This document shows, in pieces, positions 1 through 64,000 of a stretch of 64,000 bases of DNA. The notes under the pieces were generated by a model. The model searched no databases. It was given only the letters and a program-made list of their open reading frames with translations, and was not told the origin of the DNA. Each line of letters starts with the position of its first letter. Within the stretch, counting starts at the first letter, position 1. A program made the translations under genes and the position numbers. The stretch is from positions 124,001 through 188,000 of the forward strand of contig NZ_JAGEMK010000006.1 in NCBI RefSeq assembly GCF_017565425.1. Direction: 5' to 3'. Origin of the DNA: Actinotalea soli. GTDB taxonomy: Bacteria > Actinomycetota > Actinomycetes > Actinomycetales > Cellulomonadaceae.

Positions 1-3000
1 GGGCGCTTCGTCGTCACCGCCACCGAGACCGCGGCGGTCGAGGTCGACGCGCAGGACCGCACCGGCGGCGGCCAGTCCTTCACCCAGCGTCTCAAGCTCA
101 ACGGCGCCGGCACCGCCGAGCGTCGCTCGGTCCTGCTCACCACCCAGAGCGAGGCGACCGTGACGGTCTACGCGCTCAGCGCGAGCGCGAGCGCCGACCG
201 CGCCCTGGCCCTGTACGCGATGGACGGCACCGAGCTGTCCCGGGTCCCCGCCTACGGGGCGCCGACCGACATCCCGGTGGCGACCCTGACCGTCCCCGAG
301 GCCGGCACCTACTACGTCGCGTCGCCGTCGTCGGGGGTCAACATCTTCGCCCTGGAGCTCGCCGAGGGCGCCGCTCCCGAGCGTCCAGCGTGGGCGACCG
401 TCGCCGACCCGGTCGTGACCGACGTGACCGTCACGGGCGGTGACGTGGTCGTGGCATACGACGGCGTCGTGGGGTTCGAGGGGGCTGACCTCGCCACCGC
501 GACGCTGCTCGACGACCAGGGCGAGGAGGTGACCTCGGCGATCTCCGGGACCCCCGGCACCTCGGGCAGCATCAGCCTCACCCCCGCTGCCACCGGCGAC
601 TACGAGGTGCAGGTCGCCCTGACCCGCACCGGCGAGGAGGACGCCCTGCTCTCCGCGCGGGTCGCAACCCCGCCCTTCACCCTGCCCCTCGGTGCTGCGG
701 AGATCCACACGGCGCTGACCTCGGCGGTCGCCGACGGCCAGGCCACGGTGACGGCCGAGTGGACCGCGGTCCCCGAGGCCGAGGGCTACCAGCTCTCCCA
801 CCGTGAGCTGGGCGCCACCGACTGGGTCCCCGGACCGTCGACCACCACGACCAGGGCCGACATCGAGGGCCTCGTCCCCGGTACCACCTACGAGCTGCAG
901 GTCACCACGACCCGCGGCGACGAGTCGACCACCTCGGCACCGCTCGAGGTCACCGTGGCCGACGTCGTGGAGCGCTGGCTCACCGCCCACGCGGGGGTCA
1001 GCAGCGGCGGGACGATGACCGAGGACGAGGACGGCTCGCTGCACTTCGACATGCGCGGCAACAACGGCAAGATCGCCGACTCCGAGGACGGCTTCCTCTA
1101 CCACTACACGCAGATCGACCCCGGGACCGAGAACTTCACGCTCTCGGCCACCTTCACGGTCGACGACGCGAGCGGCAAGGACAACCAGTCCGGCTTCGGC
1201 CTCATCGCCGTGGACACCTTCATCCCCAACGACCGCGCGGCCCGGTACTTCAACTCGGCCGGGACCATGAGCGCCAAGTACCAGCGCGTGGTCGACGGCG
1301 GGCTCGAGTACCGCTACGGCATCCCCGGCGGCAAGATCGTCGACGGCTACACCGCCGCCCCGACGGTCTCGACCCAGGCCCGCGACCTGAACCAGTCCCA
1401 GCCCTTCGACTGGGACTACCGGGCGGACCTGACCGAGGGTTCCAACCTCAACCCGCCCAAGTTCCTCGACGGCGACGTCTACGAGTACACGCTGCGCCGC
1501 TCCAACACCGGCTACCACTCGACCTGGGTGCACGACGGCGAGGTGCAGGAGGTCATCCACTACGAGCGGGACCTGGTCGAGCGGCAGGACCCCGACGCGC
1601 TCTACGTCGGCGTCTTCGCCGCGCGCGGGATCGCCGTGACGGCCAGCGACATCACCTTCACGACCATCCACCCCGACGACGACGAGGAGCCGCTCGAGCG
1701 GCCCATCACCTACGTCACCCCGTCGCTGGTCTCCGACGTCACCCGCACCACCCCGCACACCTCGATCGACGTGCCGCTCGTCACGAACGTCCACGGCGAG
1801 GCCGTGCTGCGCGACGGTGACGGCGAGGCCGTCGGGACGGCGACCCTCACCCCGGGCGAGCGCGCCGTGGTGACCGCCCCGCTGCAGGACGGCACCAACG
1901 AGCTGGTCGCCGAGCTGACCCCCGCACCCCGCGAGGAGCAGACCCAGCTGGGCGAGTACGAGGACCTGAGCTCCTACGAGACGCTCACCGTCCCCATCAC
2001 CGTCGAGGTGCAGCGGTACGGCACCCCGGGCCAGGCGATCCACGTGGCGCCCGAGGGCACGGCCGACGGCGACGGGACCCCCGACAACCCGCTCGACCTG
2101 CACACGGGCGTCGCGTTCGCCCAGCCCGGCCAGCAGGTCGTGCTCGCGGGCGGCACCTACCTCCCGGAGCGTGCCGTCGTCATCGGGCGGGGCAACGACG
2201 GGACCGCAGACGCCCCGATCACCCTCATGTCCGAGCCCGGCAGCCGCGCGACCCTCGACCTGTCAGAGTCCGTGTCCGGCGGCATCCACCTGCGCGGTGA
2301 CCACTGGCACCTGCACGACCTGGAGATCACGAAGGGCCGGGGCTACCAGAAGCCGCTGCTCATCCAGGGCAACCACAACGTGGTCGAGCGCATCGAGTCC
2401 CACCACAACGGGGACACCGGCGTGCAGATCTCGGGCAACGCGACCGAGCCCTTCGAGATGTGGCCCTCGCACAACCTGGTGCTGTCGAGCGTGGCCCACA
2501 ACAACGCCGACCCCCTGGCCAACGACGCCGACGGCTTCGCGGCCAAGCTGACCGTCGGGGACGGCAACGTGTTCCGGTACTGCATCGCCTTCCACAACAT
2601 CGACGACGGGTGGGACCTGTACGCCAAGTCCACCGAGGGGCCCATCGGCGCCGTGGTCGTCGAGGACTCCGTGACCTACCGCAACGGGTGGCTCGAGGCC
2701 GACGTCGAGCGCACGACCATCGGCGAGGGCAACGGCTTCAAGCTGGGCGGGGAGAACATGCCCGGCCAGCACGTGCTGCGCAACTCCGTCGCGTTCGACA
2801 ACTACGCCAAGGGCATCACGTCGAACTCGGGGCCCGACGTCCGGGTCCAGGACGTGACCGCCTACCTCAGCGGCCTGGTGGACGCCTCGGCAGCCGGGAA
2901 CAACCTGCAGCTGACCACCAGCGCGGCGGTGACCCACTACCGGGCCACCGGGGTGTTGTCCTACGTGGCCCAGCAGGCCGACCAGATCGGCCTGCGCGAC

Positions 3001-3444
3001 CAGGAGGACGTCATCCGGACCGACCCGTCGAACTACCTCACCGTGGCAGGGGGCGGGGTGCGGGACGCCAGCCGCAACAGCGAGGGCGTCCACGTCCAGG
3101 ACGAATGGTTCACCAGCCTGGACACCGACCTGCGCCCCTCGATCGCCGCGGACGGCAGCGTCGAGATGCACGGGCTGCTCGAGCTGACGGACCAGGCCCC
3201 GGCGGACACCGGGGCGCGCCTCGAGGCGAACCCCGACCCGACGGAGATCATCCTGCTCCCGCCGGTCAGCGGTGAGACCGAGGAGCCCGAGGAGCCGGGC
3301 ACGCCGCGGCCCTGCGTCGGTCCGCCGCCCCACGCGGGCACGCCCGGCCCGCCCCCGCACGCGGGCAAGCCCGGTCCCCCGCCTCACGCGGGCAAGCCCG
3401 GGCCGGGCCGGTGCGCCGGTCCTCCCGGGCTGCGGCCGCACTGA
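1..3444 (+). CDS. Secreted multidomain pectate lyase, PL9 family (5' truncated)
   Basis: The reading frame is open from base 1, so the N-terminus and signal peptide lie outside the window; about 1,147 residues are visible. In order it has beta-rich N-terminal domains, a fibronectin type III domain (bases about 700-960), a LamG-like concanavalin-fold region (about 960-1680), a beta-sandwich linker and a right-handed parallel beta-helix (about 2030-3110). The helix carries PL9 hallmarks: ADGFAAKL, an NIDDGWDLY motif with the calcium-binding Asp cluster, and GNGFKLGG, whose Lys matches the catalytic base of PL9 enzymes. PL9 enzymes cleave polygalacturonate by beta-elimination. The protein ends in a low-complexity tail of three GPPPHAG(T/K)P repeats. 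The stop is 2 bp from the convergent HNH gene. GTG at 160 is only an internal codon. The PL9 assignment is strong; exact substrate and mode (endo/exo) cannot be read. Confidence 0.88.
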   Translation, partial: GRFVVTATETAAVEVDAQDRTGGGQSFTQRLKLNGAGTAERRSVLLTTQSEATVTVYALSASASADRALALYAMDGTELSRVPAYGAPTDIPVATLTVPEAGTYYVASPSSGVNIFALELAEGAAPERPAWATVADPVVTDVTVTGGDVVVAYDGVVGFEGADLATATLLDDQGEEVTSAISGTPGTSGSISLTPAATGDYEVQVALTRTGEEDALLSARVATPPFTLPLGAAEIHTALTSAVADGQATVTAEWTAVPEAEGYQLSHRELGATDWVPGPSTTTTRADIEGLVPGTTYELQVTTTRGDESTTSAPLEVTVADVVERWLTAHAGVSSGGTMTEDEDGSLHFDMRGNNGKIADSEDGFLYHYTQIDPGTENFTLSATFTVDDASGKDNQSGFGLIAVDTFIPNDRAARYFNSAGTMSAKYQRVVDGGLEYRYGIPGGKIVDGYTAAPTVSTQARDLNQSQPFDWDYRADLTEGSNLNPPKFLDGDVYEYTLRRSNTGYHSTWVHDGEVQEVIHYERDLVERQDPDALYVGVFAARGIAVTASDITFTTIHPDDDEEPLERPITYVTPSLVSDVTRTTPHTSIDVPLVTNVHGEAVLRDGDGEAVGTATLTPGERAVVTAPLQDGTNELVAELTPAPREEQTQLGEYEDLSSYETLTVPITVEVQRYGTPGQAIHVAPEGTADGDGTPDNPLDLHTGVAFAQPGQQVVLAGGTYLPERAVVIGRGNDGTADAPITLMSEPGSRATLDLSESVSGGIHLRGDHWHLHDLEITKGRGYQKPLLIQGNHNVVERIESHHNGDTGVQISGNATEPFEMWPSHNLVLSSVAHNNADPLANDADGFAAKLTVGDGNVFRYCIAFHNIDDGWDLYAKSTEGPIGAVVVEDSVTYRNGWLEADVERTTIGEGNGFKLGGENMPGQHVLRNSVAFDNYAKGITSNSGPDVRVQDVTAYLSGLVDASAAGNNLQLTTSAAVTHYRATGVLSYVAQQADQIGLRDQEDVIRTDPSNYLTVAGGGVRDASRNSEGVHVQDEWFTSLDTDLRPSIAADGSVEMHGLLELTDQAPADTGARLEANPDPTEIILLPPVSGETEEPEEPGTPRPCVGPPPHAGTPGPPPHAGKPGPPPHAGKPGPGRCAGPPGLRPH
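3319..3399 (+). repeat. Three tandem 27-bp repeats encoding a Pro/Gly/His tail
   Basis: Units 3319-3345, 3346-3372 and 3373-3399 each encode nine residues, GPPPHAG followed by TP or KP. They form the C-terminal tail of the PL9 lyase. Wobble differences between the units show the peptide is conserved more strictly than the DNA. The function is unknown; a flexible spacer or a wall- or carbohydrate-contact segment is possible. Confidence 0.85.
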
Positions 3445-3446
3445 CC

Positions 3447-3812
3447 TCAGGGGGCGGGGGCGACGCCGTAGCGGACGCGGAGATCCGCCTGGATCTGGAC
3501 GTGCCGTTCGAGGAAGGTCCGCTCGTCGAGCCGCTTGCGGCGCAGCCACCCGGTGACCTCGTCGTTGCACTTGCTCGCGTTGCACGAGGCGCAGGCCGGC
3601 GCGATGTTGTCCAGGGTGTACCGCCCACCGCGGGAGATCGGCTGCACGCAGTCGCGCTGCAGCGGCACCCCGGTGGCCCCGCAGTACGCGCACCCGCCCC
3701 ACGCCGTCGTCAGCGCCTCCCACTGCTCAGGGCTGAGGTCGTTCACGACGGCGGCCACCCGACGGCTGCGGCGCCGGGCGTAGCGCGCCCGACGGCTCCG
3801 GTTGACCACCAT
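3447..3812 (-). CDS. HNH endonuclease-like protein
   Basis: This is a 121-residue protein with a very basic N-terminus (NRSRRARYARRRSRR) and an HNH/zinc-ribbon core: CAYC at about 41-44, PISRGGRYTLDN at about 58-69 and CASCN at about 74-78. The two CxxC pairs would bind a structural zinc. The position that usually reads D-H before the P-x-SRGG segment reads D-C here (RDCVQPISRGG), so the usual general-base His is missing at that place. No restriction, phage or intron partner is nearby. A TACCCT hexamer 6 nt before the ATG suggests a leaderless transcript. A nuclease role is inferred from the fold only. Confidence 0.78.
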   Translation of the reverse strand: MVVNRSRRARYARRRSRRVAAVVNDLSPEQWEALTTAWGGCAYCGATGVPLQRDCVQPISRGGRYTLDNIAPACASCNASKCNDEVTGWLRRKRLDERTFLERHVQIQADLRVRYGVAPAP

Positions 3813-3831
3813 GGTCGAAGGGTAGGGGCAC

Positions 3832-4548
3832 CTACCGGGTGATCGAGGCCAACGGGGTGAGCATCGTCGCGACGGACATCTCGATGCCGGCGATCTCCTC
3901 CGGGGTCAGCGAGGTGGTCGCGGTGAGCCCGTACGCGGTGCGGTAGGCCCCGCCGGTCCAGGTCGCGACCCGGACGCGCTCCCCGGCGCGGTCGACGAGG
4001 GTGAGCTCGTACTCGCGGCCGTCGACGGCCTTGCCGGGCGGGTAGCTGCACGTCCACTCGAGCCGCGTGCCCCAGGCGGCCTGCTCCATGGTCAGGTCGG
4101 CGCTGACACCGCTCGCGTCTACCGGCTCCAGCTGGACCCGCTCCGCCTCGGCCGCGACCACCTGAGGGGTCTGCGGGGCGGAGGTCTGGGTCAGGAGACT
4201 CCCGACCGAGCCGCCGGCGAGCAGGAGGACGACGGCGGCGGCGCTCATCAGCACCCGACGTCGGGTCCGCACCGCCCGAGCGCGCCGGGCTAGCAGGGAG
4301 ATGGGCGGGGGTGAGCCGCCGTCGTCGCTTATCGCCTTAGGCTCGGCGTGCCCGTGCTCGATCGCCATCGCCTCCTCGGCAGGGACGAGGCCGAGCACCC
4401 CGGGCAGGCCAGCGAGCTCACCCACGGCCCGTGCGCAGCGGTCGCAGACAGCGAGGTGCTGCTCGTACTCACGGCGGTCGCCGGCACTGAGGGCCCCGAG
4501 CACGTAGGCGCCGTCCCAGTCCGCGAACGGGTCGGTCTCGTTGCTCAT
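3832..4548 (-). CDS. Zinc-finger anti-sigma factor (RskA-like)
   Basis: This 238-residue protein is predicted to hold the adjacent ECF sigma factor inactive at the membrane. The N-terminal anti-sigma domain has the zinc-binding H-x3-C-x2-C motif (H31, C35, C38 in HLAVCDRC). A single hydrophobic segment follows at about 98-118, after an Arg-rich stop-transfer-like stretch, and a C-terminal RskA-like outer domain completes it. The start ATG overlaps the sigma stop codon (ATGA at 4545-4548), so the two proteins are translationally coupled, the usual arrangement for sigma/anti-sigma pairs. The signal sensed is not evident. Confidence 0.88.
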   Translation of the reverse strand: MSNETDPFADWDGAYVLGALSAGDRREYEQHLAVCDRCARAVGELAGLPGVLGLVPAEEAMAIEHGHAEPKAISDDGGSPPPISLLARRARAVRTRRRVLMSAAAVVLLLAGGSVGSLLTQTSAPQTPQVVAAEAERVQLEPVDASGVSADLTMEQAAWGTRLEWTCSYPPGKAVDGREYELTLVDRAGERVRVATWTGGAYRTAYGLTATTSLTPEEIAGIEMSVATMLTPLASITR

Positions 4549-5066
4549 GCGGTGACACCTCTCTCCTGCAGCGCCAGCCGCAGCGCTCTGATCCCGTAGT
4601 GCATGCGTGACTTGACCGTCCCCGGCGCGATCCCGAGCTCCTCAGCGAGGGTGGCGACGGTCTTGCCGCCGTAGTAGGCACCCACCACCACCTCGCGGTG
4701 CTCACGGGTCAGGGTCGCCAGGGCGTCCGTGACCAGCCACGCGTCGAGGAGCCGCTGGGTGCCGTCGGACCGCCCGCCGTCGGACTGCCTGCGATCAGGA
4801 AGAACGCCGTCGGCCACCTCCCTGCGGTGACGGGCGCTGCGCAGGTCGTCCAGGACGAGGTTGCGCGCCACCCGCACCAGCCATGCCCGCACCACGGGGT
4901 CGGGCTTCTCGAGGATCGACCCGTCCTTCCACGCGCGCAGCAGCGCCTCCTGGACGACGTCCCGGGCGAGCTCGGCGTCGTAGGGGATGCGCACGACGTA
5001 GCGCCAGAGCATGTCCGCGTACTCGTCGTGGATGCGCCGTAGCAGGGCGTCGGTCTCGGCGCCCAT
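4545..5066 (-). CDS. ECF-family RNA polymerase sigma factor
   Basis: A 173-residue sigma70 family protein with region 2 (IHDEYADMLWRYVVRIPYDAELARDVVQEALLRAW, split here as the helix that contacts core and the -10 element) and region 4 (GIAPGTVKSRMHYGIRAL helix-turn-helix). It lacks regions 1 and 3, as expected for ECF factors. I chose ATG at 5066 because the conserved N-terminus begins there; a GTG at 5090 is in frame and would add eight residues. The gene overlaps its anti-sigma partner by 4 bp. An ECF-type promoter lies upstream (5178-5204) and is matched by one in front of the divergent YceI gene, which suggests that the factor drives its own operon and that gene. Confidence 0.9.
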   Translation of the reverse strand: MGAETDALLRRIHDEYADMLWRYVVRIPYDAELARDVVQEALLRAWKDGSILEKPDPVVRAWLVRVARNLVLDDLRSARHRREVADGVLPDRRQSDGGRSDGTQRLLDAWLVTDALATLTREHREVVVGAYYGGKTVATLAEELGIAPGTVKSRMHYGIRALRLALQERGVTA

Positions 5067-5177
5067 CAGGCACAGCCCGCGACGGAGCACGCCGTGACCG
5101 GGGTGGCTCCCGCTCGTCGCCTACGCACCCAGAGCTCCTCGCTCGTCGGCCTCATCCATCGGATCCGTCGATGACGA

Positions 5178-5204
5178 GACGAGGCAGGGGCCGGAAAGGT
5201 TCAA
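5178..5204 (-). promoter_or_regulatory. ECF-type promoter of the sigma/anti-sigma operon
   Basis: Read on the minus strand, a TTGAACC -35 element (5204-5198) is followed 16 nt later by a CGTC -10 element (5181-5178). The divergent YceI promoter has the same two words at exactly the same spacing. A GAACC/CGTC pair is typical of ECF sigma targets in general. Confidence 0.7.
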
Positions 5205-5258
5205 CGGCGCCACGCTACGCGGCGAGAGACACGTCCCCGCGGTCCCGTCGTCGGGTCG

Positions 5259-5285
5259 TTGAACCTTCCACCAGCCTGCCCCGTC
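5259..5285 (+). promoter_or_regulatory. ECF-type promoter of the YceI-like gene
   Basis: TTGAACC at 5259-5265 is followed after 16 nt by CGTC at 5282-5285. Similarity extends past the hexamers (TTGAACCTT near the -35 and CGTCTC at the -10) and mirrors the promoter of the divergent sigma operon. It lies about 64 nt before the chosen ATG at 5349. Confidence 0.7.
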
Positions 5286-5348
5286 TCTCCTCACGACAGC
5301 CCACCCGGGCGACAGGCTCGGCCCCACCACCGCACGACGGGATCCACC

Positions 5349-6074
5349 ATGAAGAAGAAGCTGATCATCGCTCTTGTCGCCGTCCTCGCGATCGCCGGGG
5401 TGGTCCTCGGCGGGACCGCCATCTACGCCAGCATCCAGAACGACCGCGCCCCCGAAGAGCTCGCCCTCTCCGAGCAGGACGACGCCGCGGACGGCGCAGA
5501 CGGCGGTGGGTCGGACGAGGCCGCGGCCGCGGCCGACGAGACCACCCCGCCCACGGAGGCCGGCGACCTGGCCGGCACCTGGACCGTCGCCGAGGGCTCT
5601 CAGGCGGGGTACCGGGTCGACGAGGTGCTCAACGGGCAGGACGTCACCGTGGTGGGCCGCACCGAGGACGTCGAGGGTGAGGTCGTCATCGACGGGACGG
5701 ACCTCGCCGCGGCCGACGTCACCGTGTCGATGACGACCATCACCACCGACAGCAGCAGCCGCGACGGTCAGTTCCTCAGCATCCTGCGCACCGCGGAGTT
5801 CCCCACCGCCACGTTCACCCTCACCGAGCCGGTGGACATCTCGGCGATCGCCGGCGGCAGCACCTCCGTCCAGGCCGAGGGCGAGCTGACCATCGCGGGC
5901 GAGACCGCCCCGGTCGTCGTCGACCTCGAGGCCCAGACCACCGCGAGCGGCGTCGAGGTCTCCGGCACCATCCCCGTCACCTTCGCCGACTACGGCGTCG
6001 AGGCCCCTGACCTCGGCTTCGTCAAGGTCGAGGACACCGGGACCGTCGAGATGCTCCTCCAGCTGACGAGGTGA
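5349..6074 (+). CDS. Membrane-anchored YceI-like lipocalin-fold protein
   Basis: A 241-residue protein with an N-terminal hydrophobic helix (KKKLIIALVAVLAIAGVVLGG), an acidic Ala/Asp/Glu-rich linker (about 36-70) and a C-terminal YceI domain (LAGTWTVAEGSQAGYRVDEV ... FPTATFTLTEPVDI ... IPVTFADYGVEAPDLG). YceI domains form a lipocalin-like barrel that binds isoprenoid-type lipids; the ligand here is unknown. The ATG at 5349 starts immediately at the Lys-rich signal-anchor; an upstream in-frame start at 5259 would lie inside the promoter. It is divergent from the ECF sigma operon with a matching promoter, so it is probably a target of that sigma factor, perhaps in an envelope-stress response. 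Confidence 0.85.
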   Translation: MKKKLIIALVAVLAIAGVVLGGTAIYASIQNDRAPEELALSEQDDAADGADGGGSDEAAAAADETTPPTEAGDLAGTWTVAEGSQAGYRVDEVLNGQDVTVVGRTEDVEGEVVIDGTDLAAADVTVSMTTITTDSSSRDGQFLSILRTAEFPTATFTLTEPVDISAIAGGSTSVQAEGELTIAGETAPVVVDLEAQTTASGVEVSGTIPVTFADYGVEAPDLGFVKVEDTGTVEMLLQLTR

Positions 6075-6087
6075 CCAGGGGCCTCCG

Positions 6088-6107
6088 ACGGTCAGGGACC
6101 TGACCGT
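6088..6107. terminator. Hairpin in convergent intergenic space
   Basis: ACGGTCAGG and CCTGACCGT form a perfect 9-bp stem around two bases, 14 nt after the YceI stop. There is no T-tract, as is common in high-GC actinobacteria. It can work in either direction between the two convergent genes. Confidence 0.5.
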
Positions 6108-6130
6108 CCTGCGATGACCGGCGAACGGCG

Positions 6131-6151
6131 CGGTGAGCGTCCTGCTCACCG
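6131..6151. terminator. Second hairpin in the same convergent space
   Basis: CGGTGAGC, a 5-nt loop and GCTCACCG make a perfect 8-bp stem 22 nt downstream of the stop of the minus-strand lipoprotein gene. With the hairpin at 6088-6107 it probably ends transcription from both sides. Confidence 0.5.
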
Positions 6152-6172
6152 GGCCGTGCCACGTCGAACCGC

Positions 6173-6886
6173 TCAGCCCTCGAACGGGCCCTGGATCTCG
6201 TAGTCGACGCCGACCTCGGTCGACCCGTCGGAGTCGAGGTCGACGTCGTACTGCCACGTCGCCGGACCGTTGCGGAGCTCGACGTCGATGTCGTCGCGAT
6301 CCGCCTCCTGCTCGACGACCGTCCACCCCTCGTGGGCGACGACCTCGACCAGCTCGAGCCCACCGTCCGCGGACACGGCCCACTCGACCTCACCGGCCAC
6401 CCCGACCTCATACCGGCCAGGCTCAGCGGGGTCGATGTCCTGGTCGATCTCGATCGTGAGGGTGCCACCCTCGAGCTGGATCTCGACGTGGTACTCCACC
6501 TCGCCCTGCTCGAGGTCGATCTCGATCTCGTCCGTCGAGACCTCCTCGTCGGTGACCGTCCAGCCGTCGGCCGGGCGCACGTCGACCAGCTCCAGGGCGC
6601 CGTCGGCCACGCGGAACTCCACCTCGCCGGCCTCACCGACCGTCCAGGTCCCGTCGCGGACCTCGAGCCACTCCCCGTCCCCGGAGGCGGCAGCCCCGTC
6701 GCCGTCGGCCTGCGTGGCCTCGTCCGCGCCCTCGGGGTCAGCCCCCTCGGGCTCCTCCGTCGCAGGGCTGCCCACGACCGGGGCGTCACCCAGGTCGGTG
6801 TCCTCGGCGCCCGGCGTGCAGCCGGTGAGCGCGAGGGCGGTGGCCGGGGCGAGCAGCAGAAGTGCGGGGCGTCGCATGGTGCGCAT
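6173..6886 (-). CDS. Lipoprotein with two internal repeats, function unknown
   Basis: This 237-residue protein begins with a type II signal peptide (RRPALLLLAPATALALTGC), and the lipobox Cys predicts lipid anchoring. An acidic, low-complexity spacer follows. The rest consists of two related beta-rich units, approximately W-x-VGEAGEVEFRVADGALELVDV...GWTV and YEVGVAGEVEWAVSADGGLELVEV...GWTV, each ending in an acidic strand pair. The domain appears to have arisen by internal duplication. ATG at 6886 was chosen because an AGGAGG ribosome site lies about 10 nt upstream and the signal peptide starts there. I do not recognise the family. The protein is very acidic, so cation or cell-wall binding is conceivable, but this is a guess. 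Confidence 0.75.
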   Translation of the reverse strand: MRTMRRPALLLLAPATALALTGCTPGAEDTDLGDAPVVGSPATEEPEGADPEGADEATQADGDGAAASGDGEWLEVRDGTWTVGEAGEVEFRVADGALELVDVRPADGWTVTDEEVSTDEIEIDLEQGEVEYHVEIQLEGGTLTIEIDQDIDPAEPGRYEVGVAGEVEWAVSADGGLELVEVVAHEGWTVVEQEADRDDIDVELRNGPATWQYDVDLDSDGSTEVGVDYEIQGPFEG

Positions 6887-7126
6887 GGGGTTCGTCCTCC
6901 TCGCCGGCTCGGGAGGCTCCCGTTCTCGCACTCTCCAGCATCGAGGTGCGGTCACCGGCTCGTTCGCGGGGTGTGGGGATCCCGCGTCTGACTCCACCGT
7001 CGCAAGGCCACGGCGCGAGTGCATGCCTGATGAGAGGACCCTCATGCCCGTCTCATGGCGCACGGTTCAGGCCCGCCCCGCGCTCACATCTCCAGGACGA
7101 CCATCCCGCCTGACCGGTGCTCCGTG

Positions 7127-7822
7127 TCAGGTGAGGCCGTGGCGATGGGCGAAGACGACCACCTGAACCCGGTCGCGGAGGCCCAGCTTGCGGAGCACCG
7201 CACCGACGTGGGTCTTGATCGTGGACTCGGCGAGGAAGAACTCGTGGGCCATCTCGGCGTTGGACAGGCCGCGCGCCACCGCGACGAGGACGTCGCGCTC
7301 CTTCTCCGTGAGCCGCTGGTAGCTGAGGGGGAGCTCGTCACGGGGGGCGCGGTGACTGTCGAGCAGGGCGATGAGGTCGTTGGGGGCCAGGACGGCGTTG
7401 CCGGCGTGCACCGTGCGGATCGCGTCGGCCAGCTGCACGGGCGTGGTGGACTTCAGCAGGAACCCGCTGGCCCCGTGGCGGATCGCCGTGGCCGCGCGGT
7501 CGTCGAGGTCGAAGGTGGTCAGCACCACGACCCGGAGCGGGGCAGCCCTGCCCCCGACCAGATCCGGTGCCAACAACCTCCGGGTGGCCTCCACGCCGTC
7601 GACCACCGGCATCTGGAGGTCCATCAGGACCACGTCGGGGTGCAGCTCGGCGGCCATCCGGACGGCCTGGTGCCCGTCGGCTGCCGCGCCGACGACGTGC
7701 ATGCCGGGCTGGGCGTCGACGATGACGCGCACGCCCTCGCGGAACAGCTCCTGGTCGTCGACGAGCAGCACCTTGATCGACGACGGGGCGTCCGAGGGGA
7801 CGCCGCCTGCTCCCCCGGTCAC
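7127..7822 (-). CDS. NarL/LuxR-type response regulator
   Basis: This 231-residue protein has a receiver domain (VDDQE acidic pocket, phospho-acceptor Asp at about 68 in VVLMDLQMP, conserved Lys in GFLLKSTTP) and a C-terminal LuxR helix-turn-helix (LTEKERDVLVAVARGLSNAEMAHEFFLAESTIKTHVGAVLRKLGLRDR, given here as the four-helix region at about 160-215). The start is GTG at 7822, overlapping the kinase stop as GTGA; the longer frame would run into the kinase. It is the last gene of the dipeptidase-racemase-ligase operon. Van clusters of actinomycetes usually carry OmpR-type regulators, so a NarL type is atypical. Targets are likely to include its own operon. Confidence 0.9.
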   Translation of the reverse strand: MTGGAGGVPSDAPSSIKVLLVDDQELFREGVRVIVDAQPGMHVVGAAADGHQAVRMAAELHPDVVLMDLQMPVVDGVEATRRLLAPDLVGGRAAPLRVVVLTTFDLDDRAATAIRHGASGFLLKSTTPVQLADAIRTVHAGNAVLAPNDLIALLDSHRAPRDELPLSYQRLTEKERDVLVAVARGLSNAEMAHEFFLAESTIKTHVGAVLRKLGLRDRVQVVVFAHRHGLT

Positions 7823-9075
7823 TCGCGGACCGGCAGGTGAGCAGTGGTGGTCCACGTGGTGGCACTGGCTGCGACGTCCAGCCGACCGCCGACCGAGGCC
7901 AGACGTCTCCGCATCCCCGGCAGGCCCTGGCCGCTGCCGGGAGCCGGTGCCGGAGGATCCGGGTCCGTCGGCTCCGAGGACGGACGCTGGTTCGTGACCG
8001 CCATCTGCAGCTCGTCGCCCCAGGCGCGGTGCACCTGGAGGGGAGTACCTGGACGTCCGTGCCGCAGCGCGTTGGTCAGCATCTCCTGCAGGACCCGGTA
8101 GGCGACATCGGCCACGTCCGGGGCCATCGGTCGGGGCCGTCCGGTCTCAGCGAGGACCACCGGGTGTCCGCTGCGCCTCACACCGGTGACCAGCTCGTCC
8201 AGAGCGCCGGCATGCGCCCTCCCCGGTCCGGTCGCGGGGTCGTGGACGACGCGCAGGACGTCGCGCACGTCCACCAGGGACGCCCGGGCGGAGGTCGCGA
8301 TGACCGACAGGGTCCGCTTGAGCCGCGCCGGGTCGTCGTCGGGCAGGTACTGGCCGGACTCCGCCTGGGCGAGGATCACCGCCAGGGAGTGGCCCACCAC
8401 GTCGTGCACGTCGGCGGCCAGCTGCGCCTGCTGGCTGCGCAGCAGCGCGACCTCCGCGGTCTCGGCCTCTCGGGTCGCCGCGGCCCGGGCCGTCTCCTGG
8501 GAGCGGCGCGCCCGCACCAGGCTGCGCACGATGACGCCGGCACCCCAGGGCAGGCCGATGACCAGCAGCCCGGTGGTGGCCAGCAGCACCGTCGTCACGC
8601 CGACGGCGTCGACCTCGAGGGTGTGGACCACCTGGCCGAGGGGGACCGCGAGCTGGCCCACGGTCCCCGTGGCCGCAGGGAGGTAGAGCCCCGACTGCAG
8701 GACCACGAGCCCGGCCAGGACGGCCAGCGGGAGGGAGACCCCGGCGGCCACGAGAACGGCGTGCCGGCCCCAGCGCGCCGTCCCGTACGCGACCAGGGCC
8801 ACCGATGCCTGGGTGAGCAGCGGCGGCATGTCCGCGGCCACCTGTGCCAGGACCGTCACCCAGACCACGGCCAGCGCCGCCGTCGGCGCCCGTCGCCACA
8901 GCCCCACGGCCACTGCCGTCGCCATGACCAGCACGACCAGCTCGCCGACGGCCCCCGGCGCCTCCGCAGCCGCGGAGCGCACCTCCAGCAGCCCCACCGT
9001 GGTGACGACCAGCGCCGGGGCGACGTCCGGGCCCACGTCGGCCAGCGACCGTCGCGCCCGCGCCCACCCGCTCAC
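7819..9075 (-). CDS. Sensor histidine kinase (HisKA_3 type)
   Basis: A 418-residue kinase. The N-terminal half has five or six hydrophobic helices with short loops, so it probably senses within or near the membrane. A coiled linker leads to the H-box (LAADVHDVVGHSLAVILAQ) with the phosphorylatable His, followed by an HATPase domain whose N-box lies near LQEMLTNALRHGRP and G-box near GQGLPGMRRRLASVGG. The GTG start at 9075 overlaps the acyltransferase stop (GTGA). Its own stop overlaps the regulator start, so kinase and regulator are made together. The stimulus is unknown; from context it could be cell-wall damage, lipid II or a glycopeptide. Confidence 0.9.
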   Translation of the reverse strand: MSGWARARRSLADVGPDVAPALVVTTVGLLEVRSAAAEAPGAVGELVVLVMATAVAVGLWRRAPTAALAVVWVTVLAQVAADMPPLLTQASVALVAYGTARWGRHAVLVAAGVSLPLAVLAGLVVLQSGLYLPAATGTVGQLAVPLGQVVHTLEVDAVGVTTVLLATTGLLVIGLPWGAGVIVRSLVRARRSQETARAAATREAETAEVALLRSQQAQLAADVHDVVGHSLAVILAQAESGQYLPDDDPARLKRTLSVIATSARASLVDVRDVLRVVHDPATGPGRAHAGALDELVTGVRRSGHPVVLAETGRPRPMAPDVADVAYRVLQEMLTNALRHGRPGTPLQVHRAWGDELQMAVTNQRPSSEPTDPDPPAPAPGSGQGLPGMRRRLASVGGRLDVAASATTWTTTAHLPVRE

Positions 9076-10073
9076 CGGCTGGTTCTCGCCCAGCGCGCTG
9101 CCAACGGCCGCTCCACCAGGTGCCAGCTCAGGGCCGCCATGACGACCGTGGCCAGCACCGCCAGCGCCGGGCCGAAGGGGAGGGGACGCAGCCACAGGGT
9201 CAGCGGGTAGTTCCACAGGTAGGCGGCGTAGGAGACGGTGCCGAGCGCGACCAGCCACCTCAGGGGCCATCCCGTCACCTCCCTCCAGTGCACCGCTGCC
9301 AGGACCAGGACCGCGGTCAACCCGGCGATCGCCGGACCCGCCGCGAGATAGGTCCACGGGTGTCCGCGCAAGGGAACCACGGCCAGGAGCAGCAACCCGG
9401 CCGTGGCCGCGGCAGCTGCAGGTACCCCCAGGTGCACCTTAGGCGCCAGCAGCCGGGCGGTCGCACCGATCACGAACGCAGGCGCCCAGCTGGTGGGCAG
9501 GGCGTAGGCGATCTCCGGCGCATCGGCAGACCACCAGACGGTGGCCAGCAACGCGGCCACGGTGACCACCGTCGCCGTCCCCACCGCCAGAGGGGGCCGG
9601 CCGGCCCTCAGGCAGAACACCAGCAGCGCAGGCCACACCAGGTAGAACTGCTCCTCGGTGGCCAGCGTCCACAGGTGGAACGTCGCACCACCGGGCACCA
9701 GGTGGGGCAGGTTCCCCGTCCACGTGGCGGCCACCGCCAGGTCGCGCAGCAGGCTCGCCCGGTCGTCGAGCGGGTCCAGCGTGGCGGTGACCAGCGCGTA
9801 GGCCACCAGGAGCACCACGAGGGGCGGGACCAGGCGCCGCACCCGCCGACGGTAGAACCGGCGCAGGTCGACCCGGCCGTACCGGGTGTGCTCCTGGACC
9901 AGCAGGCCCGTGATCAGGTACCCGGACAGGGTGAAGAAGGCCACCACGCCCACCACCCCGGCCCCGGGGGCGACGTCGGGCAGCGCGTGCCGGGCCATGA
10001 CCAGGGCCACCGCGAGGCCGCGGACGAGGTCCAGGCCGTCGATCCGCGCGTGCTGGACCGTCGTGGCGGTCAT
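9072..10073 (-). CDS. Membrane acyltransferase (acyltransferase 3 family)
   Basis: A 333-residue integral membrane protein with about ten hydrophobic helices. Acyltransferase-3 hallmarks are the N-terminal LDLVRGLAVALVMARHALPD, with the conserved Arg and His, and the FHLWTLATEEQFYLVWP motif. There is no C-terminal SGNH esterase domain of the OatA type. ATG at 10073 forms an ATGA overlap with the ligase stop. The N-terminal membrane half of VanT serine racemases belongs to this same family. Here it is a separate gene beside a soluble racemase, so it may aid D-amino-acid or precursor handling in the envelope; O-acylation of peptidoglycan is the other possibility. Confidence 0.82.
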   Translation of the reverse strand: MTATTVQHARIDGLDLVRGLAVALVMARHALPDVAPGAGVVGVVAFFTLSGYLITGLLVQEHTRYGRVDLRRFYRRRVRRLVPPLVVLLVAYALVTATLDPLDDRASLLRDLAVAATWTGNLPHLVPGGATFHLWTLATEEQFYLVWPALLVFCLRAGRPPLAVGTATVVTVAALLATVWWSADAPEIAYALPTSWAPAFVIGATARLLAPKVHLGVPAAAAATAGLLLLAVVPLRGHPWTYLAAGPAIAGLTAVLVLAAVHWREVTGWPLRWLVALGTVSYAAYLWNYPLTLWLRPLPFGPALAVLATVVMAALSWHLVERPLAARWARTSR

Positions 10074-11065
10074 CTCTGCAGCACGGCGACGGGCCGACCG
10101 GCCTCGAGCAGCGCGTCCTCCAGCAGCATGGTGAGCAGCCGGGCGTAGCTGGTGCCGGCGGCGGCGAACATGCGGGGCACCTGGGAGGCGGGGGTGAACC
10201 CCGGGATCGTGTTGACCTCGTTGAGCACCGGGCCCGTCGCGGTGAGGAAGAAGTCGATCCGCGCGACGCCTCGGCACCCCAGAGCGTCGTAGACCCGGAC
10301 CGCGGCGTCCTCCAGCTCGGTCCGCTGCCGGGCGTCGAGGATGGCGGGCACCCGGAAGTCGGCATGACCGCCGTACTTGGTGCCGGCGTCGAAGACCCCG
10401 TCGCAGACGATCTCCAGGGCCGGCGCCACGACCCGAGCCCCGTCGGGGCGCCCCAGGACGGCGACGTCGACCTCCCGGCCGACGACGAGATCCTCCACCA
10501 GCACGCGGTCGTCGAGGGCGAAGGCAGCCGCCAGCGCGCCATCAAGATCCTCACGACGACGCACCAGGGTGACGCCGTGGCTCGATCCGGCCGAGACGGG
10601 CTTGACCACGACCGGCGAGGTCAGACGGTCAGGGGCCTGGTCGGCGCGGGTCAGCATCCTGCCCGGGGCCACGCGGAGCCCGAGAGCGCCCGCGACCAGC
10701 TTGGTGGTCCACTTGTCCATCGCCACCGCCCCCGCACCGACGCCCGACCCGACGTGGGGGACCCGGACGAGGTCGCACAGAGCGGCCAGGGTGCCGTCCT
10801 CACCTCCGCGGCCGTGCACCAGCGGCAGCACCACGTCGCAGCCGCCCAGGATGCCGACCGCGTCGGCGAGATCGAGCGGGTGCCCGTCTGCGGCGGAGGC
10901 ACCCGAGTACCAGGTGCCGTCACGCGCGATGGTGAGGGGGACGAGGTCCCACGCGCCGCCACGGAGGGCGTCCGCGGCGGCGGCCGCGGAGGCGAGGGAG
11001 ACCTCGTGCTCGCTGCTGGTACCGCCGCCCACGACGGCGACCCGGGGGGAGGTGGTGGGGGTCAT
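10070..11065 (-). CDS. D-alanine--D-alanine (or D-serine) ligase
   Basis: This 331-residue ATP-grasp enzyme makes the D,D-dipeptide used as the terminus of peptidoglycan precursors. Visible features are the N-terminal GGGTSSEHEVSLASA substrate loop, the central ATP-grasp KPVSAGSSHGVTLV and the catalytic C-terminal NEVNTIPGFT. The omega-loop segment FDAGTKYGGHADFRVPA has the Lys-Tyr pair of D-Ala:D-Ala and D-Ala:D-Ser ligases and lacks the His-bearing loop of VanA-type D-Ala:D-Lac ligases; this reading is by eye. It overlaps the racemase (ATGA) and the acyltransferase. As the cell should have a housekeeping ddl elsewhere, this copy is probably specialised. Confidence 0.87.
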   Translation of the reverse strand: MTPTTSPRVAVVGGGTSSEHEVSLASAAAAADALRGGAWDLVPLTIARDGTWYSGASAADGHPLDLADAVGILGGCDVVLPLVHGRGGEDGTLAALCDLVRVPHVGSGVGAGAVAMDKWTTKLVAGALGLRVAPGRMLTRADQAPDRLTSPVVVKPVSAGSSHGVTLVRRREDLDGALAAAFALDDRVLVEDLVVGREVDVAVLGRPDGARVVAPALEIVCDGVFDAGTKYGGHADFRVPAILDARQRTELEDAAVRVYDALGCRGVARIDFFLTATGPVLNEVNTIPGFTPASQVPRMFAAAGTSYARLLTMLLEDALLEAGRPVAVLQR

Positions 11066-12252
11066 GACGGGCTCCAGGTGGGGTGGGTGGTGACGCGACG
11101 GCGGACGCGCGGGGGGGCCGAGCCCAGCCCCGTGACGACCTCGTGCTCCAGGGCCTGGGCCCAGCGGGCCCACTCGGCGGCGGTGGGCGCCCCGTCGTCC
11201 CCGGTGCCGACCACGGTCGCCGTGTCGCCCGGGCGGACCGGGGAGCCGGGGCCGAGGTCGACGACCAGCTGATCCATGGAGATGCGCCCGACCACAGGGT
11301 GCCGTCGCCCCCCGAGCAGCACCTCGCTGCGGCCGGTGGCCGCCCGCGGGAGTCCGTCGGCGTAGCCGACGGGGAGCAGCGCCAGGGTCGTCGCGCGCGA
11401 GCTCGTCCACGCGTGCCCGTAACCCACGCCGGTCCCGGCCGGCACCTGCCGGACCGAGACCACCGGAGCGGTGAGTGTCAGCGCCGGGTGCAGGGCTGTC
11501 GAGCCCGACGGGTCGATGCCCACCAGTCCCGCACCGACCCGGACCATGGTGTGGTGCGCGGCCGGGTCGGTGAGCGTGGCGGCCGTGGCGGCGAGATGCC
11601 GGTGCCGAGGCCGTAGGCCTGCCGCCCGGGCCACGTCGAGACCGTGGTCGAAGGCCGCCCGGCCCGCCGCGTTGGGCGCGGGCCCGCCGAGGTCGGCCAG
11701 GGCCAGGTGCCCCATCACGCCGACCACCTGCACCCGGCCGTCGAGCTCGGCCGACCGGGCCGCCCGGCACAGGGCGGGCCACTCCTCGGGTGCCGCACCG
11801 TCGCGGGCCAGCCCGGTGTCCAGGTGCAGGTGGACCCGCGCCGGCGCTGACCGCCCGTCGCCCGCGGCACCGGCCACGGCAGCGAGATGGGCGACCGAGG
11901 GCACCGCCAGGTCCACCCCCGCCCGGACCCCCGCACCGAAGTCCGCGCCGACCGGGTTCAGCCAGCTCAGCACCGGTGCGCGAAGCCCGGCGTCGCGCAG
12001 CGTCAACGCCTCGCTCAGTGCGGTGACGCCCAGCCACGTGGCGCCCGAGGCCAGCGCGGTCCGCGCGACGTCGACCGCGCCGTGCCCGAACCCGTCGGCC
12101 TTGACCACGGCCATCAGGTCCCCGCGCACCTGCGCGGCCAGCACCCGGCAGTTCGCCGCCACGGAGTCCAGATCGACGCGCAGCTCGGCAGCATCAGCAC
12201 CGTGCTCGCCGCGGTCGGTGACCGGTACCGGGAGCGTGGCTGGGCGGGTCAC
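11062..12252 (-). CDS. PLP-dependent alanine/serine racemase
   Basis: A 396-residue fold-type III PLP enzyme of the Alr family, interconverting L- and D-alanine (or serine). It shows the PLP-lysine motif AVVKADGFGHGA, with Lys at about 41, the RVGAGLVGIDP region, VGYADGLPR and the GRISMDQLVVDLG motif. It is cytoplasmic, with no membrane domain. The start is GTG at 12252, forming GTGA with the dipeptidase stop; the longer frame would overlap the dipeptidase. Lying between a D,D-dipeptidase and a D-Ala ligase, it supplies D-amino acid to a dedicated dipeptide pathway. Substrate preference cannot be decided from the sequence. Confidence 0.9.
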   Translation of the reverse strand: MTRPATLPVPVTDRGEHGADAAELRVDLDSVAANCRVLAAQVRGDLMAVVKADGFGHGAVDVARTALASGATWLGVTALSEALTLRDAGLRAPVLSWLNPVGADFGAGVRAGVDLAVPSVAHLAAVAGAAGDGRSAPARVHLHLDTGLARDGAAPEEWPALCRAARSAELDGRVQVVGVMGHLALADLGGPAPNAAGRAAFDHGLDVARAAGLRPRHRHLAATAATLTDPAAHHTMVRVGAGLVGIDPSGSTALHPALTLTAPVVSVRQVPAGTGVGYGHAWTSSRATTLALLPVGYADGLPRAATGRSEVLLGGRRHPVVGRISMDQLVVDLGPGSPVRPGDTATVVGTGDDGAPTAAEWARWAQALEHEVVTGLGSAPPRVRRRVTTHPTWSPS

Positions 12253-12959
12253 CTGTCCACCCCGGACATCGCTGCGGCGCCGACCGACGGCGCGGTCCCG
12301 ACCGACGACCCGGCGGCGGCGACCGGGCCGTACCGGGCGGCTGGCGCGCCGGTCATCAGCGCCCAGTACCGGTCGCCGTAGCTCCAGTGCCACCACTCCG
12401 TGGGGTAGTTGACCAGGCCGGCGTCACCCAGCACCCGTCCGAGGACCTCGCGCAGCATCCTCGCCGGGGTCCCGATCTCGCGGCTGGCGGTGTAGCACCG
12501 GCCACCGGAGGCCTCCGGCGTCGCGTCGATGGGTGTGCCCATGTCCAGGTCGGCGCCCCCGGGCCGGGTCAGGGTGAGGTCCACGGCCGCTCCCGCGACG
12601 TGCGGTGCCACAGCCACGGGGGCCACGAACCGGCTGACCAGCCGCTCGTGCTCGGCGGCTGACGCACCGGGGTGGGCCACCGCGACCTCGGCAGCGTAGG
12701 TCGCGATGATGGCGCGCTGCTCGGCCACCGGCCGGTGGCCCTCCTGGACGCGGAGGGCCAGCCCGGCCGGCAGCGCTGCTCGCGCAGCGGCCAGCCGGTC
12801 GGCGACCCCGGAACGGACCAGCGCACCGGCCGGTCCGAACTCGGGTCCCAGCTCCACCAACGGCTCGGCACACTCGAGGACAGGAACGGCGGAGACCCTG
12901 GGGTCGCTGAGCAAGATCACAGGATCAGCATCGCCACCGCGCGCTCCCCTCGCCTCCAC
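12249..12959 (-). CDS. VanX-like D-alanyl-D-alanine dipeptidase (M15D)
   Basis: This zinc dipeptidase of 236 residues would remove D-Ala-D-Ala so that only an alternative terminus enters the wall. The VanX zinc ligands are present: His and Asp seven residues apart in HVAGAAVDLTL, and EWWH with the Glu/His pair in EWWHWSYGDRYW. An Arg-bearing QEGHRP segment matches the VanX YRP motif. No signal peptide is seen, as for cytoplasmic VanX. The start is uncertain: GTG at 12959 gives the full frame, while GTG at 12920 would place the 17-bp palindrome (12965-12981) clearly in the leader. It is the first gene of the six-gene operon. Confidence 0.85.
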   Translation of the reverse strand: MEARGARGGDADPVILLSDPRVSAVPVLECAEPLVELGPEFGPAGALVRSGVADRLAAARAALPAGLALRVQEGHRPVAEQRAIIATYAAEVAVAHPGASAAEHERLVSRFVAPVAVAPHVAGAAVDLTLTRPGGADLDMGTPIDATPEASGGRCYTASREIGTPARMLREVLGRVLGDAGLVNYPTEWWHWSYGDRYWALMTGAPAARYGPVAAAGSSVGTAPSVGAAAMSGVDR

Positions 12960-12964
12960 CTCGA

Positions 12965-12981
12965 GTACCGGTCACCGGTAC
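12965..12981. promoter_or_regulatory. 17-bp palindrome at the head of the dipeptidase-ligase operon
   Basis: GTACCGGTCACCGGTAC is a perfect inverted repeat around one central base, lying 5 bp upstream of the GTG at 12959 or 44 bp upstream of the GTG at 12920. It is well placed for an operator of the operon's own response regulator or another repressor. Confidence 0.5.
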
Positions 12982-13125
12982 CAGAGGGCCAGCGGCACCG
13001 CGCCGGCACCAGGAGCCTCGAGGCACCGGCCGCCGACGGACGAGGGCGCGTCTGGGGACGCCGCCGACTCTCGGAACCCACGGTGGTCGAGGGCCTCGGG
13101 GGCGGCGAGCGCCTATGCTCGCGCC

Positions 13126-13749
13126 GTGACACGGACTGAGCGGCTGTCAGGGACGTGGGCGCGCGTCGCCGTGGTCGTCGTTGCGAGCTTTCTGGGCGGG
13201 ATGGCGACCTTCTTCGCCCAAGGGCTCCTTCCCGGCGCCCTGACCTCCTTCGCGAACTCCGCGTCCGGCTGGACCCTCGTGACCGTGCTCCTGCTGGCGT
13301 GGGCCCGGGTGTCCACAGCACTCTCGGCGGTGCTCGGGGTCGCGAGCTTCGCCCTGCTGACCGTGGGGTACTCCGTCTCGGCCCAGATGCAGGGCCTGTA
13401 CTACGACCCGACGCTGTTCGTGGTGGTGGGTGTCGTGGTCGGTCCCTTCATCGGGGTGGCGACGAGCTGGTTGCGGGCAGAGTCCGGGTGGCGGGCCGCC
13501 GCAGGCACAGCGCTGCTGGCGGGGATCGGTCTCGGCGAGGCCGTCTTCGGGCTGACCGCCGTCGCGGACACGACGAGCCCCGTCTACTGGATCCTGATCG
13601 GGGTGATCGGGCTCGGACTCCTCGTGGGGATGCTGCTGCGGCGCATCCGCGGCGCCGTCCTGGTGGTGCTCACCGTGGTCGGGACCGCTGCCGTCGCAGG
13701 CGCCTTCGTCGCTGCCTACGGCGCACTGGGGACAGCACCCCTCTCGTGA
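13126..13749 (+). CDS. Integral membrane protein, possibly DUF6518
   Basis: This 207-residue protein consists almost wholly of hydrophobic helices (about six or seven), including [29 protein letters not shown] near the N-terminus. It resembles small actinobacterial membrane proteins annotated as DUF6518, but I recall that only loosely. GTG at 13126 is preceded by TATGCT at 13114-13119 with a 6-nt gap, a leaderless arrangement, and nearly all upstream frame lies in non-coding-looking sequence. It is divergent from the dipeptidase operon and convergent with GH112. No function can be assigned. Confidence 0.75.
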   Translation: MTRTERLSGTWARVAVVVVASFLGGMATFFAQGLLPGALTSFANSASGWTLVTVLLLAWARVSTALSAVLGVASFALLTVGYSVSAQMQGLYYDPTLFVVVGVVVGPFIGVATSWLRAESGWRAAAGTALLAGIGLGEAVFGLTAVADTTSPVYWILIGVIGLGLLVGMLLRRIRGAVLVVLTVVGTAAVAGAFVAAYGALGTAPLS

Positions 13750-13756
13750 CCTGGCC

Positions 13757-13771
13757 GTCGGCCGGGCCGAC
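13757..13771. terminator. Short palindrome between convergent genes
   Basis: GTCGGCCGGGCCGAC is a perfect 7-bp inverted repeat around one base, 8 bp after the membrane-protein stop and 27 bp from the GH112 stop. It is a plausible bidirectional terminator, though the tiny loop makes a stable RNA hairpin less certain. Confidence 0.35.
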
Positions 13772-13797
13772 CGGAGAGATCACGGTGCCGACGAGGC

Positions 13798-15954
13798 TCA
13801 CATCTTCAGCACGACCATCCCGCCCGGCTCGAGGCTGACCTCGCGGTCGGTCCCGCCGTGCACGGTCGTGGTGATCGCCTCGTCGGTGGTCGAGACGACG
13901 ACGAGCCGCCCCGAGGCCGGGAAGGCCGCGACCTCGGCCCGCGGGTCCGTCGACCACCAGCCGGTGCGCTCGGCCCCCGCGGCCCAGAGGATCGCGTTCT
14001 CCAGACGGCGGGTCGCGCCGGCACCGTGCCGGTGGTCGGCCAGGTAGACGGCCCGGCCCGCGCCGAAGGAGGCCGCCGTCGCGACCGGGGTGCCGCCGTC
14101 GGCCGCGAGGACCGTGGCGTCGCTGCGGGTCAGGAACACCCCGGGCTGCACGCCGAGCCCGGCGTCGTCGGCCCCGTGGGCGAGGACCGCGTGGCCCTCG
14201 GCGAGGTCGAAGGTGCGGCGCATCAGGCGGATGCGGTCGCCGGTGTCCTGGTCGACGCCGAGGACGTCGGCGAGCTGGAAGAACCGCGTCGAGAAGGTCG
14301 TGGCCGAGGGCTGTCCGAGACCCACGAGCCCGCCGCCCCGCGCGACGAAGGCCGTGACGGCGGTGACCAGCGCAGGGTTCGCCCACGCCTCTCCCCCGGA
14401 CCAGGCCGAGCCGGCGTCCCCGGCGTTGATGAGCACGTCGACGTCCTCGGGGACCCCGCCCGCGGCGACCTCGGCCAGGGAGTGGAAGGTGACCTGCAGG
14501 GGCAGCCCGGCGAGGGACTCCAGCACGTGCAGCAGCGTGAGCTCGGGGTTCTCGTGCAGGTGGCCCGAGGTGGTCCAGGTTCGCAGCGAGCCCCAGGCGG
14601 TCAGGACGCCGACCCGCACGGGCGAGGTGTGCGGGGCGCCGTCGGCGTGCAGCTGGCGGATGAGGCGGTGCTCGTCGGCGACCTGGGCGATGTAGTCCTG
14701 GAAGTCGCCGAAGGGCTCGGTCAGGCTGAGGTAGCCGCCCAGGCCGATGCGGTCGATCGGGGCGCGGAGCAGGGCCCGGCGCAGGGTGGTCCAGTACGCG
14801 CGGGCGTCCGACGTCGGGTCCCCGCCCTCGGCGAAGGTGGGCTTGCCCTCGAGGTCGATCGGGAACAGGTACGGGTGCAGGCGCAGCTCGTGGGTCGGGA
14901 CGTCGGCCCCGGCGCACAGGCGCGCCTCGTAGCCGGAGAACACGGCCTTGATCAGCCCGTCGAAGCCGTACTCGGTGAAGCGCCCCGAGTAGGGCTCGAG
15001 GCCGACCCAGGAGTCGTCGTAGAAGACGTAGGCCTTCTTGCCGTGCCGGTGCACGACGTCGACGCAGGCCTTGCCGAGCTCGAGGACGAAGTCCTGGGTG
15101 AAGGCCATCCAGGCGCGGTAGACCTCGGACGGCGGGTTGTGGGTCGAGGTGTAGCGCCCCGCGTTGACGAAGTCCTCCGAGGTGATGGTCATGCCCGTGG
15201 CGGCGGTGAACTCGCGCAGCGCGATCGGGTTGACGGTGAAGTCGTAGGAGCCCCAGTCGGCGTAGACGTGCGGCAGGGCAGGGTCGTCCCCCCAGAACCA
15301 GGCGAAGTTGTAGAACAACGAGGTGAACCGCACCACCGTGGTGTCGGGGTGGTCCACGCACCACTGCTCGAGCCAGGCCAGCAGGTGCTCGCGGACCTCG
15401 GGGTGGCGCGGCTCGACGGCCCGCAGGTGCTCGCGGTCCCCCCAGTCGTTGGTCACGTGGTTGTACATCGAGATCTCTTCCCAGATCCGTGTGACCAGGA
15501 AGTTCACCGTGTAGCTGTGCCACGGCTCGACCCCGCGCACCACCACGCGCCCGCCCTCGACGAGCTCCCACCGCTCGCGCGGCACCTCGAGCCCCGTGGT
15601 GCGGTCGAAGACCTGCCAGAACTCGAGCCCGTCCCAGTCGTTGACCACGAACTGGTCCCGCGAGTAGCCCGCGAGCAGCTCGATGGTGACCTCGGGGCCG
15701 GTGGCCGTGACCGGGGTGGTCATGAGGAAGTTCTGCTGCAGCTTGTCCGGGTTGGCCTTGGCCCAGTCGTTGTCCTCACGGATGAGGCACAGGGTCGAGT
15801 AGATGCCGTGCCCCGAGTCGAGGATCTCCCGCGAGAGGCTCGTGCCGTCCGAGTCCCGGATGACGTCGGCCCCCCACCGCTCCGCGAGGGCCAGGGTGAG
15901 GTCCTCGTGCCCGGCCTCACCGGGAAGGGTGAAGCCGCCAGCCGTCGTCGTCAT
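13798..15954 (-). CDS. GH112 beta-galactoside phosphorylase
   Basis: A 718-residue cytoplasmic enzyme of family GH112, which phosphorolyses galactosyl-beta-1,3-N-acetylhexosamines or galactosyl-beta-1,4-L-rhamnose to galactose-1-phosphate plus the acceptor sugar. Recognisable signatures are the N-terminal GHGIYSTLCLIREDNDW region, RFTSLFYNFAWFW, and AYVFYDDSWVGLEPY with the probable general-acid Asp. A glutamine-amidotransferase-like domain near the C-terminus (VLTAWGSLRTW ... LINAGDAGSAW) also fits GH112. Length and domain order are normal. A GAGGAG ribosome site precedes the ATG, and a LacI-type operator core (AAACGTTT) lies about 25 bp upstream. A rhamnogalacturonan lyase in the window makes the galactosyl-rhamnose activity attractive, but the sequence alone does not settle the acceptor. 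Confidence 0.87.
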   Translation of the reverse strand: MTTTAGGFTLPGEAGHEDLTLALAERWGADVIRDSDGTSLSREILDSGHGIYSTLCLIREDNDWAKANPDKLQQNFLMTTPVTATGPEVTIELLAGYSRDQFVVNDWDGLEFWQVFDRTTGLEVPRERWELVEGGRVVVRGVEPWHSYTVNFLVTRIWEEISMYNHVTNDWGDREHLRAVEPRHPEVREHLLAWLEQWCVDHPDTTVVRFTSLFYNFAWFWGDDPALPHVYADWGSYDFTVNPIALREFTAATGMTITSEDFVNAGRYTSTHNPPSEVYRAWMAFTQDFVLELGKACVDVVHRHGKKAYVFYDDSWVGLEPYSGRFTEYGFDGLIKAVFSGYEARLCAGADVPTHELRLHPYLFPIDLEGKPTFAEGGDPTSDARAYWTTLRRALLRAPIDRIGLGGYLSLTEPFGDFQDYIAQVADEHRLIRQLHADGAPHTSPVRVGVLTAWGSLRTWTTSGHLHENPELTLLHVLESLAGLPLQVTFHSLAEVAAGGVPEDVDVLINAGDAGSAWSGGEAWANPALVTAVTAFVARGGGLVGLGQPSATTFSTRFFQLADVLGVDQDTGDRIRLMRRTFDLAEGHAVLAHGADDAGLGVQPGVFLTRSDATVLAADGGTPVATAASFGAGRAVYLADHRHGAGATRRLENAILWAAGAERTGWWSTDPRAEVAAFPASGRLVVVSTTDEAITTTVHGGTDREVSLEPGGMVVLKM

Positions 15955-15976
15955 CGATACTCCTCGTCGAGTCCTT

Positions 15977-15990
15977 TAAAACGTTTCATA
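15977..15990. promoter_or_regulatory. LacI-type operator upstream of GH112
   Basis: Read on the minus strand the site is TATGAAACGTTTTA, with the palindromic core AAACGTTT at 15979-15986. It begins about 23 bp upstream of the GH112 ATG. The TGAAaCGTT word recurs upstream of the PL11 gene and in the lldD/ABC-transporter intergenic region. Confidence 0.55.
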
Positions 15991-16077
15991 GCCTACGACG
16001 ACGACCGGTCCGAGCGCCACGTCCGACCAGCACGCGGCCCCCGCGGCGTGCCCCCCGTCCAGCTCCCCACGAACGAC

Positions 16078-16116
16078 GGGGTCGATACGGGTCACATCGT
16101 GACCTCGATCGACCCC
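16078..16116. repeat. 39-bp hairpin repeat, copy A
   Basis: The two 18-nt arms pair as GGGGTCGAT / ATCGACCCC and GGTCAC / GTGACC, separated by a 3-nt internal bulge (acg/tcg) and capped by the triloop ATC. Symmetry is essentially perfect. It lies 3' of the beta-mannosidase gene and may end that transcript or be a REP-like element. Confidence 0.7.
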
Positions 16117-16149
16117 GCTCCCCCGCCCTCCCCTCGCCCCGTGCTCATC

Positions 16150-16188
16150 GGGGTCGACTTCGGTCGCATCGTGACCCTGATCGCCCCC
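16150..16188. repeat. 39-bp hairpin repeat, copy B (decayed)
   Basis: It has the same layout and ATC triloop as copy A, 72 bp further on, with the blocks GGGGTCGAC, GGTCGC, GTGACC and ATCGCCCCC. Several pairs are lost, so it looks like a degenerating second copy rather than an independent hairpin. Confidence 0.6.
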
Positions 16189-16260
16189 GGTCTGAGGGGA
16201 CCGGCCGACGCCCGGGCTGCGAGGCGAACGGGGCCGGGGCAGGGGCCGGGGCCGGGGTGG

Positions 16261-18777
16261 CTAGCTCTCCGCCCCGGGGAGCACCGTGAGCTCGACGCCG
16301 GCCCCGAGCAGCTCGGGCCACGCGTCCGGCGCCAGCTCGGCCACGCCCGGCCCGGTGACCGTGAAGACCACCCGTTCCCCGGGCAGGAGCAGCACGAGCT
16401 GCCGGTCGACGCGGGACTCTCGCAGCTGAGGGGCCGTCTCCGCGAGCAGCACCAGGTCGCGTACCAGGTCGACGGCCTCGACCTCGATGACCGCGCGCCC
16501 CGCCTCGACCGCACCGAGACGGACGCAGACCCGCGCCGGGGCGTGCGTCAGCCCACCGTCCGCGGTGAGCCACCGCGCCGCGCGTCGCCCGTCCAGGTCG
16601 ACGACGACGACGTCCGCACCCGCCGGGAGCTCCGAGGGTCGCAGCACCGCGTGCCCGTCCGGCGGGACCACGGTCTCGAGCTCCTCGGTCAGCAGCACCT
16701 CCCCGCCCTCGGTCAGCACCCGCAGCGACCCGCGCGCCGACCACTGGCCCGGCAGGTCGTTGACCAGCGTCAGGCCGTCGACCACCCCGTCGGCGGTAGG
16801 CAGGACCGTGCGTGCGGCCATGACCTCCGCGCAGGCCCACCACCCGAGCTTCCGACGACCCGCCACGTCGACCACCGACCAGGAGAGCGCCGGCCAGCAG
16901 TCGTCGAGCTGCCACCAGAGCGCCCCTGAGCAGGTCTCGTGCACGCTGCGGAACCTGCCGATCGAGGCCCGCACGGCGCGGGCCTGGACGAGCTGGGTCG
17001 CGAGGTACCACCCTCGACCGTCCTCGGGGAGGTGCGGCAGGTGCTCCGCGACCCCTCGAGCCAGGCTCTGCATGCCCCGGTACGCCTTCTGCAGCCGAGC
17101 CAGACGCGGGTCCGAGGCACCCGTCGGCTCCCCGCCGAGCGCGTCGACGAGCGTGGGCCAGGACGCGGGCGCCTGCCACCCGAACTCGGCGGCGAACCGC
17201 GAGGACTTCCCCTCGAACGCGGCGTAGTCCACCTCGTTCCAGGTGTCCCAGTGATGGGTCGGGCCCTGGGTCGGATCGTTGGGGTGCGCGCCAGACGCCG
17301 GCGAGAAGGGCGAGCCCGGGACGTAGGCACGGTCCGGGTCGAGGCGAGAGAGCACCGCCGGGATGACGTCGTGGTAGAGGCGCGCTCCCCACGGCCCGTC
17401 CCCCAAGGCCTCCTTCCAGCCCCAGTCCTCGTGCCCCCAGAGGTTCTCGTTGCACCCGCACCACAGGACCAGCGAGGCGCGGTGCCCCACGCGCCGGACG
17501 GCGTCGGCCACCTCCCGGCGAACGCGCTCGACCTGCTGGTCGTCCTCCGGATAGGCCGCGCAGGCGAAGGAGAAGTCCTGCCAGACGAGGACCCCGAGCT
17601 CGTCGCAGGCGTCGTAGAAGTCCTCCGACTCGACCACCCCGCCACCCCAGACGCGCAGCATCGTCGCGCCGGCAGCGACAGCGTCCTCGACCAGAGCGCG
17701 GACGTGGCGGCGGGCCAGGCGCTCGGGAGCGACGTCAGCGGGGATCCAGTTGAACCCTCGTGCCCAGACCCGCTGGCCGTTGACGAGCATCTCGAAGCTC
17801 CGCCCGTGGGCGTCGGGCTCCTGCCGCAGCTCCGCGTCACGGAAGCCCACCCGACGGACCTCACGATCGAGGACGGCTCCGTCCGCCGTGACCGCCTCGA
17901 CCTCGACCTCGTGAAGCACCTGGACCCCGTGCCCGACGACGTCCCACCGCTCGGCCCCGGGCACCACGGCATCGAACGACGCCTCACCGTCGACGACCTC
18001 CGCGATCACCTCCGCCAGGACGGCAGGATCGGCGCCGACCGTGCTCACCCGCAGCCGCGCTCGGGCGACCGCACCGTCCGCGCGGACCGACCCGCGCAGC
18101 AGGGCCTGGCCGTCCCACCCCGGGGAGAGGAGCACCCGGTCGAGGCGTCCCGCGAGGGAGCGTTCCACCACCACGGGCCGCCAGAGCCCCGCGGTGACCG
18201 TCACGGGGCCCCAGTCCCACCCGAAGGAGCAGGCCATCTTCCGCACCTGGTTGTAGGGCAGCTCGTAGATGTCCGCCCGGGGCAACGGCCGCTGGGCCTC
18301 GGCCGCCCGGGCCACCGGCAGCACCGGGTGGACAAGCACCTCGACCTCCCAGACGCCTGCGGAGTCGTCGACGCCGAGGTCTACGACCCAGCGATGGAAC
18401 ATGTCGTCGGTGCGGAGCACCTCCTGGCCGTCCACCCGGACGGTCGCCACCGTGTCGACCCCCTCGAGGATCAACCGGACGTGCGCGTCGTCGCCGTGCC
18501 GCTGCACCGCCGTGCGGTAGGACCACGAGCAGTCGGCTGCCCACGCGACGTCCTCCTCGGTCCCGTCGACCGTCACGTCGTCGAGGACCCCGTGGCGGAC
18601 CAGGCAGGCGAGCACGCTCTCCGGGACCTGGACCTCGAACCCGGCCACCAGACGGTCGAGCACCTTGGGGGGCGCCGCGGACCGTTCGCTGCCGAGCCTG
18701 AGCCGCCAGCTCGTCAGGTCCTCGCGGCGCACCGCCTGGCCGGCAGCGGTGTCGAGGACGGTGGGATGGTGCGTCAC
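16261..18777 (-). CDS. GH2 beta-mannosidase
   Basis: An 838-residue intracellular exo-enzyme releasing mannose from the non-reducing end of beta-mannooligosaccharides. It has the GH2 order: sugar-binding jelly roll (SWSYRTAV ... FGWDWGPVTVTAGLWRPV), immunoglobulin-like domain, TIM barrel. The acid/base Glu lies in WCGCNENLWG (about 443), and the nucleophile Glu in VHETCSGALWWQLDDCWP (about 613). The FGWDWGP and QLDDCWP motifs separate beta-mannosidases from beta-galactosidases. GTG at 18777 overlaps the permease stop as GTGA; the longer frame lies within the permease. It is the last gene of an operon with a solute-binding protein and two permeases, facing a GH113 mannanase beyond the LacI gene, so it completes mannan breakdown after uptake. 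Confidence 0.92.
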   Translation of the reverse strand: MTHHPTVLDTAAGQAVRREDLTSWRLRLGSERSAAPPKVLDRLVAGFEVQVPESVLACLVRHGVLDDVTVDGTEEDVAWAADCSWSYRTAVQRHGDDAHVRLILEGVDTVATVRVDGQEVLRTDDMFHRWVVDLGVDDSAGVWEVEVLVHPVLPVARAAEAQRPLPRADIYELPYNQVRKMACSFGWDWGPVTVTAGLWRPVVVERSLAGRLDRVLLSPGWDGQALLRGSVRADGAVARARLRVSTVGADPAVLAEVIAEVVDGEASFDAVVPGAERWDVVGHGVQVLHEVEVEAVTADGAVLDREVRRVGFRDAELRQEPDAHGRSFEMLVNGQRVWARGFNWIPADVAPERLARRHVRALVEDAVAAGATMLRVWGGGVVESEDFYDACDELGVLVWQDFSFACAAYPEDDQQVERVRREVADAVRRVGHRASLVLWCGCNENLWGHEDWGWKEALGDGPWGARLYHDVIPAVLSRLDPDRAYVPGSPFSPASGAHPNDPTQGPTHHWDTWNEVDYAAFEGKSSRFAAEFGWQAPASWPTLVDALGGEPTGASDPRLARLQKAYRGMQSLARGVAEHLPHLPEDGRGWYLATQLVQARAVRASIGRFRSVHETCSGALWWQLDDCWPALSWSVVDVAGRRKLGWWACAEVMAARTVLPTADGVVDGLTLVNDLPGQWSARGSLRVLTEGGEVLLTEELETVVPPDGHAVLRPSELPAGADVVVVDLDGRRAARWLTADGGLTHAPARVCVRLGAVEAGRAVIEVEAVDLVRDLVLLAETAPQLRESRVDRQLVLLLPGERVVFTVTGPGVAELAPDAWPELLGAGVELTVLPGAES

Positions 18778-19595
18778 TTGGTGGCTCCTGAGGTGAATCC
18801 GTTGTAGATGTAGCGCTGCAGGACGACGAAGATCAGCAGCGTCGGGATGATGACGATCACGACTCCCGCGGCGATGACCTCCCACTGGGCCCCGAACGGC
18901 CCCGTGAAGCGGAACAGCGAGGTGGACAGCACGGGCAGGTCCCGCGACGGCATGTAGAGGAACGGGATGTAGAACTCGTTGTACGAGGCGAAGCCCTTGA
19001 TGATCACGACCGTCGCGATCGCGGGCTTCAGCAGGGGCAGGATCACGCTGCGGAAGATGCGCAGGTGGCTGGCACCCTCGAGCTTCGCCGCCTCGTCGAG
19101 CTCCTTGGGGATCGCCCGGACGAACTGCAGGAAGATGTAGATCGAGACGATGTCCGTACCGAGGAAGAGGGCGATCGCGGCCCAGCGGGTGTTGTAGAGA
19201 CCGAGGCCGCTGACGATCTGGAACGTCGCCACCTGGGTCGTCACCCCTGGCACGAGCACCGCGACGAGGAACGCCACGACGACTGCCTTCTTGAGCCGGA
19301 ACTCGAACCGGTCGATGGCGTAGGCCGTCATCGCCCCGATCAGGACCGTGCCCGTGATGGCGACCGCAAGGATGATCATCGTGTTCATGAACCCCAGGGC
19401 CATGCGGCCGCTGGTGAACGCCGTCACGTAGTTGTCGAGCTGGAACGACCTCGGCAGGTCGAACAGCCCCGAGGTCTGGAACTCCTCGCGGCTCTTGAGG
19501 GACGCCATGAGGATGACGACCAGGGGCAGCAGGGTCACGATGCTCGCGACGACGAGCGAGGTGTACTTGGCGGTGCTGGCCGCGACGCGCTTCAT
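18774..19595 (-). CDS. Sugar ABC transporter permease (MalG type)
   Basis: This 273-residue inner-membrane subunit has six predicted helices and the ATPase-docking EAA loop (ELDEAAKLEGASHLRIFRSVILPLLKP). It belongs to the carbohydrate-importer class CUT1. ATG at 19595 overlaps the stop of the first permease (ATGA), and its own stop overlaps the mannosidase start. With the binding protein at 20635-21936 it should import mannooligosaccharides. No ATPase gene is in the window, so a shared MsiK-type ATPase is likely. Confidence 0.92.
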   Translation of the reverse strand: MKRVAASTAKYTSLVVASIVTLLPLVVILMASLKSREEFQTSGLFDLPRSFQLDNYVTAFTSGRMALGFMNTMIILAVAITGTVLIGAMTAYAIDRFEFRLKKAVVVAFLVAVLVPGVTTQVATFQIVSGLGLYNTRWAAIALFLGTDIVSIYIFLQFVRAIPKELDEAAKLEGASHLRIFRSVILPLLKPAIATVVIIKGFASYNEFYIPFLYMPSRDLPVLSTSLFRFTGPFGAQWEVIAAGVVIVIIPTLLIFVVLQRYIYNGFTSGATK

Positions 19596-20542
19596 GTGAG
19601 GTTGACCCTCTCGTCGGGAACGATCCGTCGTTGGATCCACGTGATGAGCAGGACGAAGAGGAGCAGCACGACCGCCATCGCGGAGGCGAGTCCCACGCGG
19701 CGGAACTCGAAGGCCGTCGTCACGGTCTGGATGACGAAGGTCGTCGACCCGTTGGCACCGCCGGTCATGATGAACGGGATCTCGAAGACCGCCAGAGCTC
19801 CCGAGATCGCGAGGATGAACGAGAGGCTCACGATGGGCTGGATCGACGGCAGGATGATCCACCGGAACTGGTGCCAGCGGTTCGCGCCGTCGAGCTCTGC
19901 GGCCTCGTACAGGCTCGGGTTGATCGACTGGATCGCACCGAGGAAGAGCACGAAGTTCAGCCCCATGTACCGCCACACCGACGTGCTCGCGAGGGAGATG
20001 TTGACGATGCTCGGGTCACCGAGCCACTGCTGCGTCAGTCCCTCCAGACCGAGGGCCACGAGGGTCGTGTCCAGCGTCCCCCCGGGCCGGAAGAAGTAGA
20101 CGAAGGTGAAGCCGATGGCCACCCCGTTGATCAGGTAGGGGAAGAAGAGGATGCCCTTGAACAGGTTTCGGAACCTCGTGCTGAAGCTGAGGATCGTGGC
20201 GAAGTAGAGGGCCAGGGCCATCTGCACGAACGAGGCCGCGAAGTAGTAGAGGCTGACGAAGAACACCCGGAAGTACTCGGGGCGCGCGAAGATCGCGACG
20301 TAGTTGTCGAGTCCCACGGGCTCCTTGGTGCGGCTGATCCCGTTCCAGTCGGTGAACGAGTACAGCACCATGTTGACCACGGGCACGTACGTGAACGTGA
20401 TCAGCAGAGCCAGCGGGACGAGCAGGAACACGTAGGGGGTGGCGCTGCCGCGCCGACGACGGCGCGGGCTCGGCTCCCCGGGGGACGCCAGGCGCCGGCG
20501 GGGACCTGCAGCAGCAGGTGCATCTGTGGCCAGACCGGTCAT
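19592..20542 (-). CDS. Sugar ABC transporter permease (MalF type)
   Basis: A 316-residue permease, with an Arg-rich cytoplasmic N-terminus (EPSPRRRRRGSATPYVFLLVP), six helices and the EAA loop (LYEAAELDGANRWHQFRWIILPSIQP). It pairs with the next gene, overlapping by 4 bp, to form the membrane channel of the mannan-oligosaccharide importer. ATG at 20542 was chosen because the conserved N-terminus begins there. A gap of about 90 bp separates it from the binding-protein gene. Confidence 0.92.
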   Translation of the reverse strand: MTGLATDAPAAAGPRRRLASPGEPSPRRRRRGSATPYVFLLVPLALLITFTYVPVVNMVLYSFTDWNGISRTKEPVGLDNYVAIFARPEYFRVFFVSLYYFAASFVQMALALYFATILSFSTRFRNLFKGILFFPYLINGVAIGFTFVYFFRPGGTLDTTLVALGLEGLTQQWLGDPSIVNISLASTSVWRYMGLNFVLFLGAIQSINPSLYEAAELDGANRWHQFRWIILPSIQPIVSLSFILAISGALAVFEIPFIMTGGANGSTTFVIQTVTTAFEFRRVGLASAMAVVLLLFVLLITWIQRRIVPDERVNLT

Positions 20543-20634
20543 GAGGATCTCCTCCGAGCGCGGCGGGACGGGTCTCGTCCCGCGGTCGGGTGCGCCCACC
20601 GCGGTGTCGCCCGCGGCAGGCGCACCACACCGGT

Positions 20635-21936
20635 TCAGTCGGCGACGGCAGCCCGGGCCGCGGCCCACCGGTCGTTGAGGTCGGCGAAGATCTCCTCCTT
20701 CGACTCCCCGGAGGCACCACGGGCGGCGTCGACGATCCGCTGCCGGTAGTCGGGTGACCAGAACCCGATCTGCGCCTGCGAGTCGATCTCGTTGACCAGG
20801 CCCTCCTCGCCGTCGGGGGCCGGGGCGAGCTCGATGTACTCGAGGTCGAGCCCTTCGAAGTCGCTCAGGGTGTCCGGGTCGGGACCGTCGAGACGCGGGG
20901 ACAGGCCACCCTCGTCGGTCGCGTACCCGGACTCGTCCGCGAACCAGTCGATCCAGGCTCGAGCGGCAGCCTTGTTCTCCGAGCTGACGTTGATGCCGTT
21001 CTTGTAGTCCCCGCCCGTGTTCACGTGGAAGGTCCCGTCGACCTGGTACGGGAAGGGCAGGTAGCCGATGTCGTCCGGGTTCTCGGCGGCCGCCTGCATC
21101 TGGACGATCGCCCACGAGCCCAGGACCATCGCCGAGACCTCGCCGCGGCCGAGCAGGCCCTTGCTCTCCTCCCAGTTCGTGGTGACGGGGTCGGGCTCGG
21201 TGTACCCGGCCTCCACCGCGTCGAAGAGCAGGGAGTCGATCACGAAGTGCTCCTCGCCCTCGGCCCAGGGCGCATCGGTGTGGGCCAGGGCGTTGGCGGC
21301 CTCGGGATCGGCCGTCACGGTGCCCCGGTGCCCCTCCCACTGGGTCAGGGGCCAGCCGTCGGCGTAGTTCGTGTAGAGCGGGATCGCGTCGGTGCCCTCC
21401 TGGACCGCCTCGAGCGCGTCGAGGAACTCCTCGGGCGAGGTGGGCACCTCGGTGACGCCGGCCTCCTCCCACACGGCCTTGTTGTAGACGATCCCCTGGG
21501 CGTTCCCCGTGATCGCGATCCCGTAGACCTGCCCGCCGTAGGCCTGCTCGGTCGCGACGAACCGGTAGGTGTCGCTGAGCTCCTCGACGGTCCCGAGGGG
21601 CTCGAAGAAGTCGGGGAGGTCGGTGGGGTTGATCGAGTTGGGGATGAGCAGCACGTCGCCGTAGTCGGTCGTGCTCATGCGGGTCGTCACCTCCCCCTCG
21701 TAGTCCGTGATGGCCTCGAAGGTCACCGAGACGTCCGGGTACTCGGCCTCGAACGCCTCCTTGTACTCGGCGAAGACGGTGTCGACGATGTCCGTCCGTT
21801 GCGTCAGGACGGTGATGTCCCCGGCGATCTCGCCGTCCTGGGTGGCACCGGGTTCGTCGCCACCCCCGCCGCACGCGGCCAGGGCGAGGACGAGGCTGGT
21901 CGTGACTGCTGTGGTGGACGCTGTGCGCTTGCGCAT
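20635..21936 (-). CDS. Sugar-binding lipoprotein of mannan ABC transporter
   Basis: This 433-residue extracellular solute-binding protein (family 1) has a lipoprotein signal peptide ending LVLALAACGGGGDEPG, so it is anchored at the outer face of the membrane. The two-lobed fold is indicated by TVLTQRTDIVDTVFAEYKEAFEAEYPDVSVTFEAI and the C-terminal WFADESGYATDEGGLSPRLDG region. It is the first gene of the operon with two permeases and beta-mannosidase. A 14-bp LacI operator (22005-22018) lies upstream, and a LacI gene precedes it. The ligand is inferred from neighbours, not from binding residues. Confidence 0.92.
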   Translation of the reverse strand: MRKRTASTTAVTTSLVLALAACGGGGDEPGATQDGEIAGDITVLTQRTDIVDTVFAEYKEAFEAEYPDVSVTFEAITDYEGEVTTRMSTTDYGDVLLIPNSINPTDLPDFFEPLGTVEELSDTYRFVATEQAYGGQVYGIAITGNAQGIVYNKAVWEEAGVTEVPTSPEEFLDALEAVQEGTDAIPLYTNYADGWPLTQWEGHRGTVTADPEAANALAHTDAPWAEGEEHFVIDSLLFDAVEAGYTEPDPVTTNWEESKGLLGRGEVSAMVLGSWAIVQMQAAAENPDDIGYLPFPYQVDGTFHVNTGGDYKNGINVSSENKAAARAWIDWFADESGYATDEGGLSPRLDGPDPDTLSDFEGLDLEYIELAPAPDGEEGLVNEIDSQAQIGFWSPDYRQRIVDAARGASGESKEEIFADLNDRWAAARAAVAD

Positions 21937-22004
21937 GGCTCTTCCTTCTCCGTCTCGACGCCCGCAGCGACGCTGCGGCGGGTCGCGAGTGCGACAAAAA
22001 GGAA

Positions 22005-22018
22005 CTTAAGCGCTTAAG
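22005..22018. promoter_or_regulatory. LacI-type operator of the mannan operon
   Basis: CTTAAGCGCTTAAG is a perfect 14-bp palindrome with the central CG of LacI-family sites. It lies 69 bp upstream of the binding-protein start, between it and the LacI gene. Confidence 0.7.
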
Positions 22019-22117
22019 ATGCGAAGGGTCAACAGTCGAGGAGGACTGATGCAGATCCGGTCGATCCAGCGACGGGCGCTGCGGCCCGCGCCGCCTGCGG
22101 GGCGCCGGGAGGAGCCG

Positions 22118-23155
22118 TCAGATGGGCGGCGGGGCGATGCTCCCGCGGTCGACGAGCGCCGGCACCGAGCTTCGGTCCGACGCCGCCACGCCGTCACGCA
22201 CCAGGTCGAGCAGCACCCTGGCCGCCGCGGCACCGTAGGCCGACACGTCCCGGCTGAGCGCACTCAGGGGCGGGTTGGTCAGGCGGCACAGCGGCGAGTC
22301 GTCCCACGCGATGACCGACACGTCCCCGGGCACCCGCAGCCCGAGCTCCTCGGCCACGCGGACCCCCGCGAGCGCGGTCAGGTCGTTGTCGAACACGATC
22401 GCCGTCGGGCGCCGCGAGGCCTCGAGGAGCGCACGCGTGGCCCCCGCCCCGGAGTCGAGGGTGTAGTCGGTGCGCACCTCGACCAACGGCTCGAGACCAC
22501 GCTCGGCGCAGGCCTCGCGCATCGCCGCGGACCGGACCTGGGTGTGCACGAGCTCAGCGGGACCGGTGACGTGCGCCATCCGGCGGTGACCGAGGGCCGC
22601 GAGGCGCTCGACGGCCTCGACCGCGGCATGCGCGTCGTCGCTCCAGACCGCGGGCAGGTCGCCCGCCGCGGACGGGTCCCCGACGGCGACTGCCGGCAGA
22701 CCGATCTCCCCCAGGAGGGGGAGCCGACGGTCCTGCGAGCGCAGGTCGGTCAGGAAGATGCCGTCGACCCGCCCGGCCGACCACCACGCGCGGTAGGTCT
22801 GGACCTCCTGATCTGGCCGGGGCGTCACCTGCAGCAGCAGCGCGTAGCCGCGCTCGGAGAGCACCTCTTCGATACCCGCGACGAAGGCCATGAAGAAGGG
22901 TTCGATCCCCAGGACGGCGGGCTCTCGCGTGATGACCAGCCCCACGGTCGCCGAGCCCACGCCCGTCAGCGCCCGCGCGGCGGCGCTCGGAACCCAGCCC
23001 GCCTCGCGCGCGACCTCGAGGATGCGGGCGCGGGTGTCGTCGGAGACGCCCGGACGACCGTTCAACGCGTACGACACCGCCCCGGAGGACACGCCGGCCC
23101 GGGCGGCGATGTCGGCGATCGTCGGGCGCCTCGACCCGCCGCGGCGTCCAGCCAT
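22118..23155 (-). CDS. LacI-family transcriptional regulator (mannan locus)
   Basis: A 345-residue repressor with a LacI helix-turn-helix at the N-terminus (TIADIAARAGVSSGAVSYALNGRPGVS), a hinge helix (AARALTGVGS) and a periplasmic-binding-protein-like sugar domain. ATG at 23155 has a GGAGG ribosome site; the longer frame adds only low-complexity residues. It lies between the mannan importer operon and the divergent GH113 mannanase, with a perfect palindrome downstream of the gene and upstream of the operon. It probably represses the operon until mannooligosaccharide binds. Whether it also controls GH113 is unclear, because no obvious second site lies in 23156-23270. Confidence 0.92.
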   Translation of the reverse strand: MAGRRGGSRRPTIADIAARAGVSSGAVSYALNGRPGVSDDTRARILEVAREAGWVPSAAARALTGVGSATVGLVITREPAVLGIEPFFMAFVAGIEEVLSERGYALLLQVTPRPDQEVQTYRAWWSAGRVDGIFLTDLRSQDRRLPLLGEIGLPAVAVGDPSAAGDLPAVWSDDAHAAVEAVERLAALGHRRMAHVTGPAELVHTQVRSAAMREACAERGLEPLVEVRTDYTLDSGAGATRALLEASRRPTAIVFDNDLTALAGVRVAEELGLRVPGDVSVIAWDDSPLCRLTNPPLSALSRDVSAYGAAAARVLLDLVRDGVAASDRSSVPALVDRGSIAPPPI

Positions 23156-23270
23156 CGATCCACCTCCGCCACGTCCGCGCCCCCCCGGCTGCGGGGCTCC
23201 CACACCCTAGTCCGAGCCGCTCGACGACCCACCGGCAGAACAGACCCGCACCCCCCGAGAGGACCGCCCC

Positions 23271-24230
23271 ATGCCGACCACGACGACCACTCTTCCGCGC
23301 CCGCTCCCACCCGGACCGTTCCACGCGATCACCTGGGGGTGGACGGGGACCCGGGGCACCTGGACCACTCCTGACGCCCAGGACTCCATGGCGGCCATGG
23401 CCGAGCTCGGTCCCACCTGGGTGGTGCTGGCCTACGCGGCGCTCCAGGACACCGCGCAGTCCACCGAGATCCACTGGCGCGAGGCCCCTGCCCTGGCGGA
23501 CGAGGAGATCCGGGCCGCCGTGACCCAGGCCCGTACCCTGGGCCTGCGGGTCTGCCTCAAGCCCACGGTGAACTGCGCCGACGGGACGTGGCGCGCTCAC
23601 ATCGGCTTCTTCGCGGAGGACGTCCCCGGCGAGCCGACCTGGGACGCGTGGTTCGACGCGTACGCCGAGTACGTCCTGCACCACGCGGCGCTGGCCGAGG
23701 AGCTCGGCGTCGACCTGTTCTGCATCGGGTGCGAGATGGTCCGTGCCGACGCCTGCGAGGAGCGGTGGCGTCGGCTGGCCGCCGAGGTCCGCGCCGTCTA
23801 CCGCGGCCCGATCACCTACAACTGCGACAAGTACCAGGAGGACCGGCTGCGCTGGTGGGACGCGGTCGACGTGATCAGCTCCTCGGGCTACTACCCGACG
23901 GGGACCTGGACCGAGCACCTCGCGCGCATCGCCCCGGTGGTCGCGCGCCACGACCGGCCCTTCCTGTTCATCGAGGCCGGCTGCCCGAGCCGCACGGGGT
24001 CACCTCACCGGCCGAACGACTGGTCCCTCGTCGGGGCACCGGACCAGGAGGCCCAGGCCGCCTACCTCGACGAGATGCTCACCGCCGCGCTGGGCACCCC
24101 GTGGGTCGACGGCGTGGCGCTCTGGGACTGGCCGGCGCACCTCTACCCGGCGCACGAGGCAGCCCAGAACGACGACTACTGCATGTACGGCAAGACCGGG
24201 GCCGAGGTCGTCGCCCGGCACTTTCGTTGA
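23271..24230 (+). CDS. GH113-like beta-1,4-mannanase
   Basis: A 319-residue TIM-barrel hydrolase. Acidic residues sit where GH113 enzymes have theirs: Glu155 after beta-4 (FCIGCEMVRAD) as the probable acid/base, and Glu235 (FLFIEAGCPS) as the probable nucleophile. ITWGW at the N-terminus and GVALWDWPAHLYP near the C-terminus frame the barrel. No signal peptide is seen, so it should act in the cytoplasm on imported oligosaccharides. It starts at ATG 23271 after a GAGAGGA ribosome site and is divergent from the LacI gene. Assignment to GH113 is by motif; a related clan GH-A family is the alternative. Confidence 0.8.
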   Translation: MPTTTTTLPRPLPPGPFHAITWGWTGTRGTWTTPDAQDSMAAMAELGPTWVVLAYAALQDTAQSTEIHWREAPALADEEIRAAVTQARTLGLRVCLKPTVNCADGTWRAHIGFFAEDVPGEPTWDAWFDAYAEYVLHHAALAEELGVDLFCIGCEMVRADACEERWRRLAAEVRAVYRGPITYNCDKYQEDRLRWWDAVDVISSSGYYPTGTWTEHLARIAPVVARHDRPFLFIEAGCPSRTGSPHRPNDWSLVGAPDQEAQAAYLDEMLTAALGTPWVDGVALWDWPAHLYPAHEAAQNDDYCMYGKTGAEVVARHFR

Positions 24231-24239
24231 GCCGCTGCC

Positions 24240-24887
24240 TCAGACCGCGACGTACCGCTCGCCGGCCTCGACCCCCGCAGCCAGGGTGTTGCCGGGGCCG
24301 GCGAGGGGGCAGGCCCACGCAGGGTCGTAGGCGCAGGAGGGCTGGTAGGCGAAGTTGAGGTCGACGACGAGCTCGGCCCCGGCCCTCTCGAGCCCACCGT
24401 GGCTCGGGCCATCCCCACGCCCCGCGCCTCCGCCCAGGTCCGCCCCCTTGATGGTGTCGAGCAGGTACCGCCCGCCACCGTAGGAGCCCTCGGCCGGGTC
24501 CTTGACCGGCAGGAACAGCCCGCCGCCGTACCCGCTGAGCCACCACAGGTCCAGGCCGCCGAGGTCCCCGAGCTCGACCCGCCCGACCCGGTCCATGCCC
24601 ACCACCCCGTCGGTCCCGGTGGGCACCTCGCGCCGTGCGGGCTCGACCTCGCGGTCGACGAGCACCACGAACCGCAGCGCCGGGTCGTACTCGGCCACGA
24701 CGGGCCCCGCCCACGAGGTCCGGGCCTCGGCCGGCACCGGGGAGGCGGGGTGCTCGAGCAGCAGCGTGGCCCGGGCCGACACCCAACGTGCGTGCCCGAC
24801 GGCGGGGGACGGCGCCTCCCGCACGCTGCGGTAGATGTCGGCGACCTGGCGGCGCCAGTCGAGGACGTCCCACGGGGTGAAGGTCAT
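24240..24887 (-). CDS. DUF1684 protein
   Basis: This 215-residue protein matches the DUF1684 pattern: N-terminal WRRQVADIYRSVR, central GYGGGLFLPVKDPAEGSYGGGRYLLDTIKGADLG (about 120-155, quoted in two overlapping pieces in the family), and C-terminal DLNFAYQPSCAYDPAWACPLA. The family is widespread in actinobacteria and has no proven function. There is no signal peptide. A TAGCAT hexamer 6 nt before the ATG suggests a leaderless transcript, divergent from the Ada-like gene 115 bp away. Confidence 0.85.
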   Translation of the reverse strand: MTFTPWDVLDWRRQVADIYRSVREAPSPAVGHARWVSARATLLLEHPASPVPAEARTSWAGPVVAEYDPALRFVVLVDREVEPARREVPTGTDGVVGMDRVGRVELGDLGGLDLWWLSGYGGGLFLPVKDPAEGSYGGGRYLLDTIKGADLGGGAGRGDGPSHGGLERAGAELVVDLNFAYQPSCAYDPAWACPLAGPGNTLAAGVEAGERYVAV

Positions 24888-24893
24888 CCGGGG

Positions 24894-24899
24894 ATGCTA
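24894..24899 (-). promoter_or_regulatory. -10 element of a probable leaderless DUF1684 transcript
   Basis: On the minus strand TAGCAT stands 6 nt before the ATG at 24887. No ribosome site is present, so transcription probably starts at the A of the ATG. Confidence 0.45.
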
Positions 24900-24930
24900 G
24901 GCGCGCGCCCGCCCCGACGCGCGCCGTCCC

Positions 24931-24961
24931 TGGCCGGAACTGGCCCCAGGATGGCCGGAAC
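24931..24961. promoter_or_regulatory. Direct repeats upstream of the Ada-like gene
   Basis: TGGCCGGAAC occurs at 24931-24940 and again at 24952-24961, a period of 21 bp or two helical turns. The second copy ends just before the expected -35 region of the leaderless Ada promoter. Tandem sites on one face of the helix are typical for AraC-type activators such as Ada. Confidence 0.5.
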
Positions 24962-24989
24962 CGGAGTGCCCGCACCCCCCACGGCTCCG

Positions 24990-24995
24990 TAGCCT
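24990..24995 (+). promoter_or_regulatory. -10 element of a probable leaderless Ada-like transcript
   Basis: TAGCCT lies 7 nt before the ATG at 25003, with no ribosome site in between. Confidence 0.45.
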
Positions 24996-25002
24996 CGACC
25001 CC

Positions 25003-25890
25003 ATGACCACCGACCCGACCGCGACCCCCGCCGCACCCCTCGGCCTGGACCGCGTCGTCCGGGCCTGCCGCGCCATGGTCGAGGCCGGCGGTCCGGTGCC
25101 CACGGCCGAGCTCGCCGAGCTCACGGGGTGCAGCGAGCGTCAGCTCGTCCGCCTCTTCGCCGCCCACGCAGGCACGACCCCGCGGGCCTTCGGTCAGGCG
25201 GTGCGTGCGGGCGAGGTGCGGCGGCTGCTGCGCGAGCACGAGCAGGTCACCGAGGCGATCTTCGCGGCGGGCTTCGGCTCGGTCCGCTCCTTTTACGAGA
25301 CGGCGAGCCCCACCCTGGGCATGAACCCGCGCCAGTACGCCACGGGGGCCCCGGGCCAGGCCCTGCGCTGGACGACCGTGGACACCGACCTCGGCCAGGT
25401 GCTCGCCGTCGCGGGGGACCTCGGGCTCGCAGCCGTGCGCATCGGGCCCGACGTCGGCCCCCTCCTCGAGCAGGTGCGGCAGGAGTTCCCGGCCGCGCAC
25501 CTCGAGCAGGACGACGCCGGGCTGGCCGAGCTCGCCGACGGGCTGCGCGCCCTGGCCCGCGGCGACAGCCCGGGCACCGACCTGCCGGTCGACCTGCACG
25601 GCACGGCCTTCCAGGCCCGGGTGTGGGACGCCCTGCGCCGCATCCCCGCGGGCCAGACGCGCTCCTACACCGAGGTGGCCGAGGCGATCGGAGCCCCGAC
25701 GGCGGTCCGTGCGGTCGCGAGCGCCTGCGGGGCCAACCCCGTCGCCCTGGTGATCCCGTGCCACCGGGTGGTGCGCAGCGACGGCAGCCTGGGCGGGTAC
25801 CGCTGGGGCCTCGAGGTCAAGCAACGCCTCCTCGCCACCGAGGCGGCCGAGACCGAGGCAGCCGAGCACCCCGCCGAGCGGTCCGCATGA
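25003..25890 (+). CDS. AraC-type regulator fused to O6-methylguanine-DNA methyltransferase (Ada-like)
   Basis: A 295-residue DNA-repair protein. The N-terminal third is an AraC/Ada helix-turn-helix (AELTGCSERQLVRLFAAHAGTTPRAF, then a second helix pair around IFAAGFGSVRSFYE). The C-terminal half is the suicide methyltransferase with the acceptor Cys253 in IPCHRVV, plus the preceding SACGANPVALV motif. The zinc-binding methylphosphotriester domain of E. coli Ada is absent; the equivalent of the Ada C-terminal two-thirds is present. The next gene starts within its stop (ATGA). Regulation of its own promoter is suggested by the 10-bp direct repeats upstream. Confidence 0.9.
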   Translation: MTTDPTATPAAPLGLDRVVRACRAMVEAGGPVPTAELAELTGCSERQLVRLFAAHAGTTPRAFGQAVRAGEVRRLLREHEQVTEAIFAAGFGSVRSFYETASPTLGMNPRQYATGAPGQALRWTTVDTDLGQVLAVAGDLGLAAVRIGPDVGPLLEQVRQEFPAAHLEQDDAGLAELADGLRALARGDSPGTDLPVDLHGTAFQARVWDALRRIPAGQTRSYTEVAEAIGAPTAVRAVASACGANPVALVIPCHRVVRSDGSLGGYRWGLEVKQRLLATEAAETEAAEHPAERSA

Positions 25891-26873
25891 GCCGCCGTCC
25901 GCCCACCTGGGTGCTGGCGTACCTCGTGCTGGCCGTGGTGTGGGGCTGCTCCTTCGCCTTCGTCCAGGTGGGGCTGCGCTCGCTGACCCCGGTCCAGGTG
26001 GCCTTCGGCCGGCTCTTCCTGGGCGCCCTGGCCCTGCTCCTGCTCTCGGCGGTGCTGCGCCAACGACTCCCCCGTCGACGGCGCACCTGGGGGCACCTCC
26101 TCGTCGTCGGGGCGGTGCTCAACGCGGTGCCGTTCACGCTGTTCGCCGTCGGGCAGCAGCACGTGTCCTCGATCCTCGCGGGCATCATCAACGCCGCGAC
26201 CCCGCTGACCACCCTCGCGGTGATCCTCGCCGCCTACCCCGAGGAGCAGCCCACCCGGCGGCGCGTGCTGGGTCTGCTGATGGGGTTCCTCGGGGTGGCC
26301 GTCGTCCTCGGTGTCTGGGAGGGGTTCGCGGCCGGCCAGTGGTCGGGGGTGCTGGCCTGCCTGGGGGCGGTGACCTGCTACGGCATCGGGCTGCCGTACT
26401 CCCGGCGCCACCTGACCGGCTCCGGGGAGGGGCCCGTGGCCCTCGCGACGGGGCAGGTGTCCATGGGCTGCCTGCTCATGGTGCCGGTGCTGCTCGTCGC
26501 AGGGGTCGCGCCGCACGCGCCGGTCACCGCGACCGTGGTCTGGGCGATGGTCGCCCTGGGCGCTGTCGGCTCGGGCTTCGCCTTCGTCCTCAACTTCCAC
26601 GTGATCAAGCAGGCGGGCCCGAGCACCGCGAGCACCGTCACCTACCTGACCCCGCTGGTCGCGGCCGTCGTCGGGATCGCGGTGCTGGGCGAGGGCATCT
26701 CCTGGCACGAGCCCGTCGGCGGGCTGATCGTCCTCGCGGGGGTCGCCGTCGCGCAGTCCCGCCGGGCCGTCGCTAGCGTGGCCGCGATCCCTGCGGCGCC
26801 CGCACCACCTGCGCCAGCAGGGCCAGGACCGGCAGCTCGACCAGCGGCCCGAGCACCAGGGCCAGGGCGATGA
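25887..26873 (+). CDS. EamA-family drug/metabolite exporter
   Basis: This 328-residue membrane protein has ten predicted helices in two EamA repeats (VWGCSFAFVQVGLRSLTPVQVAFGRL at the start; AMVALGAVGSGFAFVLNFHVIK and VAVVLGVWEGF internally). Such proteins export small metabolites; the substrate is unknown. ATG at 25887 overlaps the Ada-like stop, so the two are probably co-transcribed. The C-terminal 33 residues are a low-complexity Ala/Pro tail encoded antisense to the 3' end of the convergent transporter gene, overlapping it by 101 bp. The tail is not part of the EamA fold. Confidence 0.87.
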   Translation: MSRRPPTWVLAYLVLAVVWGCSFAFVQVGLRSLTPVQVAFGRLFLGALALLLLSAVLRQRLPRRRRTWGHLLVVGAVLNAVPFTLFAVGQQHVSSILAGIINAATPLTTLAVILAAYPEEQPTRRRVLGLLMGFLGVAVVLGVWEGFAAGQWSGVLACLGAVTCYGIGLPYSRRHLTGSGEGPVALATGQVSMGCLLMVPVLLVAGVAPHAPVTATVVWAMVALGAVGSGFAFVLNFHVIKQAGPSTASTVTYLTPLVAAVVGIAVLGEGISWHEPVGGLIVLAGVAVAQSRRAVASVAAIPAAPAPPAPAGPGPAARPAARAPGPGR

Positions 26874-27735
26874 GGGGCCGGTCCGGGAAGGCCGCCACCG
26901 CGACCGCGAGCGCGATCGGCGAGTTCCGCGCCGTGGTCGTCATCACGAGGGTCACGCGCTGGTCGGCCGGGAGCCGGAGGAGCCGGGCGGCGGCCAGCGC
27001 TGCGAGCGGCGCGAGGACGAAGAAGATCCCGAGGGGCAGCAGCAGGAGCAGCACCGCGGTGCCGTGGTCGAGCACCGTGCGGGCCTGCGAGGCGACCATC
27101 GCCAGGACCGCCAGGCACAGCAGCGGCAGCACGACCCTGCTCGCCGGCCCGACGACGACGCGCTCCCGCCACGCCTCCCCCCGCGTCCGCACCGCGACCA
27201 GCCGCGCCGTCATCGCGAGGACCAGCGGCACCACGAGGACCACGAGGACGGCCTCGACGAGGGTCCCCGCATCGACCATCGCGGCCTCCCCGCCGAGGAG
27301 CAGCACGTAGACCGGGAGCAGCAGCAGCTGCAGCACGAGGTTGACCGGGAGCAGGGCCGCCGCGATGCCGCCGTGCCCGCGGGCCACGGCCGTGAACACC
27401 AGGTACCAGTCGGTGCACGGGGTGACCAGGAGGAGCAGCAGGCCGATCCTCAGGTCGGGCTGCCCGCCGAGCAGCCCCGCACCGAGGGCCCAGGCCAGGG
27501 CCGGGGTGAGCACGAAGTTGAGCACGAGGCTCGCGCCGAGCACCCCCCGCGCACGGCGGGCGTCCCGCAGGTCCCCGGCGTCGAGCTGGAGGAAGACCGC
27601 GACCAGCATCGCCAGGAGCAGCGGCAGCACGACCCGACCAGCGGCGTCGCCCACCGGGAACACCGACCCGAGCAGCAGCCCGGCGCCGGCCGCGAGCGCC
27701 ACGAGCACGCCCTGGAACCGTTCCGCGGTCGACAT
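26773..27735 (-). CDS. ACR3/bile-acid-symporter-type membrane transporter
   Basis: A 320-residue protein with about ten hydrophobic helices and a motif LLLLVTPCTDWYLVFTAVARG resembling the cysteine-bearing helix of ACR3-type arsenite carriers. A second conserved segment, MTTTARNSPIALAVAVAAFP, corresponds to the discontinuous helix of bile-acid:sodium symporter folds. An arsenite role is possible, but no arsR or arsC is adjacent. ATG at 27735 follows a GGAG site; a GTG at 27744 is in frame. Its 3' end overlaps the EamA gene tail to tail by 101 bp. Confidence 0.8.
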   Translation of the reverse strand: MSTAERFQGVLVALAAGAGLLLGSVFPVGDAAGRVVLPLLLAMLVAVFLQLDAGDLRDARRARGVLGASLVLNFVLTPALAWALGAGLLGGQPDLRIGLLLLLVTPCTDWYLVFTAVARGHGGIAAALLPVNLVLQLLLLPVYVLLLGGEAAMVDAGTLVEAVLVVLVVPLVLAMTARLVAVRTRGEAWRERVVVGPASRVVLPLLCLAVLAMVASQARTVLDHGTAVLLLLLPLGIFFVLAPLAALAAARLLRLPADQRVTLVMTTTARNSPIALAVAVAAFPDRPLIALALVLGPLVELPVLALLAQVVRAPQGSRPR

Positions 27736-27804
27736 GGCGCCCACTCCACCACAGGCCCCGAGCGCGATACCCGGCTCAGCGCTACGACCTGCCGGGTGCC
27801 CGCG

Positions 27805-28554
27805 CTACAGCTCCCAGGTCTGCAGCCGCCCGCACATGCCGTAGCGCCGCGGTCCGGGCCGCGGTCCGGTCGCGCTGATGGCGGCACCGGCCAGGTGCGT
27901 CGGATCGGCCGCGGCCAGGCCCGCGAGGGCCTCGACGGTCCGCGCGGTCGAGGCCTCGACCCCGTCGCGGACGATCTGCTGCCACTGCGGCACCCGGGAG
28001 CTCACGAGCCGGGCTGCGGCCGCGTGCAGCTCAGCCAGTCCCGCCCCACCGTCGCCCTCGACCCGCGCGCGCAGGGCCGCGTACCCCTCGAGGGCCAGGT
28101 CCCGCCGCGCCCGGGCCGCCGCCGCGACCACGTCGTCGTCCTCGGTGCCCTCGTCCTGAACGGGCAGGGTCACGGCCTCGCGGTAGCGCTCAGGGTCGGC
28201 GAGCACCGCGGGCGGGAAGGTCAGCACGGCGTCCCCCGCCTCGGGCAGCCCCGCGTTGGACATGACGACCACGAGGTCCAGCCCGCCGTCGTTGACCAGC
28301 CGGTGCACCACCCCGGGGCTGAACCACACCACGACCCCGGCCTCGAGCGGCGTCTCGGTGAACCCCTCGGCGCTCAGGGTCTGCACGGACCCGGTGCCGC
28401 CGAGCACCACGTAGCCCTCGCTCGAGGCGGTGTGCAGGTGCGGGGTCCCGCTGCCGACCAGCCCGGCGCCGTCGGGGGCCGGCCAGTCGTACACCCGCAG
28501 CCGGCTGACCGAGGTGCCGCCCGGGAAGGGCAGCGGCGCACCGGTGCCGCCCAT
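27805..28554 (-). CDS. Cupin-domain protein
   Basis: This 249-residue protein has an N-terminal cupin: motif 1 around GTPHLHTASSEGYVVLGG, with His residues and Glu as probable metal ligands, and motif 2 around WFSPGVVHRLVN. The C-terminal half is alpha-helical and Arg/Ala-rich, of unknown role. It is the last gene of a four-gene operon with a DUF6807 protein and two Gfo/Idh/MocA oxidoreductases, 4 bp after the DUF6807 stop. A sugar-derivative isomerase or a sugar-responsive binding protein is conceivable. Confidence 0.8.
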   Translation of the reverse strand: MGGTGAPLPFPGGTSVSRLRVYDWPAPDGAGLVGSGTPHLHTASSEGYVVLGGTGSVQTLSAEGFTETPLEAGVVVWFSPGVVHRLVNDGGLDLVVVMSNAGLPEAGDAVLTFPPAVLADPERYREAVTLPVQDEGTEDDDVVAAAARARRDLALEGYAALRARVEGDGGAGLAELHAAAARLVSSRVPQWQQIVRDGVEASTARTVEALAGLAAADPTHLAGAAISATGPRPGPRRYGMCGRLQTWEL

Positions 28555-28558
28555 CGCC

Positions 28559-29536
28559 TCAGCCCTCGCGACCGGCGGACCATGCCGTGAGCGCCGCGCG
28601 CCCCAGCCCGGCCAGCTCCTCGCCGCGGTCGGGGTCGGCCGCGCCGTCGGCGATGACCACCGCGTACCGGAACGTCAGCTCCGCCTGGGGCGGGAAGGGC
28701 ACCTCCTCGCTGAAGAAGGGCGCCGGGTTGACCCCCGCGAACCACTCGTTGCGCATGAACCACTGCGGCGGGTGCTGCGGGTTGGCCGTGTCGTCGACCA
28801 TGACGAGGGTCGAGTGCCGGGCGGTCTCGTCGTGCTGCCCGGTGAAGCCCATCCACTCGGCCCTGGTCCCGCGCACCTCCTCACCGCCCGCGTGCCCCGG
28901 GGCGAGGATGGTGCCGCCGGTGAAGGAGCGCGGCCCACGCCAGAAGAGGCCGCCGTACCCGGCGTTCTCGCGGCCCTTGGTGGTGGGCGAGCCGATGTCG
29001 AGGTCCTCCTCGCTCACGTTGCGCAGGGTCGAGGAGAAGGTCAGCACCCACACGTCCTCGGCCGGGGCCGTGACACCGAAGGCCCGCTGCTCGACGACGA
29101 CGGCGGTGCCGACCTCGCGCCCCTCGGTGGGCTGGGTGTGCCAGACGAGGTCGTGCGCGACGTGCACGCCGTCCTCGTCGACCTCGAGGGCGGTGAACCG
29201 CTCGTGGTCCATCGAGCCGTCGTTGTCGAGCTGGACGTAGCCCTGCCCGTGCACGTAGTTGGGCCCGCCCCAGAAGTTGTGCGGCCCGACGTTCGGCAGG
29301 GACCACGCGATGCCCTTGTGCCACACGTGGTCGTGCGGGCGGAACAGGCTGACCAGGTCCCCGCCGAGGGTGTGCAACGGGTGGAAGTAGGGCCGCGGGG
29401 ACTCGAGCTGCACGTCGTCGGGCTCGTAGACGTAGGTGAGCAGCGGCTGCCCGTCGCAGGAGACCTGCACCGAGCGGTCGAGGTCGTGCCGGACGGTCAG
29501 GTGCCGCGGGGTCGCGTCGTCGTGGTCGGTGGTCAT
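28559..29536 (-). CDS. DUF6807 (PmoA-like) protein
   Basis: This 325-residue protein matches the DUF6807 family, formerly labelled PmoA, through PYFHPLHTLGGDLVSLFRPHDHVWHKGI near the N-terminus and ARHSTLVMVDDTANPQHPPQWFMRNEWFAGVNPAPFF near the C-terminus. The family is commonly found beside Gfo/Idh oxidoreductases in sugar loci and has no proven activity; the old methane-monooxygenase name is misleading. No signal peptide. ATG at 29536 overlaps the stop of the preceding oxidoreductase. Confidence 0.87.
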   Translation of the reverse strand: MTTDHDDATPRHLTVRHDLDRSVQVSCDGQPLLTYVYEPDDVQLESPRPYFHPLHTLGGDLVSLFRPHDHVWHKGIAWSLPNVGPHNFWGGPNYVHGQGYVQLDNDGSMDHERFTALEVDEDGVHVAHDLVWHTQPTEGREVGTAVVVEQRAFGVTAPAEDVWVLTFSSTLRNVSEEDLDIGSPTTKGRENAGYGGLFWRGPRSFTGGTILAPGHAGGEEVRGTRAEWMGFTGQHDETARHSTLVMVDDTANPQHPPQWFMRNEWFAGVNPAPFFSEEVPFPPQAELTFRYAVVIADGAADPDRGEELAGLGRAALTAWSAGREG

Positions 29537-30660
29537 CGGTGGTCCCCCTCAGTGGTGGTGGTGGTGGTCGTCGTCATCCAGGGCGCCCCCGTGCCGTCCA
29601 TCCTGGAGTGGAACGGGTGCCCGGGCCCGATCTCGCCGCGTCGCACGGTCCTCCCGGTGAAGGCCGAGGCGTAGATCGCGGCGACCAGCTCGAGGGTGTC
29701 CCGGGCCTCGCGCAGGGTGACGGGCAGCGGGGTGCCGGCGTCGAGGGCGTCGAGGAGCACCCCCACCTGGCCGGTGTGGCTGCTGGACGGGGCGTCCGGG
29801 TCAGGCACCCAGTGCTCGGCCACCTGCTCGCTGCCGGGGGCCGGGGTGAAGGTCCAGTCGGCGTCGGTGTAGCCGTACAGGTGGTCGACCTCGAGGGTCG
29901 CGTGCTCGGTGTCGATGCGCAGCGAGGAGGTCTGCCGGGGCGAGACGAGGGAGTTGACGATCGTCGCGAGGGTCCCGTCGGCGAACCGCACCAGGGCCGT
30001 CGAGACGTCCTCGGTCTCGGTGTCCCGGGCCTGGCGCCCGGCCATCGCGCTGACCTCCTCCCAGGGCCCGAGCAGCGCGAGGAACAGGTCGATCTGGTGG
30101 ATGCCGTGGCCCATGGTCGGGCCACCGCCCTCGACCTCCCACCTGCCCCGCCACGGGACGGCGAAGTACTCGGGGTCGCGGAACCACAGGGTGTGGCAGG
30201 TCGCGACCAGGGGCCGGCCCAGCACGCCGTCGGCCAGGAGGCGGCGCGCGCGCTCGGCCCCCGCCCCGAAGCGGTGCTGGAAGACGACCGCGACGTCGAC
30301 CCCGGTGCGCTCGCTCACCGCGAGCAGCTCGTCGACCTCGGCCAGGCTCAGCGCGGGCGGCTTCTCCAGGAGCACGGGCACCCCGGCCTCGAGGCACTGC
30401 ACCGCGAGGGGCACGTGGGAGCCCGGCGGGGTGCAGATGTGCGCGAGGTCGGGCGGCCCGTCCTCGCCCCCGGCCAGCGCTGCGGCCAGGTCCGTGCCCC
30501 AGCTCGCGAGCCCGTGCTGCTCGGCGAAGCCCTGGGCTCGACCGGCGTCGAGGTCCACCCCGTGCCCGACGACGGCCCGGTCGGCGTGGGCGGCGACCGC
30601 GCCGGCGTGAGCCCCGGCGATCGCCCCGGTCCCGATCATGAGGGTCCGACGACGGCTCAC
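29533..30660 (-). CDS. Gfo/Idh/MocA-family oxidoreductase A
   Basis: A 375-residue NAD(P)-dependent dehydrogenase. The N-terminal Rossmann domain starts TLMIGTGAIAGAHAGAV, and the EKPPALSLAEVDELL motif holds the catalytic-region Lys. A C-terminal alpha/beta domain carries GGGPTMGHGIHQIDLFLALLG. Start and stop overlap the neighbouring genes by 4 bp. Members oxidise or reduce sugar or inositol derivatives; the substrate is not evident. A homologous partner lies immediately upstream, so the two may act in sequence, as in 3-keto-glycoside pathways. A histidine-rich stretch is not present. Confidence 0.88.
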   Translation of the reverse strand: MSRRRTLMIGTGAIAGAHAGAVAAHADRAVVGHGVDLDAGRAQGFAEQHGLASWGTDLAAALAGGEDGPPDLAHICTPPGSHVPLAVQCLEAGVPVLLEKPPALSLAEVDELLAVSERTGVDVAVVFQHRFGAGAERARRLLADGVLGRPLVATCHTLWFRDPEYFAVPWRGRWEVEGGGPTMGHGIHQIDLFLALLGPWEEVSAMAGRQARDTETEDVSTALVRFADGTLATIVNSLVSPRQTSSLRIDTEHATLEVDHLYGYTDADWTFTPAPGSEQVAEHWVPDPDAPSSSHTGQVGVLLDALDAGTPLPVTLREARDTLELVAAIYASAFTGRTVRRGEIGPGHPFHSRMDGTGAPWMTTTTTTTTEGDHR

Positions 30661-32042
30661 AGGTCGACCCCCAGGTCGAGGTCGGCGATCGCGACGGCCT
30701 GGCGGGTCCGCATCGACTCGTTGGCCGCGATGCCCACGGCGACCGCGCGCAGACCGTCGAGGTACCCCGCGGGGCGACCGAGGGGGTCCTGCCCCGGCCC
30801 GCGGAAGACGTCGGCCAGCAGGATCGCGTCCCCGCCACCGTGCCCGCCGATGCCCTCGGGGATGGGGTGCTCGGTGGCCCGCTCCCAGTGCCGCTGCACC
30901 AGCAGCCGGTCACCGACCGGGCGCAGGGAGTCCCCCGCGAAGGCCTCGGGGGTCGCGCTCGGGTCGAGCACCGCGCGGCCCTCCTCGTCGAACTCGACCG
31001 AGCCGCGCTCGACGACCTCGAGCTCGGCCCGCCCCTCGGTGCCGTTCACGGTGACCTTGTACCCCTCCCAGGGCGCGTGGGCGTTGAGGGAGTAGGTCAG
31101 GGTCGCGCCGCCGCGGTAGTCGACCAGCACGGCCATCGTGTCCTCGATGGTGATGCCGGGGCCGAAGACGTCCTGGTCGCGGCGGTAGCCGTCGTGGTGC
31201 TCGGCGTCGAGGTAGAGGGCCTTGAGCCGCGGGTCCTGCTCGAGGTCCAGGCACCAGTGGTCCTCGGCGTGGCCCGTGCCGCGCTCGGGCCGGTCGGTCA
31301 TCCCGCGGGAGGCCGCGGCCTCGTCGCCGTAGAAGCGCAGGGCGCCGCTCGCGTAGACCCGCTCGGGCACGTCGTCGAGCCACCAGTTCACGAGGTCGAC
31401 GTGGTGGCTCGACTTGTGGATCAGCAGCCCGCCCGAGAGGTCCTTGCGCCGGTGCCAGCGGCGGAAGTAGTCCGCCCCGTGGACGGTGTCCAGGGCCCAC
31501 TCGAAGTGCACCGAGGTCGGGGTGCCGATGGCCCCCGAGGCGATGACCTCGCGCAGCGAGCTGTTCCGCGGGGCGTACCGGTAGTTGAAGGTCATGACGA
31601 CGTCGCGGCCGGTCTCCGCCACCGCGCCGGTGATGGTGCGGCAGCCGTCGGCGTCGATGGTCAGCGGCTTCTCGACCACGGCGTCGGCCCCCGCGGCCAG
31701 CGTCCGGGAGACCAGGTCGGCGTGGGTGTGGTCGGGGGCCGTGACGATCACGACGTCGACCCTCTGCTCGGCGATCATCCGCTCGAGGTCGGCCGGGAGG
31801 TAGCGCGGCAGCGGGTCAGGGCCTCCGCGCTGGGCCACCTGGGTGTCGTAGTACTCGGCCCGGGTCGGGTTGGGCTCGCACCACGCCACGAGCTCGGCGA
31901 CCTCGGCGTGCGCCCCGAGGATCGCGTCGACGTACATCCACGCCCGGTGGCCGGTCCCAGCCACGGCGTACCTGCGTCGGCCGGAGGCGGGGGCCGGTCG
32001 TGCTGGCTGGGCGGTCGGGGCTGGCTGTGCTGGATGGATCAC
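30657..32042 (-). CDS. Gfo/Idh/MocA-family oxidoreductase B
   Basis: This 461-residue dehydrogenase is longer than usual, with about 100 extra residues in its C-terminal half. It has a Rossmann fold (YAVAGTGHRAWMYVDAIL), the EKPLTIDADGCR motif and a GGLLIHKSSHHVDLVNWWL segment with the probable catalytic His. It heads the operon B-A-DUF6807-cupin and is divergent from the GH51 gene. A palindrome with GGAA/TTCC arms (32076-32091) lies 34 bp upstream. The substrate is unknown. Confidence 0.87.
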   Translation of the reverse strand: MIHPAQPAPTAQPARPAPASGRRRYAVAGTGHRAWMYVDAILGAHAEVAELVAWCEPNPTRAEYYDTQVAQRGGPDPLPRYLPADLERMIAEQRVDVVIVTAPDHTHADLVSRTLAAGADAVVEKPLTIDADGCRTITGAVAETGRDVVMTFNYRYAPRNSSLREVIASGAIGTPTSVHFEWALDTVHGADYFRRWHRRKDLSGGLLIHKSSHHVDLVNWWLDDVPERVYASGALRFYGDEAAASRGMTDRPERGTGHAEDHWCLDLEQDPRLKALYLDAEHHDGYRRDQDVFGPGITIEDTMAVLVDYRGGATLTYSLNAHAPWEGYKVTVNGTEGRAELEVVERGSVEFDEEGRAVLDPSATPEAFAGDSLRPVGDRLLVQRHWERATEHPIPEGIGGHGGGDAILLADVFRGPGQDPLGRPAGYLDGLRAVAVGIAANESMRTRQAVAIADLDLGVDL

Positions 32043-32075
32043 GCGCGTCCTTGGTCGTGAGGTCTCGAGGCACGT

Positions 32076-32091
32076 CGGAAAGCGCCTTCCG
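32076..32091. promoter_or_regulatory. Inverted repeat between oxidoreductase operon and GH51
   Basis: CGGAAAGCGCCTTCCG has CGGAA/TTCCG arms around a GCG centre. It resembles CGGGAAGCGCATTCCCG upstream of the PL11 gene (58132-58148), so one LacI-type regulator might bind both. Confidence 0.45.
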
Positions 32092-32121
32092 GATGCCGCA
32101 AACCCTACAGGGCGACGGTGT

Positions 32122-32150
32122 TTGACAACGATGTAGATCCATCATTAGAT
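32122..32150 (+). promoter_or_regulatory. Possible sigma70 promoter of the GH51 gene
   Basis: A perfect TTGACA (32122-32127) is followed after 17 bp by TTAGAT (32145-32150), which matches the -10 consensus only weakly. The surrounding stretch is clearly AT-richer than the rest of the window, and the GH51 start is 39 bp downstream. Confidence 0.4.
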
Positions 32151-32189
32151 CGATACGACCCCGATCCTGCTGAGCACACCGAGGAACCG

Positions 32190-33731
32190 ATGACGACGTC
32201 GCACGCCCGCGTCCTGCTCCACCCCGGCTACACCGTGGGCCCCGTCGACCGCCGCGTCTTCGGGTCCTTCGTCGAGCACCTCGGTCGGGCGGTGTACACC
32301 GGCATCTACGAGCCTGACCACGCCACGGCCGACGAGCACGGTTTTCGCCGTGACGTCGCCGACCTCACCCGCGAGCTCGGCGCGACCATGCTCCGCTACC
32401 CGGGTGGCAACTTCGTCTCCAACTACGTGTGGGAGGACGCCGTCGGGCCGGTCGAGGACCGCAAGCCCTTCATCGACCTCGCGTGGCGGACCATCGAGCC
32501 CAACACCGTGGGGACCGACGAGTTCCTGCAGTGGGCCGAGCGCGAGGGCATCGAGCCGATGATGGCCGTCAACCTCGGCACCCGGGGCGTGGCCGAGGCC
32601 GCGGCCCTGCTGGAGTACTGCAACGGCGAGGCCGGCTCGCGCTGGGCGGACCTGCGCATCGCCAACGGCCGCGAGAAGCCCTACGGGGTCAAGCTCTGGT
32701 GCCTGGGGAACGAGATGGACGGCCCGTGGCAGATCGGCCACAAGGACGCCCACGAGTACGGCAAGCTCGCCGCCGAGGCCGGCAAGGCCATGAAGCTGGT
32801 CGACCCCTCGATCGAGCTCGTCGTGTGCGGCTCCTCCTCGATGGACATGGACACCTTCGGCGAGTGGGAGCAGACGGTCCTGGGCTACACCTACGACCTG
32901 GTCGACCACATCTCGATGCACGCCTACTACGAGGAGCACAGCGGCGACCGCGCCTCCTTCCTCGGCTCGGGCACCTCGATGGACCGGTTCATCCGTCGCG
33001 TGGTCGCCTCGGCCGACGCGGTCGGTGCCCGCCGCCGCTCGGACAAGAAGATCACCATCTCCTTCGACGAGTGGAACGTCTGGTACCTGCAGACCCGGTT
33101 CGAGGGCGAGGCCAACATCCCGCTGCGCCCGGCTCCCGCGCGCATCATCGAGGACGTCTACTCGGGGCTCGACGCCGTGGTGGTCGGCGACCTCATGGTG
33201 ACCCTGCTCAACCACGCCGACCGGGTGCCCGTGGCCTGCTTGGCCCAGCTGGTCAACGTCATCGCCCCGATCATGACCGAGCCCGGCGGTGAGGCCTGGC
33301 GCCAGCCGACCTTCCACCCCTTCGCGACCACCGCCCGCCTGGCCCAGGGCACCGCCCTCGACCTGCGCGTCGACTCCCCCACCACGACGACGGCACGGCA
33401 CGGCGAGGTCCCGACGGTCACGGCTGCCTCGACCTGGGACGAGGAGTCCGGGGCCTTCGCCCTGTTCCTCACCAACCGCACGGCCGAGCCGGTCGAGGTC
33501 ACGGTGGACCACACGGGCCTGTCGGTGGTCCTCGCAGGCGGGTACCGCATGGTCGCCGACCACGAGCCCGCGGTCGAAGGCCCCGAGCACGCGGCCAAGG
33601 TCGCGGCCGGGTGCTGGAGCGAGCTCGAGGCCCCGGTGCCCAGCCCCGCCGCCGGCACGACGCCCTCCCTCACCGTGACCCTGGCCCCCGAGTCCTGGAC
33701 CGCCTGGCACGGCACGGCCCAGCGCGCCTGA
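32190..33731 (+). CDS. GH51 alpha-L-arabinofuranosidase
   Basis: A 513-residue enzyme removing arabinofuranose from arabinan, arabinoxylan or their oligosaccharides. GH51 signatures are GSFVEHLGRAVYTGIYEP, RYPGGNFVSNYVWED, acid/base Glu175 in LWCLGNEMDG and nucleophile Glu294 in ISFDEWNVWY. There is no signal peptide, so it is probably intracellular. ATG at 32190 has a GAGGAA site; an earlier ATG at 32118 would lie over the promoter. It is divergent from the Gfo/Idh operon, with shared regulatory DNA. Confidence 0.93.
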   Translation: MTTSHARVLLHPGYTVGPVDRRVFGSFVEHLGRAVYTGIYEPDHATADEHGFRRDVADLTRELGATMLRYPGGNFVSNYVWEDAVGPVEDRKPFIDLAWRTIEPNTVGTDEFLQWAEREGIEPMMAVNLGTRGVAEAAALLEYCNGEAGSRWADLRIANGREKPYGVKLWCLGNEMDGPWQIGHKDAHEYGKLAAEAGKAMKLVDPSIELVVCGSSSMDMDTFGEWEQTVLGYTYDLVDHISMHAYYEEHSGDRASFLGSGTSMDRFIRRVVASADAVGARRRSDKKITISFDEWNVWYLQTRFEGEANIPLRPAPARIIEDVYSGLDAVVVGDLMVTLLNHADRVPVACLAQLVNVIAPIMTEPGGEAWRQPTFHPFATTARLAQGTALDLRVDSPTTTTARHGEVPTVTAASTWDEESGAFALFLTNRTAEPVEVTVDHTGLSVVLAGGYRMVADHEPAVEGPEHAAKVAAGCWSELEAPVPSPAAGTTPSLTVTLAPESWTAWHGTAQRA

Positions 33732-33768
33732 GCCTGCGGGCCGCACCACCTGCCGACCCGCGCCCTCC

Positions 33769-36700
33769 TCAAGCCCGGTGCTCGAGGAGGGAGCGGAGGT
33801 CGGCGAGCTCGTGGTCGACGGCGTCGGCCGGGTCCGTGACGAACAGGAGCATCGCGGGCAGCGAGGTCGCGAAGTAGTCCGTCGTCGGGCGGGCGGCCTC
33901 GAGCCGGGCCACCCGCGCGCGCACGGCGGCCCAGGCGCGCTCGGCCCGCTCCTCCTCCCCCAGCCGGACCTCGGCGACAGCCACGAAGCAGGTACCCCGG
34001 TCGGCCTGACGTGACGGCGTGACGTCGGGGGCCGCGACGTCCTGGCTCGCGGCCTGCCACGCTGCCCGTGCCTCCTCGCCCCGCCCGGCAGCGGCGAGCA
34101 CGTCCCCCCGCACCAGGTGCACCTCGGCCACCGAGTCCAGGGCGTGCCGAGCCTCGCCGAGGGAGAGGGGCGGGTCGAGGGCCGCGTCGGCAGCCTCGAG
34201 GGCGTCGTCGAGCGCGGTGTCCCCCACCTCGAGCCCTGCGCGCGCCATCGCGAGGCAGGCCCGGGTGAAGGCCCCCAGCGCCCTGCCCTCGCCGCCCTCC
34301 CAGGGGTGCAGCGGCCGGCCCGTCACCAGAGCACGGGCCTCGCGGGCGCGCCCGACGGCGGTGAGCAGCTCGGCCCGCTCGACGAGCAGGTCGTCACGGG
34401 CTGCCAGGTGGCGCTCCGCCCCGGCGAGCGCGGCGAGCCGCTCGGCGGGCCCTACCCCGCGACGCCGGGCCAGCTGGTCCCGCTCGACCCAGAGCCGGGC
34501 GTCCTGCGGCGCGAGCTCGACGGCCCGGTCGTAGAGGTCTGCGGCCTCGGCCTCGTCCCCGCCGGTGTTGACCAGCGCCACCGCGGCGTTGCGCAGCAGC
34601 ACCGGGTCGCCGGACCCGCCTGCGAGGGCCGCCCCCTCCAGGGCCTGGCGGAACCGCCACAGCGCCTCGACCGGTCGACGCCGGTCGTAGAGCCACATGC
34701 CCAGCAGCGCGAGGGCTCGCAGGTCGGTCGGGTCCGCCTGCACCGCGGCGAGCAGCGCGTCGTGGTCGCCGAGCCCGGCGGGGAAGGCGTAGCGGTCCTC
34801 GACCTCACGGGCGAGGCGACGACGGTCCGCGGCCTCGGCCCCCCGACCCGCCCGGTCCAGGAGCAGGGCCGCGAGGTAGTGGGCGCAGGGCGCGGCGTTC
34901 CCCGCAGGCCCCGCCGGGACCGCGGCGGCCCGGCCCAGCAGGGCCAGCGCCCGCTCGGTCTCCCCGCTCGCGGCGTGGTCGAGGGCGACGTCGACCAGGA
35001 CGCGGGCGTCGGCCGAGGGCTCGAGGTCGGCGAGGTCCCGGTTCCACGGGTCGAGGGGGTCCAGGGCGAGGGTCGCGGCGAGCCGCGCGGCCGCCTCCTC
35101 CTCGCGGCCCAGCCGACGCAGGAGGACGACCTCGAGGGCCCGGGCGCGCAGGTCCTCGGAGTCGAGCCGGCGTGCCGTCGCGACCACCTCGAGGGCCCTG
35201 CGGTCCCGGCCCGCGCCGGCGTCGAGAAAGGCCATCTGCAGCTGCGCGGCGTGGGCCCATCGGCCGTCCCACGCGGCCTTGGCGAAGGAGTCGTACGCAT
35301 CCTCCGCCCGGTCGAGCCGCGCGAGGGCCAGGCCGCGACGGTAGGAGGCCTCGCCGTCGGCCGGGTTGGGGTTGCGCGCGGTGAGCCGGGCGAGGGCGGC
35401 GTCGAGGTGCTCGAGGGCCCCGGCGTAGTCCCCGTCGCGGTGCAGGGCCGCGCCGAGGGCGACGTTGATCCGCGCGTCCCCCGGGTCTCGTCGCAGGCCC
35501 TCGAGCCAGTAGGACCGCGGGTCCACGGTCGGGTGGCGGTACTGCTCGAGGTGCACACCGGTCAGGTACAGCTCGTCCTGGCTCGGCACGTCGACGGGCT
35601 CGGGCGGCCGGGTCGCGGCCGCCGGCTCGGGGTGGTCACCGGGGCGCGCGCGCTCGGTCCAGCGCAGCAGCTCGTGCCCCGCGTGCTCGACGACGAGGAC
35701 CACGTCCCGCGCGGTGGACCCGCTGGGCACCGAGCAGGTCTCGACCAGCGGGTCCCCCGGGGCCAGGTCGACGGTCCACGTCGCCAGCACCTCGGGCCGC
35801 GCGCCCGGAGGAGCTGCCTCCTCCCGCCCGGCCCGCTCGAGCCGCACCGTCGCCCCGGGCAGCTCCCGCGCGCTCGCGACCCCGACCCGGGCCACGCCGT
35901 CGGCCACCGCGAGGGAGACCGCCGTCTCCCGGGTGGCCTGGTGCGCGGGCCCGATCCGGTGGATCGGGAACCAGTGCTGCGAGAAGGTCCTGGTCTCCCC
36001 GGGCCGCAGGAACGAGAAGTCCGGCTGGTTGTCGGTGAAGACCCCGGCCATGAGCTCGACGTAGGGACCGTCCTCGTCGGTCAGCTGACGGTCCCAGGCC
36101 TGCCCGAAGCCCGCGTTGCCCCAGGTCCACTGCTTCTTGCCGGGGGCGATGCGGCGGTCGGCCCAGTGCACGAACCCCGCCTGGACGTGGTGGTCGTACC
36201 CGCCGAAGAAGTCGTCCTGGGTCTCGAGCACCATGTAAGAGGTCGGCACCGGGATGTTCCGGAACAGGTCGAGGCGGTCCGCCTCGGGGTCCTCCGGGGT
36301 GACCCTCGCCGGGTAGTCGATCCCGTAGTACGGCCGGTCGGCACGGGGGAAGGCCGTGATGGCGCGGCGGGCGTGGTCGGCCACGTACCGCACGTCGGTG
36401 GGGAAGAAGGACTGGTAGCCGTCGTGGGCCCGGGCCGCGACGTTGGCCCACCACATGACGGTCTGGACGTCCTCGGTGCGGTTGTGCAGCCGGACCACGA
36501 GCTCGAGGGTCGCGAGGTCGGGGTGCAGCCGGATCCCGTGCATGCCCTTCATCCGGGCGAAGGGGTCGTGGTCCGAGCACCAGACGGTCACCGCGCCGTC
36601 CTCGTGCTCCTCGACCTGCGTGGCGACCGGGAGGAAGGTGGTCGGCCGGTGGTGCTGGGGCCAGTTGAGCTCGAGGCCCCCCGAGATCCACGGCCCCGCG

Positions 36701-37077
36701 AGCCCGACGAGCGCGGGCTTGATCACGCGGTTGCGGTAGAAGAGGTCGTACCCCGCGGCCTTGTCCCACGCGACGTGCACCCGCCCGCCGAGCTCGGGCA
36801 TGACCACGAGCCGCAGCCAGCGGTTCTCCAGGTGGACGGCCTCCCAGGCGCGGGGCTCGGCGCGGTCCGCCACCCCGTCGACGAAGGGCAGCGGGTACAC
36901 CCGGCCGCTGGCCCCCTGGTAGACCCGGCGCTCGAGGAACATCGGGTAGCGCTCGGGCTCGGCCGGGGCGTAGGTCGGCAGGGTGACCGGCTGGCGCCAG
37001 GCCACCGCGCCCCCCGCGGCCAGGCGCTCGCGCAGCTCGGCAGGAGGGTCGGGCAGGAGGTCAACGCTGTCGTCCAC
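33769..37077 (-). CDS. DUF5107 domain protein with tetratricopeptide repeats
   Basis: This 1,102-residue protein has an N-terminal galactose-mutarotase-like beta domain (DUF5107): RVYQGASGRVYPLPFVDG, LVVMPELGGRVHVAWDKAAGYDLFYRN, and WPQHHRP. A long alpha-helical half follows, with TPR-like units rich in Ala, Leu and Arg (for example GDARINVALGAALHRDGDYAGALEHLDAAL, starting at about residue 540). No signal peptide. Proteins of this kind sit in plant-polysaccharide loci, with unknown activity. I chose GTG at 37077: it stands 7 nt after a TAGGTT -10 element, and longer frames would run over the divergent AraC gene. Confidence 0.85.
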   Translation of the reverse strand: MDDSVDLLPDPPAELRERLAAGGAVAWRQPVTLPTYAPAEPERYPMFLERRVYQGASGRVYPLPFVDGVADRAEPRAWEAVHLENRWLRLVVMPELGGRVHVAWDKAAGYDLFYRNRVIKPALVGLAGPWISGGLELNWPQHHRPTTFLPVATQVEEHEDGAVTVWCSDHDPFARMKGMHGIRLHPDLATLELVVRLHNRTEDVQTVMWWANVAARAHDGYQSFFPTDVRYVADHARRAITAFPRADRPYYGIDYPARVTPEDPEADRLDLFRNIPVPTSYMVLETQDDFFGGYDHHVQAGFVHWADRRIAPGKKQWTWGNAGFGQAWDRQLTDEDGPYVELMAGVFTDNQPDFSFLRPGETRTFSQHWFPIHRIGPAHQATRETAVSLAVADGVARVGVASARELPGATVRLERAGREEAAPPGARPEVLATWTVDLAPGDPLVETCSVPSGSTARDVVLVVEHAGHELLRWTERARPGDHPEPAAATRPPEPVDVPSQDELYLTGVHLEQYRHPTVDPRSYWLEGLRRDPGDARINVALGAALHRDGDYAGALEHLDAALARLTARNPNPADGEASYRRGLALARLDRAEDAYDSFAKAAWDGRWAHAAQLQMAFLDAGAGRDRRALEVVATARRLDSEDLRARALEVVLLRRLGREEEAAARLAATLALDPLDPWNRDLADLEPSADARVLVDVALDHAASGETERALALLGRAAAVPAGPAGNAAPCAHYLAALLLDRAGRGAEAADRRRLAREVEDRYAFPAGLGDHDALLAAVQADPTDLRALALLGMWLYDRRRPVEALWRFRQALEGAALAGGSGDPVLLRNAAVALVNTGGDEAEAADLYDRAVELAPQDARLWVERDQLARRRGVGPAERLAALAGAERHLAARDDLLVERAELLTAVGRAREARALVTGRPLHPWEGGEGRALGAFTRACLAMARAGLEVGDTALDDALEAADAALDPPLSLGEARHALDSVAEVHLVRGDVLAAAGRGEEARAAWQAASQDVAAPDVTPSRQADRGTCFVAVAEVRLGEEERAERAWAAVRARVARLEAARPTTDYFATSLPAMLLFVTDPADAVDHELADLRSLLEHRA

Positions 37078-37084
37078 GAGGTCG

Positions 37085-37090
37085 AACCTA
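37085..37090 (-). promoter_or_regulatory. -10 element of a probable leaderless DUF5107 transcript
   Basis: On the minus strand TAGGTT is followed by 7 nt and the GTG at 37077. No ribosome site is present, which supports that start. Confidence 0.45.
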
Positions 37091-37152
37091 GGCGCGGGCC
37101 CGGCGGTGCGGAATGGTCGGTCATCCACCCGCCCTGGACGATCCGCTGCTGC

Positions 37153-37158
37153 TACGGT
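37153..37158 (+). promoter_or_regulatory. -10 element of a probable leaderless AraC transcript
   Basis: TACGGT is followed by 7 nt and the ATG at 37166. With the opposing TAGGTT it makes a compact divergent promoter in under 90 bp. Confidence 0.45.
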
Positions 37159-37165
37159 CCCGACC

Positions 37166-38029
37166 ATGGCCCTGCGCGACGGATTCGAGAACCAACGGCT
37201 GTGCGTGGTGCCCCGCCCGCTCGTGACGGCGGCCCTGGCCCGGCCCATCACCCGGCGGCTCGTGGTGAGCGACGCCGGCTGGTTCCCGCGAGCGGCTGAC
37301 CACGCCCGCGAGCGCCCGCGTGGCACCGAGGAGACGATCGTCATCGTGTGCATGGCCGGGGCCGGCTGGGCTCACCTGGGCGGGGCGCGGCACCGGATCG
37401 GGGCGGGGAACGCCCTGCTGATCCCGGCCGGCGAGCCGCACGCCTACGGCGCCTCGGAGATCGAGCCCTGGACGATCTGGTGGTGCCACCTGCGCGGGAC
37501 GGACCTGCGCGAGCTGGTGGCCGGCACGGGGGCGACGACGGAGCGCCCGGTCATCCCGCTGCGTGCCGTGGACCGCGCGGTCGCCCTCCTCGACGAGATC
37601 GTCAGCAACCTCGAGCGGGACCAGTCCCCCGCCCGCCTGCTCGGCACCGCCGGGGTGGCGTGGAACCTGCTCACCCTGCTCGCCACCGACCAGCTGACCG
37701 GGGTGCGCGGGGACCCGCTCGAGCGCGCGATGAGCTACCTGGCGGAGCGTCTCGACAGCCCCATCACCGTCGCGGACCTCGCGGCCCTGGTCGGGGTCTC
37801 GCCCTCGCACCTGAGCGCCCTGGTCCACCGCGCGACCGGCGGTGGGGTGATCGCCCACCACACGGCCCTGCGCATGGCCCGCGCCCGGCACCTGCTGGAC
37901 ACCACCGACCAGGCCGTCAGGGTCGTGGCCCGCGAGGTGGGCTACACCGACCCCTTCTACTTCTCGCGGCTCTTCCGCCGCACCCACGGCGAGAGCCCCT
38001 CGCAGTACCGCGCCCACCACAAGGGCTGA
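37166..38029 (+). CDS. AraC-family transcriptional regulator
   Basis: A 287-residue activator with an N-terminal cupin-like sugar-sensing domain (GTEETIVIVCMAGAGWAHLGGARHRI, LLIPAGEPHAYG, WTIWWCHLRG). Its C-terminal AraC double helix-turn-helix is around ITVADLAALVGVSPSHLSALVHRATG and VVAREVGYTDPFYFSRLFRRTHGESPSQYR. It is divergent from the DUF5107 gene and convergent with the cellulase-like gene, 9 bp apart. The most likely targets are the DUF5107 gene and the ABC-transporter operon next door. Confidence 0.92.
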   Translation: MALRDGFENQRLCVVPRPLVTAALARPITRRLVVSDAGWFPRAADHARERPRGTEETIVIVCMAGAGWAHLGGARHRIGAGNALLIPAGEPHAYGASEIEPWTIWWCHLRGTDLRELVAGTGATTERPVIPLRAVDRAVALLDEIVSNLERDQSPARLLGTAGVAWNLLTLLATDQLTGVRGDPLERAMSYLAERLDSPITVADLAALVGVSPSHLSALVHRATGGGVIAHHTALRMARARHLLDTTDQAVRVVAREVGYTDPFYFSRLFRRTHGESPSQYRAHHKG

Positions 38030-38038
38030 CCTGCCGCC

Positions 38039-39352
38039 TCAGGCGCGCAGGATCTCCCCGGTGACCCGCTGCTGCCAGGCGACGTCGGCCCACATCGGGT
38101 GGTGCGGGGCGGCGTTGGAGGAGAGGACCATCCCCCACACCCCGTGCTCGAGGGCCGTGGCGACCCCGAGCTCGGCGAGGTCGGTGCCCACCGGGCCCTC
38201 CTCGAACTGGCCGTCGCGCGGGGTGTAGCCCACCCAGCCCTCGCCGATCACGGTCGGCACCCCACGCCGTCGGGCCCAGGCGGTGACCGCGACGACGCGG
38301 GAGGTGATCTCGCGCTGCATCGCGAGCCGGTGCTCTCCGTAGTGGGCGTAGAGCCAGCCGTCCCACCGTCGCGGGTCGATCCAGTCGTAGCCGTAGACCA
38401 TCTGGTCGGTCACGACGGTGGCCTCGAGCTTCCACGCCGCGGGCCGGCCGTACTCGGCCAGGCTCGGGGCGTCCTGGCGCAGCAGTCCGCGCAGCGTGGC
38501 GTTCGGGAAGCCCTCGTCCCCCGCCCCGCGGATGTCGATCTGCTGCTGCAGGGCGTCGAGCACCCCGTAGGCGTACACGTGGAACTGGGCGACCTGCAGG
38601 GTCGGGCTGGCCGCGGCCATGTCCAGGTGCGGGGGCTTGCCGTAGCTCGCCGTCACCAGCTGCCCCGGGTGCTCGTCCGCGACCTGCTCGACGGCCCGCT
38701 CCCCGGCCCCGGCGAGGGCCGGCAGCAGGGAGAAGTCGACCTCGTTGTGGATCTCGGTGAAAGCCACCGCGTCGGCCAGGCCGTGCTCGGCGAGCACCTC
38801 GAGCATGCGGCTCGTGGCCCGGCCCAGCACCGCGTAGCGCTCCTCGAGGGGTACCGCGTGGAGGGCCTCGAACCACGCGGGGTCGGCCGCGAAGGCCGGG
38901 GACTGCTGGTACTCCCAGCTCGCGAGGATCACGACGACGCCGTGCCGGCGTGCGGTGGCCACCAGCTCGAGGAAGCGGGCCCGCAGGTCGAGGCGGTATC
39001 CCCCCGCGGCGTCGTACCAGCGGGTGCCCTGGCCGTAGCTGCCGTACCCCGGCGAGGTGCCCAGGCCCTCGACCGGCAGGTCCGTCGCGAGCCCGTCGAG
39101 ACCGAGGTCACCGAAGAGCAGCACGGGGGCCGCGCAGATGCGCACCGCGTTGTAGCCGCGGTGCACGGTCTGGGCGAAGGCCTCGTCGAGGTCGCGGTAG
39201 GGCTCGCCGGGCGCGGCGCGGGTGTACCAGGAGAAGTCCCACAGGCAGACCGTGAGCCGACCGGGCAGGTGGTCGGGGACCGGCCCGGTCAGGCCCGTGG
39301 TGGCCGGTCCGGGCTCGTGCCCCGAGCCGAGGAACCGCGTGCTGCCGGTCAT
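38039..39352 (-). CDS. Cellulase-like TIM-barrel protein
   Basis: This 437-residue protein resembles the sugar-binding cellulase-like family (PF12876 type). It starts RLTVCLWDFSWYTRAAPGEPYRDLDEAF and carries possible catalytic glutamates in AFTEIHNEVDF (acid/base candidate) and TVIGEGWVGYTP (nucleophile candidate). It has no signal peptide, so any hydrolysis would be intracellular. It is the last gene of an operon with a sugar-binding lipoprotein and two permeases and should act on what they import. The substrate is unknown. ATG at 39352 is 2 bp from the permease stop. Confidence 0.75.
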   Translation of the reverse strand: MTGSTRFLGSGHEPGPATTGLTGPVPDHLPGRLTVCLWDFSWYTRAAPGEPYRDLDEAFAQTVHRGYNAVRICAAPVLLFGDLGLDGLATDLPVEGLGTSPGYGSYGQGTRWYDAAGGYRLDLRARFLELVATARRHGVVVILASWEYQQSPAFAADPAWFEALHAVPLEERYAVLGRATSRMLEVLAEHGLADAVAFTEIHNEVDFSLLPALAGAGERAVEQVADEHPGQLVTASYGKPPHLDMAAASPTLQVAQFHVYAYGVLDALQQQIDIRGAGDEGFPNATLRGLLRQDAPSLAEYGRPAAWKLEATVVTDQMVYGYDWIDPRRWDGWLYAHYGEHRLAMQREITSRVVAVTAWARRRGVPTVIGEGWVGYTPRDGQFEEGPVGTDLAELGVATALEHGVWGMVLSSNAAPHHPMWADVAWQQRVTGEILRA

Positions 39353-39354
39353 GC

Positions 39355-40293
39355 TCACCCCTTCGTCGCGCCGGCGGTCAGTCCAGCACGCCAGAAGCGC
39401 TGGAGCGAGACCATCACGCCGACCAGGAACAGGGCCGAGACGGCCGAGCCCGTCACGACCAGCGTGTAGAAGTTCGGGTCCCGCTGGATCTGGGAGTTCC
39501 ACAGGGTCAGGCCCAGGGTCACCGGGAAGGTCCGGGTGTCGTTGAGCATCACCAGGGGCAGCAGGTAGTTGTTCCAGATCGCGACGAACTGGAACAGGAA
39601 GATCGTGACCAGGGCCGGGGTCATCATGCGGCTCGCGATCGTGAGGAAGATGCGGACCTCCCCGGCGCCGTCGAGCCGTGCGGCCTCGATCACCTCCTCG
39701 GGCACCGCGCTGGTCGCGTAGATGCGTCCCAGGTACACCCCGAACGGGCTGACCATGCTGGGCAGCAGCACGCTCCAGTACGTGCCGGTGAGGCCGACCG
39801 TGTTGAGCAGGAAGTACAGCGGCAGGGCGATCACGGTCGCGGGCATCAGCACCCCGCCCAGGATCGTCGCGAACAGCAGCTCCTTGCCCCGGAACTGGTA
39901 GATCGCCAGGGCATACCCGCAGGCGGCGCTCATCGCCATGGCGACCAGGGCACCCACCCCCGAGTACACGAGGCTGTTGCCGAGCCACCGCAGGAAGGCC
40001 CCGCCGTCCTGGCCCATCAGGCGGCTCAGGTTGGCCCCCAGCTGGGGGCTGTCGGAGAACCACAGCCCGAAGGTCGAGAACAGGTCCCCCGGGCTCTTGG
40101 TCGCCGAGAGCAGCACCCAGACCATCGGCAGCATGAAGTACACGGCGGCCAGCATGAGCACAGCCATCACCGCGGTCGAGCCGAGCCATGCGGTGCGCGG
40201 GGTGCCGGCCGGGGGACGCGGGCGCCGTGGGCCACGGGTGGCCCGCGGGTCCCGAGGGGCCTGGGGAGGACGTGGCGCCTGGGTGGTCACCAT
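39355..40293 (-). CDS. Sugar ABC transporter permease (MalG type), second system
   Basis: A 312-residue permease with a Pro/Arg-rich N-terminus (about 1-38), six helices and an EAA loop (EVIEAARLDGAGEVRIFLTIASRMMTP). ATG at 40293 overlaps the upstream permease by 7 bp; GTG at 40290 is an alternative. With the next permease and the binding protein it forms a CUT1-class importer lacking its own ATPase gene. Confidence 0.92.
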   Translation of the reverse strand: MVTTQAPRPPQAPRDPRATRGPRRPRPPAGTPRTAWLGSTAVMAVLMLAAVYFMLPMVWVLLSATKSPGDLFSTFGLWFSDSPQLGANLSRLMGQDGGAFLRWLGNSLVYSGVGALVAMAMSAACGYALAIYQFRGKELLFATILGGVLMPATVIALPLYFLLNTVGLTGTYWSVLLPSMVSPFGVYLGRIYATSAVPEEVIEAARLDGAGEVRIFLTIASRMMTPALVTIFLFQFVAIWNNYLLPLVMLNDTRTFPVTLGLTLWNSQIQRDPNFYTLVVTGSAVSALFLVGVMVSLQRFWRAGLTAGATKG

Positions 40294-41210
40294 GCTCGGT
40301 TGCCCTTCCTGTTGACCAGCCGGAGGAACCCGAAGGAGGCCACGAAGGCCATCACCGCGACGATGACCGCCATGGCTGCCGCCAGGTTCGCGTTGCCGTA
40401 GGAGAAGGCCTGGTTGTAGGCGGCCAGGTTCGGGGTGAAGTCGGAGTTGATGGCCGTGGTGAGGGGGCGCAGGATGAGCGGCTCGACGAAGAGCTGCAGG
40501 GTCCCGATGATCGTGAAGACCGTGACGAGGATGATCGAGGGCCGCAGCAGCGGGAGCTTGATCCGCCAGATGGTCTGCCACTCCCCCGCGCCGTCGATCG
40601 AGGCGGCCTCGTACAGCTCGGCGGGGACGGCCTGCAGGGCCGCGACGAGGATCAGCATGTTGTAGCCCGCGAACCCCCACAGCGCGATGTTCGCGATCGC
40701 GAAGAGCACGGTGTCCGAGCTGAGCGGGGTCAGGTCGATGCCGACGCCGCGCAGGCCCTGGAGCACCGGGCTCGTGGCCGGGATGTAGAGGAAGCCCCAC
40801 AGCAGGGCGGCGATCACGCCGGGGACCCCGTAGGGCATGAAGAAGACCACCCGGAACACCCGGGGGAACCGCGCCTTGCCCGACTCCAGGAGCAGTGCCA
40901 GCCCCAGGGCGGTGCCGACCATCATCGGCACCAGGATCACCGAGAAGAGCAGCAGCCGGCCCAGGCTCTCGACGAACACCGGGGTGCTCAGGGCCTGCAC
41001 GTAGTTGTCGAGGGCCACGAAGACCCGCTCGGGCGGGCCGAGGCCCAGGCCGCTGCTGCGCCTCGTGAACAAGCTGTCCACGAGGGCGTAGCCGATCGGG
41101 GCGACGAAGAACGCCAGGAAGAACAGGACGAAGGGGCCGATGAGGGTCACCGCCGCGCCGCCGTGGCGCTGGGCGCGACCACGGCGGCGGGCGACGGGTG
41201 CAGCGGTCAT
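40287..41210 (-). CDS. Sugar ABC transporter permease (MalF type), second system
   Basis: A 307-residue permease with six helices and an EAA loop (LYEAASIDGAGEWQTIWRIKLPLLRP). The cytoplasmic N-terminus is basic (ARRRGRAQRHG). The ATG at 41210 lies 2 bp after the binding-protein stop, and the 3' end overlaps the partner permease by 7 bp, so the four genes at 38039-42571 form one tight operon. Confidence 0.92.
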   Translation of the reverse strand: MTAAPVARRRGRAQRHGGAAVTLIGPFVLFFLAFFVAPIGYALVDSLFTRRSSGLGLGPPERVFVALDNYVQALSTPVFVESLGRLLLFSVILVPMMVGTALGLALLLESGKARFPRVFRVVFFMPYGVPGVIAALLWGFLYIPATSPVLQGLRGVGIDLTPLSSDTVLFAIANIALWGFAGYNMLILVAALQAVPAELYEAASIDGAGEWQTIWRIKLPLLRPSIILVTVFTIIGTLQLFVEPLILRPLTTAINSDFTPNLAAYNQAFSYGNANLAAAMAVIVAVMAFVASFGFLRLVNRKGNRAW

Positions 41211-41212
41211 CC

Positions 41213-42571
41213 TCAGTCCGCGACGTTGATGCCGCGCTGCTCGAGGGCGGCGCGCATGTCCGCCTCGGTCGCCGCGTAGGCCTCGGTCAGGTCGGTCCCG
41301 TCCTCGACCGCGGTGCTGACGTTGTCGGTCAGGCTCGCGTAGAGGGTCGAGACCAGCGGGGGCCAGGTCCAGGACGTGTCCACCGCGGCGTCGGCCTCGG
41401 CGAAGACCTCCCAGATGTTCTGCCCGCCGTAGAAGTCGAAGACCTCGGGGTCGTCCTGCAGCGAGTCGATCTGCGAGGTGTCGGCGATCGCGGGCCACCC
41501 CGCCCCCACGCTGGTGAGGATGCTGACGCTCTCGGGGTCGCTGTTGAGCCACAGCGCGAACTCGGCGGCCTCGGCCGGGTGCTCGGTCCCGCGCAGCACG
41601 ACGCTCGAGGAGCCGCCGTCCCAGGTGGCCGAGACGAGCTCGCCGCCCTCCTCCCACTGCGGGACGTGCGCGACCCCCCAGGAGCCCGCGGTCTCCGGGG
41701 CGGTGCCCCGGACGATCGCGTCGGCCCAGGAGCCCGAGATCCAGCTCAGCACGTTCCCGTTCTGGATGTCCGCGTTCCACTCGCTCGACATGTCGGCCTC
41801 GATCTTGACGAGGTCCTCGTCGATCATGCGCTGCCAGAGCTCGGCGACCCGGGTGGTGCTCTCGTCGGTCAGGTCGACCTGCCAGGCGTCCCCCTCGACC
41901 GTGAACCACTGGGCCCCCGACTGCTGGGCCAGGCCGGTCATCCACGGGGACTGGTTGAAGGCGAAGGCCGCGATGTAGCGGTCGGGGTCGGAGGCACGGA
42001 CGACCTGGGCGGCATCGTAGAACTGGTCCCAGGTCTCGGGGGCCTCGAGGCCGAGCTCGGTGAAGATGTCCTCGCGGTAGAACATGCCCAGCGGACCCGC
42101 GGCCTGCGGCACGGCGTAGACCCGCTCGTCGAACACCCCGGTCTGCCACTGCCACGCGGTGAAGGTGTCGGCGTGGTCGGCCGTGTCCTCGGTGATGTCC
42201 TCGAGGGCGTCGGCCAGGAGGAAGTCCGCGACCGAGCTGTACCCGACCTGGGCGACGTCGGCGGCGTTGCCCGCCTCGACGGCCGAGATCATCGTCGCGT
42301 AACCGCCGTCGGGCCCGGCCGTGATGGTCTCGAGCTCGACGTGGATGTCGTCGTGGGCGGCGTTGAAGGCGTCGACCGCCTGGTCGATGTTGGGCACCCA
42401 GGACTGGAAGGTGAGCTCGACGGGTTCCCCCGACGACGTCCCGTCCTCCTGCGCGGGACCGTCGGATGGATCATCGGACGAGCAGGCCGCCAGGACGAGG
42501 ACCAGGGCACCGGCGGCTGCGCCGACAGCCACCCTCCTCGAGCGGCGGGGCTGGGGGGACCTGCGAAGCAT
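41213..42571 (-). CDS. Sugar-binding lipoprotein, second ABC system
   Basis: This 452-residue family 1 solute-binding protein has a signal peptide after an Arg-rich start (RRSPQPRRSRR), with lipobox LVLVLAACSSD. The mature part shows VELTFQSWVPNIDQAVDAFNAAHDDIHVELETI and SWISGSWADAIVRGTAP. It is the first gene of the operon ending in the cellulase-like protein. Unlike the other two systems, I see no LacI palindrome upstream. The ligand cannot be predicted. Confidence 0.92.
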   Translation of the reverse strand: MLRRSPQPRRSRRVAVGAAAGALVLVLAACSSDDPSDGPAQEDGTSSGEPVELTFQSWVPNIDQAVDAFNAAHDDIHVELETITAGPDGGYATMISAVEAGNAADVAQVGYSSVADFLLADALEDITEDTADHADTFTAWQWQTGVFDERVYAVPQAAGPLGMFYREDIFTELGLEAPETWDQFYDAAQVVRASDPDRYIAAFAFNQSPWMTGLAQQSGAQWFTVEGDAWQVDLTDESTTRVAELWQRMIDEDLVKIEADMSSEWNADIQNGNVLSWISGSWADAIVRGTAPETAGSWGVAHVPQWEEGGELVSATWDGGSSSVVLRGTEHPAEAAEFALWLNSDPESVSILTSVGAGWPAIADTSQIDSLQDDPEVFDFYGGQNIWEVFAEADAAVDTSWTWPPLVSTLYASLTDNVSTAVEDGTDLTEAYAATEADMRAALEQRGINVAD

Positions 42572-42912
42572 CGTTGCTCCCTTGAGTCGTGGTCAGCGAG
42601 GGCCGGCCTGCGAAGGTGCGACCGGCGTCGTTCCCGGACGACGCTAGGCGCTGCGCTCGGCGACCGACATGGGCGAATCCCTCTCTCGCCTGGAGGATCC
42701 GACGGTCGTTCCGGCGGCCCCGGCCCACGCCCGCGAGCTGCGTCATCCGGAGCGCCGCACCTCGCGACAGCCCAGGCCGAGCACCAGCAGCAGGGCCGCA
42801 CGGGTGAACTCCGGACATACCCCTCATCTCCCGCAGACCGGAGTCGATCCAGATTCCACGTGGCTCGTCGTCACCCCCCTGCCTGACGTCCCCGCCCCCC
42901 CCAGGAGCTCCC
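42572..42912. other. Intergenic region upstream of second ABC operon and chemoreceptor
   Basis: 341 bp between divergent genes. Small frames here do not look coding. I find no LacI-type palindrome and no clear -35/-10 pair. An AGGAG ribosome site precedes the chemoreceptor ATG. It must carry promoters in both directions that I cannot define. Confidence 0.6.
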
Positions 42913-44463
42913 ATGTTCTCCCGCCGTCCCGCCGCTCAGGCCGCGCAGACCGTCGCCCTCGCCGAGGCGAACGCGAACCTCGAGGCGATCAACGCCGTCG
43001 TCGTGGCCCTCGCCTCGACCACCACCGCCGACGAGGCCGTCGCGACGGCCCTGAGCACGGTCCGCCGCTGCTTCGGCTGGGTGTACGGCTCGTACTGGCG
43101 GATCTCGGCCGACGGCAAGACCCTGCGCTTCGACCAGGAGTCGGGCGACGCCGGCGCGGAGTTCCGCCGCGTCACCCAGGAGGCGTCCTTCGCCGAGGGC
43201 GTCGGCCTGTCGGGCCGCGCCTGGCGCCGTCGCGAGCTGGTCTTCGTCGCCGACCTGGGCACCCTGACCGACTGCGTCCGCGCCCCCGCGGCCCAGCGTG
43301 CCGGCGTGCGCTCGGGCGTGTGCTTCCCCCTCTACGAGGACGGCGCCGTCGCCGGGACCATGGACTTCTTCACCACCGAGACCCTGGACCCCTCAGCCGC
43401 ACGCCTCGACGCCCTGCGCAGCATCGGCGTGCTCGTCTCCCAGGCCATCGAGCGCCTCTCCACCGGCGAGCGCCAGGCCGAGGCCGCCCAGGACACCGCC
43501 GCCGTCGCGGCCGTGCTCCGCGGCCTCAGCACCGCGAGCACCCGGGAGCAGGCCCTGGGCACCGCCCTCGACACCATCCGCGCCGGGTTCGGCTGGGCCT
43601 ACGGCTCGTACTGGGCGATCTCTGACCAGGACCGCGCGCTGCACTTCGTCCAGGAGTCGGGCGACGCGGGCGACGAGTTCCGCCGCGTGACCCGCACGGC
43701 CTCCTTCGCGGAGGGCGTGGGCCTGGCCGGCCGGGCCTGGCGCTCGCGCGACCTCCTCTTCGTGCCGGACCTCGCCGACGTGACGGACTGCGTCCGCGCC
43801 CCCGCCGCCGGACGGGCGGGGGTCAAGTCCGGCGTGTGCCTGCCCATCGTGGTGGGCGGGCAGGTGGTCGGGACCATGGACTTCTTCGTCACCCACACCA
43901 TCGCGCTCACCGACGGCCGCGAGCAGGCCCTGCGCAACACGGCCTTCCTCGTGGGACAGGCCCTCGAGCGGTTCGCGTCGGCCGACCGCCTCGAGACCGC
44001 CGGCAAGGAGCTGGTCATCTCGATCGAGGAGGTCGAGCGCAACGTCCTCTCGGCCACGACGGTCGCGACCGAGGGGCAGCGCCTGGCCGAGAACGCCAAC
44101 CGCGAGGTCGCGGGGCTCGGCGAGTCGAGCGTCCAGATCGGCAAGGTGGTCGAGGTCATCCAGTCCATCGCCGCGCAGACCAACCTCCTGGCGCTCAACG
44201 CGACCATCGAGGCGGCCCGCGCGGGCGAGGCGGGCCGCGGGTTCGCCGTCGTCGCCAACGAGGTCAAGGAGCTCGCGAACGAGACGGCGCAGGCCACCAC
44301 CGAGGTCACGGCGAAGATCCAGGCGATCCAGTCCCAGGTGGACGACGTGATCGTCTCGATCGACCAGATCCGCGGCACCGTCGACAAGATCAACGAGACG
44401 CAGACCGTGATCAGCGGGGTGCTCACCGAGCAGGTCGCGGTGACCCGGGCCATCCTCAGCTGA
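42913..44463 (+). CDS. Soluble tandem-GAF methyl-accepting chemotaxis protein
   Basis: A 516-residue cytoplasmic receptor without transmembrane segments. Two closely similar GAF domains (about 20-180 and 195-355) share SYW-x-IS, QESGDAG[23 protein letters not shown] and DCVRAPAA-x-RAGV-x-SGVC, so each has two Cys at the same places. A methyl-accepting hairpin follows, with the invariant tip [21 protein letters not shown] and [15 protein letters not shown]. The signalling domain is short, and there is no C-terminal CheR-docking peptide. No other chemotaxis gene is in the window. The ligand or redox signal bound by the GAF pair is unknown. Confidence 0.9.
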
Positions 44464-45105
44464 TCAGCCGAGGCCCTCCTCGGGGTCGGCGTCGCGCAGG
44501 TCCCACCGGTTCTCGACCGCGACCGCGGCGAGGACCACGAGCCCGCCGACCACGAGGAGCAGCGGCACGAGCATCCAGACGAGCAGCCCGCACGCCCCGA
44601 GGGCCACGACCAGCAGGGCCGAGCCCGCGAGGTCGGCGCGGCTGCGGCGGGCGGAGTCGGCCAGCAGCCGGGTCGCCCGTGCGCCGGGCACCCACCGGGC
44701 CGCAGCCCGCAGCACGACGACCAGCAACGCTGCGGCGATCGCGAGGATGACCACGCGGACGACGTCTCCCCCGGGCACCCAGGCCGCGGCCCACAGGTTG
44801 AACCCCAGGACGAGCAGGGCGATCGGCAGCACGAGCCCGACCCACCAGAGGTCACGGGCGGCGACGACCATCTCGCGGGCGAGGGCCCCGAGCGTGTCGG
44901 GCTCGCCCAGCAGGTGCCGACGCAGGTGACGCACCGAGGCCGCGACGGCGGGCACCGCGGTGACCAGGGGGATGCTCACGACCGCGACGGCCGCCCCGAC
45001 GACGAGGGTCTCGCCGAGCAGGCCGAGCTTGTCGCGACGCCCCAGCGGGGCCGATCTCCTGGGACCGGCCCCGCTGGTCGCGTCGTCGTGGGTCACGACG
45101 ACCAC
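44464..45105 (-). CDS. DUF624/YesL-like membrane protein
   Basis: This 213-residue protein has about five hydrophobic helices. An N-terminal segment LLGETLVVGAAVAVVSIPLVTAVPAVAASVRHLRR resembles DUF624 (YesL) proteins, which accompany sugar ABC transporters, including rhamnogalacturonan systems in Bacillus. It lies 4 bp downstream of the third ABC permease, so it belongs to that operon, and its stop directly abuts the chemoreceptor stop. GTG at 45105 is chosen; GTG at 45096 is also possible. Function unknown. Confidence 0.65.
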   Translation of the reverse strand: MVVVTHDDATSGAGPRRSAPLGRRDKLGLLGETLVVGAAVAVVSIPLVTAVPAVAASVRHLRRHLLGEPDTLGALAREMVVAARDLWWVGLVLPIALLVLGFNLWAAAWVPGGDVVRVVILAIAAALLVVVLRAAARWVPGARATRLLADSARRSRADLAGSALLVVALGACGLLVWMLVPLLLVVGGLVVLAAVAVENRWDLRDADPEEGLG

Positions 45106-45109
45106 CCTC

Positions 45110-46027
45110 TCAGCCCTTCAGGCCCTGCGTCGCGACGCCCGCCACCAGGTACCGCTGGAAGACGAGGAAGAACAGCAGCACCGGGATCAGGGCCAGGACG
45201 GCCATGGCCATCTGGGCGCCGTAGTCCGAGGTCGAGGTCTGGTCGACGAAGATCCGCAGGGCGACCGGCAGCGAGAACAGCGCCGGGTCCTTGAGGTAGA
45301 GCAGCGGACCGAAGAAGTCGTTCCACGACCAGATGAACGCGAAGATCGACGCGGTCACGAGGGCCGGCTTCATGAGCGGGAGCATGATCGCCGTGAAGAT
45401 CCGGATGTGCCCCGCCCCGTCGATGCGCGCGGCCTCGTCGAGCTCGCGCGGCAGGTTCCGCATGAACTGCACCATGAGGAAGACGAAGAACGCCTCCGCC
45501 GCGAGGAACTTGCCGATCAGCAGCGGCACGAAGGTGTTCACCAGACCAAGATTGTTGAACACGATGTACTGCGGGATGATCACGACGTGGAACGGCAGCA
45601 GCAACGTGCCGATCATCAGGCTGAACCACAGGTTGCGCCCCGGGAAGCTGATCCGCGCGAAGGCGTAGGCGCTCACCGAGGAGGAGAGCGCGATGCCGAC
45701 CACCGAGCCGACGGCCAGGATCACCGAGTTCCAGAAGAAGGTCCAGAACGAGACCCCGCCGATGCCGTTGAGCGCGGTGACGAAGTTGTCCAGGCTGGCC
45801 CCCGTGGGCACCAGGCTCACGTTCCCGACGATCTCCGAGGACGGCTTGAGCGAGGACATGAGCATCCACAGCGCGGGGTAGAGCACCACGGCCGTGAGTG
45901 CCAAGGACCCGACGTGGAAGCCCACCGAGCCGAGACGTGACCGGGACCGGTTGCGTCGGCGCAGCTGGGCGCTGCTCTCCTGGGACACCGCGGCCGCGGT
46001 GCCGAGGACGGTCTGGTCGGTGCTCAC
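45110..46027 (-). CDS. Sugar ABC transporter permease (MalG type), third system
   Basis: A 305-residue permease with a hydrophilic N-terminus (QLRRRNRSRSRLGSVGFH), six helices and an EAA loop (ELDEAARIDGAGHIRIFTAIMLPLMKP). GTG at 46027 overlaps the stop of the partner permease (GTGA). It belongs to the operon with the binding protein at 47034-48344. Confidence 0.92.
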   Translation of the reverse strand: MSTDQTVLGTAAAVSQESSAQLRRRNRSRSRLGSVGFHVGSLALTAVVLYPALWMLMSSLKPSSEIVGNVSLVPTGASLDNFVTALNGIGGVSFWTFFWNSVILAVGSVVGIALSSSVSAYAFARISFPGRNLWFSLMIGTLLLPFHVVIIPQYIVFNNLGLVNTFVPLLIGKFLAAEAFFVFLMVQFMRNLPRELDEAARIDGAGHIRIFTAIMLPLMKPALVTASIFAFIWSWNDFFGPLLYLKDPALFSLPVALRIFVDQTSTSDYGAQMAMAVLALIPVLLFFLVFQRYLVAGVATQGLKG

Positions 46028-46983
46028 TTGGCCTCCCCGCTGTAGTGCACCCAGTACCTCGAGGTGCGGAAGAAGATCAGGGTCAGCAGGCCGACGACCA
46101 CCACGAGCACCCAGGCCATCGCCGAGGCGTAGCCCATGCGGAAGTCGACGAAGCCACGCATGTAGAGGTACAGCGTGTAGAAGAGCGTCGAGCCGGCCGG
46201 CCCGCCGGTCCCGCCCGAGATGATGAACGCCGAGGCGAAGACCTGGAACGAGTTGATCGTCTCGAGCAGCAGGTTGAAGAAGAGCACCGGGGAGAGCATC
46301 GGCAAGGTGATGCTGAAGAACTTCCGCACCGGGCCGGCGCCGTCCACCGAGGACGCCTCGTAGAGCTCGGCCGGGATCTGCTTGAGGCCGGCCAGGAAGA
46401 TCACCATCGGGGCGCCGAACTGCCATGTCGCCAGCAGCACGAACATCGGCATGGTCATGCTCGGGTTGCCGACCCAGCCACCGGCGTCGAACCCGAGGTT
46501 CTGACCGATCTGGTCGACGATGCCGCGGTCGATGAACATCGCCTTCCAGACGATGGCGATCGAGACGCTCGCACCGATGAGCGACGGGGCGTAGAACACC
46601 GACCGGTAGAAGCCCTGCCCACGACGGGCGTTGTTGAGCAGCATCGCGACCGCGAGGGCCGCGACCAGCTTGACCGGCGTGCCGACCAGCGCGTAGATCA
46701 CCGTGACCTTGGCCGACTGCGCGAACCGGGGGTCCGCGAGCAGCATCCGGAAGTTGTCCAACCCGATCCACTCGGGCGCGGAGAACAGGTTGTAGTTGGT
46801 GAAGGCCAGGTACAGCGATGCGAGCATGGGGCCCGCCGTCAGGGCGAGGAACCCCAGCAGCCAGGGGGCGAGGAAGGCGTAACCAGCCCGGGTCTCCGCC
46901 CCCCGTCGCCGCCGCTTGAGGGCGGACGACGACGGGGTGGCGGTCAGACCTCCGGTGCGGGTCACCCGATCGGTGAGTGCCAC
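46024..46983 (-). CDS. Sugar ABC transporter permease (MalF type), third system
   Basis: A 319-residue permease with a basic N-terminus (LKRRRRGAETRAGYAFLAPWLLGF), six helices and an EAA loop (LYEASSVDGAGPVRKFFSITLPMLSP). The start is GTG at 46983, 50 bp after the binding-protein stop. It resembles permeases of unsaturated-oligosaccharide importers in general layout, but the substrate cannot be read. Confidence 0.9.
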   Translation of the reverse strand: MALTDRVTRTGGLTATPSSSALKRRRRGAETRAGYAFLAPWLLGFLALTAGPMLASLYLAFTNYNLFSAPEWIGLDNFRMLLADPRFAQSAKVTVIYALVGTPVKLVAALAVAMLLNNARRGQGFYRSVFYAPSLIGASVSIAIVWKAMFIDRGIVDQIGQNLGFDAGGWVGNPSMTMPMFVLLATWQFGAPMVIFLAGLKQIPAELYEASSVDGAGPVRKFFSITLPMLSPVLFFNLLLETINSFQVFASAFIISGGTGGPAGSTLFYTLYLYMRGFVDFRMGYASAMAWVLVVVVGLLTLIFFRTSRYWVHYSGEAK

Positions 46984-47033
46984 GGAAGAGTCCGTTCGTT
47001 GGTGGGTCAGACGGACAGGTCAGGCGAGGTGGG

Positions 47034-48344
47034 TCACTGGGTGGCCATCTCGGCCTCGGTGAACCACAGCTCGACGAACTCGTCGACGGTCACCGACCCG
47101 TAGGCGAGCTCCTCGGCGAGCCGCTTGTACTCGGCCTCGATCGACCCGAAGCCCTTGACCGGGACCGGGACGGGCTCGGTCACGTGATCGGCGACGGCCT
47201 CCTCGTACTCGACGACCGTGGCGTCGATGCTGCCCTCCTCGAGCTCCATCGCGTCACGCTGGGCCGCGACCGCGGGGACGCCCTTCGAGGTGCCGAAGAT
47301 GCGCCCGACCTCGGGCTCGTTGAGCAGGAAGTCGATGAACGTCGCAGCAGCCTCGGGGTTGTCGGTGTTCGCACCGGCCGCGAGGAGCATCGACGGCTTG
47401 AAGAACATCGCCTTGTCACCGCCGGACCCGGTGGGCACGGGCATCATCTGGATGTCCTCGGTGCCCGAGTCCGCGACGTAGCCGGCCAGGAAGTTGTCCC
47501 AGCTGATCTCCGAGGCGGACTCGTTGACGGTGAAGCCGCCCAGGGGCAGCAGCTGGATGCCGCGGGCCACGGGGTAGACCTGCTCGGCGTCACGCAGCGA
47601 GGCCGTGAGCTCGAGGAAGGTGGTCATGTCCTCCTCGGTGAAGCCGAAGCTGCCGTCGTCGTTGAAGGGCGTCTTGCCCTCCTGGACGAGCCACTGGAGG
47701 AAGAACCAGAAGGTGCCGGTGTAGTCACCGCCGCCGTAGATGGCCTCGCCCTCGGGGGTCTGCTCCCCGGCGTCGGTGACCGCAGCGATGAACTCGTTGA
47801 AGTCCTCCCAGGTGTAGTCCTCGCCGGGGGCGTCCACCCCGGTCTGCTCGAGCAGGTTCGGGTTGTAGAACAGGGCGAGGGTGTTGGTGCTGGTCGGGAG
47901 GCCGACCTGCGCGTCCTCGATGACCCCGGACTGCAGGAGGGCGTCGTCGAAGCCGCTCACGTCGATCTGCTCGCCCATGTAGGGCGAGAGGTCGAGCAGG
48001 TGCTGGTTCTCGGAGTACTCACGCATGTAGGACAGGTCGAACTGCATGACGTCGGGCAGCGAGCGCCCGGCGGCCTCGGTGGACCGGCCGGTCCAGTAGC
48101 CGTCCCAGTCGACGAAGGTGCCCTGGACGGTGATGTTCTCGTGCTCCTCCTCGAAGAGCGCGATGGCCTCGTTGTACCGCTCGGCGCGGTCGTCGTTGCC
48201 CCACCACGTGAAGGTGAGGGTCACGGGGGCTTCGGGGTCGTAGGCCTCGCCGCTGTCGGTGTCGTCCGCGTCGCCGGAGCACGCGGTCAGGACCAGGGCC
48301 GCGGCGGCCGCGACCCCCATGGACTTCAGGGTGAATCGCTTCAT
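47034..48344 (-). CDS. Sugar-binding lipoprotein, third ABC system
   Basis: This 436-residue solute-binding protein has a lipoprotein signal peptide (KRFTLKSMGVAAAAALVLTAC) and an acidic spacer after the Cys. The mature start PVTLTFTWWGNDDRAERYNEAIALFEEE is typical of CUT1 binding proteins. An AAGGAGG site precedes ATG 48344. Three LacI-like operator candidates lie in the shared intergenic region with lldD. Two of them carry a TGAAwCGTT core also present upstream of the PL11 lyase and GH112 genes. Import of rhamnogalacturonan fragments is my inference from that. Confidence 0.92.
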   Translation of the reverse strand: MKRFTLKSMGVAAAAALVLTACSGDADDTDSGEAYDPEAPVTLTFTWWGNDDRAERYNEAIALFEEEHENITVQGTFVDWDGYWTGRSTEAAGRSLPDVMQFDLSYMREYSENQHLLDLSPYMGEQIDVSGFDDALLQSGVIEDAQVGLPTSTNTLALFYNPNLLEQTGVDAPGEDYTWEDFNEFIAAVTDAGEQTPEGEAIYGGGDYTGTFWFFLQWLVQEGKTPFNDDGSFGFTEEDMTTFLELTASLRDAEQVYPVARGIQLLPLGGFTVNESASEISWDNFLAGYVADSGTEDIQMMPVPTGSGGDKAMFFKPSMLLAAGANTDNPEAAATFIDFLLNEPEVGRIFGTSKGVPAVAAQRDAMELEEGSIDATVVEYEEAVADHVTEPVPVPVKGFGSIEAEYKRLAEELAYGSVTVDEFVELWFTEAEMATQ

Positions 48345-48369
48345 CGTGGTGAGCCTCCTTGCTCGGTGG

Positions 48370-48383
48370 GTAAGCGCTTTCAG
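48370..48383. promoter_or_regulatory. LacI-type operator near third ABC operon
   Basis: GTAAGCGCTTTCAG has the palindromic core AAGCGCTT (48372-48379), about 26 bp upstream of the binding-protein ATG. The core matches the mannan operator, so this site may belong to a different regulator from the two TGAAwCGTT sites nearby. Confidence 0.5.
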
Positions 48384-48422
48384 ACAGTAGGGACGCTCGG
48401 CGCGCAGCGTCAACACCCGTGT

Positions 48423-48436
48423 TTGAATCGTTACAA
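48423..48436. promoter_or_regulatory. TGAAwCGTT operator, ABC side
   Basis: TTGAATCGTTACAA is an imperfect palindrome (10 of 14 positions symmetric) with a central CG. The same TGAATCGTT word occurs upstream of PL11 at 58114. Confidence 0.5.
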
Positions 48437-48511
48437 GAGCACCTTCGACGATCCGGGGTGCTGCCGTCAAGCCCTCTCCGCGAATCGACGCCGCCAGACT
48501 CGACGGAGGAG

Positions 48512-48526
48512 TTGAAACGTTATAAT
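48512..48526 (+). promoter_or_regulatory. Operator overlapping the lldD -10 element
   Basis: TTGAAACGTTATAA is an imperfect palindrome that runs into a perfect TATAAT at 48521-48526, about 46 bp before the lldD GTG. A repressor bound here would block RNA polymerase. A clear -35 is not seen. Confidence 0.55.
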
Positions 48527-48572
48527 CTGATCGAGCCTCACCGCCCGACATCCCCGTGCCGACGGAGCCACC

Positions 48573-49784
48573 GTGACCGAGCGCCAGTTCCCGAAGTGGT
48601 CCGAGCTCAAGCCCCTCCTGCGGGCCAAGCCGATCGAGCTCGACCCGACCACCCGGCGCCTGGACCGCGCGCTGTCGATCCTCGACCTGCGCCGTGCCGC
48701 CAAGCGCCGCACCCCCCGCTCGGTCTTCGACTACACCGACGGTGCGGCCGACGCCGAGATCAGTCTGCGACGGGCCCGCACCCTGTTCCGCAACCTCGAG
48801 CTGCGGCCCTCGATCCTCCAGGACGTCTCCGCCGTCGACACGACCACGACGATGCTCGGCCGACCGGCCGCGGTTCCGTTCTCCTTCGCGCCCACCGGCT
48901 TCACCCGCCTCATGCACCACGAGGGGGAGAGCGCCGTCGTACGGGTGGCCGGCCGCCGGGGCATCCCCTACGCGCTGTCCACCATGGGCACCACCTCGAT
49001 CGAGGACGTCGCCGCGGCCTCCCCCGAGGCCCGCAAGTGGTTCCAGCTCTACGTCTGGAAGGACCGCGCCGCCGGAGAGGACCTCATGGCCCGGGCCAAG
49101 GCCGCCGGCTACGAGGCACTCCAGCTGACCGTCGACGTCCCCGTCGCGGGGGCCCGGTTGCGCGACGTGCGCAACGGCTTCTCGATCCCCCCGGCCCTGA
49201 CCGTCAAGACCGTGCTCGACGCCGGGATGCACCCCGCGTGGTGGATGAACCTGCTCACCACCAAGCCGCTGACCTTCGCCTCGCTCTCGGCCTGGGACGG
49301 CACCGTCGCCGAGCTGCTCGACCAGCTCTTCGACCCGAGCATGACCCTCGCCGACCTGGAGTGGTTGCGCGCCAGCTGGGACGGGCCGCTGATCATCAAG
49401 GGGATCCAGACCGTCGAGGACGCGCGCCGTGTGGTCGAGGCCGGGGCCGACGCCGTCGTGCTCTCGAACCACGGAGGCCGTCAGCTCGACCGCGCCCCCG
49501 TCCCCCTCCGCCTGCTGCCCGACGTCGCCGAGGCGGTCGACGGCCGGGCCGAGCTCTGGATGGACACCGGCATCCTCACCGGGGCGGACATCGTCGCGGC
49601 CCTCGCCCTCGGCGCCGACGCCACCATGGTCGGCCGGGCCTACCTGTACGGCCTCATGGCCGGTGGGGAGCGGGGCGTGGACCGCGCCGCCGAGATCCTC
49701 ACCCGCGAGGTCGCCCGCACCATGGCGCTGCTGGGGGTGAGCTCGGTCGACGAGCTCGGCCCGCAGCACGTCCGCCTCCCCTGA
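48573..49784 (+). CDS. lldD: FMN-dependent L-lactate dehydrogenase
   Basis: A 403-residue alpha-hydroxy-acid dehydrogenase with an FMN TIM barrel. Conserved pieces are the N-terminal RTPRSVFDYTDGAADAE, ALSTMGTTSIEDVAA, FQLYVWKDR and the catalytic VVLSNHGGRQLDRAP (His base and Arg), plus the phosphate-binding GADATMVGRAYLYGLMAGGE. It oxidises L-lactate to pyruvate and feeds the respiratory chain; other hydroxy acids such as mandelate are possible. It is divergent from the third ABC transporter behind LacI-type sites and not beside lactate permeases, which suggests that the lactate comes from inside, for example from L-rhamnose via lactaldehyde. Confidence 0.87.
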   Translation: MTERQFPKWSELKPLLRAKPIELDPTTRRLDRALSILDLRRAAKRRTPRSVFDYTDGAADAEISLRRARTLFRNLELRPSILQDVSAVDTTTTMLGRPAAVPFSFAPTGFTRLMHHEGESAVVRVAGRRGIPYALSTMGTTSIEDVAAASPEARKWFQLYVWKDRAAGEDLMARAKAAGYEALQLTVDVPVAGARLRDVRNGFSIPPALTVKTVLDAGMHPAWWMNLLTTKPLTFASLSAWDGTVAELLDQLFDPSMTLADLEWLRASWDGPLIIKGIQTVEDARRVVEAGADAVVLSNHGGRQLDRAPVPLRLLPDVAEAVDGRAELWMDTGILTGADIVAALALGADATMVGRAYLYGLMAGGERGVDRAAEILTREVARTMALLGVSSVDELGPQHVRLP

Positions 49785-51070
49785 CCTCGGGCCCCGGGGC
49801 CCCGGGCGAGCCCGGCCGGCCGGAGGAGCCGGAGGACCGACCCGCAGGCCCACCGCCGCTGCTGGCGAGCCGGGCGTTCCGGTTCTACCTCTCGGCCCAG
49901 GTGCTCGGCAGCAGCGGCGTATGGATGCTGCGCATGGCCAAGGACTGGCTCGTGCTCGAGCTCACCGGCAGCCCCGCCGCGGTCGGGGTCGTCGTGGCCC
50001 TGCAGTTCCTGCCCCTCCTCGTCGTCGGACCCCTGGGCGGGGTCATCGCCGACCGGCACGACAAGAGACGGCTCGTCATGGGCGCCCAGGCGGCGTCGGC
50101 GGTGGTCGCGATCGTCCTGGCCGTCCTCACCCTGAGCGGCGAGATCGCCGTCTGGCACCTCTACGCCCTGGCCGTCGTCCTGGGCCTGATCACCGCGATC
50201 GACATGCCCGCGCGCCAGGTGCTGGTCAACGAGGTGGTCGGTGACGGCCGGCTGCGCCCCGCCATCAGCATGACCAACGCCCTCAACCAGGGTGGCGGGC
50301 TGATCGGCCCGGCCATGGCAGGGATCGTGATCGCCGAGGTCGGCCAGGGCTGGGCCTTCGGCGTCAACGGGCTGATCTGCCTGGCCGTCGTGGCCCTCAT
50401 CGCCGCGATCCGTCCCCGCGAGCTGCACCGCGTGCCCACCAGCCCCCGGGCTCGAGGCCAGCTGCGCGAGGGCTTCCGGTTCGTGACGACCCGGCCCCAC
50501 CTCCTGTGGGTCGTGGTGCTCGCGGGGTTCATGGGGGCCCTCGGCCTCAACGGCCCGGTGGTGCTCTCGACCTTCGCCGACGAGGTCTGGCAGACCGGGG
50601 CGCGGGGCTTCGGGCTCTACAACTCGATCAGCGCCCTCGGGGCCCTCGTCGGCGCGGTGGTCGCGGCCCGGCTCGGGCGGCTGCGGGTGCGGACGGTGGT
50701 GATCGGAGCAGGGGTCTTCGGGGTGGCCGAGCTCGCCGCGGCCGGGATGCCCACGCACCTGAGCTTTCTGGTGATGCTCGTCGTCGTCGGCGCGGCGACC
50801 CTGTTCTTCCTCACCAGCGCGGCCACCTACGTCCAGCTCGCGGCCGAGCCCTCGGTGCGGGGCCGGGTGATGGCGATCTACTCGCCGATGCTGCTGGGCG
50901 GGCACGCCCTCGGCGGGCTGCTCCAGGGCTGGCTGGCCGAGGCCCTCGGGGTGCGCTGGGGGCTCGCCGTCACCGGGATGCTCGCGCTGGCCGCGACCGC
51001 CGTCGTCGGGCTGGTGCTGCTGCGGTGGCACCCGCCGCAGGGACCGGTCGAGACGGCGCCCCCTCAGTAG
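49781..51070 (+). CDS. MFS transporter (EntS/MFS_3 type), possible CTG start
   Basis: About 429 residues and twelve helices. MFS_3 features include RFYLSAQVLGSSGVWMLRMAKDWLVLELTGS, GPLGGVIADRHDKRRLVMGAQ and DMPARQVLVNEVVG. These proteins usually export drugs or siderophores. No ATG, GTG or TTG lies between the lldD stop and helix 1, and a GTG at about 49899 would cut into helix 1. A CTG at 49781 overlaps the lldD stop as CTGA, in the same position as the ATGA/GTGA junctions elsewhere, and is my preferred start. The 3' end overlaps the convergent CPBP gene by 7 bp. Confidence 0.78.
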   Translation: MTSGPGAPGEPGRPEEPEDRPAGPPPLLASRAFRFYLSAQVLGSSGVWMLRMAKDWLVLELTGSPAAVGVVVALQFLPLLVVGPLGGVIADRHDKRRLVMGAQAASAVVAIVLAVLTLSGEIAVWHLYALAVVLGLITAIDMPARQVLVNEVVGDGRLRPAISMTNALNQGGGLIGPAMAGIVIAEVGQGWAFGVNGLICLAVVALIAAIRPRELHRVPTSPRARGQLREGFRFVTTRPHLLWVVVLAGFMGALGLNGPVVLSTFADEVWQTGARGFGLYNSISALGALVGAVVAARLGRLRVRTVVIGAGVFGVAELAAAGMPTHLSFLVMLVVVGAATLFFLTSAATYVQLAAEPSVRGRVMAIYSPMLLGGHALGGLLQGWLAEALGVRWGLAVTGMLALAATAVVGLVLLRWHPPQGPVETAPPQ

Positions 51071-51897
51071 ATGAAGATCGCGAACATCTCCGGACGGTGC
51101 GCGTGGACGATGGCCATGAACACGATCGCGTCGAAGAGGAGGTGGACGATCAGCACCAGGGTCAGGGACCGGGTGCGCATGAAGATCAGGCCCTGGAGCA
51201 GCGCGAACGGGATGGTGAGGGCCGGCCCCCACTCGCGGTAGCCCAGCTCCCACAGGAAGGACACGAAGATCGTCGCCTGCAGGAGGTTCGCCTGCCAGGC
51301 CGGGAAGTGACGCAGCAGCAGCGCGAAGCACAGGCAGATGAAGAACAGCTCGTCCCAGGTGCCCACCGCGTTCACCCCGACGAAGAACCTCATCAGCACG
51401 CTGCTGTCGGTGATCTCGGGCCAGTTCTGGTAGGCCCCCGAGGTGATGAAGTAGAACGGCAGGATCGCCCAGCCGAGCAGCGGCACCGCCAGGAGGTACC
51501 ACTTCTCGACGGTCGGCCACTTCTCCCCGGTGCGCCACGGGAACCGGATCGCCCGACGGCGGTACACGAACCGGTCCACGAGGAAGGGCACCAGGACCGC
51601 GAGGGTCAGGGCCGTGCCGATGGCGAAGAACCGGTCCCACTCGAGGTCGGCCTCCATCGAGGTGGTGCTGACGATGCTGATGCCCAGGGCGATGAGGAAC
51701 AGGTCCTTGGCGAGCGGGCGGTGGACCAGGTAGGCGAGGACCAGGCTGAGCACCAGGACGACGTACCCGTGCGGCCTCAGGTGCACCCCGAACAGCAGCA
51801 CCGCCGAGGCCGAGACCCCGGCGGCCGGCAGCAGCGCCCAGCGGGGGGCGAGCGCCGTCCCGGTGTCGGGATCGGTGGAGGTCGTCGTGGCCGGCAC
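51064..51897 (-). CDS. CPBP-like intramembrane protease homologue
   Basis: This 277-residue protein has eight or so hydrophobic helices. A CPBP/Abi-like core shows WDELFFICLCFALLLR where family members have EExxxR, and FALLQGLIFMRTRSLTLVLIVHLLFD, with the later conserved His. The first motif has a single Glu rather than a Glu pair, so activity is doubtful. The family includes CAAX-type proteases and immunity proteins. The start is GTG at 51897. It is convergent with the MFS gene and divergent from the AAA ATPase. Confidence 0.72.
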   Translation of the reverse strand: MPATTTSTDPDTGTALAPRWALLPAAGVSASAVLLFGVHLRPHGYVVLVLSLVLAYLVHRPLAKDLFLIALGISIVSTTSMEADLEWDRFFAIGTALTLAVLVPFLVDRFVYRRRAIRFPWRTGEKWPTVEKWYLLAVPLLGWAILPFYFITSGAYQNWPEITDSSVLMRFFVGVNAVGTWDELFFICLCFALLLRHFPAWQANLLQATIFVSFLWELGYREWGPALTIPFALLQGLIFMRTRSLTLVLIVHLLFDAIVFMAIVHAHRPEMFAIFIY

Positions 51898-51977
51898 GTG
51901 GACAGCATGCCGTGGTGCGTGGCGGGCTGCAGCGTGGGCGTCACCCCCGTGTCACGCCCACCCCCTACAGTCGCCGC

Positions 51978-53087
51978 ATGATCCGGACCGTCGCCGTCGC
52001 GGGCTACCGCTCGCTCCAGTACCTGGTCGCCGGGCTCGACCGGCTGACCGTCGTGACCGGGGCGAACGGCACCGGCAAGACGAGCGTCTACCGCGCCCTG
52101 CGCCTGCTCGCCGACCTCACCCGCGACGGGGCGCTGACGACCCTCGCGCAGGACGGCGGCATGAGGTCGGCGATGTACGCGGGGCCGTACACGGGCAAGC
52201 GGGTCGGCATCCAGCTGGGCTTCGCGAGCGACGACCTGTCCTACGCGATCGACCTCGGGCTGCCGCAGCCGGGCGCGACCCTCTTCGGGCTGGACCCGGA
52301 GATCAAGGTCGAGGCGGTCTGGGCCGGGCCCGTGCTGCGCCCTGCGAGCGTTCTCGCCGACCGTCACGGCACCCGGGTGCGCACCCGGGGTGACGACGGC
52401 GCGTGGCGGACGGCCGCGTGGAGGCTGGGGACGCACGAGTCCCTGATGTCCGCCCTCGCGGACCCGTCGGAGACCCCCGAGCTCTACGCGATCCGGGAGC
52501 AGGCCAAGGGGTGGCGGTTCTACGACCACATGCGCACCGACCCTGACGCCGTCGCGCGGCGGCCGGGCATCGCGACCTTCACGCCGGTGCTGGCTCCGGG
52601 CGGGGAAGACCTCGCAGCGGCCCTGACCACCATCGAGCGTGTCGGAGACGCGGACCTGCTCGCCACGACGGTGGCGGACGCCTTCGACGGGGCGACACTC
52701 GAGCTCGCGGAGGGCGAGGACGGCACCTGCCGCATCCTGCTGCACCAACCCGGTCTGCGTCGGCCACTCGGAGCCCCCGAGCTCTCCGACGGCACCCTGC
52801 GCTACCTGATGCTGGTCGCTGCCTTGCTGTCCCCGCGCCCGCCGGGCCTGCTGGTGCTCAACGAGCCCGAGCAGAGCCTGCACCCGAGCCTGCTGCCGGC
52901 CCTCGCCGCCCTCGTCCTGGACGCCGCCGAGCGCTCGCAGGTCGTGGTCGTGACCCACGCGGGCGATCTGGTGCGTGCGCTGCGACCCGAGGCTCAGGTC
53001 CTCGAGCTCGAGCGCACGAACGGGTCGACGACCATCGCCGGCCAGCTCACCTTCGAGGGCCCCGCCTGGACCTGGCCCTCCCGCTGA
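51978..53087 (+). CDS. AAA ATPase (SMC/RecF-like, AAA_21)
   Basis: A 369-residue P-loop ATPase. Walker A GANGTGKT is at residues 28-35; an ABC-type signature-like segment PELSDGTLRYLMLVAALLS is followed by Walker B LLVLNEPEQSLHPSLL and a switch His in VVVVTHAGDLV. This is the OLD/RecF-like arrangement without a TOPRIM or other nuclease domain. ATG at 51978 stands 6 nt after TACAGT, suggesting a leaderless transcript. No partner gene is visible, so a role in DNA repair, defence or metabolism cannot be chosen. Confidence 0.83.
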   Translation: MIRTVAVAGYRSLQYLVAGLDRLTVVTGANGTGKTSVYRALRLLADLTRDGALTTLAQDGGMRSAMYAGPYTGKRVGIQLGFASDDLSYAIDLGLPQPGATLFGLDPEIKVEAVWAGPVLRPASVLADRHGTRVRTRGDDGAWRTAAWRLGTHESLMSALADPSETPELYAIREQAKGWRFYDHMRTDPDAVARRPGIATFTPVLAPGGEDLAAALTTIERVGDADLLATTVADAFDGATLELAEGEDGTCRILLHQPGLRRPLGAPELSDGTLRYLMLVAALLSPRPPGLLVLNEPEQSLHPSLLPALAALVLDAAERSQVVVVTHAGDLVRALRPEAQVLELERTNGSTTIAGQLTFEGPAWTWPSR

Positions 53088-53113
53088 GCCCTCCGACCCT
53101 CGCGTCACCGCAT

Positions 53114-53163
53114 CTCGTGTCAGACGCTCGGATACCTGGGGGTACCTGACCTTCTGACACGAG
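53114..53163. repeat. 50-bp hairpin repeat, copy 1
   Basis: The outer arms CTCGTGTCAGA and TTCTGACACGAG pair, and the inner arms carry GGATACC / GGTACC around a TGGG loop. It lies between the convergent AAA ATPase and oxidoreductase genes. Of the five copies its arms are the second most divergent. Confidence 0.85.
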
Positions 53164-53174
53164 GTGGGGGCGGG

Positions 53175-53846
53175 TCAGGGGGTGGTGCGCGATGCCGTGG
53201 AGAGCTCGGTGCCGGCGCGGGGACGCGGACGACGTCGGGCGTCCCTGCGGCCCATCTCCTCGACGCGGGCCAGCCAGGCCGCGCGCTTCTCGGCGGACGA
53301 GAAGCGCACCCGAGGCAGGCGGGTGACGCCGACGGTCTTGACCCCGCAGTACCAGAGCACGGCCTGGGTCAGGGAGGTGACGGCCGCGCGGCGGTACTTG
53401 ACGGTGTCCCACCACGCCGGGCTGTCCATCGTCATGATCACCCGGGCGGTGCGGCCGGTCAGGCGCTTGTCCCACAGGGCCGAGCTCTCGCGGTAGGCGA
53501 AGGCGAACCGGGAGAGGAACACCCGGTCCACGTACCCCTTGAGCACCGCGGGGTAGGTGCCCCACCACTGCGGGAACACGAAGACCAGGTGGTCGGCCTC
53601 GCGCACCCCGTCGATCATCTGCTCGACCTCGGGCTCGCGGGCCGGGTCCTGGTCGGGACCGTGCCAGCGCAGCAGGCTGGGCTCGCGCGAGGCGAGGTCG
53701 AAGTCGGTCTCGCCGAGGCGCAGGACCGTGACCTCGGCCCCCGCGGCGCGGGCGCCGGCGGCGTAGGCCTCGGCGAGACCTCCGCACAGGCTGTCGCTCC
53801 GGGGGTGGCCGAGGACGACGAGGATGCGGGGTCGGGCGGGGATCAT
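53175..53846 (-). CDS. Flavodoxin-fold NAD(P)H dehydrogenase (quinone reductase-like)
   Basis: A 223-residue flavodoxin-like protein of the NQO/KefF type with ILVVLGHPRSDSLCGGLAEAY for FMN phosphate binding, VFVFPQWWGTYPAVLKGYVDRVF, and an Arg-rich C-terminus. It transfers electrons from NAD(P)H to quinones or electrophiles via FMN. ATG at 53846 overlaps the MarR stop (ATGA), so it is co-transcribed with its probable regulator, a common arrangement for electrophile- or quinone-sensing systems. A 50-bp hairpin repeat lies 11 bp past its stop. Confidence 0.88.
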   Translation of the reverse strand: MIPARPRILVVLGHPRSDSLCGGLAEAYAAGARAAGAEVTVLRLGETDFDLASREPSLLRWHGPDQDPAREPEVEQMIDGVREADHLVFVFPQWWGTYPAVLKGYVDRVFLSRFAFAYRESSALWDKRLTGRTARVIMTMDSPAWWDTVKYRRAAVTSLTQAVLWYCGVKTVGVTRLPRVRFSSAEKRAAWLARVEEMGRRDARRRPRPRAGTELSTASRTTP

Positions 53847-54277
53847 GAGGGGGTTCCCTTCGAGAGGACGGCGTCGAGCATGAGGAGCACGTCGGCGTGG
53901 GTGCGCTCGAGGTCGAGGTCCGACCTGTCGGCGAACATCTGGGTGAACTCGGCGTCGAGCAGGCCACCGGCCTCGTGGGCGAGACGCAGGCCCTCGTCGG
54001 TCAGGGTGAGGAGCACGCGTCGGGCGTTGGCGGGGTCGGCGACCGTGCGGACGTAGCCCTTGGCCTCGAGGCCGGGCACCCGCTTGCTCACGGCGGCCTT
54101 GGAGACGCCGAGGCACTCGGCCATGCGCGTGATGTCGAGGGGCTGGCCGTCCTCGAGGACCGCCAGGAAGGTGAACTGGCTGGTGGTGATCCCCCAGCGC
54201 TCGGTGAGCACCCCGTCGGCGTAGGCGTTGATCGCCGTGACGAGATGGTTCAACGAGTAGGTGATGCGTCCGCTCAT
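53843..54277 (-). CDS. MarR-family transcriptional regulator
   Basis: A 144-residue winged-helix repressor (RITYSLNHLVTAINAYADGVLTERWG dimer helix; LDITRMAECLGVSKAAVSKRVPGLEAKGYVRTVADPANARRVLLTLTDEG, the winged helix, at about 60-110). ATG at 54277 begins the conserved part; the longer frame would run through the operators and a hairpin repeat. Two 14-bp palindromes 8 bp upstream of the start probably bind it. It overlaps the oxidoreductase gene, its likely main target. Confidence 0.9.
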   Translation of the reverse strand: MSGRITYSLNHLVTAINAYADGVLTERWGITTSQFTFLAVLEDGQPLDITRMAECLGVSKAAVSKRVPGLEAKGYVRTVADPANARRVLLTLTDEGLRLAHEAGGLLDAEFTQMFADRSDLDLERTHADVLLMLDAVLSKGTPS

Positions 54278-54284
54278 GCAACAA

Positions 54285-54321
54285 GTCAACGGGTTGACAA
54301 CCAACGTGTCAACCCGTTGAC
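54285..54321. promoter_or_regulatory. Paired MarR operators
   Basis: GTCAACGGGTTGAC (54285-54298) and GTCAACCCGTTGAC (54308-54321) are each palindromic except at the centre and are exact reverse complements of each other. Their centres are 23 bp apart. They overlap the probable marR promoter, so they should mediate autorepression. Confidence 0.75.
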
Positions 54322-54338
54322 ACCACCCGTCCCCACGC

Positions 54339-54388
54339 CTCGTGTCAGAACCCGGGGTACCCAGAGGTATCCCAGGTTCTGACACGAG
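54339..54388. repeat. 50-bp hairpin repeat, copy 2
   Basis: Two 23-nt arms starting CTCGTGTCAGAACC pair around the loop CAGA; inner arms end GGGGTACC and GGTATCCC. It is the outer member of a tandem pair 3' of the PL11 gene, 12 bp from copy 3. Confidence 0.9.
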
Positions 54389-54400
54389 GTAGGGGCGCGG

Positions 54401-54450
54401 CTCGTGTCAGAACCTCAGGACCCTGGGGGCACCTGAGGTTCTGACACGAG
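54401..54450. repeat. 50-bp hairpin repeat, copy 3
   Basis: The arms CTCGTGTCAGAACCTCAGG and CCTGAGGTTCTGACACGAG pair without mismatch for 19 bp; the loop is TGGG. It ends 7 bp from the PL11 stop codon. The bases CTCAGG differ from the other copies but change together in both arms. Confidence 0.9.
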
Positions 54451-54457
54451 GTCGGGG

Positions 54458-57400
54458 TTAGTTGACGCGGACCGTGATCTCTCGGGTCTCGGTCACCCCC
54501 GCCGCGTTCTCGAGCTCGGCGAGGTAGGTGTACTGCCCAGGCGCCCGACCCGTGATCTCGGTGCGCGCCTGCTGGGCGCCCGGGGTCGCGGCGACGAGGT
54601 CCTGGGAGTCGATCAGCTCGCCGTCCTCGAACAACCGGTACGCGGTGGCGTTGGTGCCCCACCACATGTTCATCGTCACGGTGTAGTCCCCGTCCCGGTC
54701 CCAGTTGTCGTGCGAGAGCGTGCCCCGTGCCGGGTCGGCGTCGGTCACCCGCACCGTGTGCTCGCGGGAGGTGGAGGTCCCCGCGGCGTTGACCAGCTCC
54801 GCGGTGTACACGTACGTCCCGTTCGCCTTGCCCGTCACCGGGACGGCGATCCGCTGGGCCGAGGGCGTGTCGTCCTCGAGAAGCTCCGAGTGGATCAGCT
54901 CACCGTCCTCGTACAGCCGGAACACCGTCCCGTTCTGCCCCCACCACAGGTTCGCCGTGACGGTGAAGTCACCGTCACGCAGCCCCGTGTCGTGCCCGTT
55001 GTCATCACTCAGCGCGACCTGCCCCGGGGCAGCGTCGGGCACCTGCGGGCCGGCGTGCTCACCCACCGTGCGGATGCTCGGCGCCGCCGGGGCAGCCATG
55101 CCCTCACCGAGGAAGAAGCTCGGGTGCGGGGGCTGGTTGTAGGCCACGTTCTGCCAGGCCACCGCCAGGCGGTACTGCGAGTCGTGCATGAGCGTGCGGA
55201 TGCGGTGCTCGGTCACGTCCGTGGTGGTGAAGACCCGCAGGGCCGAGGAGTCCTCGGTCCGGTAGACGAGCTCCTCGCGCCAGTCGCCGAACAGGTCCGC
55301 CTGCAGGGCTGGGGTGCCCTTGGTGTCGTTGTTCGACAGGACGCCCTCTGGCCGCAGGATCTCCACGGCCTCCTCGTTCTCCCAGTCCCACGTCGCGATG
55401 GTCGGCTCACCCGTGCGAGGGCCGTCGTCGAAGTCGTGGTCGGTGATCTCCCGGAGCAGGTCACCGTCCCACCAGGTCAGGAAGTTCGCGGCCGGGATCT
55501 TCTCGCCGATGAGCGTGCCGTCCGCCGCGACCATGTGTCCCACGGTCGAGTTCCACGCGTAGTCCCCGCCGATCGCCCAGGACTCAGCCCCCTCGTAGCG
55601 GGGGTCGATGTCCCCCGAGGCACCGCGGCCGGTGTCACGGTTGCCCGGGAGGTCCCAGATGATCTCGCCGGTGGCGAGGTCACGCATGGCGCCGGCCCGG
55701 TTGCCCGAGCAGCTCATGCACTCGTAGACCTGGAAGACCTCGAGGCCCGGACGCGACGGGATGAGGTCGCCCACGTGCATGGCGTCCCCGTGCCCCAGCC
55801 CCGCGTTGTTGAGCACCGTGCCGTCGTCGTCGATGGTGAGGGCGCCGAAGATGATCTCGTCCTTCTGGTCGCCGTCGGCGTCGGCCACCGAGAGCTGGTG
55901 GTTGCCCTGACCGGCGTACTGGTTACCGGCCACGTCGGAGTCGAAGACCCACCGCTCGACGAGCTCGTCGTCGACGACGTCCCAGGCCGCGATGACTGTC
56001 CGGGTGTAGTAGCCGCGCGAGAAGATCACGCTCGGGCTCTCGCCGTCGAGGTACGCGACCCCCGCGAGGAACCTGTCGACGCGGTTGCCGTAGGTGTCAC
56101 CCCAGGAGCCGACGTTGCCCCGCGGCGGGACGTAGTCGACCGTGTCGAGGGCGACGCCCGTCTCCCCCTCGAAGAGGGTCAGGTACTCAGGGCCGCTCAG
56201 CACGTAGCCGCCGGAGTTGCGGTGGTCGGCCTCGGCGTCCCCGATGACGGTGCCCGCCCCGTCGACGGTCGCGTCCGCGGTCTTCATCGTGACCTCGGCC
56301 TTCCCGTCGCCGTCCAGGTCGTAGACCATCAGCTGGGTGTAGTGGGCCCCGGCCCGGATGTTGCGGCCCAGGTCGATCCGCCACAGCTGCTCGCCGCCCA
56401 GGGTGTAGGCGTCGACGTAGACGTTGCCGGTGTAGCCGGCGCGCGAGTTGTCCTGCGCGTTCGAAGGGTTCCACAGCAGGACGACCTCGTACTGCCCGTC
56501 CCCGTCGAGGTCACCGACGCTCGCGTCCCCCGCGCTGTACGTGTACTCCTCGCCCGAGGGGGTGACGCCGCCCTCGGGCTTGTTCAGCGGGATGTCGAGG
56601 TGACCGTCGGCCCAGACCTCGAAGGCCTCGGTCGCATCCGCCTCGGTGCCCTCGCCGACCACGGTGACGCGGTAGGTCGAGTCGACGGCGCCGTCCTCGT
56701 CGAGCAGGTTCGTCGAGCCGGTGAGCGGCGCGTCGTTGATCCGCACGCCGTCGCGGTAGACGTTGAAGGCCACCGAGTCCGGGTCGGTGCCGAGCTGGCG
56801 CCAGCCCACGTACACGCCGTCGTCGGTGGCCACGGCCACGGGCGAGCGATCCAGGTACTCGGCCTCGCGGACCAGGGTGGTCACCGCGGGGGTGGTCAGG
56901 ACCTCGGAGTACTCCGAGGAGCCCCCTGCGCTGATCGCCGCGACCCGGTAGTGGTACTCGACCGTGGTGAGCACGTCGGTGTCCGTGAAGGAGGCGTCCG
57001 TGACGCGCTCGACCGTCGAGAACGGCCCGTCCGCGCGCGTGGCACGCTGCACGTCGTAGGCGATCGCGCCGTCGACCGGCTGCCAGGTGAAGCTCAGCCG
57101 GTCACGCTCGACCTCGCCCACCGCGAGGCCCGACGGCGCGGGCGGGGCCTCGACCCCGTCCTCGACGACGGCGACCTCGAGGGGCTCGCTGGTGCGTCCC
57201 ACGCGCCCGTCGGCGTCGAGCCCGGTCACGGTGTACTCGTAGCGACCGGCCAGGACGACGTCGGTGTCGGTGAAGCCGGTGCCCTCCTGCTCGCTGACGG
57301 TCTGCGGCTCACCGCCCGGGACGGCGCGGTCGACGCGGTAGCCGGCGAGCTGCTCGCTCGCGTCCCACGCGAGGGTGACCGACGGCGGGTCGGTGGTGAC

Positions 57401-57994
57401 CTCGGTCGCGACCAGGCCGGTGGGGGCCGGGAGCGCCGACTGGATGGTGATCCCGTTGAGCCGTGGCGAGCTGCCTCCGACCAGGATGGTCATCTGGCCG
57501 TCCTCGACCACGACCGGGTCGAAGACGCGCTCGTTGATGACTGCGGAGCCGGCGCCCTGGTCTCCGTAGGCCACCCCCTCGATCGTGTAAGTGGTGCGCG
57601 AGGAGGCGATGTGGTCCCCCGACCACGTGGTGACGGTGTACTCGCCGTCGGGCAGGTCGACGGCGAACTCGGCGCCGTCGCCGACGGGCGGCAGCACGAA
57701 GTCACGGCGCAGGGCGTCCACGGCCGAGCCACGGTCCCGGTCGTTGAGCTGACCGAGGGGGGTGGTGAACCCGAAACCGGTCTCGGCGTCGTAGGCCATG
57801 GCTCGGGTGACGGCGGTGAACCCCTCGGCGACCGGGGCGCCCGCGGGCTGGAAGTCGAAGCGCAGGTCGACCGGGCCGTCGCCCGGGTCTGCCGCCGCGG
57901 TGGGCATGACCGCCATGGTGGCGACCATGGCCCCGGCGGCGGCCAGGGCGGTGGGGACGACGCGCGATCGGCGCCGTGGGACGGGTGGTGTCAT
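54458..57994 (-). CDS. Secreted multidomain rhamnogalacturonan lyase, PL11
   Basis: A 1,178-residue enzyme cleaving the rhamnosyl-galacturonate backbone of rhamnogalacturonan-I. Order: signal peptide (PTALAAAGAMVATMAVMPTAAA), a beta-sandwich carbohydrate-binding-type domain (about 38-200), two fibronectin type III domains (about 205-380), the eight-bladed PL11 propeller (about 385-990) and two C-terminal beta domains of the kind found on chitinases and glucanases (repeats of TVTxNxWWGxNxTxxRLxEDGEL). PL11 motifs include GDASVGDLDGDGQYEVVLLWNPSNAQDN, GRNIRAGAHYTQLMVYDLDGDGKAEV and SVADADGDQKDEIIFG calcium loops. ATG at 57994 has GGGAGC upstream and begins the signal peptide. LacI-type sites lie about 120 bp upstream, and pairs of 50-bp hairpins flank the gene. 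Confidence 0.92.
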   Translation of the reverse strand: MTPPVPRRRSRVVPTALAAAGAMVATMAVMPTAAADPGDGPVDLRFDFQPAGAPVAEGFTAVTRAMAYDAETGFGFTTPLGQLNDRDRGSAVDALRRDFVLPPVGDGAEFAVDLPDGEYTVTTWSGDHIASSRTTYTIEGVAYGDQGAGSAVINERVFDPVVVEDGQMTILVGGSSPRLNGITIQSALPAPTGLVATEVTTDPPSVTLAWDASEQLAGYRVDRAVPGGEPQTVSEQEGTGFTDTDVVLAGRYEYTVTGLDADGRVGRTSEPLEVAVVEDGVEAPPAPSGLAVGEVERDRLSFTWQPVDGAIAYDVQRATRADGPFSTVERVTDASFTDTDVLTTVEYHYRVAAISAGGSSEYSEVLTTPAVTTLVREAEYLDRSPVAVATDDGVYVGWRQLGTDPDSVAFNVYRDGVRINDAPLTGSTNLLDEDGAVDSTYRVTVVGEGTEADATEAFEVWADGHLDIPLNKPEGGVTPSGEEYTYSAGDASVGDLDGDGQYEVVLLWNPSNAQDNSRAGYTGNVYVDAYTLGGEQLWRIDLGRNIRAGAHYTQLMVYDLDGDGKAEVTMKTADATVDGAGTVIGDAEADHRNSGGYVLSGPEYLTLFEGETGVALDTVDYVPPRGNVGSWGDTYGNRVDRFLAGVAYLDGESPSVIFSRGYYTRTVIAAWDVVDDELVERWVFDSDVAGNQYAGQGNHQLSVADADGDQKDEIIFGALTIDDDGTVLNNAGLGHGDAMHVGDLIPSRPGLEVFQVYECMSCSGNRAGAMRDLATGEIIWDLPGNRDTGRGASGDIDPRYEGAESWAIGGDYAWNSTVGHMVAADGTLIGEKIPAANFLTWWDGDLLREITDHDFDDGPRTGEPTIATWDWENEEAVEILRPEGVLSNNDTKGTPALQADLFGDWREELVYRTEDSSALRVFTTTDVTEHRIRTLMHDSQYRLAVAWQNVAYNQPPHPSFFLGEGMAAPAAPSIRTVGEHAGPQVPDAAPGQVALSDDNGHDTGLRDGDFTVTANLWWGQNGTVFRLYEDGELIHSELLEDDTPSAQRIAVPVTGKANGTYVYTAELVNAAGTSTSREHTVRVTDADPARGTLSHDNWDRDGDYTVTMNMWWGTNATAYRLFEDGELIDSQDLVAATPGAQQARTEITGRAPGQYTYLAELENAAGVTETREITVRVN

Positions 57995-58113
57995 CGGAGC
58001 TGCTCCCGGTGGTGGGTCGGCCCGGCGCCAGGCGCCCGCGGGGCGGGCCGGGGGCAGCCCCGTCGGGGCGGCGCTCCGACCCTCTCCTCGGTGATCGACG
58101 TTGATGGACCGAG

Positions 58114-58125
58114 TGAATCGTTTCA
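58114..58125. promoter_or_regulatory. TGAAwCGTT operator upstream of PL11
   Basis: TGAATCGTTTCA is a LacI-type inverted repeat (TGAA/TTCA arms, CG centre), 120 bp upstream of the PL11 ATG. The core is shared with the GH112 and lldD/ABC sites. Confidence 0.6.
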
Positions 58126-58131
58126 TGGATA

Positions 58132-58148
58132 CGGGAAGCGCATTCCCG
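58132..58148. promoter_or_regulatory. Second palindrome upstream of PL11
   Basis: CGGGAAGCGCATTCCCG has perfect CGGGAA/TTCCCG arms around GCGCA, 6 bp beyond the TGAAwCGTT site. It resembles the palindrome at 32076-32091. Confidence 0.55.
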
Positions 58149-58198
58149 CGGTCACTGTTTACCAACCCCGAGGCGCCAAGGTCAACGCCCCGCCCCAA

Positions 58199-58248
58199 CT
58201 CGTGTCAGAAGGAGAGATACCCGGAGCGCCCCCAGCTTCTGACCCGAG
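58199..58248. repeat. 50-bp hairpin repeat, copy 4 (divergent)
   Basis: Same length and frame as the others, arms beginning CTCGTGTCAGAAG and ending CTTCTGACCCGAG, loop CGGA. The inner arms (GATACC versus GCGCCCCC) pair poorly, so this is the most decayed copy. Confidence 0.85.
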
Positions 58249-58259
58249 ATCCCGCACCC

Positions 58260-58309
58260 CTCGTGTCAGAACCTCATATACCTCTAGGTATCCAGGGTTC
58301 TGACACGAG
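58260..58309. repeat. 50-bp hairpin repeat, copy 5
   Basis: Arms CTCGTGTCAGAACC and GGTTCTGACACGAG pair; inner arms carry ATACC / GGTAT around TCTA. It is 11 bp from copy 4, forming a tandem pair 5' of PL11 that mirrors the pair on its 3' side, and lies 70 bp past the YghZ-like stop. Confidence 0.9.
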
Positions 58310-58379
58310 ATCTGCGGGGGTGCGGCGAGGGGCCGGGGCGGAGGGTGGGGGCGCGGCGTGCTCGCGCTGAGCGGTCCGG

Positions 58380-59411
58380 CTAGCGGGCCGTGCCGTCGAC
58401 GGCGTGCTCCTCGATCGCGGTGAGCTCGGCGGCGGTGAGCGCGGGGCCGCGCAGGGCCGCCACGTTGTCCTCGAGCTGGGCGACGCTGCTGGCCCCGATG
58501 ATCGCCGAGGTGACCCGCTCGTCGCGCAGCACCCAGCTGAGCGCGAGCTGGGCCAGGCTCTGCCCGCGCTGCTCGGCGATCGCGGCCAGGCCCCGGGCCC
58601 GCTCGAGGTAGGTCTCGGAGATCCGCTCGGGCCGCAGGAAGTGCCCGACGGCGGCCCGCGACCCCTCGGGCACGTCGCCCGACAGGTACTTCCCGGTAAG
58701 CATGCCCTGGGCGAGCGGGCTGAACACGATCATCCCCACACCCAGGTCACCGACGGCGTCGAGCAGGCTCTCCTGCTGCCCGTCGGCGACCTTCTCGACG
58801 TGCCGGTTGAACATCGAGTAGCTCGGCTGGTGGATGAGCAGCGGGGTGCCCATCTCCCCCAGGATCCGCGCGGCCTCCCGGGTGGCCGAGGGCGAGTAGT
58901 TCGACACCCCCGCGTACAGCGCGCGCCCGCTGGTGACCGCGGTGTGCAGGGCCCCCATGGTCTCCTCGAGCGGGACCGTGGGGTCGGGGCGGTGCGAGTA
59001 GAAGATGTCGACGTACTCGAGGCCCGTGCGGCGCAACGACTGGTCGAGGGAGGACAGCAGGTACTTGCGCGAGCCACCGTCGCCGTAGGGCCCGGGCCAC
59101 ATGTCGTACCCGGCCTTGGAGGACACGACGAGCTCGTCGCGGTAGGGGCGCAGGTCGCGCGCGAGCACCTGGCCGAAGGTCTCCTCCGCGGCGCCGTAGG
59201 GCGGGCCGTAGTTGTTCGCGAGGTCGAGGTGGGTGATACCCAGGTCGAAGGCACGGAGCAGGATCGCGCGCTGGGTCTCGTACCGGTGGCCGTGGCCGAA
59301 GTTGTGCCACAGCCCGAGGCTCAGCGCGGGCAGGTCCAGCCCGCTGCGCCCGGTGCGGCGGTAGGTCATCGAGGCGTAGCGGTCGTCGGCAGCGACGTGG
59401 GGAGTGGTCAC
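58380..59411 (-). CDS. YghZ-like aldo/keto reductase (L-glyceraldehyde-3-phosphate reductase type)
   Basis: A 343-residue NADPH-dependent reductase with strong segment-by-segment likeness to E. coli YghZ: LDLANNYGPPYGAAEETFG (Asp/Tyr of the AKR site), VSSKAGYDMWPGPYGDGGSRKYLLSSLDQSLRR, VDIFYSHRPDPTVPLEETMGAL (catalytic His) and VFSPLAQGMLTGKYL. The family reduces L-glyceraldehyde 3-phosphate, methylglyoxal and other aldehydes. The start is GTG at 59411. It stands alone, divergent from a sugar porter whose promoter shares the 94-bp gap. A detoxifying role beside sugar catabolism is likely. Confidence 0.88.
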   Translation of the reverse strand: MTTPHVAADDRYASMTYRRTGRSGLDLPALSLGLWHNFGHGHRYETQRAILLRAFDLGITHLDLANNYGPPYGAAEETFGQVLARDLRPYRDELVVSSKAGYDMWPGPYGDGGSRKYLLSSLDQSLRRTGLEYVDIFYSHRPDPTVPLEETMGALHTAVTSGRALYAGVSNYSPSATREAARILGEMGTPLLIHQPSYSMFNRHVEKVADGQQESLLDAVGDLGVGMIVFSPLAQGMLTGKYLSGDVPEGSRAAVGHFLRPERISETYLERARGLAAIAEQRGQSLAQLALSWVLRDERVTSAIIGASSVAQLEDNVAALRGPALTAAELTAIEEHAVDGTAR

Positions 59412-59505
59412 GGCAGCACGCTACCGGTGCCCACCGACGAGGGCCGCGGAGTGCCGCCGACGCGCTCCGATGGTGGCCGAACCCCAGCAGGCTTACGTTG
59501 CCCCC

Positions 59506-60996
59506 ATGGCTCACGACCAGGGTTCCGCAGACCAGTCATCATCCTCCTCGTCGGGGTCACCCGACGAGGAGCGGTACAACACCTCGCGCGCAGTGCTGCT
59601 CGCGGCCGTCGCGGCCCTGGGCGGGTTCCTGTTCGGGTTCGACACCGCGGTCATCAACGGTGCGGTCACGGCCATCCGCGAGGAGTTCGGCATGGGCTCG
59701 GGCCTGACCGGCTTCGCGGTCGCCTCGGCCCTGCTGGGCTGCGCCCTCGGGGCGTGGCTGGCCGGTCGCCTGGCCGACCGCCAGGGCCGTGTCCGCGTGA
59801 TGATGCTGGCCTCGGCCCTCTTCACCATCAGCGCGATCGGCTCCGGTCTCGCCCAGGGGCCCTGGGACCTCATCCTGTGGCGCGTGATCGGCGGGCTCGG
59901 CGTCGGCGCCGCCTCGGTGATCGCCCCGGCCTACATCGCGGAGATCTCCCCCGCGAGCATCCGGGGTCGTCTCGGCTCGCTGCAGCAGCTCGCGATCGTC
60001 ATCGGCATCTTCGTGGCGCTGCTGTCGAACTACTTCATCGCGACCAGCGCGGGCGGTGCGGGCCAGCCCTCGCTCTTCGGCCTCGAGGCCTGGCGCGTGA
60101 TGTTCATGACCGAGCTGATCCCGGCCGTCGCCTACGGGCTCCTCGCGCTCACCATCCCCGAGTCCCCGCGGTACCTCGTCTCCCAGGGGGAGGACCGCAC
60201 CGCACGCAAGGTCCTCGGCTCGGTCCTCAGGTCCGGGATCGACGAGCGCCTCCGCGAGATCAAGCGCACCGTCTCGCGCGAGACGCGGTCCTCGGTACGC
60301 GACCTCAAGGGCCCGGCCCTGGGTCTGCTGCCGATCGTCTGGGTCGGGATCCTGCTGTCGTTGTTCCAGCAGTTCGTCGGGATCAACGTGATCTTCTACT
60401 ACTCCTCGGCGCTGTGGCAGCAGGTGGGCTTCAGCGAGGAGGACTCGATGGCGGTCACCGTCATCACCTCGGTCACGAACATCGTCGTGACGCTGATCGC
60501 GATCGCCTTCATCGACAAGGTCGGACGACGGCGCCTGCTCCTCACCGGGTCGGCGGGCATGTTCGTGAGCCTGGGCGCCCTGGCGTGGATCTTCGCGACG
60601 GCGCCGCTCGAGGACGGCGAGCCGGCCCTCACAGGGACAGCGGGCACCGTGGCGCTGATCGCCGCGAACCTCTTCGTGGTGTTCTTCGGGATGTCCTGGG
60701 GGCCGACGGTGTGGGTGCTGCTCGGGGAGATGTTCACCAACCGGATCCGGGCCAGCGCCCTCGGGGTCGCGGCCGGGGCCCAGTGGCTCGGCAACTTCGC
60801 CATCTCGACGACGTTCCCGATCCTCGCCGACGCCGGCCTGGGCATCGCCTACGGCCTGTACACGACCTTCGCGCTGCTCTCCTTCTTCTTCGTCTGGCTC
60901 TTCGTCCCCGAGACCAAGGGCCGCCAGCTCGAGGACATGGTCGACACGGGCGGTCGCGTGCGCCGCGACCGGCCCGCCCCGGCCACCCCCGGCTGA
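59506..60996 (+). CDS. Sugar porter family MFS symporter
   Basis: A 496-residue, twelve-helix proton/sugar symporter of the XylE/GalP type. It has a Ser/Asp-rich N-terminus, GGFLFGFDTAVINGAV in helix 1, GRLADRQGRVRVM, PAYIAEISPASIRGRLGSLQQLAIVIGI, PESPRYLVSQG, QQFVGINVIFYYSS and the C-terminal VPETKGRQLEDM. These match sugar porters at every signature. The substrate (xylose, galactose, arabinose or inositol) is not decidable by eye. ATG at 59506 follows TACGTT by 6 nt, so the transcript is probably leaderless. Confidence 0.92.
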   Translation: MAHDQGSADQSSSSSSGSPDEERYNTSRAVLLAAVAALGGFLFGFDTAVINGAVTAIREEFGMGSGLTGFAVASALLGCALGAWLAGRLADRQGRVRVMMLASALFTISAIGSGLAQGPWDLILWRVIGGLGVGAASVIAPAYIAEISPASIRGRLGSLQQLAIVIGIFVALLSNYFIATSAGGAGQPSLFGLEAWRVMFMTELIPAVAYGLLALTIPESPRYLVSQGEDRTARKVLGSVLRSGIDERLREIKRTVSRETRSSVRDLKGPALGLLPIVWVGILLSLFQQFVGINVIFYYSSALWQQVGFSEEDSMAVTVITSVTNIVVTLIAIAFIDKVGRRRLLLTGSAGMFVSLGALAWIFATAPLEDGEPALTGTAGTVALIAANLFVVFFGMSWGPTVWVLLGEMFTNRIRASALGVAAGAQWLGNFAISTTFPILADAGLGIAYGLYTTFALLSFFFVWLFVPETKGRQLEDMVDTGGRVRRDRPAPATPG

Positions 60997-61050
60997 GCAC
61001 GCGACGGGAGGGCATTCCCCCGCCCGACGACGAGGCGTAGCGTCGGCAGC

Positions 61051-61344
61051 ATGTGCCGAAGCATCCACACCCTGCACAACCTCGCCCCGGCAGCGACGGA
61101 CGACGAGGTCCACGCGGCTGCGCTGCAGTACGTGCGCAAGCTCGCGGGGACCTCGAAGCCCTCGCGGGCCAACCAGGAGGCCTTCGACCGTGCCGTCGCC
61201 GAGGTCGAGCACGCCACCCGGCACCTGCTCGGGGCCCTGGTCACCTCGGCCCCGCCCAAGGACCGCGAGGCCGAGGCCGCCAAGAAGCGCGCGCGCTTCG
61301 AGGCCCGGCAGCGTGCCGGTGCTGCTGTCTCCGCGACGGCCTGA
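61051..61344 (+). CDS. DUF2277 protein
   Basis: This 97-residue protein matches DUF2277 almost end to end (MCRSIHTLHNLAPAATDDEVHAAALQYVRKLAG, SKPSRANQEAFDRAVAEV, APPKDREAEAAKKRAR). These helical proteins are common in bacteria and have no known function. A TAGCGT hexamer 7 nt before the ATG suggests a leaderless transcript. It ends 11 bp from the convergent LacI gene. Confidence 0.9.
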   Translation: MCRSIHTLHNLAPAATDDEVHAAALQYVRKLAGTSKPSRANQEAFDRAVAEVEHATRHLLGALVTSAPPKDREAEAAKKRARFEARQRAGAAVSATA

Positions 61345-61355
61345 CCGACCTGCCG

Positions 61356-62363
61356 TCAGCGGGGCACCGACCCCGTCGACCCCCGCACCACCAGGTGGGT
61401 CGGCAGCTCGACCACGCGCGCGCCGCCCCTCGCACCGGCCGCCAACCGTCGCAGCAGCAGGTCGGCCGCGGCTGCCCCGGCCCTCTCGACCGGCACCGCC
61501 ACCGTGGTGAGCCCCGGGCGCACGAGGTCCGTCCCGAAGATGTCGTCGCAGCCCACCACGCTGACCTCGTCGGGAACGGTCGTCCCCCGCTCGGCGAACC
61601 TGTCGAGGATCCCGAAGGCCAGCAGGTCGTTGAAGGCGATGACCGCGGAGCAGCCGTGCAGCAGCGTCGCGTCGGCCGCGGCAGGTCCGCCCTCGCGGCG
61701 CGGCACGTAAGGTCCCGTCACGACGAGCTCGACGTCGAGCCCGCCCGCGGCCGCGATCAACGCCTCGCGCCGCTGCCGGTCCGACCACGACCGGCGCGGT
61801 CCCCCCGCGTACGCGACCCGGCGGTGCCCGAGAGACGCGAGGTGCTGCAGCGCGTGCACGACTCCCCCGGCCGTGTCGATCAGGACCCGGGGTCCCGGCA
61901 CGTCGCGGTTGACGGTCACCACGGGGAACTCCTCCGCCCAGGCGGTGACGCTCGCCTCGTCGGCCCGCGGCGCGGCGAGCACCACGCCGTCGACCGAGCC
62001 GCGCAGCTCGGCCATGACCTGCTCCTCGCGCTCGACGGACTCCTCGGTGTCGGCGAGCACGTGCACGAACCCCGCGTCACGCAGCCGGGACTGCACCCCG
62101 CGCACCATGCCGAAGAAGAGCGGGTTCGCGGTGTCGGGCACCACGAGGGCCACGGTGCGGGTGCGGCCCGAGGTGAGGGCCCGGGCCGAGGCCGACGGGA
62201 CGTAGCCGAGCTCCTCGGCGACCGCGCGGACCCGCGCCTCGGTCTGTGCGCCGACGCGTCCGGGGCGGGTGAGGGCGCGCGAGGCGGTCGAGACGGCGAC
62301 CCCGCTACGGAGCGCGACGTCGCGCAGCGTCGGCCCGCGGCCCAGGTCAGGCCGGTCGCTCAT
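61356..62363 (-). CDS. LacI-family regulator (mannonate/glucuronate locus)
   Basis: A 335-residue LacI/GalR regulator: helix-turn-helix TLRDVALRSGVAVSTASRALTRPGRVG, hinge SASARALTSGRT, and a sugar-binding domain (ALVVPDTANPLFFGMVRGVQ, DGVVLAAPRADE, VVGCDDIFGTDLVRPGLTTV). ATG at 62363 has an AGGAGGGG site. It is divergent from the mannonate dehydratase gene, with a 16-bp operator between them, and probably controls that gene in response to a hexuronate-derived ligand. Confidence 0.92.
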   Translation of the reverse strand: MSDRPDLGRGPTLRDVALRSGVAVSTASRALTRPGRVGAQTEARVRAVAEELGYVPSASARALTSGRTRTVALVVPDTANPLFFGMVRGVQSRLRDAGFVHVLADTEESVEREEQVMAELRGSVDGVVLAAPRADEASVTAWAEEFPVVTVNRDVPGPRVLIDTAGGVVHALQHLASLGHRRVAYAGGPRRSWSDRQRREALIAAAGGLDVELVVTGPYVPRREGGPAAADATLLHGCSAVIAFNDLLAFGILDRFAERGTTVPDEVSVVGCDDIFGTDLVRPGLTTVAVPVERAGAAAADLLLRRLAAGARGGARVVELPTHLVVRGSTGSVPR

Positions 62364-62447
62364 GGCCCCTCCTGGCGGTCGACGCGGTCGGCGCCCGTCG
62401 GCGCGATCGCCCTCATCCTGCCCGCCCGACACCCGGGAGGGCAACGA

Positions 62448-62463
62448 TGGCAAACGCTTGCCA
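62448..62463. promoter_or_regulatory. LacI operator between lacI and the mannonate dehydratase gene
   Basis: TGGCAAACGCTTGCCA has perfect TGGCAA/TTGCCA arms around ACGC, a classical LacI-family operator, 55 bp upstream of the dehydratase ATG and 85 bp from the lacI ATG. Confidence 0.75.
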
Positions 62464-62517
62464 GCGGTCGCGGGCCGGACCTAGGCTCGGTCAGGACGTC
62501 GTCGTCCCGGAGGACCC

Positions 62518-63774
62518 ATGACCTTGGACCAGCCCGCACCGTCGCGGGGCACCACCATCCGTTCGGCCGAGGTCCTCGTGACGAGCCCGGGCCGCAACTT
62601 CGTGACGCTGCGCATCACCACGCAGGACGGCGTCGTCGGGCTGGGTGACGCGACCCTCAACGGGCGCGAGCTCGCGGTGGCCTCGTACCTGCAGGACCAC
62701 GTCGTCCCGATGCTGATCGGCCGCGACGCGCACCGCATCGAGGACACCTGGCAGATGCTGCACCGCGGGGCGTACTGGCGCCGCGGACCGGTCACCATGT
62801 GCGCGATCGCCGCGGTCGACGTCGCCCTGTGGGACATCAAGGCGCGGATCGCCGGGCTGCCGCTCTACCAGCTGCTCGGCGGGGCCTCGCGCGAGGGGAT
62901 CATGGCCTACGGGCACGCCTCGGGGCGCGACCTGCCCGAGCTCATGGACTCGATCCGCGCGCAGCAGGCGGCGGGGTTCCGGTCCATCCGGGTGCAGAGC
63001 TCGGTGCCGGGGGTCGACAAGATCTACGGGGTCCCGGCCGCGCCGTCGTCGGGCACCTACGACTACGAGCCGGCCCAGCGCGCGCCGCTGCCCGTCGAGG
63101 AGGACTGGGACACCCGCGCGTACCTGCGCCACCTGCCCCAGGTGCTCGAGGCGGTGCGCAACGAGTTCGGCCCCGAGCTGCCGCTGCTCCACGACGCGCA
63201 CCACCGCCTGACCCCCAACGAGGCCGCGCGCCTGGGCCGGGCGGTCGAGCCCTTCGACCTGTTCTGGCTCGAGGACTGCACCCCCGCGGACAACCCCGAG
63301 GGCCTGCGGCTCGTCCGCCAGAGCACCACCACGCCCCTGGCGATCGGCGAGGTGCTGACCTCGGTCTGGGACTACCGCCAGCTGCTGAGCGAGCAGCTGA
63401 TCGACTACGTGCGCTCCTCCGTCACCCACGCGGGCGGGATCACGGGCCTGCGCCGGATCGTCGACCTGGCAGCCCTGCACCAGGTCCGCACCGGCTTCCA
63501 CGGCCCGACGGACATCTCACCGGTGGGCATGGCCGCCGCGCTGCACCTGGACCTCGCGATCCACAACCTCGGCATCCAGGAGTACATGCAGCACAGCGCG
63601 CTGACCGGCGAGGTCTTCGGCCAGAGCTTCCGGTGGTCGGGAGGCCTGCTCCACCCGGGCGAGGAGCCCGGCCTGGGCGTGACCTACGACGACGACGCCG
63701 CGGCCCGGCACCCGTACTCCCCCGCCTACCTGCCCCTCAACCGACTCAAGGACGGCACCATCCATGACTGGTGA
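62518..63774 (+). CDS. Mannonate dehydratase-like enolase-superfamily enzyme
   Basis: A 418-residue protein of the ManD group, dehydrating D-mannonate (or D-gluconate) to 2-keto-3-deoxy-sugar acid. Matching segments are [86 protein letters not shown] (metal ligands Asp and Glu) and [15 protein letters not shown], then [23 protein letters not shown]. ManD members vary widely in activity, so the physiological substrate is uncertain. A GGAGG site precedes the ATG at 62518. It overlaps the next gene by 11 bp and would supply the lower arm of hexuronate degradation, consistent with pectin or glucuronoxylan use. Confidence 0.88.
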
Positions 63775-64000
63775 GAACCCGGCCCACACGGACGCCCTCC
63801 CCGCCGCCCACCCCGCCTGGTTGCCCGACGACGTCTGGCGGCCCCTCGGCTCGCGACGGGTGCTCGTGGCGCTCGGGCCGGACGCCGGGCCCGTGGGTGG
63901 CACCGTGGTGACCGAGGTCCGACGCGCGGTCGAGGCCTTCGGCGGGTCCGTCACCGTGAGCACCCCGGAGGACCTCGTCGACCCCGACCGGGCCGTCGCG
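63764..64000 (+). CDS. Unidentified protein, 3' truncated by window end
   Basis: Seventy-nine residues are visible, starting [21 protein letters not shown] and continuing through [40 protein letters not shown] at 63764 overlaps the mannonate dehydratase stop by 11 bp, so it is in the same operon. The AWLP-x5[11 protein letters not shown] beginning reminds me of the N-terminal domain of GH67 alpha-glucuronidases, which would fit the mannonate context, but the overlap is too short to claim it. The codon pattern is typical of the neighbours. Confidence 0.7.

Follow-up and report, generated by a model that had tools for sequence, protein, structure and literature searches.

A family of 42-50-bp palindromes in Actinotalea soli and other actinomycetes, with an AbiEi/DUF559-type protein as candidate mobilising enzyme

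Five hairpins in the genome of Actinotalea soli belong to a family of actinomycete palindromes that are probably non-autonomous mobile elements of a REP/RPE-like kind, mobilised by a candidate enzyme of AbiEi/DUF559 type. They lie in a 64,000-nucleotide stretch of contig NZ_JAGEMK010000006.1 (positions 124,001 to 188,000), referred to here as the window, and were first described as a repeat of either REP-like or RNA 3' hairpin type. The five copies have the coordinates and the uniform 50-bp length originally claimed and are listed below with their neighbouring genes.

53114..53163, no strand assigned: palindromic element copy 1, single, at a site between convergent genes
54339..54388, no strand assigned: palindromic element copy 2, opening a tandem pair with a 62-bp period
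54401..54450, no strand assigned: palindromic element copy 3, closing the pair with copy 2
58199..58248, no strand assigned: palindromic element copy 4, the most degenerate (15/23 pairs), opening a tandem pair with a 61-bp period
58260..58309, no strand assigned: palindromic element copy 5, closing the pair with copy 4
51978..53087, plus strand: gene 5' of copy 1 with its stop 26 nt before the copy, from a simple gene call
53175..54277, minus strand: two-gene module between copies 1 and 2 (genes 53175-53846 and 53843-54277)
54458..57928, minus strand: large gene between copy pairs 2-3 and 4-5, polysaccharide-lyase-like by eye
58380..59411, minus strand: gene with its stop facing copies 4-5, aldo/keto-reductase-like by eye

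The family in the window, the genome and other actinomycetes

It had been stated that a stop codon lies within about 150 bp of every copy and this is so, the nearest facing stops in the simple gene calls being those of two genes at 26 and 11 nt for copy 1, and lying at 69, 7, 131 and 70 nt for copies 2-5; the 7 nt separate copy 3 from the stop of gene 54458-57928 and the last 70 nt separate copy 5 from that of 58380-59411. The arms do have the reported length of 23 nt but are not fully paired, with 19, 21, 21, 15 and 19 Watson-Crick pairs out of 23 in copies 1-5. Allowing one mismatch, the 12-nt outer word occurs at 10 sites in the window, all inside the five copies (eight exact and two, at 53114 and 58237, with one base changed), and allowing two mismatches at 12 sites, where shuffled sequences average 4.46. 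By eye, the genes of the module at 53175..54277 are flavodoxin-like and MarR-like.

A genome-wide search with the outer words, which in this genome are CTCGTGTCAGA, returned 42 exact-pattern copies and none with the reversed control. Spacing is rigid, since the pattern permitted 46-54 bp yet each of the matches listed measures 50 bp. At least 72 full-length copies, all of 50 bp, were found in the A. soli genome, a count that comes from scoring 150 of 3179 candidates, may miss weak copies and leaves out two partial matches. The constant part of the outer words is the pair TGTCAG ... CTGACA at a fixed distance, with 42 bp between the outer ends of this shared core and 50 bp with the extension seen in this genome. 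All 110 genomic occurrences of GTGTCAGAA fall within the 72 copies, unlike a DNA uptake sequence, which would occur as many single words.

The core TGTCAG-N30-CTGACA was detected in 67 of the 298 genomes compared (A. soli included) with a patchy distribution, in at least three copies in 44 genomes and with a maximum of 200, and its reversed control gave one match each in five of the 298 genomes and otherwise none. The family is larger than first described, with dozens more copies in the genome and others in further actinomycetes. Copies are often paired with a period of 60-63 bp. Copy filters varied among the analyses, so that per-locus counts differ slightly, and one filter omits a copy beside a cystathionine-synthase-like gene (L063). 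As to a viral origin, 119 viral contigs matched a 14-base pattern and none of the 119 had at least eight of the 12 inner pairs; copies 2-3 had no match in plasmids or phages. Literature searches at the level of titles and abstract openings found no publication on this palindrome family, and a RepRanger survey, in the excerpted text, counts REPs in three Actinomycetota genomes (PMC12306157).

Divergence is far lower in the outer words than around them. Across 18 one-to-one copies of A. soli and its sister species Actinotalea sp. C106 the outer words differ at 3/396 positions, with 73/504 differences at inner positions and 157/1332 in the 40-nt flanks. Part of this low divergence follows from the method, since copies were recognised via the outer words (in C106 with at most three changes in 16); 12 of the 30 C106 copies were excluded from this set as ambiguous or poorly flanked.

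Insertions, empty sites and placement

Comparison of homologous loci and proteins gives the copies the appearance of insertions. At one locus the site is empty in two congeners (G003 and G006), which lack a hairpin there; C106 has a single copy and A. soli two pairs. The Mfd insert aligns to a gap in Mycobacterium tuberculosis Mfd (6aca) and the first HrpA insert to a gap in Escherichia coli HrpA, these two inserts being the extent of the comparison. Between A. soli and C106 there are segments of gene size, bounded exactly by copies, that occur in one genome and are missing from the other, at window positions 53164-54338 and at two further loci (L048/L008 and L077/C64). The module at 53175..54277 is absent at this place in C106, where its flanks meet at one copy pair, and the part of congener G003 that matches it best lies elsewhere. 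Copy 2 and its C106 counterpart (L010:4015) are identical at 49/50 positions, and 21 of the 23 A. soli clusters with both flanks located in C106 carry palindromes there too, in C106 stretches that were themselves found through their copies. The loci compared revealed neither a target-site duplication nor a recent hop, and copies that share a position in different genera, as at a NUDIX locus, could be old sites instead of hops.

Placement is strongly biased. In A. soli 61 of the 72 copies are in convergent or same-direction gaps and only three in divergent gaps, and many lie 4-30 nt past a stop codon. Behind genes one orientation prevails by 22 to 2, a bias for which the main explanation does not account, and the 24 oriented cases are partly dependent owing to tandem copies. 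The first-pass annotation placed no copy in a gene, which is correct for the five in the window but not for the genome, where 8/72 copies are intragenic, in frame and each coding for about 17 residues (LVSE..SDT). In a later sample 50 of 130 copies were within called genes. A single reading phase was used by 84 of 85 intragenic copies (8/8 in A. soli, 26/27 in other genomes and 50/50 in the later sample); the lone exception, in phase 0, is a copy at position 1231 of a G493 locus that lies within the 3' end of the nuclease-like gene discussed below. The phase used is stop-free in 118/144 readings of the A. soli copies, a second phase at least as often (139/144) and the third in 0/144. Intragenic and context counts are approximate, being based on gene calls by a simple script that scores codon usage with the window as its training set and detects intragenic copies only where the frame stays open.

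The candidate partner protein and rival explanations

A RAYT transposase (Y1, PF01797), suggested in the first-pass annotation as the mark of a REP-type element, was not detected at E 0.001 in any of 52 genomes, of which at least 23 carry copies; the same search matched 5/14 control genomes. What lies between copies instead, in nine genomes from seven genera and three families, is a protein whose N-terminus is AbiEi-like and which carries a nuclease signature of Vsr/DUF559 type. Of 788 called genes 21 have copies no more than 250 nt away on each side. Among these the AbiEi/DUF559-type protein is the only family that recurs across genera (six genomes). One further doubly flanked call (G178, L380:2031-3002) proved unrelated and had no matches. 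A profile built from the first four members found four more (G190, G155, G108 and G524) in 416 sources (2.5 Mb), and the ninth (G166), which that profile missed, came from comparing flanked genes; over 299 residues its match to the G190 member is 31%. All nine genes sit between copies, in loci mostly chosen for holding copies (the exceptions being congener stretches at two loci and viral stretches), so that unflanked homologues would be missed. Five of the nine members are in 80 stretches taken after the idea had formed, where 7/253 complete genes were doubly flanked; in this later sample the gene was found in 5/15 genomes, each seen in part.

Six aligned members share invariant E, D, ExDG..H and D..R motifs, and the PADLOC AbiEi model matched 6/6. 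Among the members scanned only G166 (1.3e-10) and G493 (9.6e-6) were above the Pfam cut-off for DUF559, three of six reaching E up to 0.1; AbiEi_4 matches were below the Pfam cut-off, the A. soli, G109, G206 and G108 members had no Pfam match and the G190 member none to DUF559. Weak profile matches to solved structures were to an endonuclease-like protein (3hrl, 0.02) and a mobile intron protein (3r3p, 0.52). NCBIfam gave no match, PHROGs gave one match for one member (0.00077) and the viral contigs searched held no relative of the protein. The ExDG..H..D signature resembles that of Vsr-like/DUF559 nucleases and of EDxHD homing endonucleases, and the protein differs from Vsr/DUF559 nucleases in being joined to an AbiEi-like domain and sited between palindromic repeats. 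The gene is broken in two of the nine genomes, having no nuclease core in G155 and a frameshift in G524; at the latter locus the copy at 903 was accepted by looser criteria and missed with exact words. C106 has at least 30 copies and has lost the gene at the locus where A. soli carries it, and it may lie elsewhere.

We infer from this association that the protein is a candidate mobilising enzyme with predicted nuclease activity. Its N-terminal AbiEi-like domain would recognise the outer words and the nuclease domain would act on a target or on the extruded palindrome, by nicking or cutting, after which repair would either re-insert the element or place a copy of it in the break. The nuclease gene with its flanking copies would then form an autonomous unit with the remaining copies as passengers, and host selection would leave copies where they do least harm.

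An alternative, unlikely although not negligible, is that REP-like palindromes are moved by another enzyme and that the AbiEi-DUF559 gene is a frequent passenger, for example a selfish or defence gene recombining into palindromes. AbiEi-type models belong to a phage-defence library, and the presence of gene-sized modules between copies varies, which implies that any gene can come between them; UDG-, EF-G-, acetyltransferase- and FAD-oxidoreductase-like genes are also found there. None of these other families recurs across genera, however, and the nuclease-like gene does so in three taxonomic families; moreover its G493 neighbourhood differs by eye from the NUDIX locus, and in G166 there are five copies by pattern, two of them around the gene.

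That the hairpins are a conserved family of transcription terminators or RNA 3' hairpins appears very unlikely. A mycobacterial study has reportedly described sequence-conserved terminators, the convergent and same-direction gaps that hold most copies and the position of many shortly past a stop codon would suit such a role and most hairpins of the window are stable, but the intragenic copies and the empty site without a hairpin do not, and it is these in-frame protein copies and empty sites for which an RNA 3' hairpin offers no explanation. There is no clear T-run after the hairpin, the following 10 nt in 36 codirectional copies containing on average 1.86 T (single cases up to 5) where composition would predict about 1.3. 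Rfam gave no match at gathering score; 14 permissive matches, mostly to microRNA and snoRNA families, are explained by hairpin shape. Changes on both sides of a stem had been read as a sign that the fold is kept, a reading that fails in this genome, where the arms of one copy are less alike than arms re-dealt among copies (four duplicate copies excluded; pairing being no better than in arm chimeras) and four both-sided changed pairs were observed against 7.7 in shuffles of 35 A. soli and five G005 copies. Among relatives covariation is seen in G206 and G493 but not in G109 or in five copies of G174. The strand bearing G.U pairs is sense in eight and antisense in 13 codirectional copies and so gives no sign of selection for a sense RNA fold.

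That the copies are integron attC-like sites at which a cassette system recombines, with exchangeable genes between them, is also very unlikely, for while segments present or absent exactly between copies in A. soli and C106, and the single orientation at gene 3' ends, would fit it, many copies are solitary or inside proteins and homologous recombination between 50-bp repeats would account for the segments.

Comparison with known systems and meaning

To our knowledge a single class of enzyme serves REP elements, and for some of their families none is known. Membership of a REP-like class, one of the options raised at the outset, agrees with the dozens of copies, the gene 3' ends, the regular pairs and the patchy distribution. 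As in REP/RAYT systems, genomes carry short palindromes in tens to hundreds of copies, which lie past stop codons in convergent and same-direction gaps, often in pairs, and an associated gene has repeats on both sides, here from another protein family (PMC2817692, PMC3733652). Unlike the 20-40 bp of REPs in those accounts the elements are of 42-50 bp, and their hosts are actinomycetes, 'actinobacter' being absent from the main text of both (PMC2817692, PMC3733652). In 34 oriented copies the A. soli flanks have no GTAG or CGTC tag and show a weak symmetric AC/AT beside the palindrome, and the flanked gene encodes an AbiEi-DUF559 nuclease-like protein in place of the Y1 transposase.

CGTC-tagged REPs, including Rickettsia conorii RPE-4/RPE-6, resemble the present family in having in-frame protein copies, many in repair genes; in the excerpts of that work no dedicated transposase is known for them and TGTC replaces CGTC in some (PMC3733652). 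Compared by their description there, they have 8-9-bp stems with unpaired tags and tails as against arms of about 19-23 bp here (PMC3733652), and a candidate partner gene is found here. Rickettsia palindromic elements (RPE), likewise compared by description in the excerpted text, are also palindromic and inserted in frame in proteins (PMC3733652), but belong to another bacterial phylum, and the elements here are also abundant between genes. The chances seem about even that this is a second, independently evolved REP system, in which a Vsr-like nuclease with an AbiEi-type DNA-binding domain replaces the HUH (Y1) transposase. It is a further guess that the enzyme may be connected with the arm asymmetry: at inner positions where the two arms of A. 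soli copies differ, G.T mispairs arise in one strand when folded and A.C mispairs in its complement, and T.G mispairs are where Vsr enzymes nick (PMC12907096).

If so, such repeats arose more than once, and a large actinomycete family gives a testable partner; it would also suggest the type of partner to seek in REP families without an enzyme, e.g. the CGTC REPs. The in-frame copies in a single phase form a natural series of peptide insertions in conserved proteins (Mfd, HrpA, E2) and can reveal the sites at which these are tolerated, and the gene segments by which sister species differ are bordered by the repeats.

The palindrome family and its spread

The five 50-bp palindromes reported by the first-pass annotation proved correct in coordinates and length, and CTCGTGTCAGAA, at no more than one mismatch, was restricted within the window to these five copies. 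The exact pattern occurred 42 times in the Actinotalea soli genome (32 contigs, 3.63 Mb) against none for the reversed control, and a covariance model raised the total to 72 full-length copies, every one of 50 bp, two partial matches being excluded. All 110 occurrences of GTGTCAGAA in the genome lay within the 72 copies and the unit is therefore the whole palindrome, not the word.

With A. soli itself included in every genome count, the exact form was found in 2 of 59 genomes; among named genomes, the matches were in 16 stretches of the sister species Actinotalea sp. C106, a member of the Cellulomonadaceae, and in a single Oerskovia turbata stretch. Relaxing the pattern revealed a wide palindrome family beyond the exact form. 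TGTCAGA-N(24-32)-TCTGACA was found in 49 of 298 relatives and, across the class, in 26 of 394 genomes, many of which had one match each, possibly by chance. TGTCAG-N30-CTGACA was found in 67 of the 298 (at least three copies in 44, one or two in 23), its reversed control giving a single match in each of five genomes. The largest counts of this core were 200, 98, 88 and 79 (compared genomes G174, G206, G109 and G096, the last being O. turbata), and there were no matches in 17 of 19 genomes of the own genus. In the multi-copy sets listed the length was nearly always 42 bp (43 in G166), and the pairing at position 7 varied by palindrome family between A:T, C:G and G:C, with some copies mixed. Pairs of copies 60-63 bp apart, start to start, recurred across genera. 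G206 carried a second type, TGTCAGG...CCTGACA with a GTAT core, alongside the TGTCAGA type (L221:2130, L223:3455, L225:442, L230:1120). No palindromic match was found in viral, phage and plasmid collections, and a literature search of titles and abstract openings found no paper on an actinomycete TGTCAG family.

Conservation of sequence and fold

Paired changes in the inner arms had been taken to indicate that the folded form is what is kept, a reading that failed in A. soli and found agreement in some other genomes. A structure count of 35 A. soli copies and five of G005 gave fewer both-sided changes than shuffles. Arm mismatches within A. soli copies averaged 4.88 against 4.38 for re-dealt arms (P about 0.006), and RNA folding energies of real copies and arm chimeras were equal (-31.97 and -32.04). 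The arms differ more than re-dealt ones because the copies have direction: in same-direction gaps the ATAC-bearing arm lay toward the upstream gene in 22 and on the other side in 2, and the 5' arm was the better conserved. Arms agreed within copies in G206 (P 0.005) and G493 (reached by none of 3000 shuffles), which could stem from hairpin selection or from palindrome-templated mutation; such agreement was not seen in G109, nor in five copies of G174.

Among 18 one-to-one copies of A. soli and C106, differences affected 3 of 396 outer positions (a figure somewhat lowered by recognition of copies through their outer words), 73 of 504 in the inner part and 157 of 1332 in the flanks. The outer word is under constraint, and the inner part evolves as its surroundings do.

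Sites between and inside genes

On the 3' side of a NUDIX/phosphatase-like gene, G003 and G006 had no palindrome, their matched blocks being separated by only 26 and 11 nt; at this locus C106 had one copy and A. soli two pairs with a gene between them, and G109 and G206, of other genera, had copies in the same place with inner sequences of their own. An ~80-bp block behind this NUDIX locus (L077:3796-3875, A. soli contig C32), 90-96% identical across several congeners, gave no tRNA call and no Rfam match up to E = 1, and is possibly an unknown RNA. Between A. soli and C106, at loci selected because they hold copies, several segments were present or absent exactly between copies, including two genes at window 53175-54277, and tandem-unit number changed. 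Most comparable A. soli copies are common to C106, which had palindromes at 21 of the 23 clusters with both flanks in its available stretches. Gene modules between copies in window 51500-60500 had their best G003 matches at three separate places on one contig (C11).

By a simple gene caller, 25 of the 72 copies lay in convergent, 36 in same-direction and 3 in divergent gaps, and 8 inside genes (E2 acyltransferase 3, HrpA helicase 2, Mfd, an Fe-S protein and a MaoC-domain protein 1 each). All eight were read in one phase and encode LVSE..SDT or something close to it. That phase was also used by 26 of 27 intragenic copies of other genomes and, in a sample taken later (80 stretches, 15 genomes, 130 copies), by all 50 intragenic ones; the caller detects only intragenic copies that leave a frame open. 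A second, unused phase of the A. soli copies was stop-free in 139 of 144 readings against 118 of 144 for the used one. The Mfd insert stood opposite a gap in the M. tuberculosis protein, and E. coli HrpA likewise had a gap opposite the first HrpA insert; C106 had palindromes at both HrpA sites, and a G023 HrpA-like gene had inserts, by eye, at seemingly the same point with their own inner sequence. Spacings observed in coding arrays (72, 54, 63 and 141) were all multiples of three. The in-frame pattern is the look of an inserting element filtered by selection. In the E2 linker (L054:1561-3069 against C106 L012) a single copy and a 72-bp-spaced pair seem, by eye, to have traded positions between the sister species, which would be a copy-number change within a protein.

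REPs are described in part of Di Nocera et al. (PMC3733652) as lying close behind genes and also inside repair and helicase genes, and the palindromes here work alike; a word search found 'actinobacter' absent from that text.

A proposed partner gene between copies

The Y1 transposase (RAYT) proposed as a check on a REP-type element was found in none of 52 genomes. A cross-genome comparison of genes near copies instead gave a protein of about 290-316 residues between copies in A. soli, G109, G206 and G493, the A. soli gene being:

C32, L077:2706-3641, candidate partner gene, between copies

Copies lay within 250 nt on both sides of 21 of 788 called genes, among which the candidate partner family (A. 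soli, G109, G166, G190, G206, G493) was the only one recurring across genera. A profile of the first four members, run over 416 sources (2.5 Mb), added members from G190 and G108 and two broken ones, from G155 (without the nuclease core) and from G524 (with a frameshift, in a third taxonomic family); the G166 member, absent from that list, was found by comparing flanked genes and matched that of G190 at 31% over 299 residues. Nine of nine partner genes lay between copies, those of G493 and G166 extending into one. Five of the nine came from the 80 stretches sampled after the idea had formed, where copies lay on both sides of 7 of the 253 complete genes, three of these belonging to the candidate family. 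Most loci searched were chosen for their copies, and the data therefore show position, not exclusivity. A uracil-DNA-glycosylase superfamily gene also lay between copies in A. soli (L064:2619-3464), without a counterpart among the doubly flanked genes in other genera, and an elongation-factor-G-like gene did so in both A. soli and C106 (L060:3308-5362).

Six aligned members of the family had E, D, ExDG..H and D..R in common. PADLOC AbiEi models matched 6 of 6 members scanned; the G166 match was at 1.2e-10. Pfam DUF559, frequent in Vsr-like PD-(D/E)XK endonucleases according to part of PMC12907096, was above cut-off in G166 (1.3e-10) and G493 (9.6e-6), AbiEi_4 matched below its cut-off, and the A. 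soli, G109, G206 and G108 members had no Pfam match. Solved-structure matches were weak (3hrl, 0.02; mobile intron protein 3r3p, 0.52).

The palindromes differ from REPs with RAYT on the tag and Y1 tests and are therefore named REP-like, not REPs. RAYTs are always flanked by two REPs, as stated in part of PMC2817692, and because a DNA-binding nuclease-like protein sits here in the RAYT position we infer that the partner, a predicted DNA-binding nuclease, would bind and cut the palindrome and lead to its copying.
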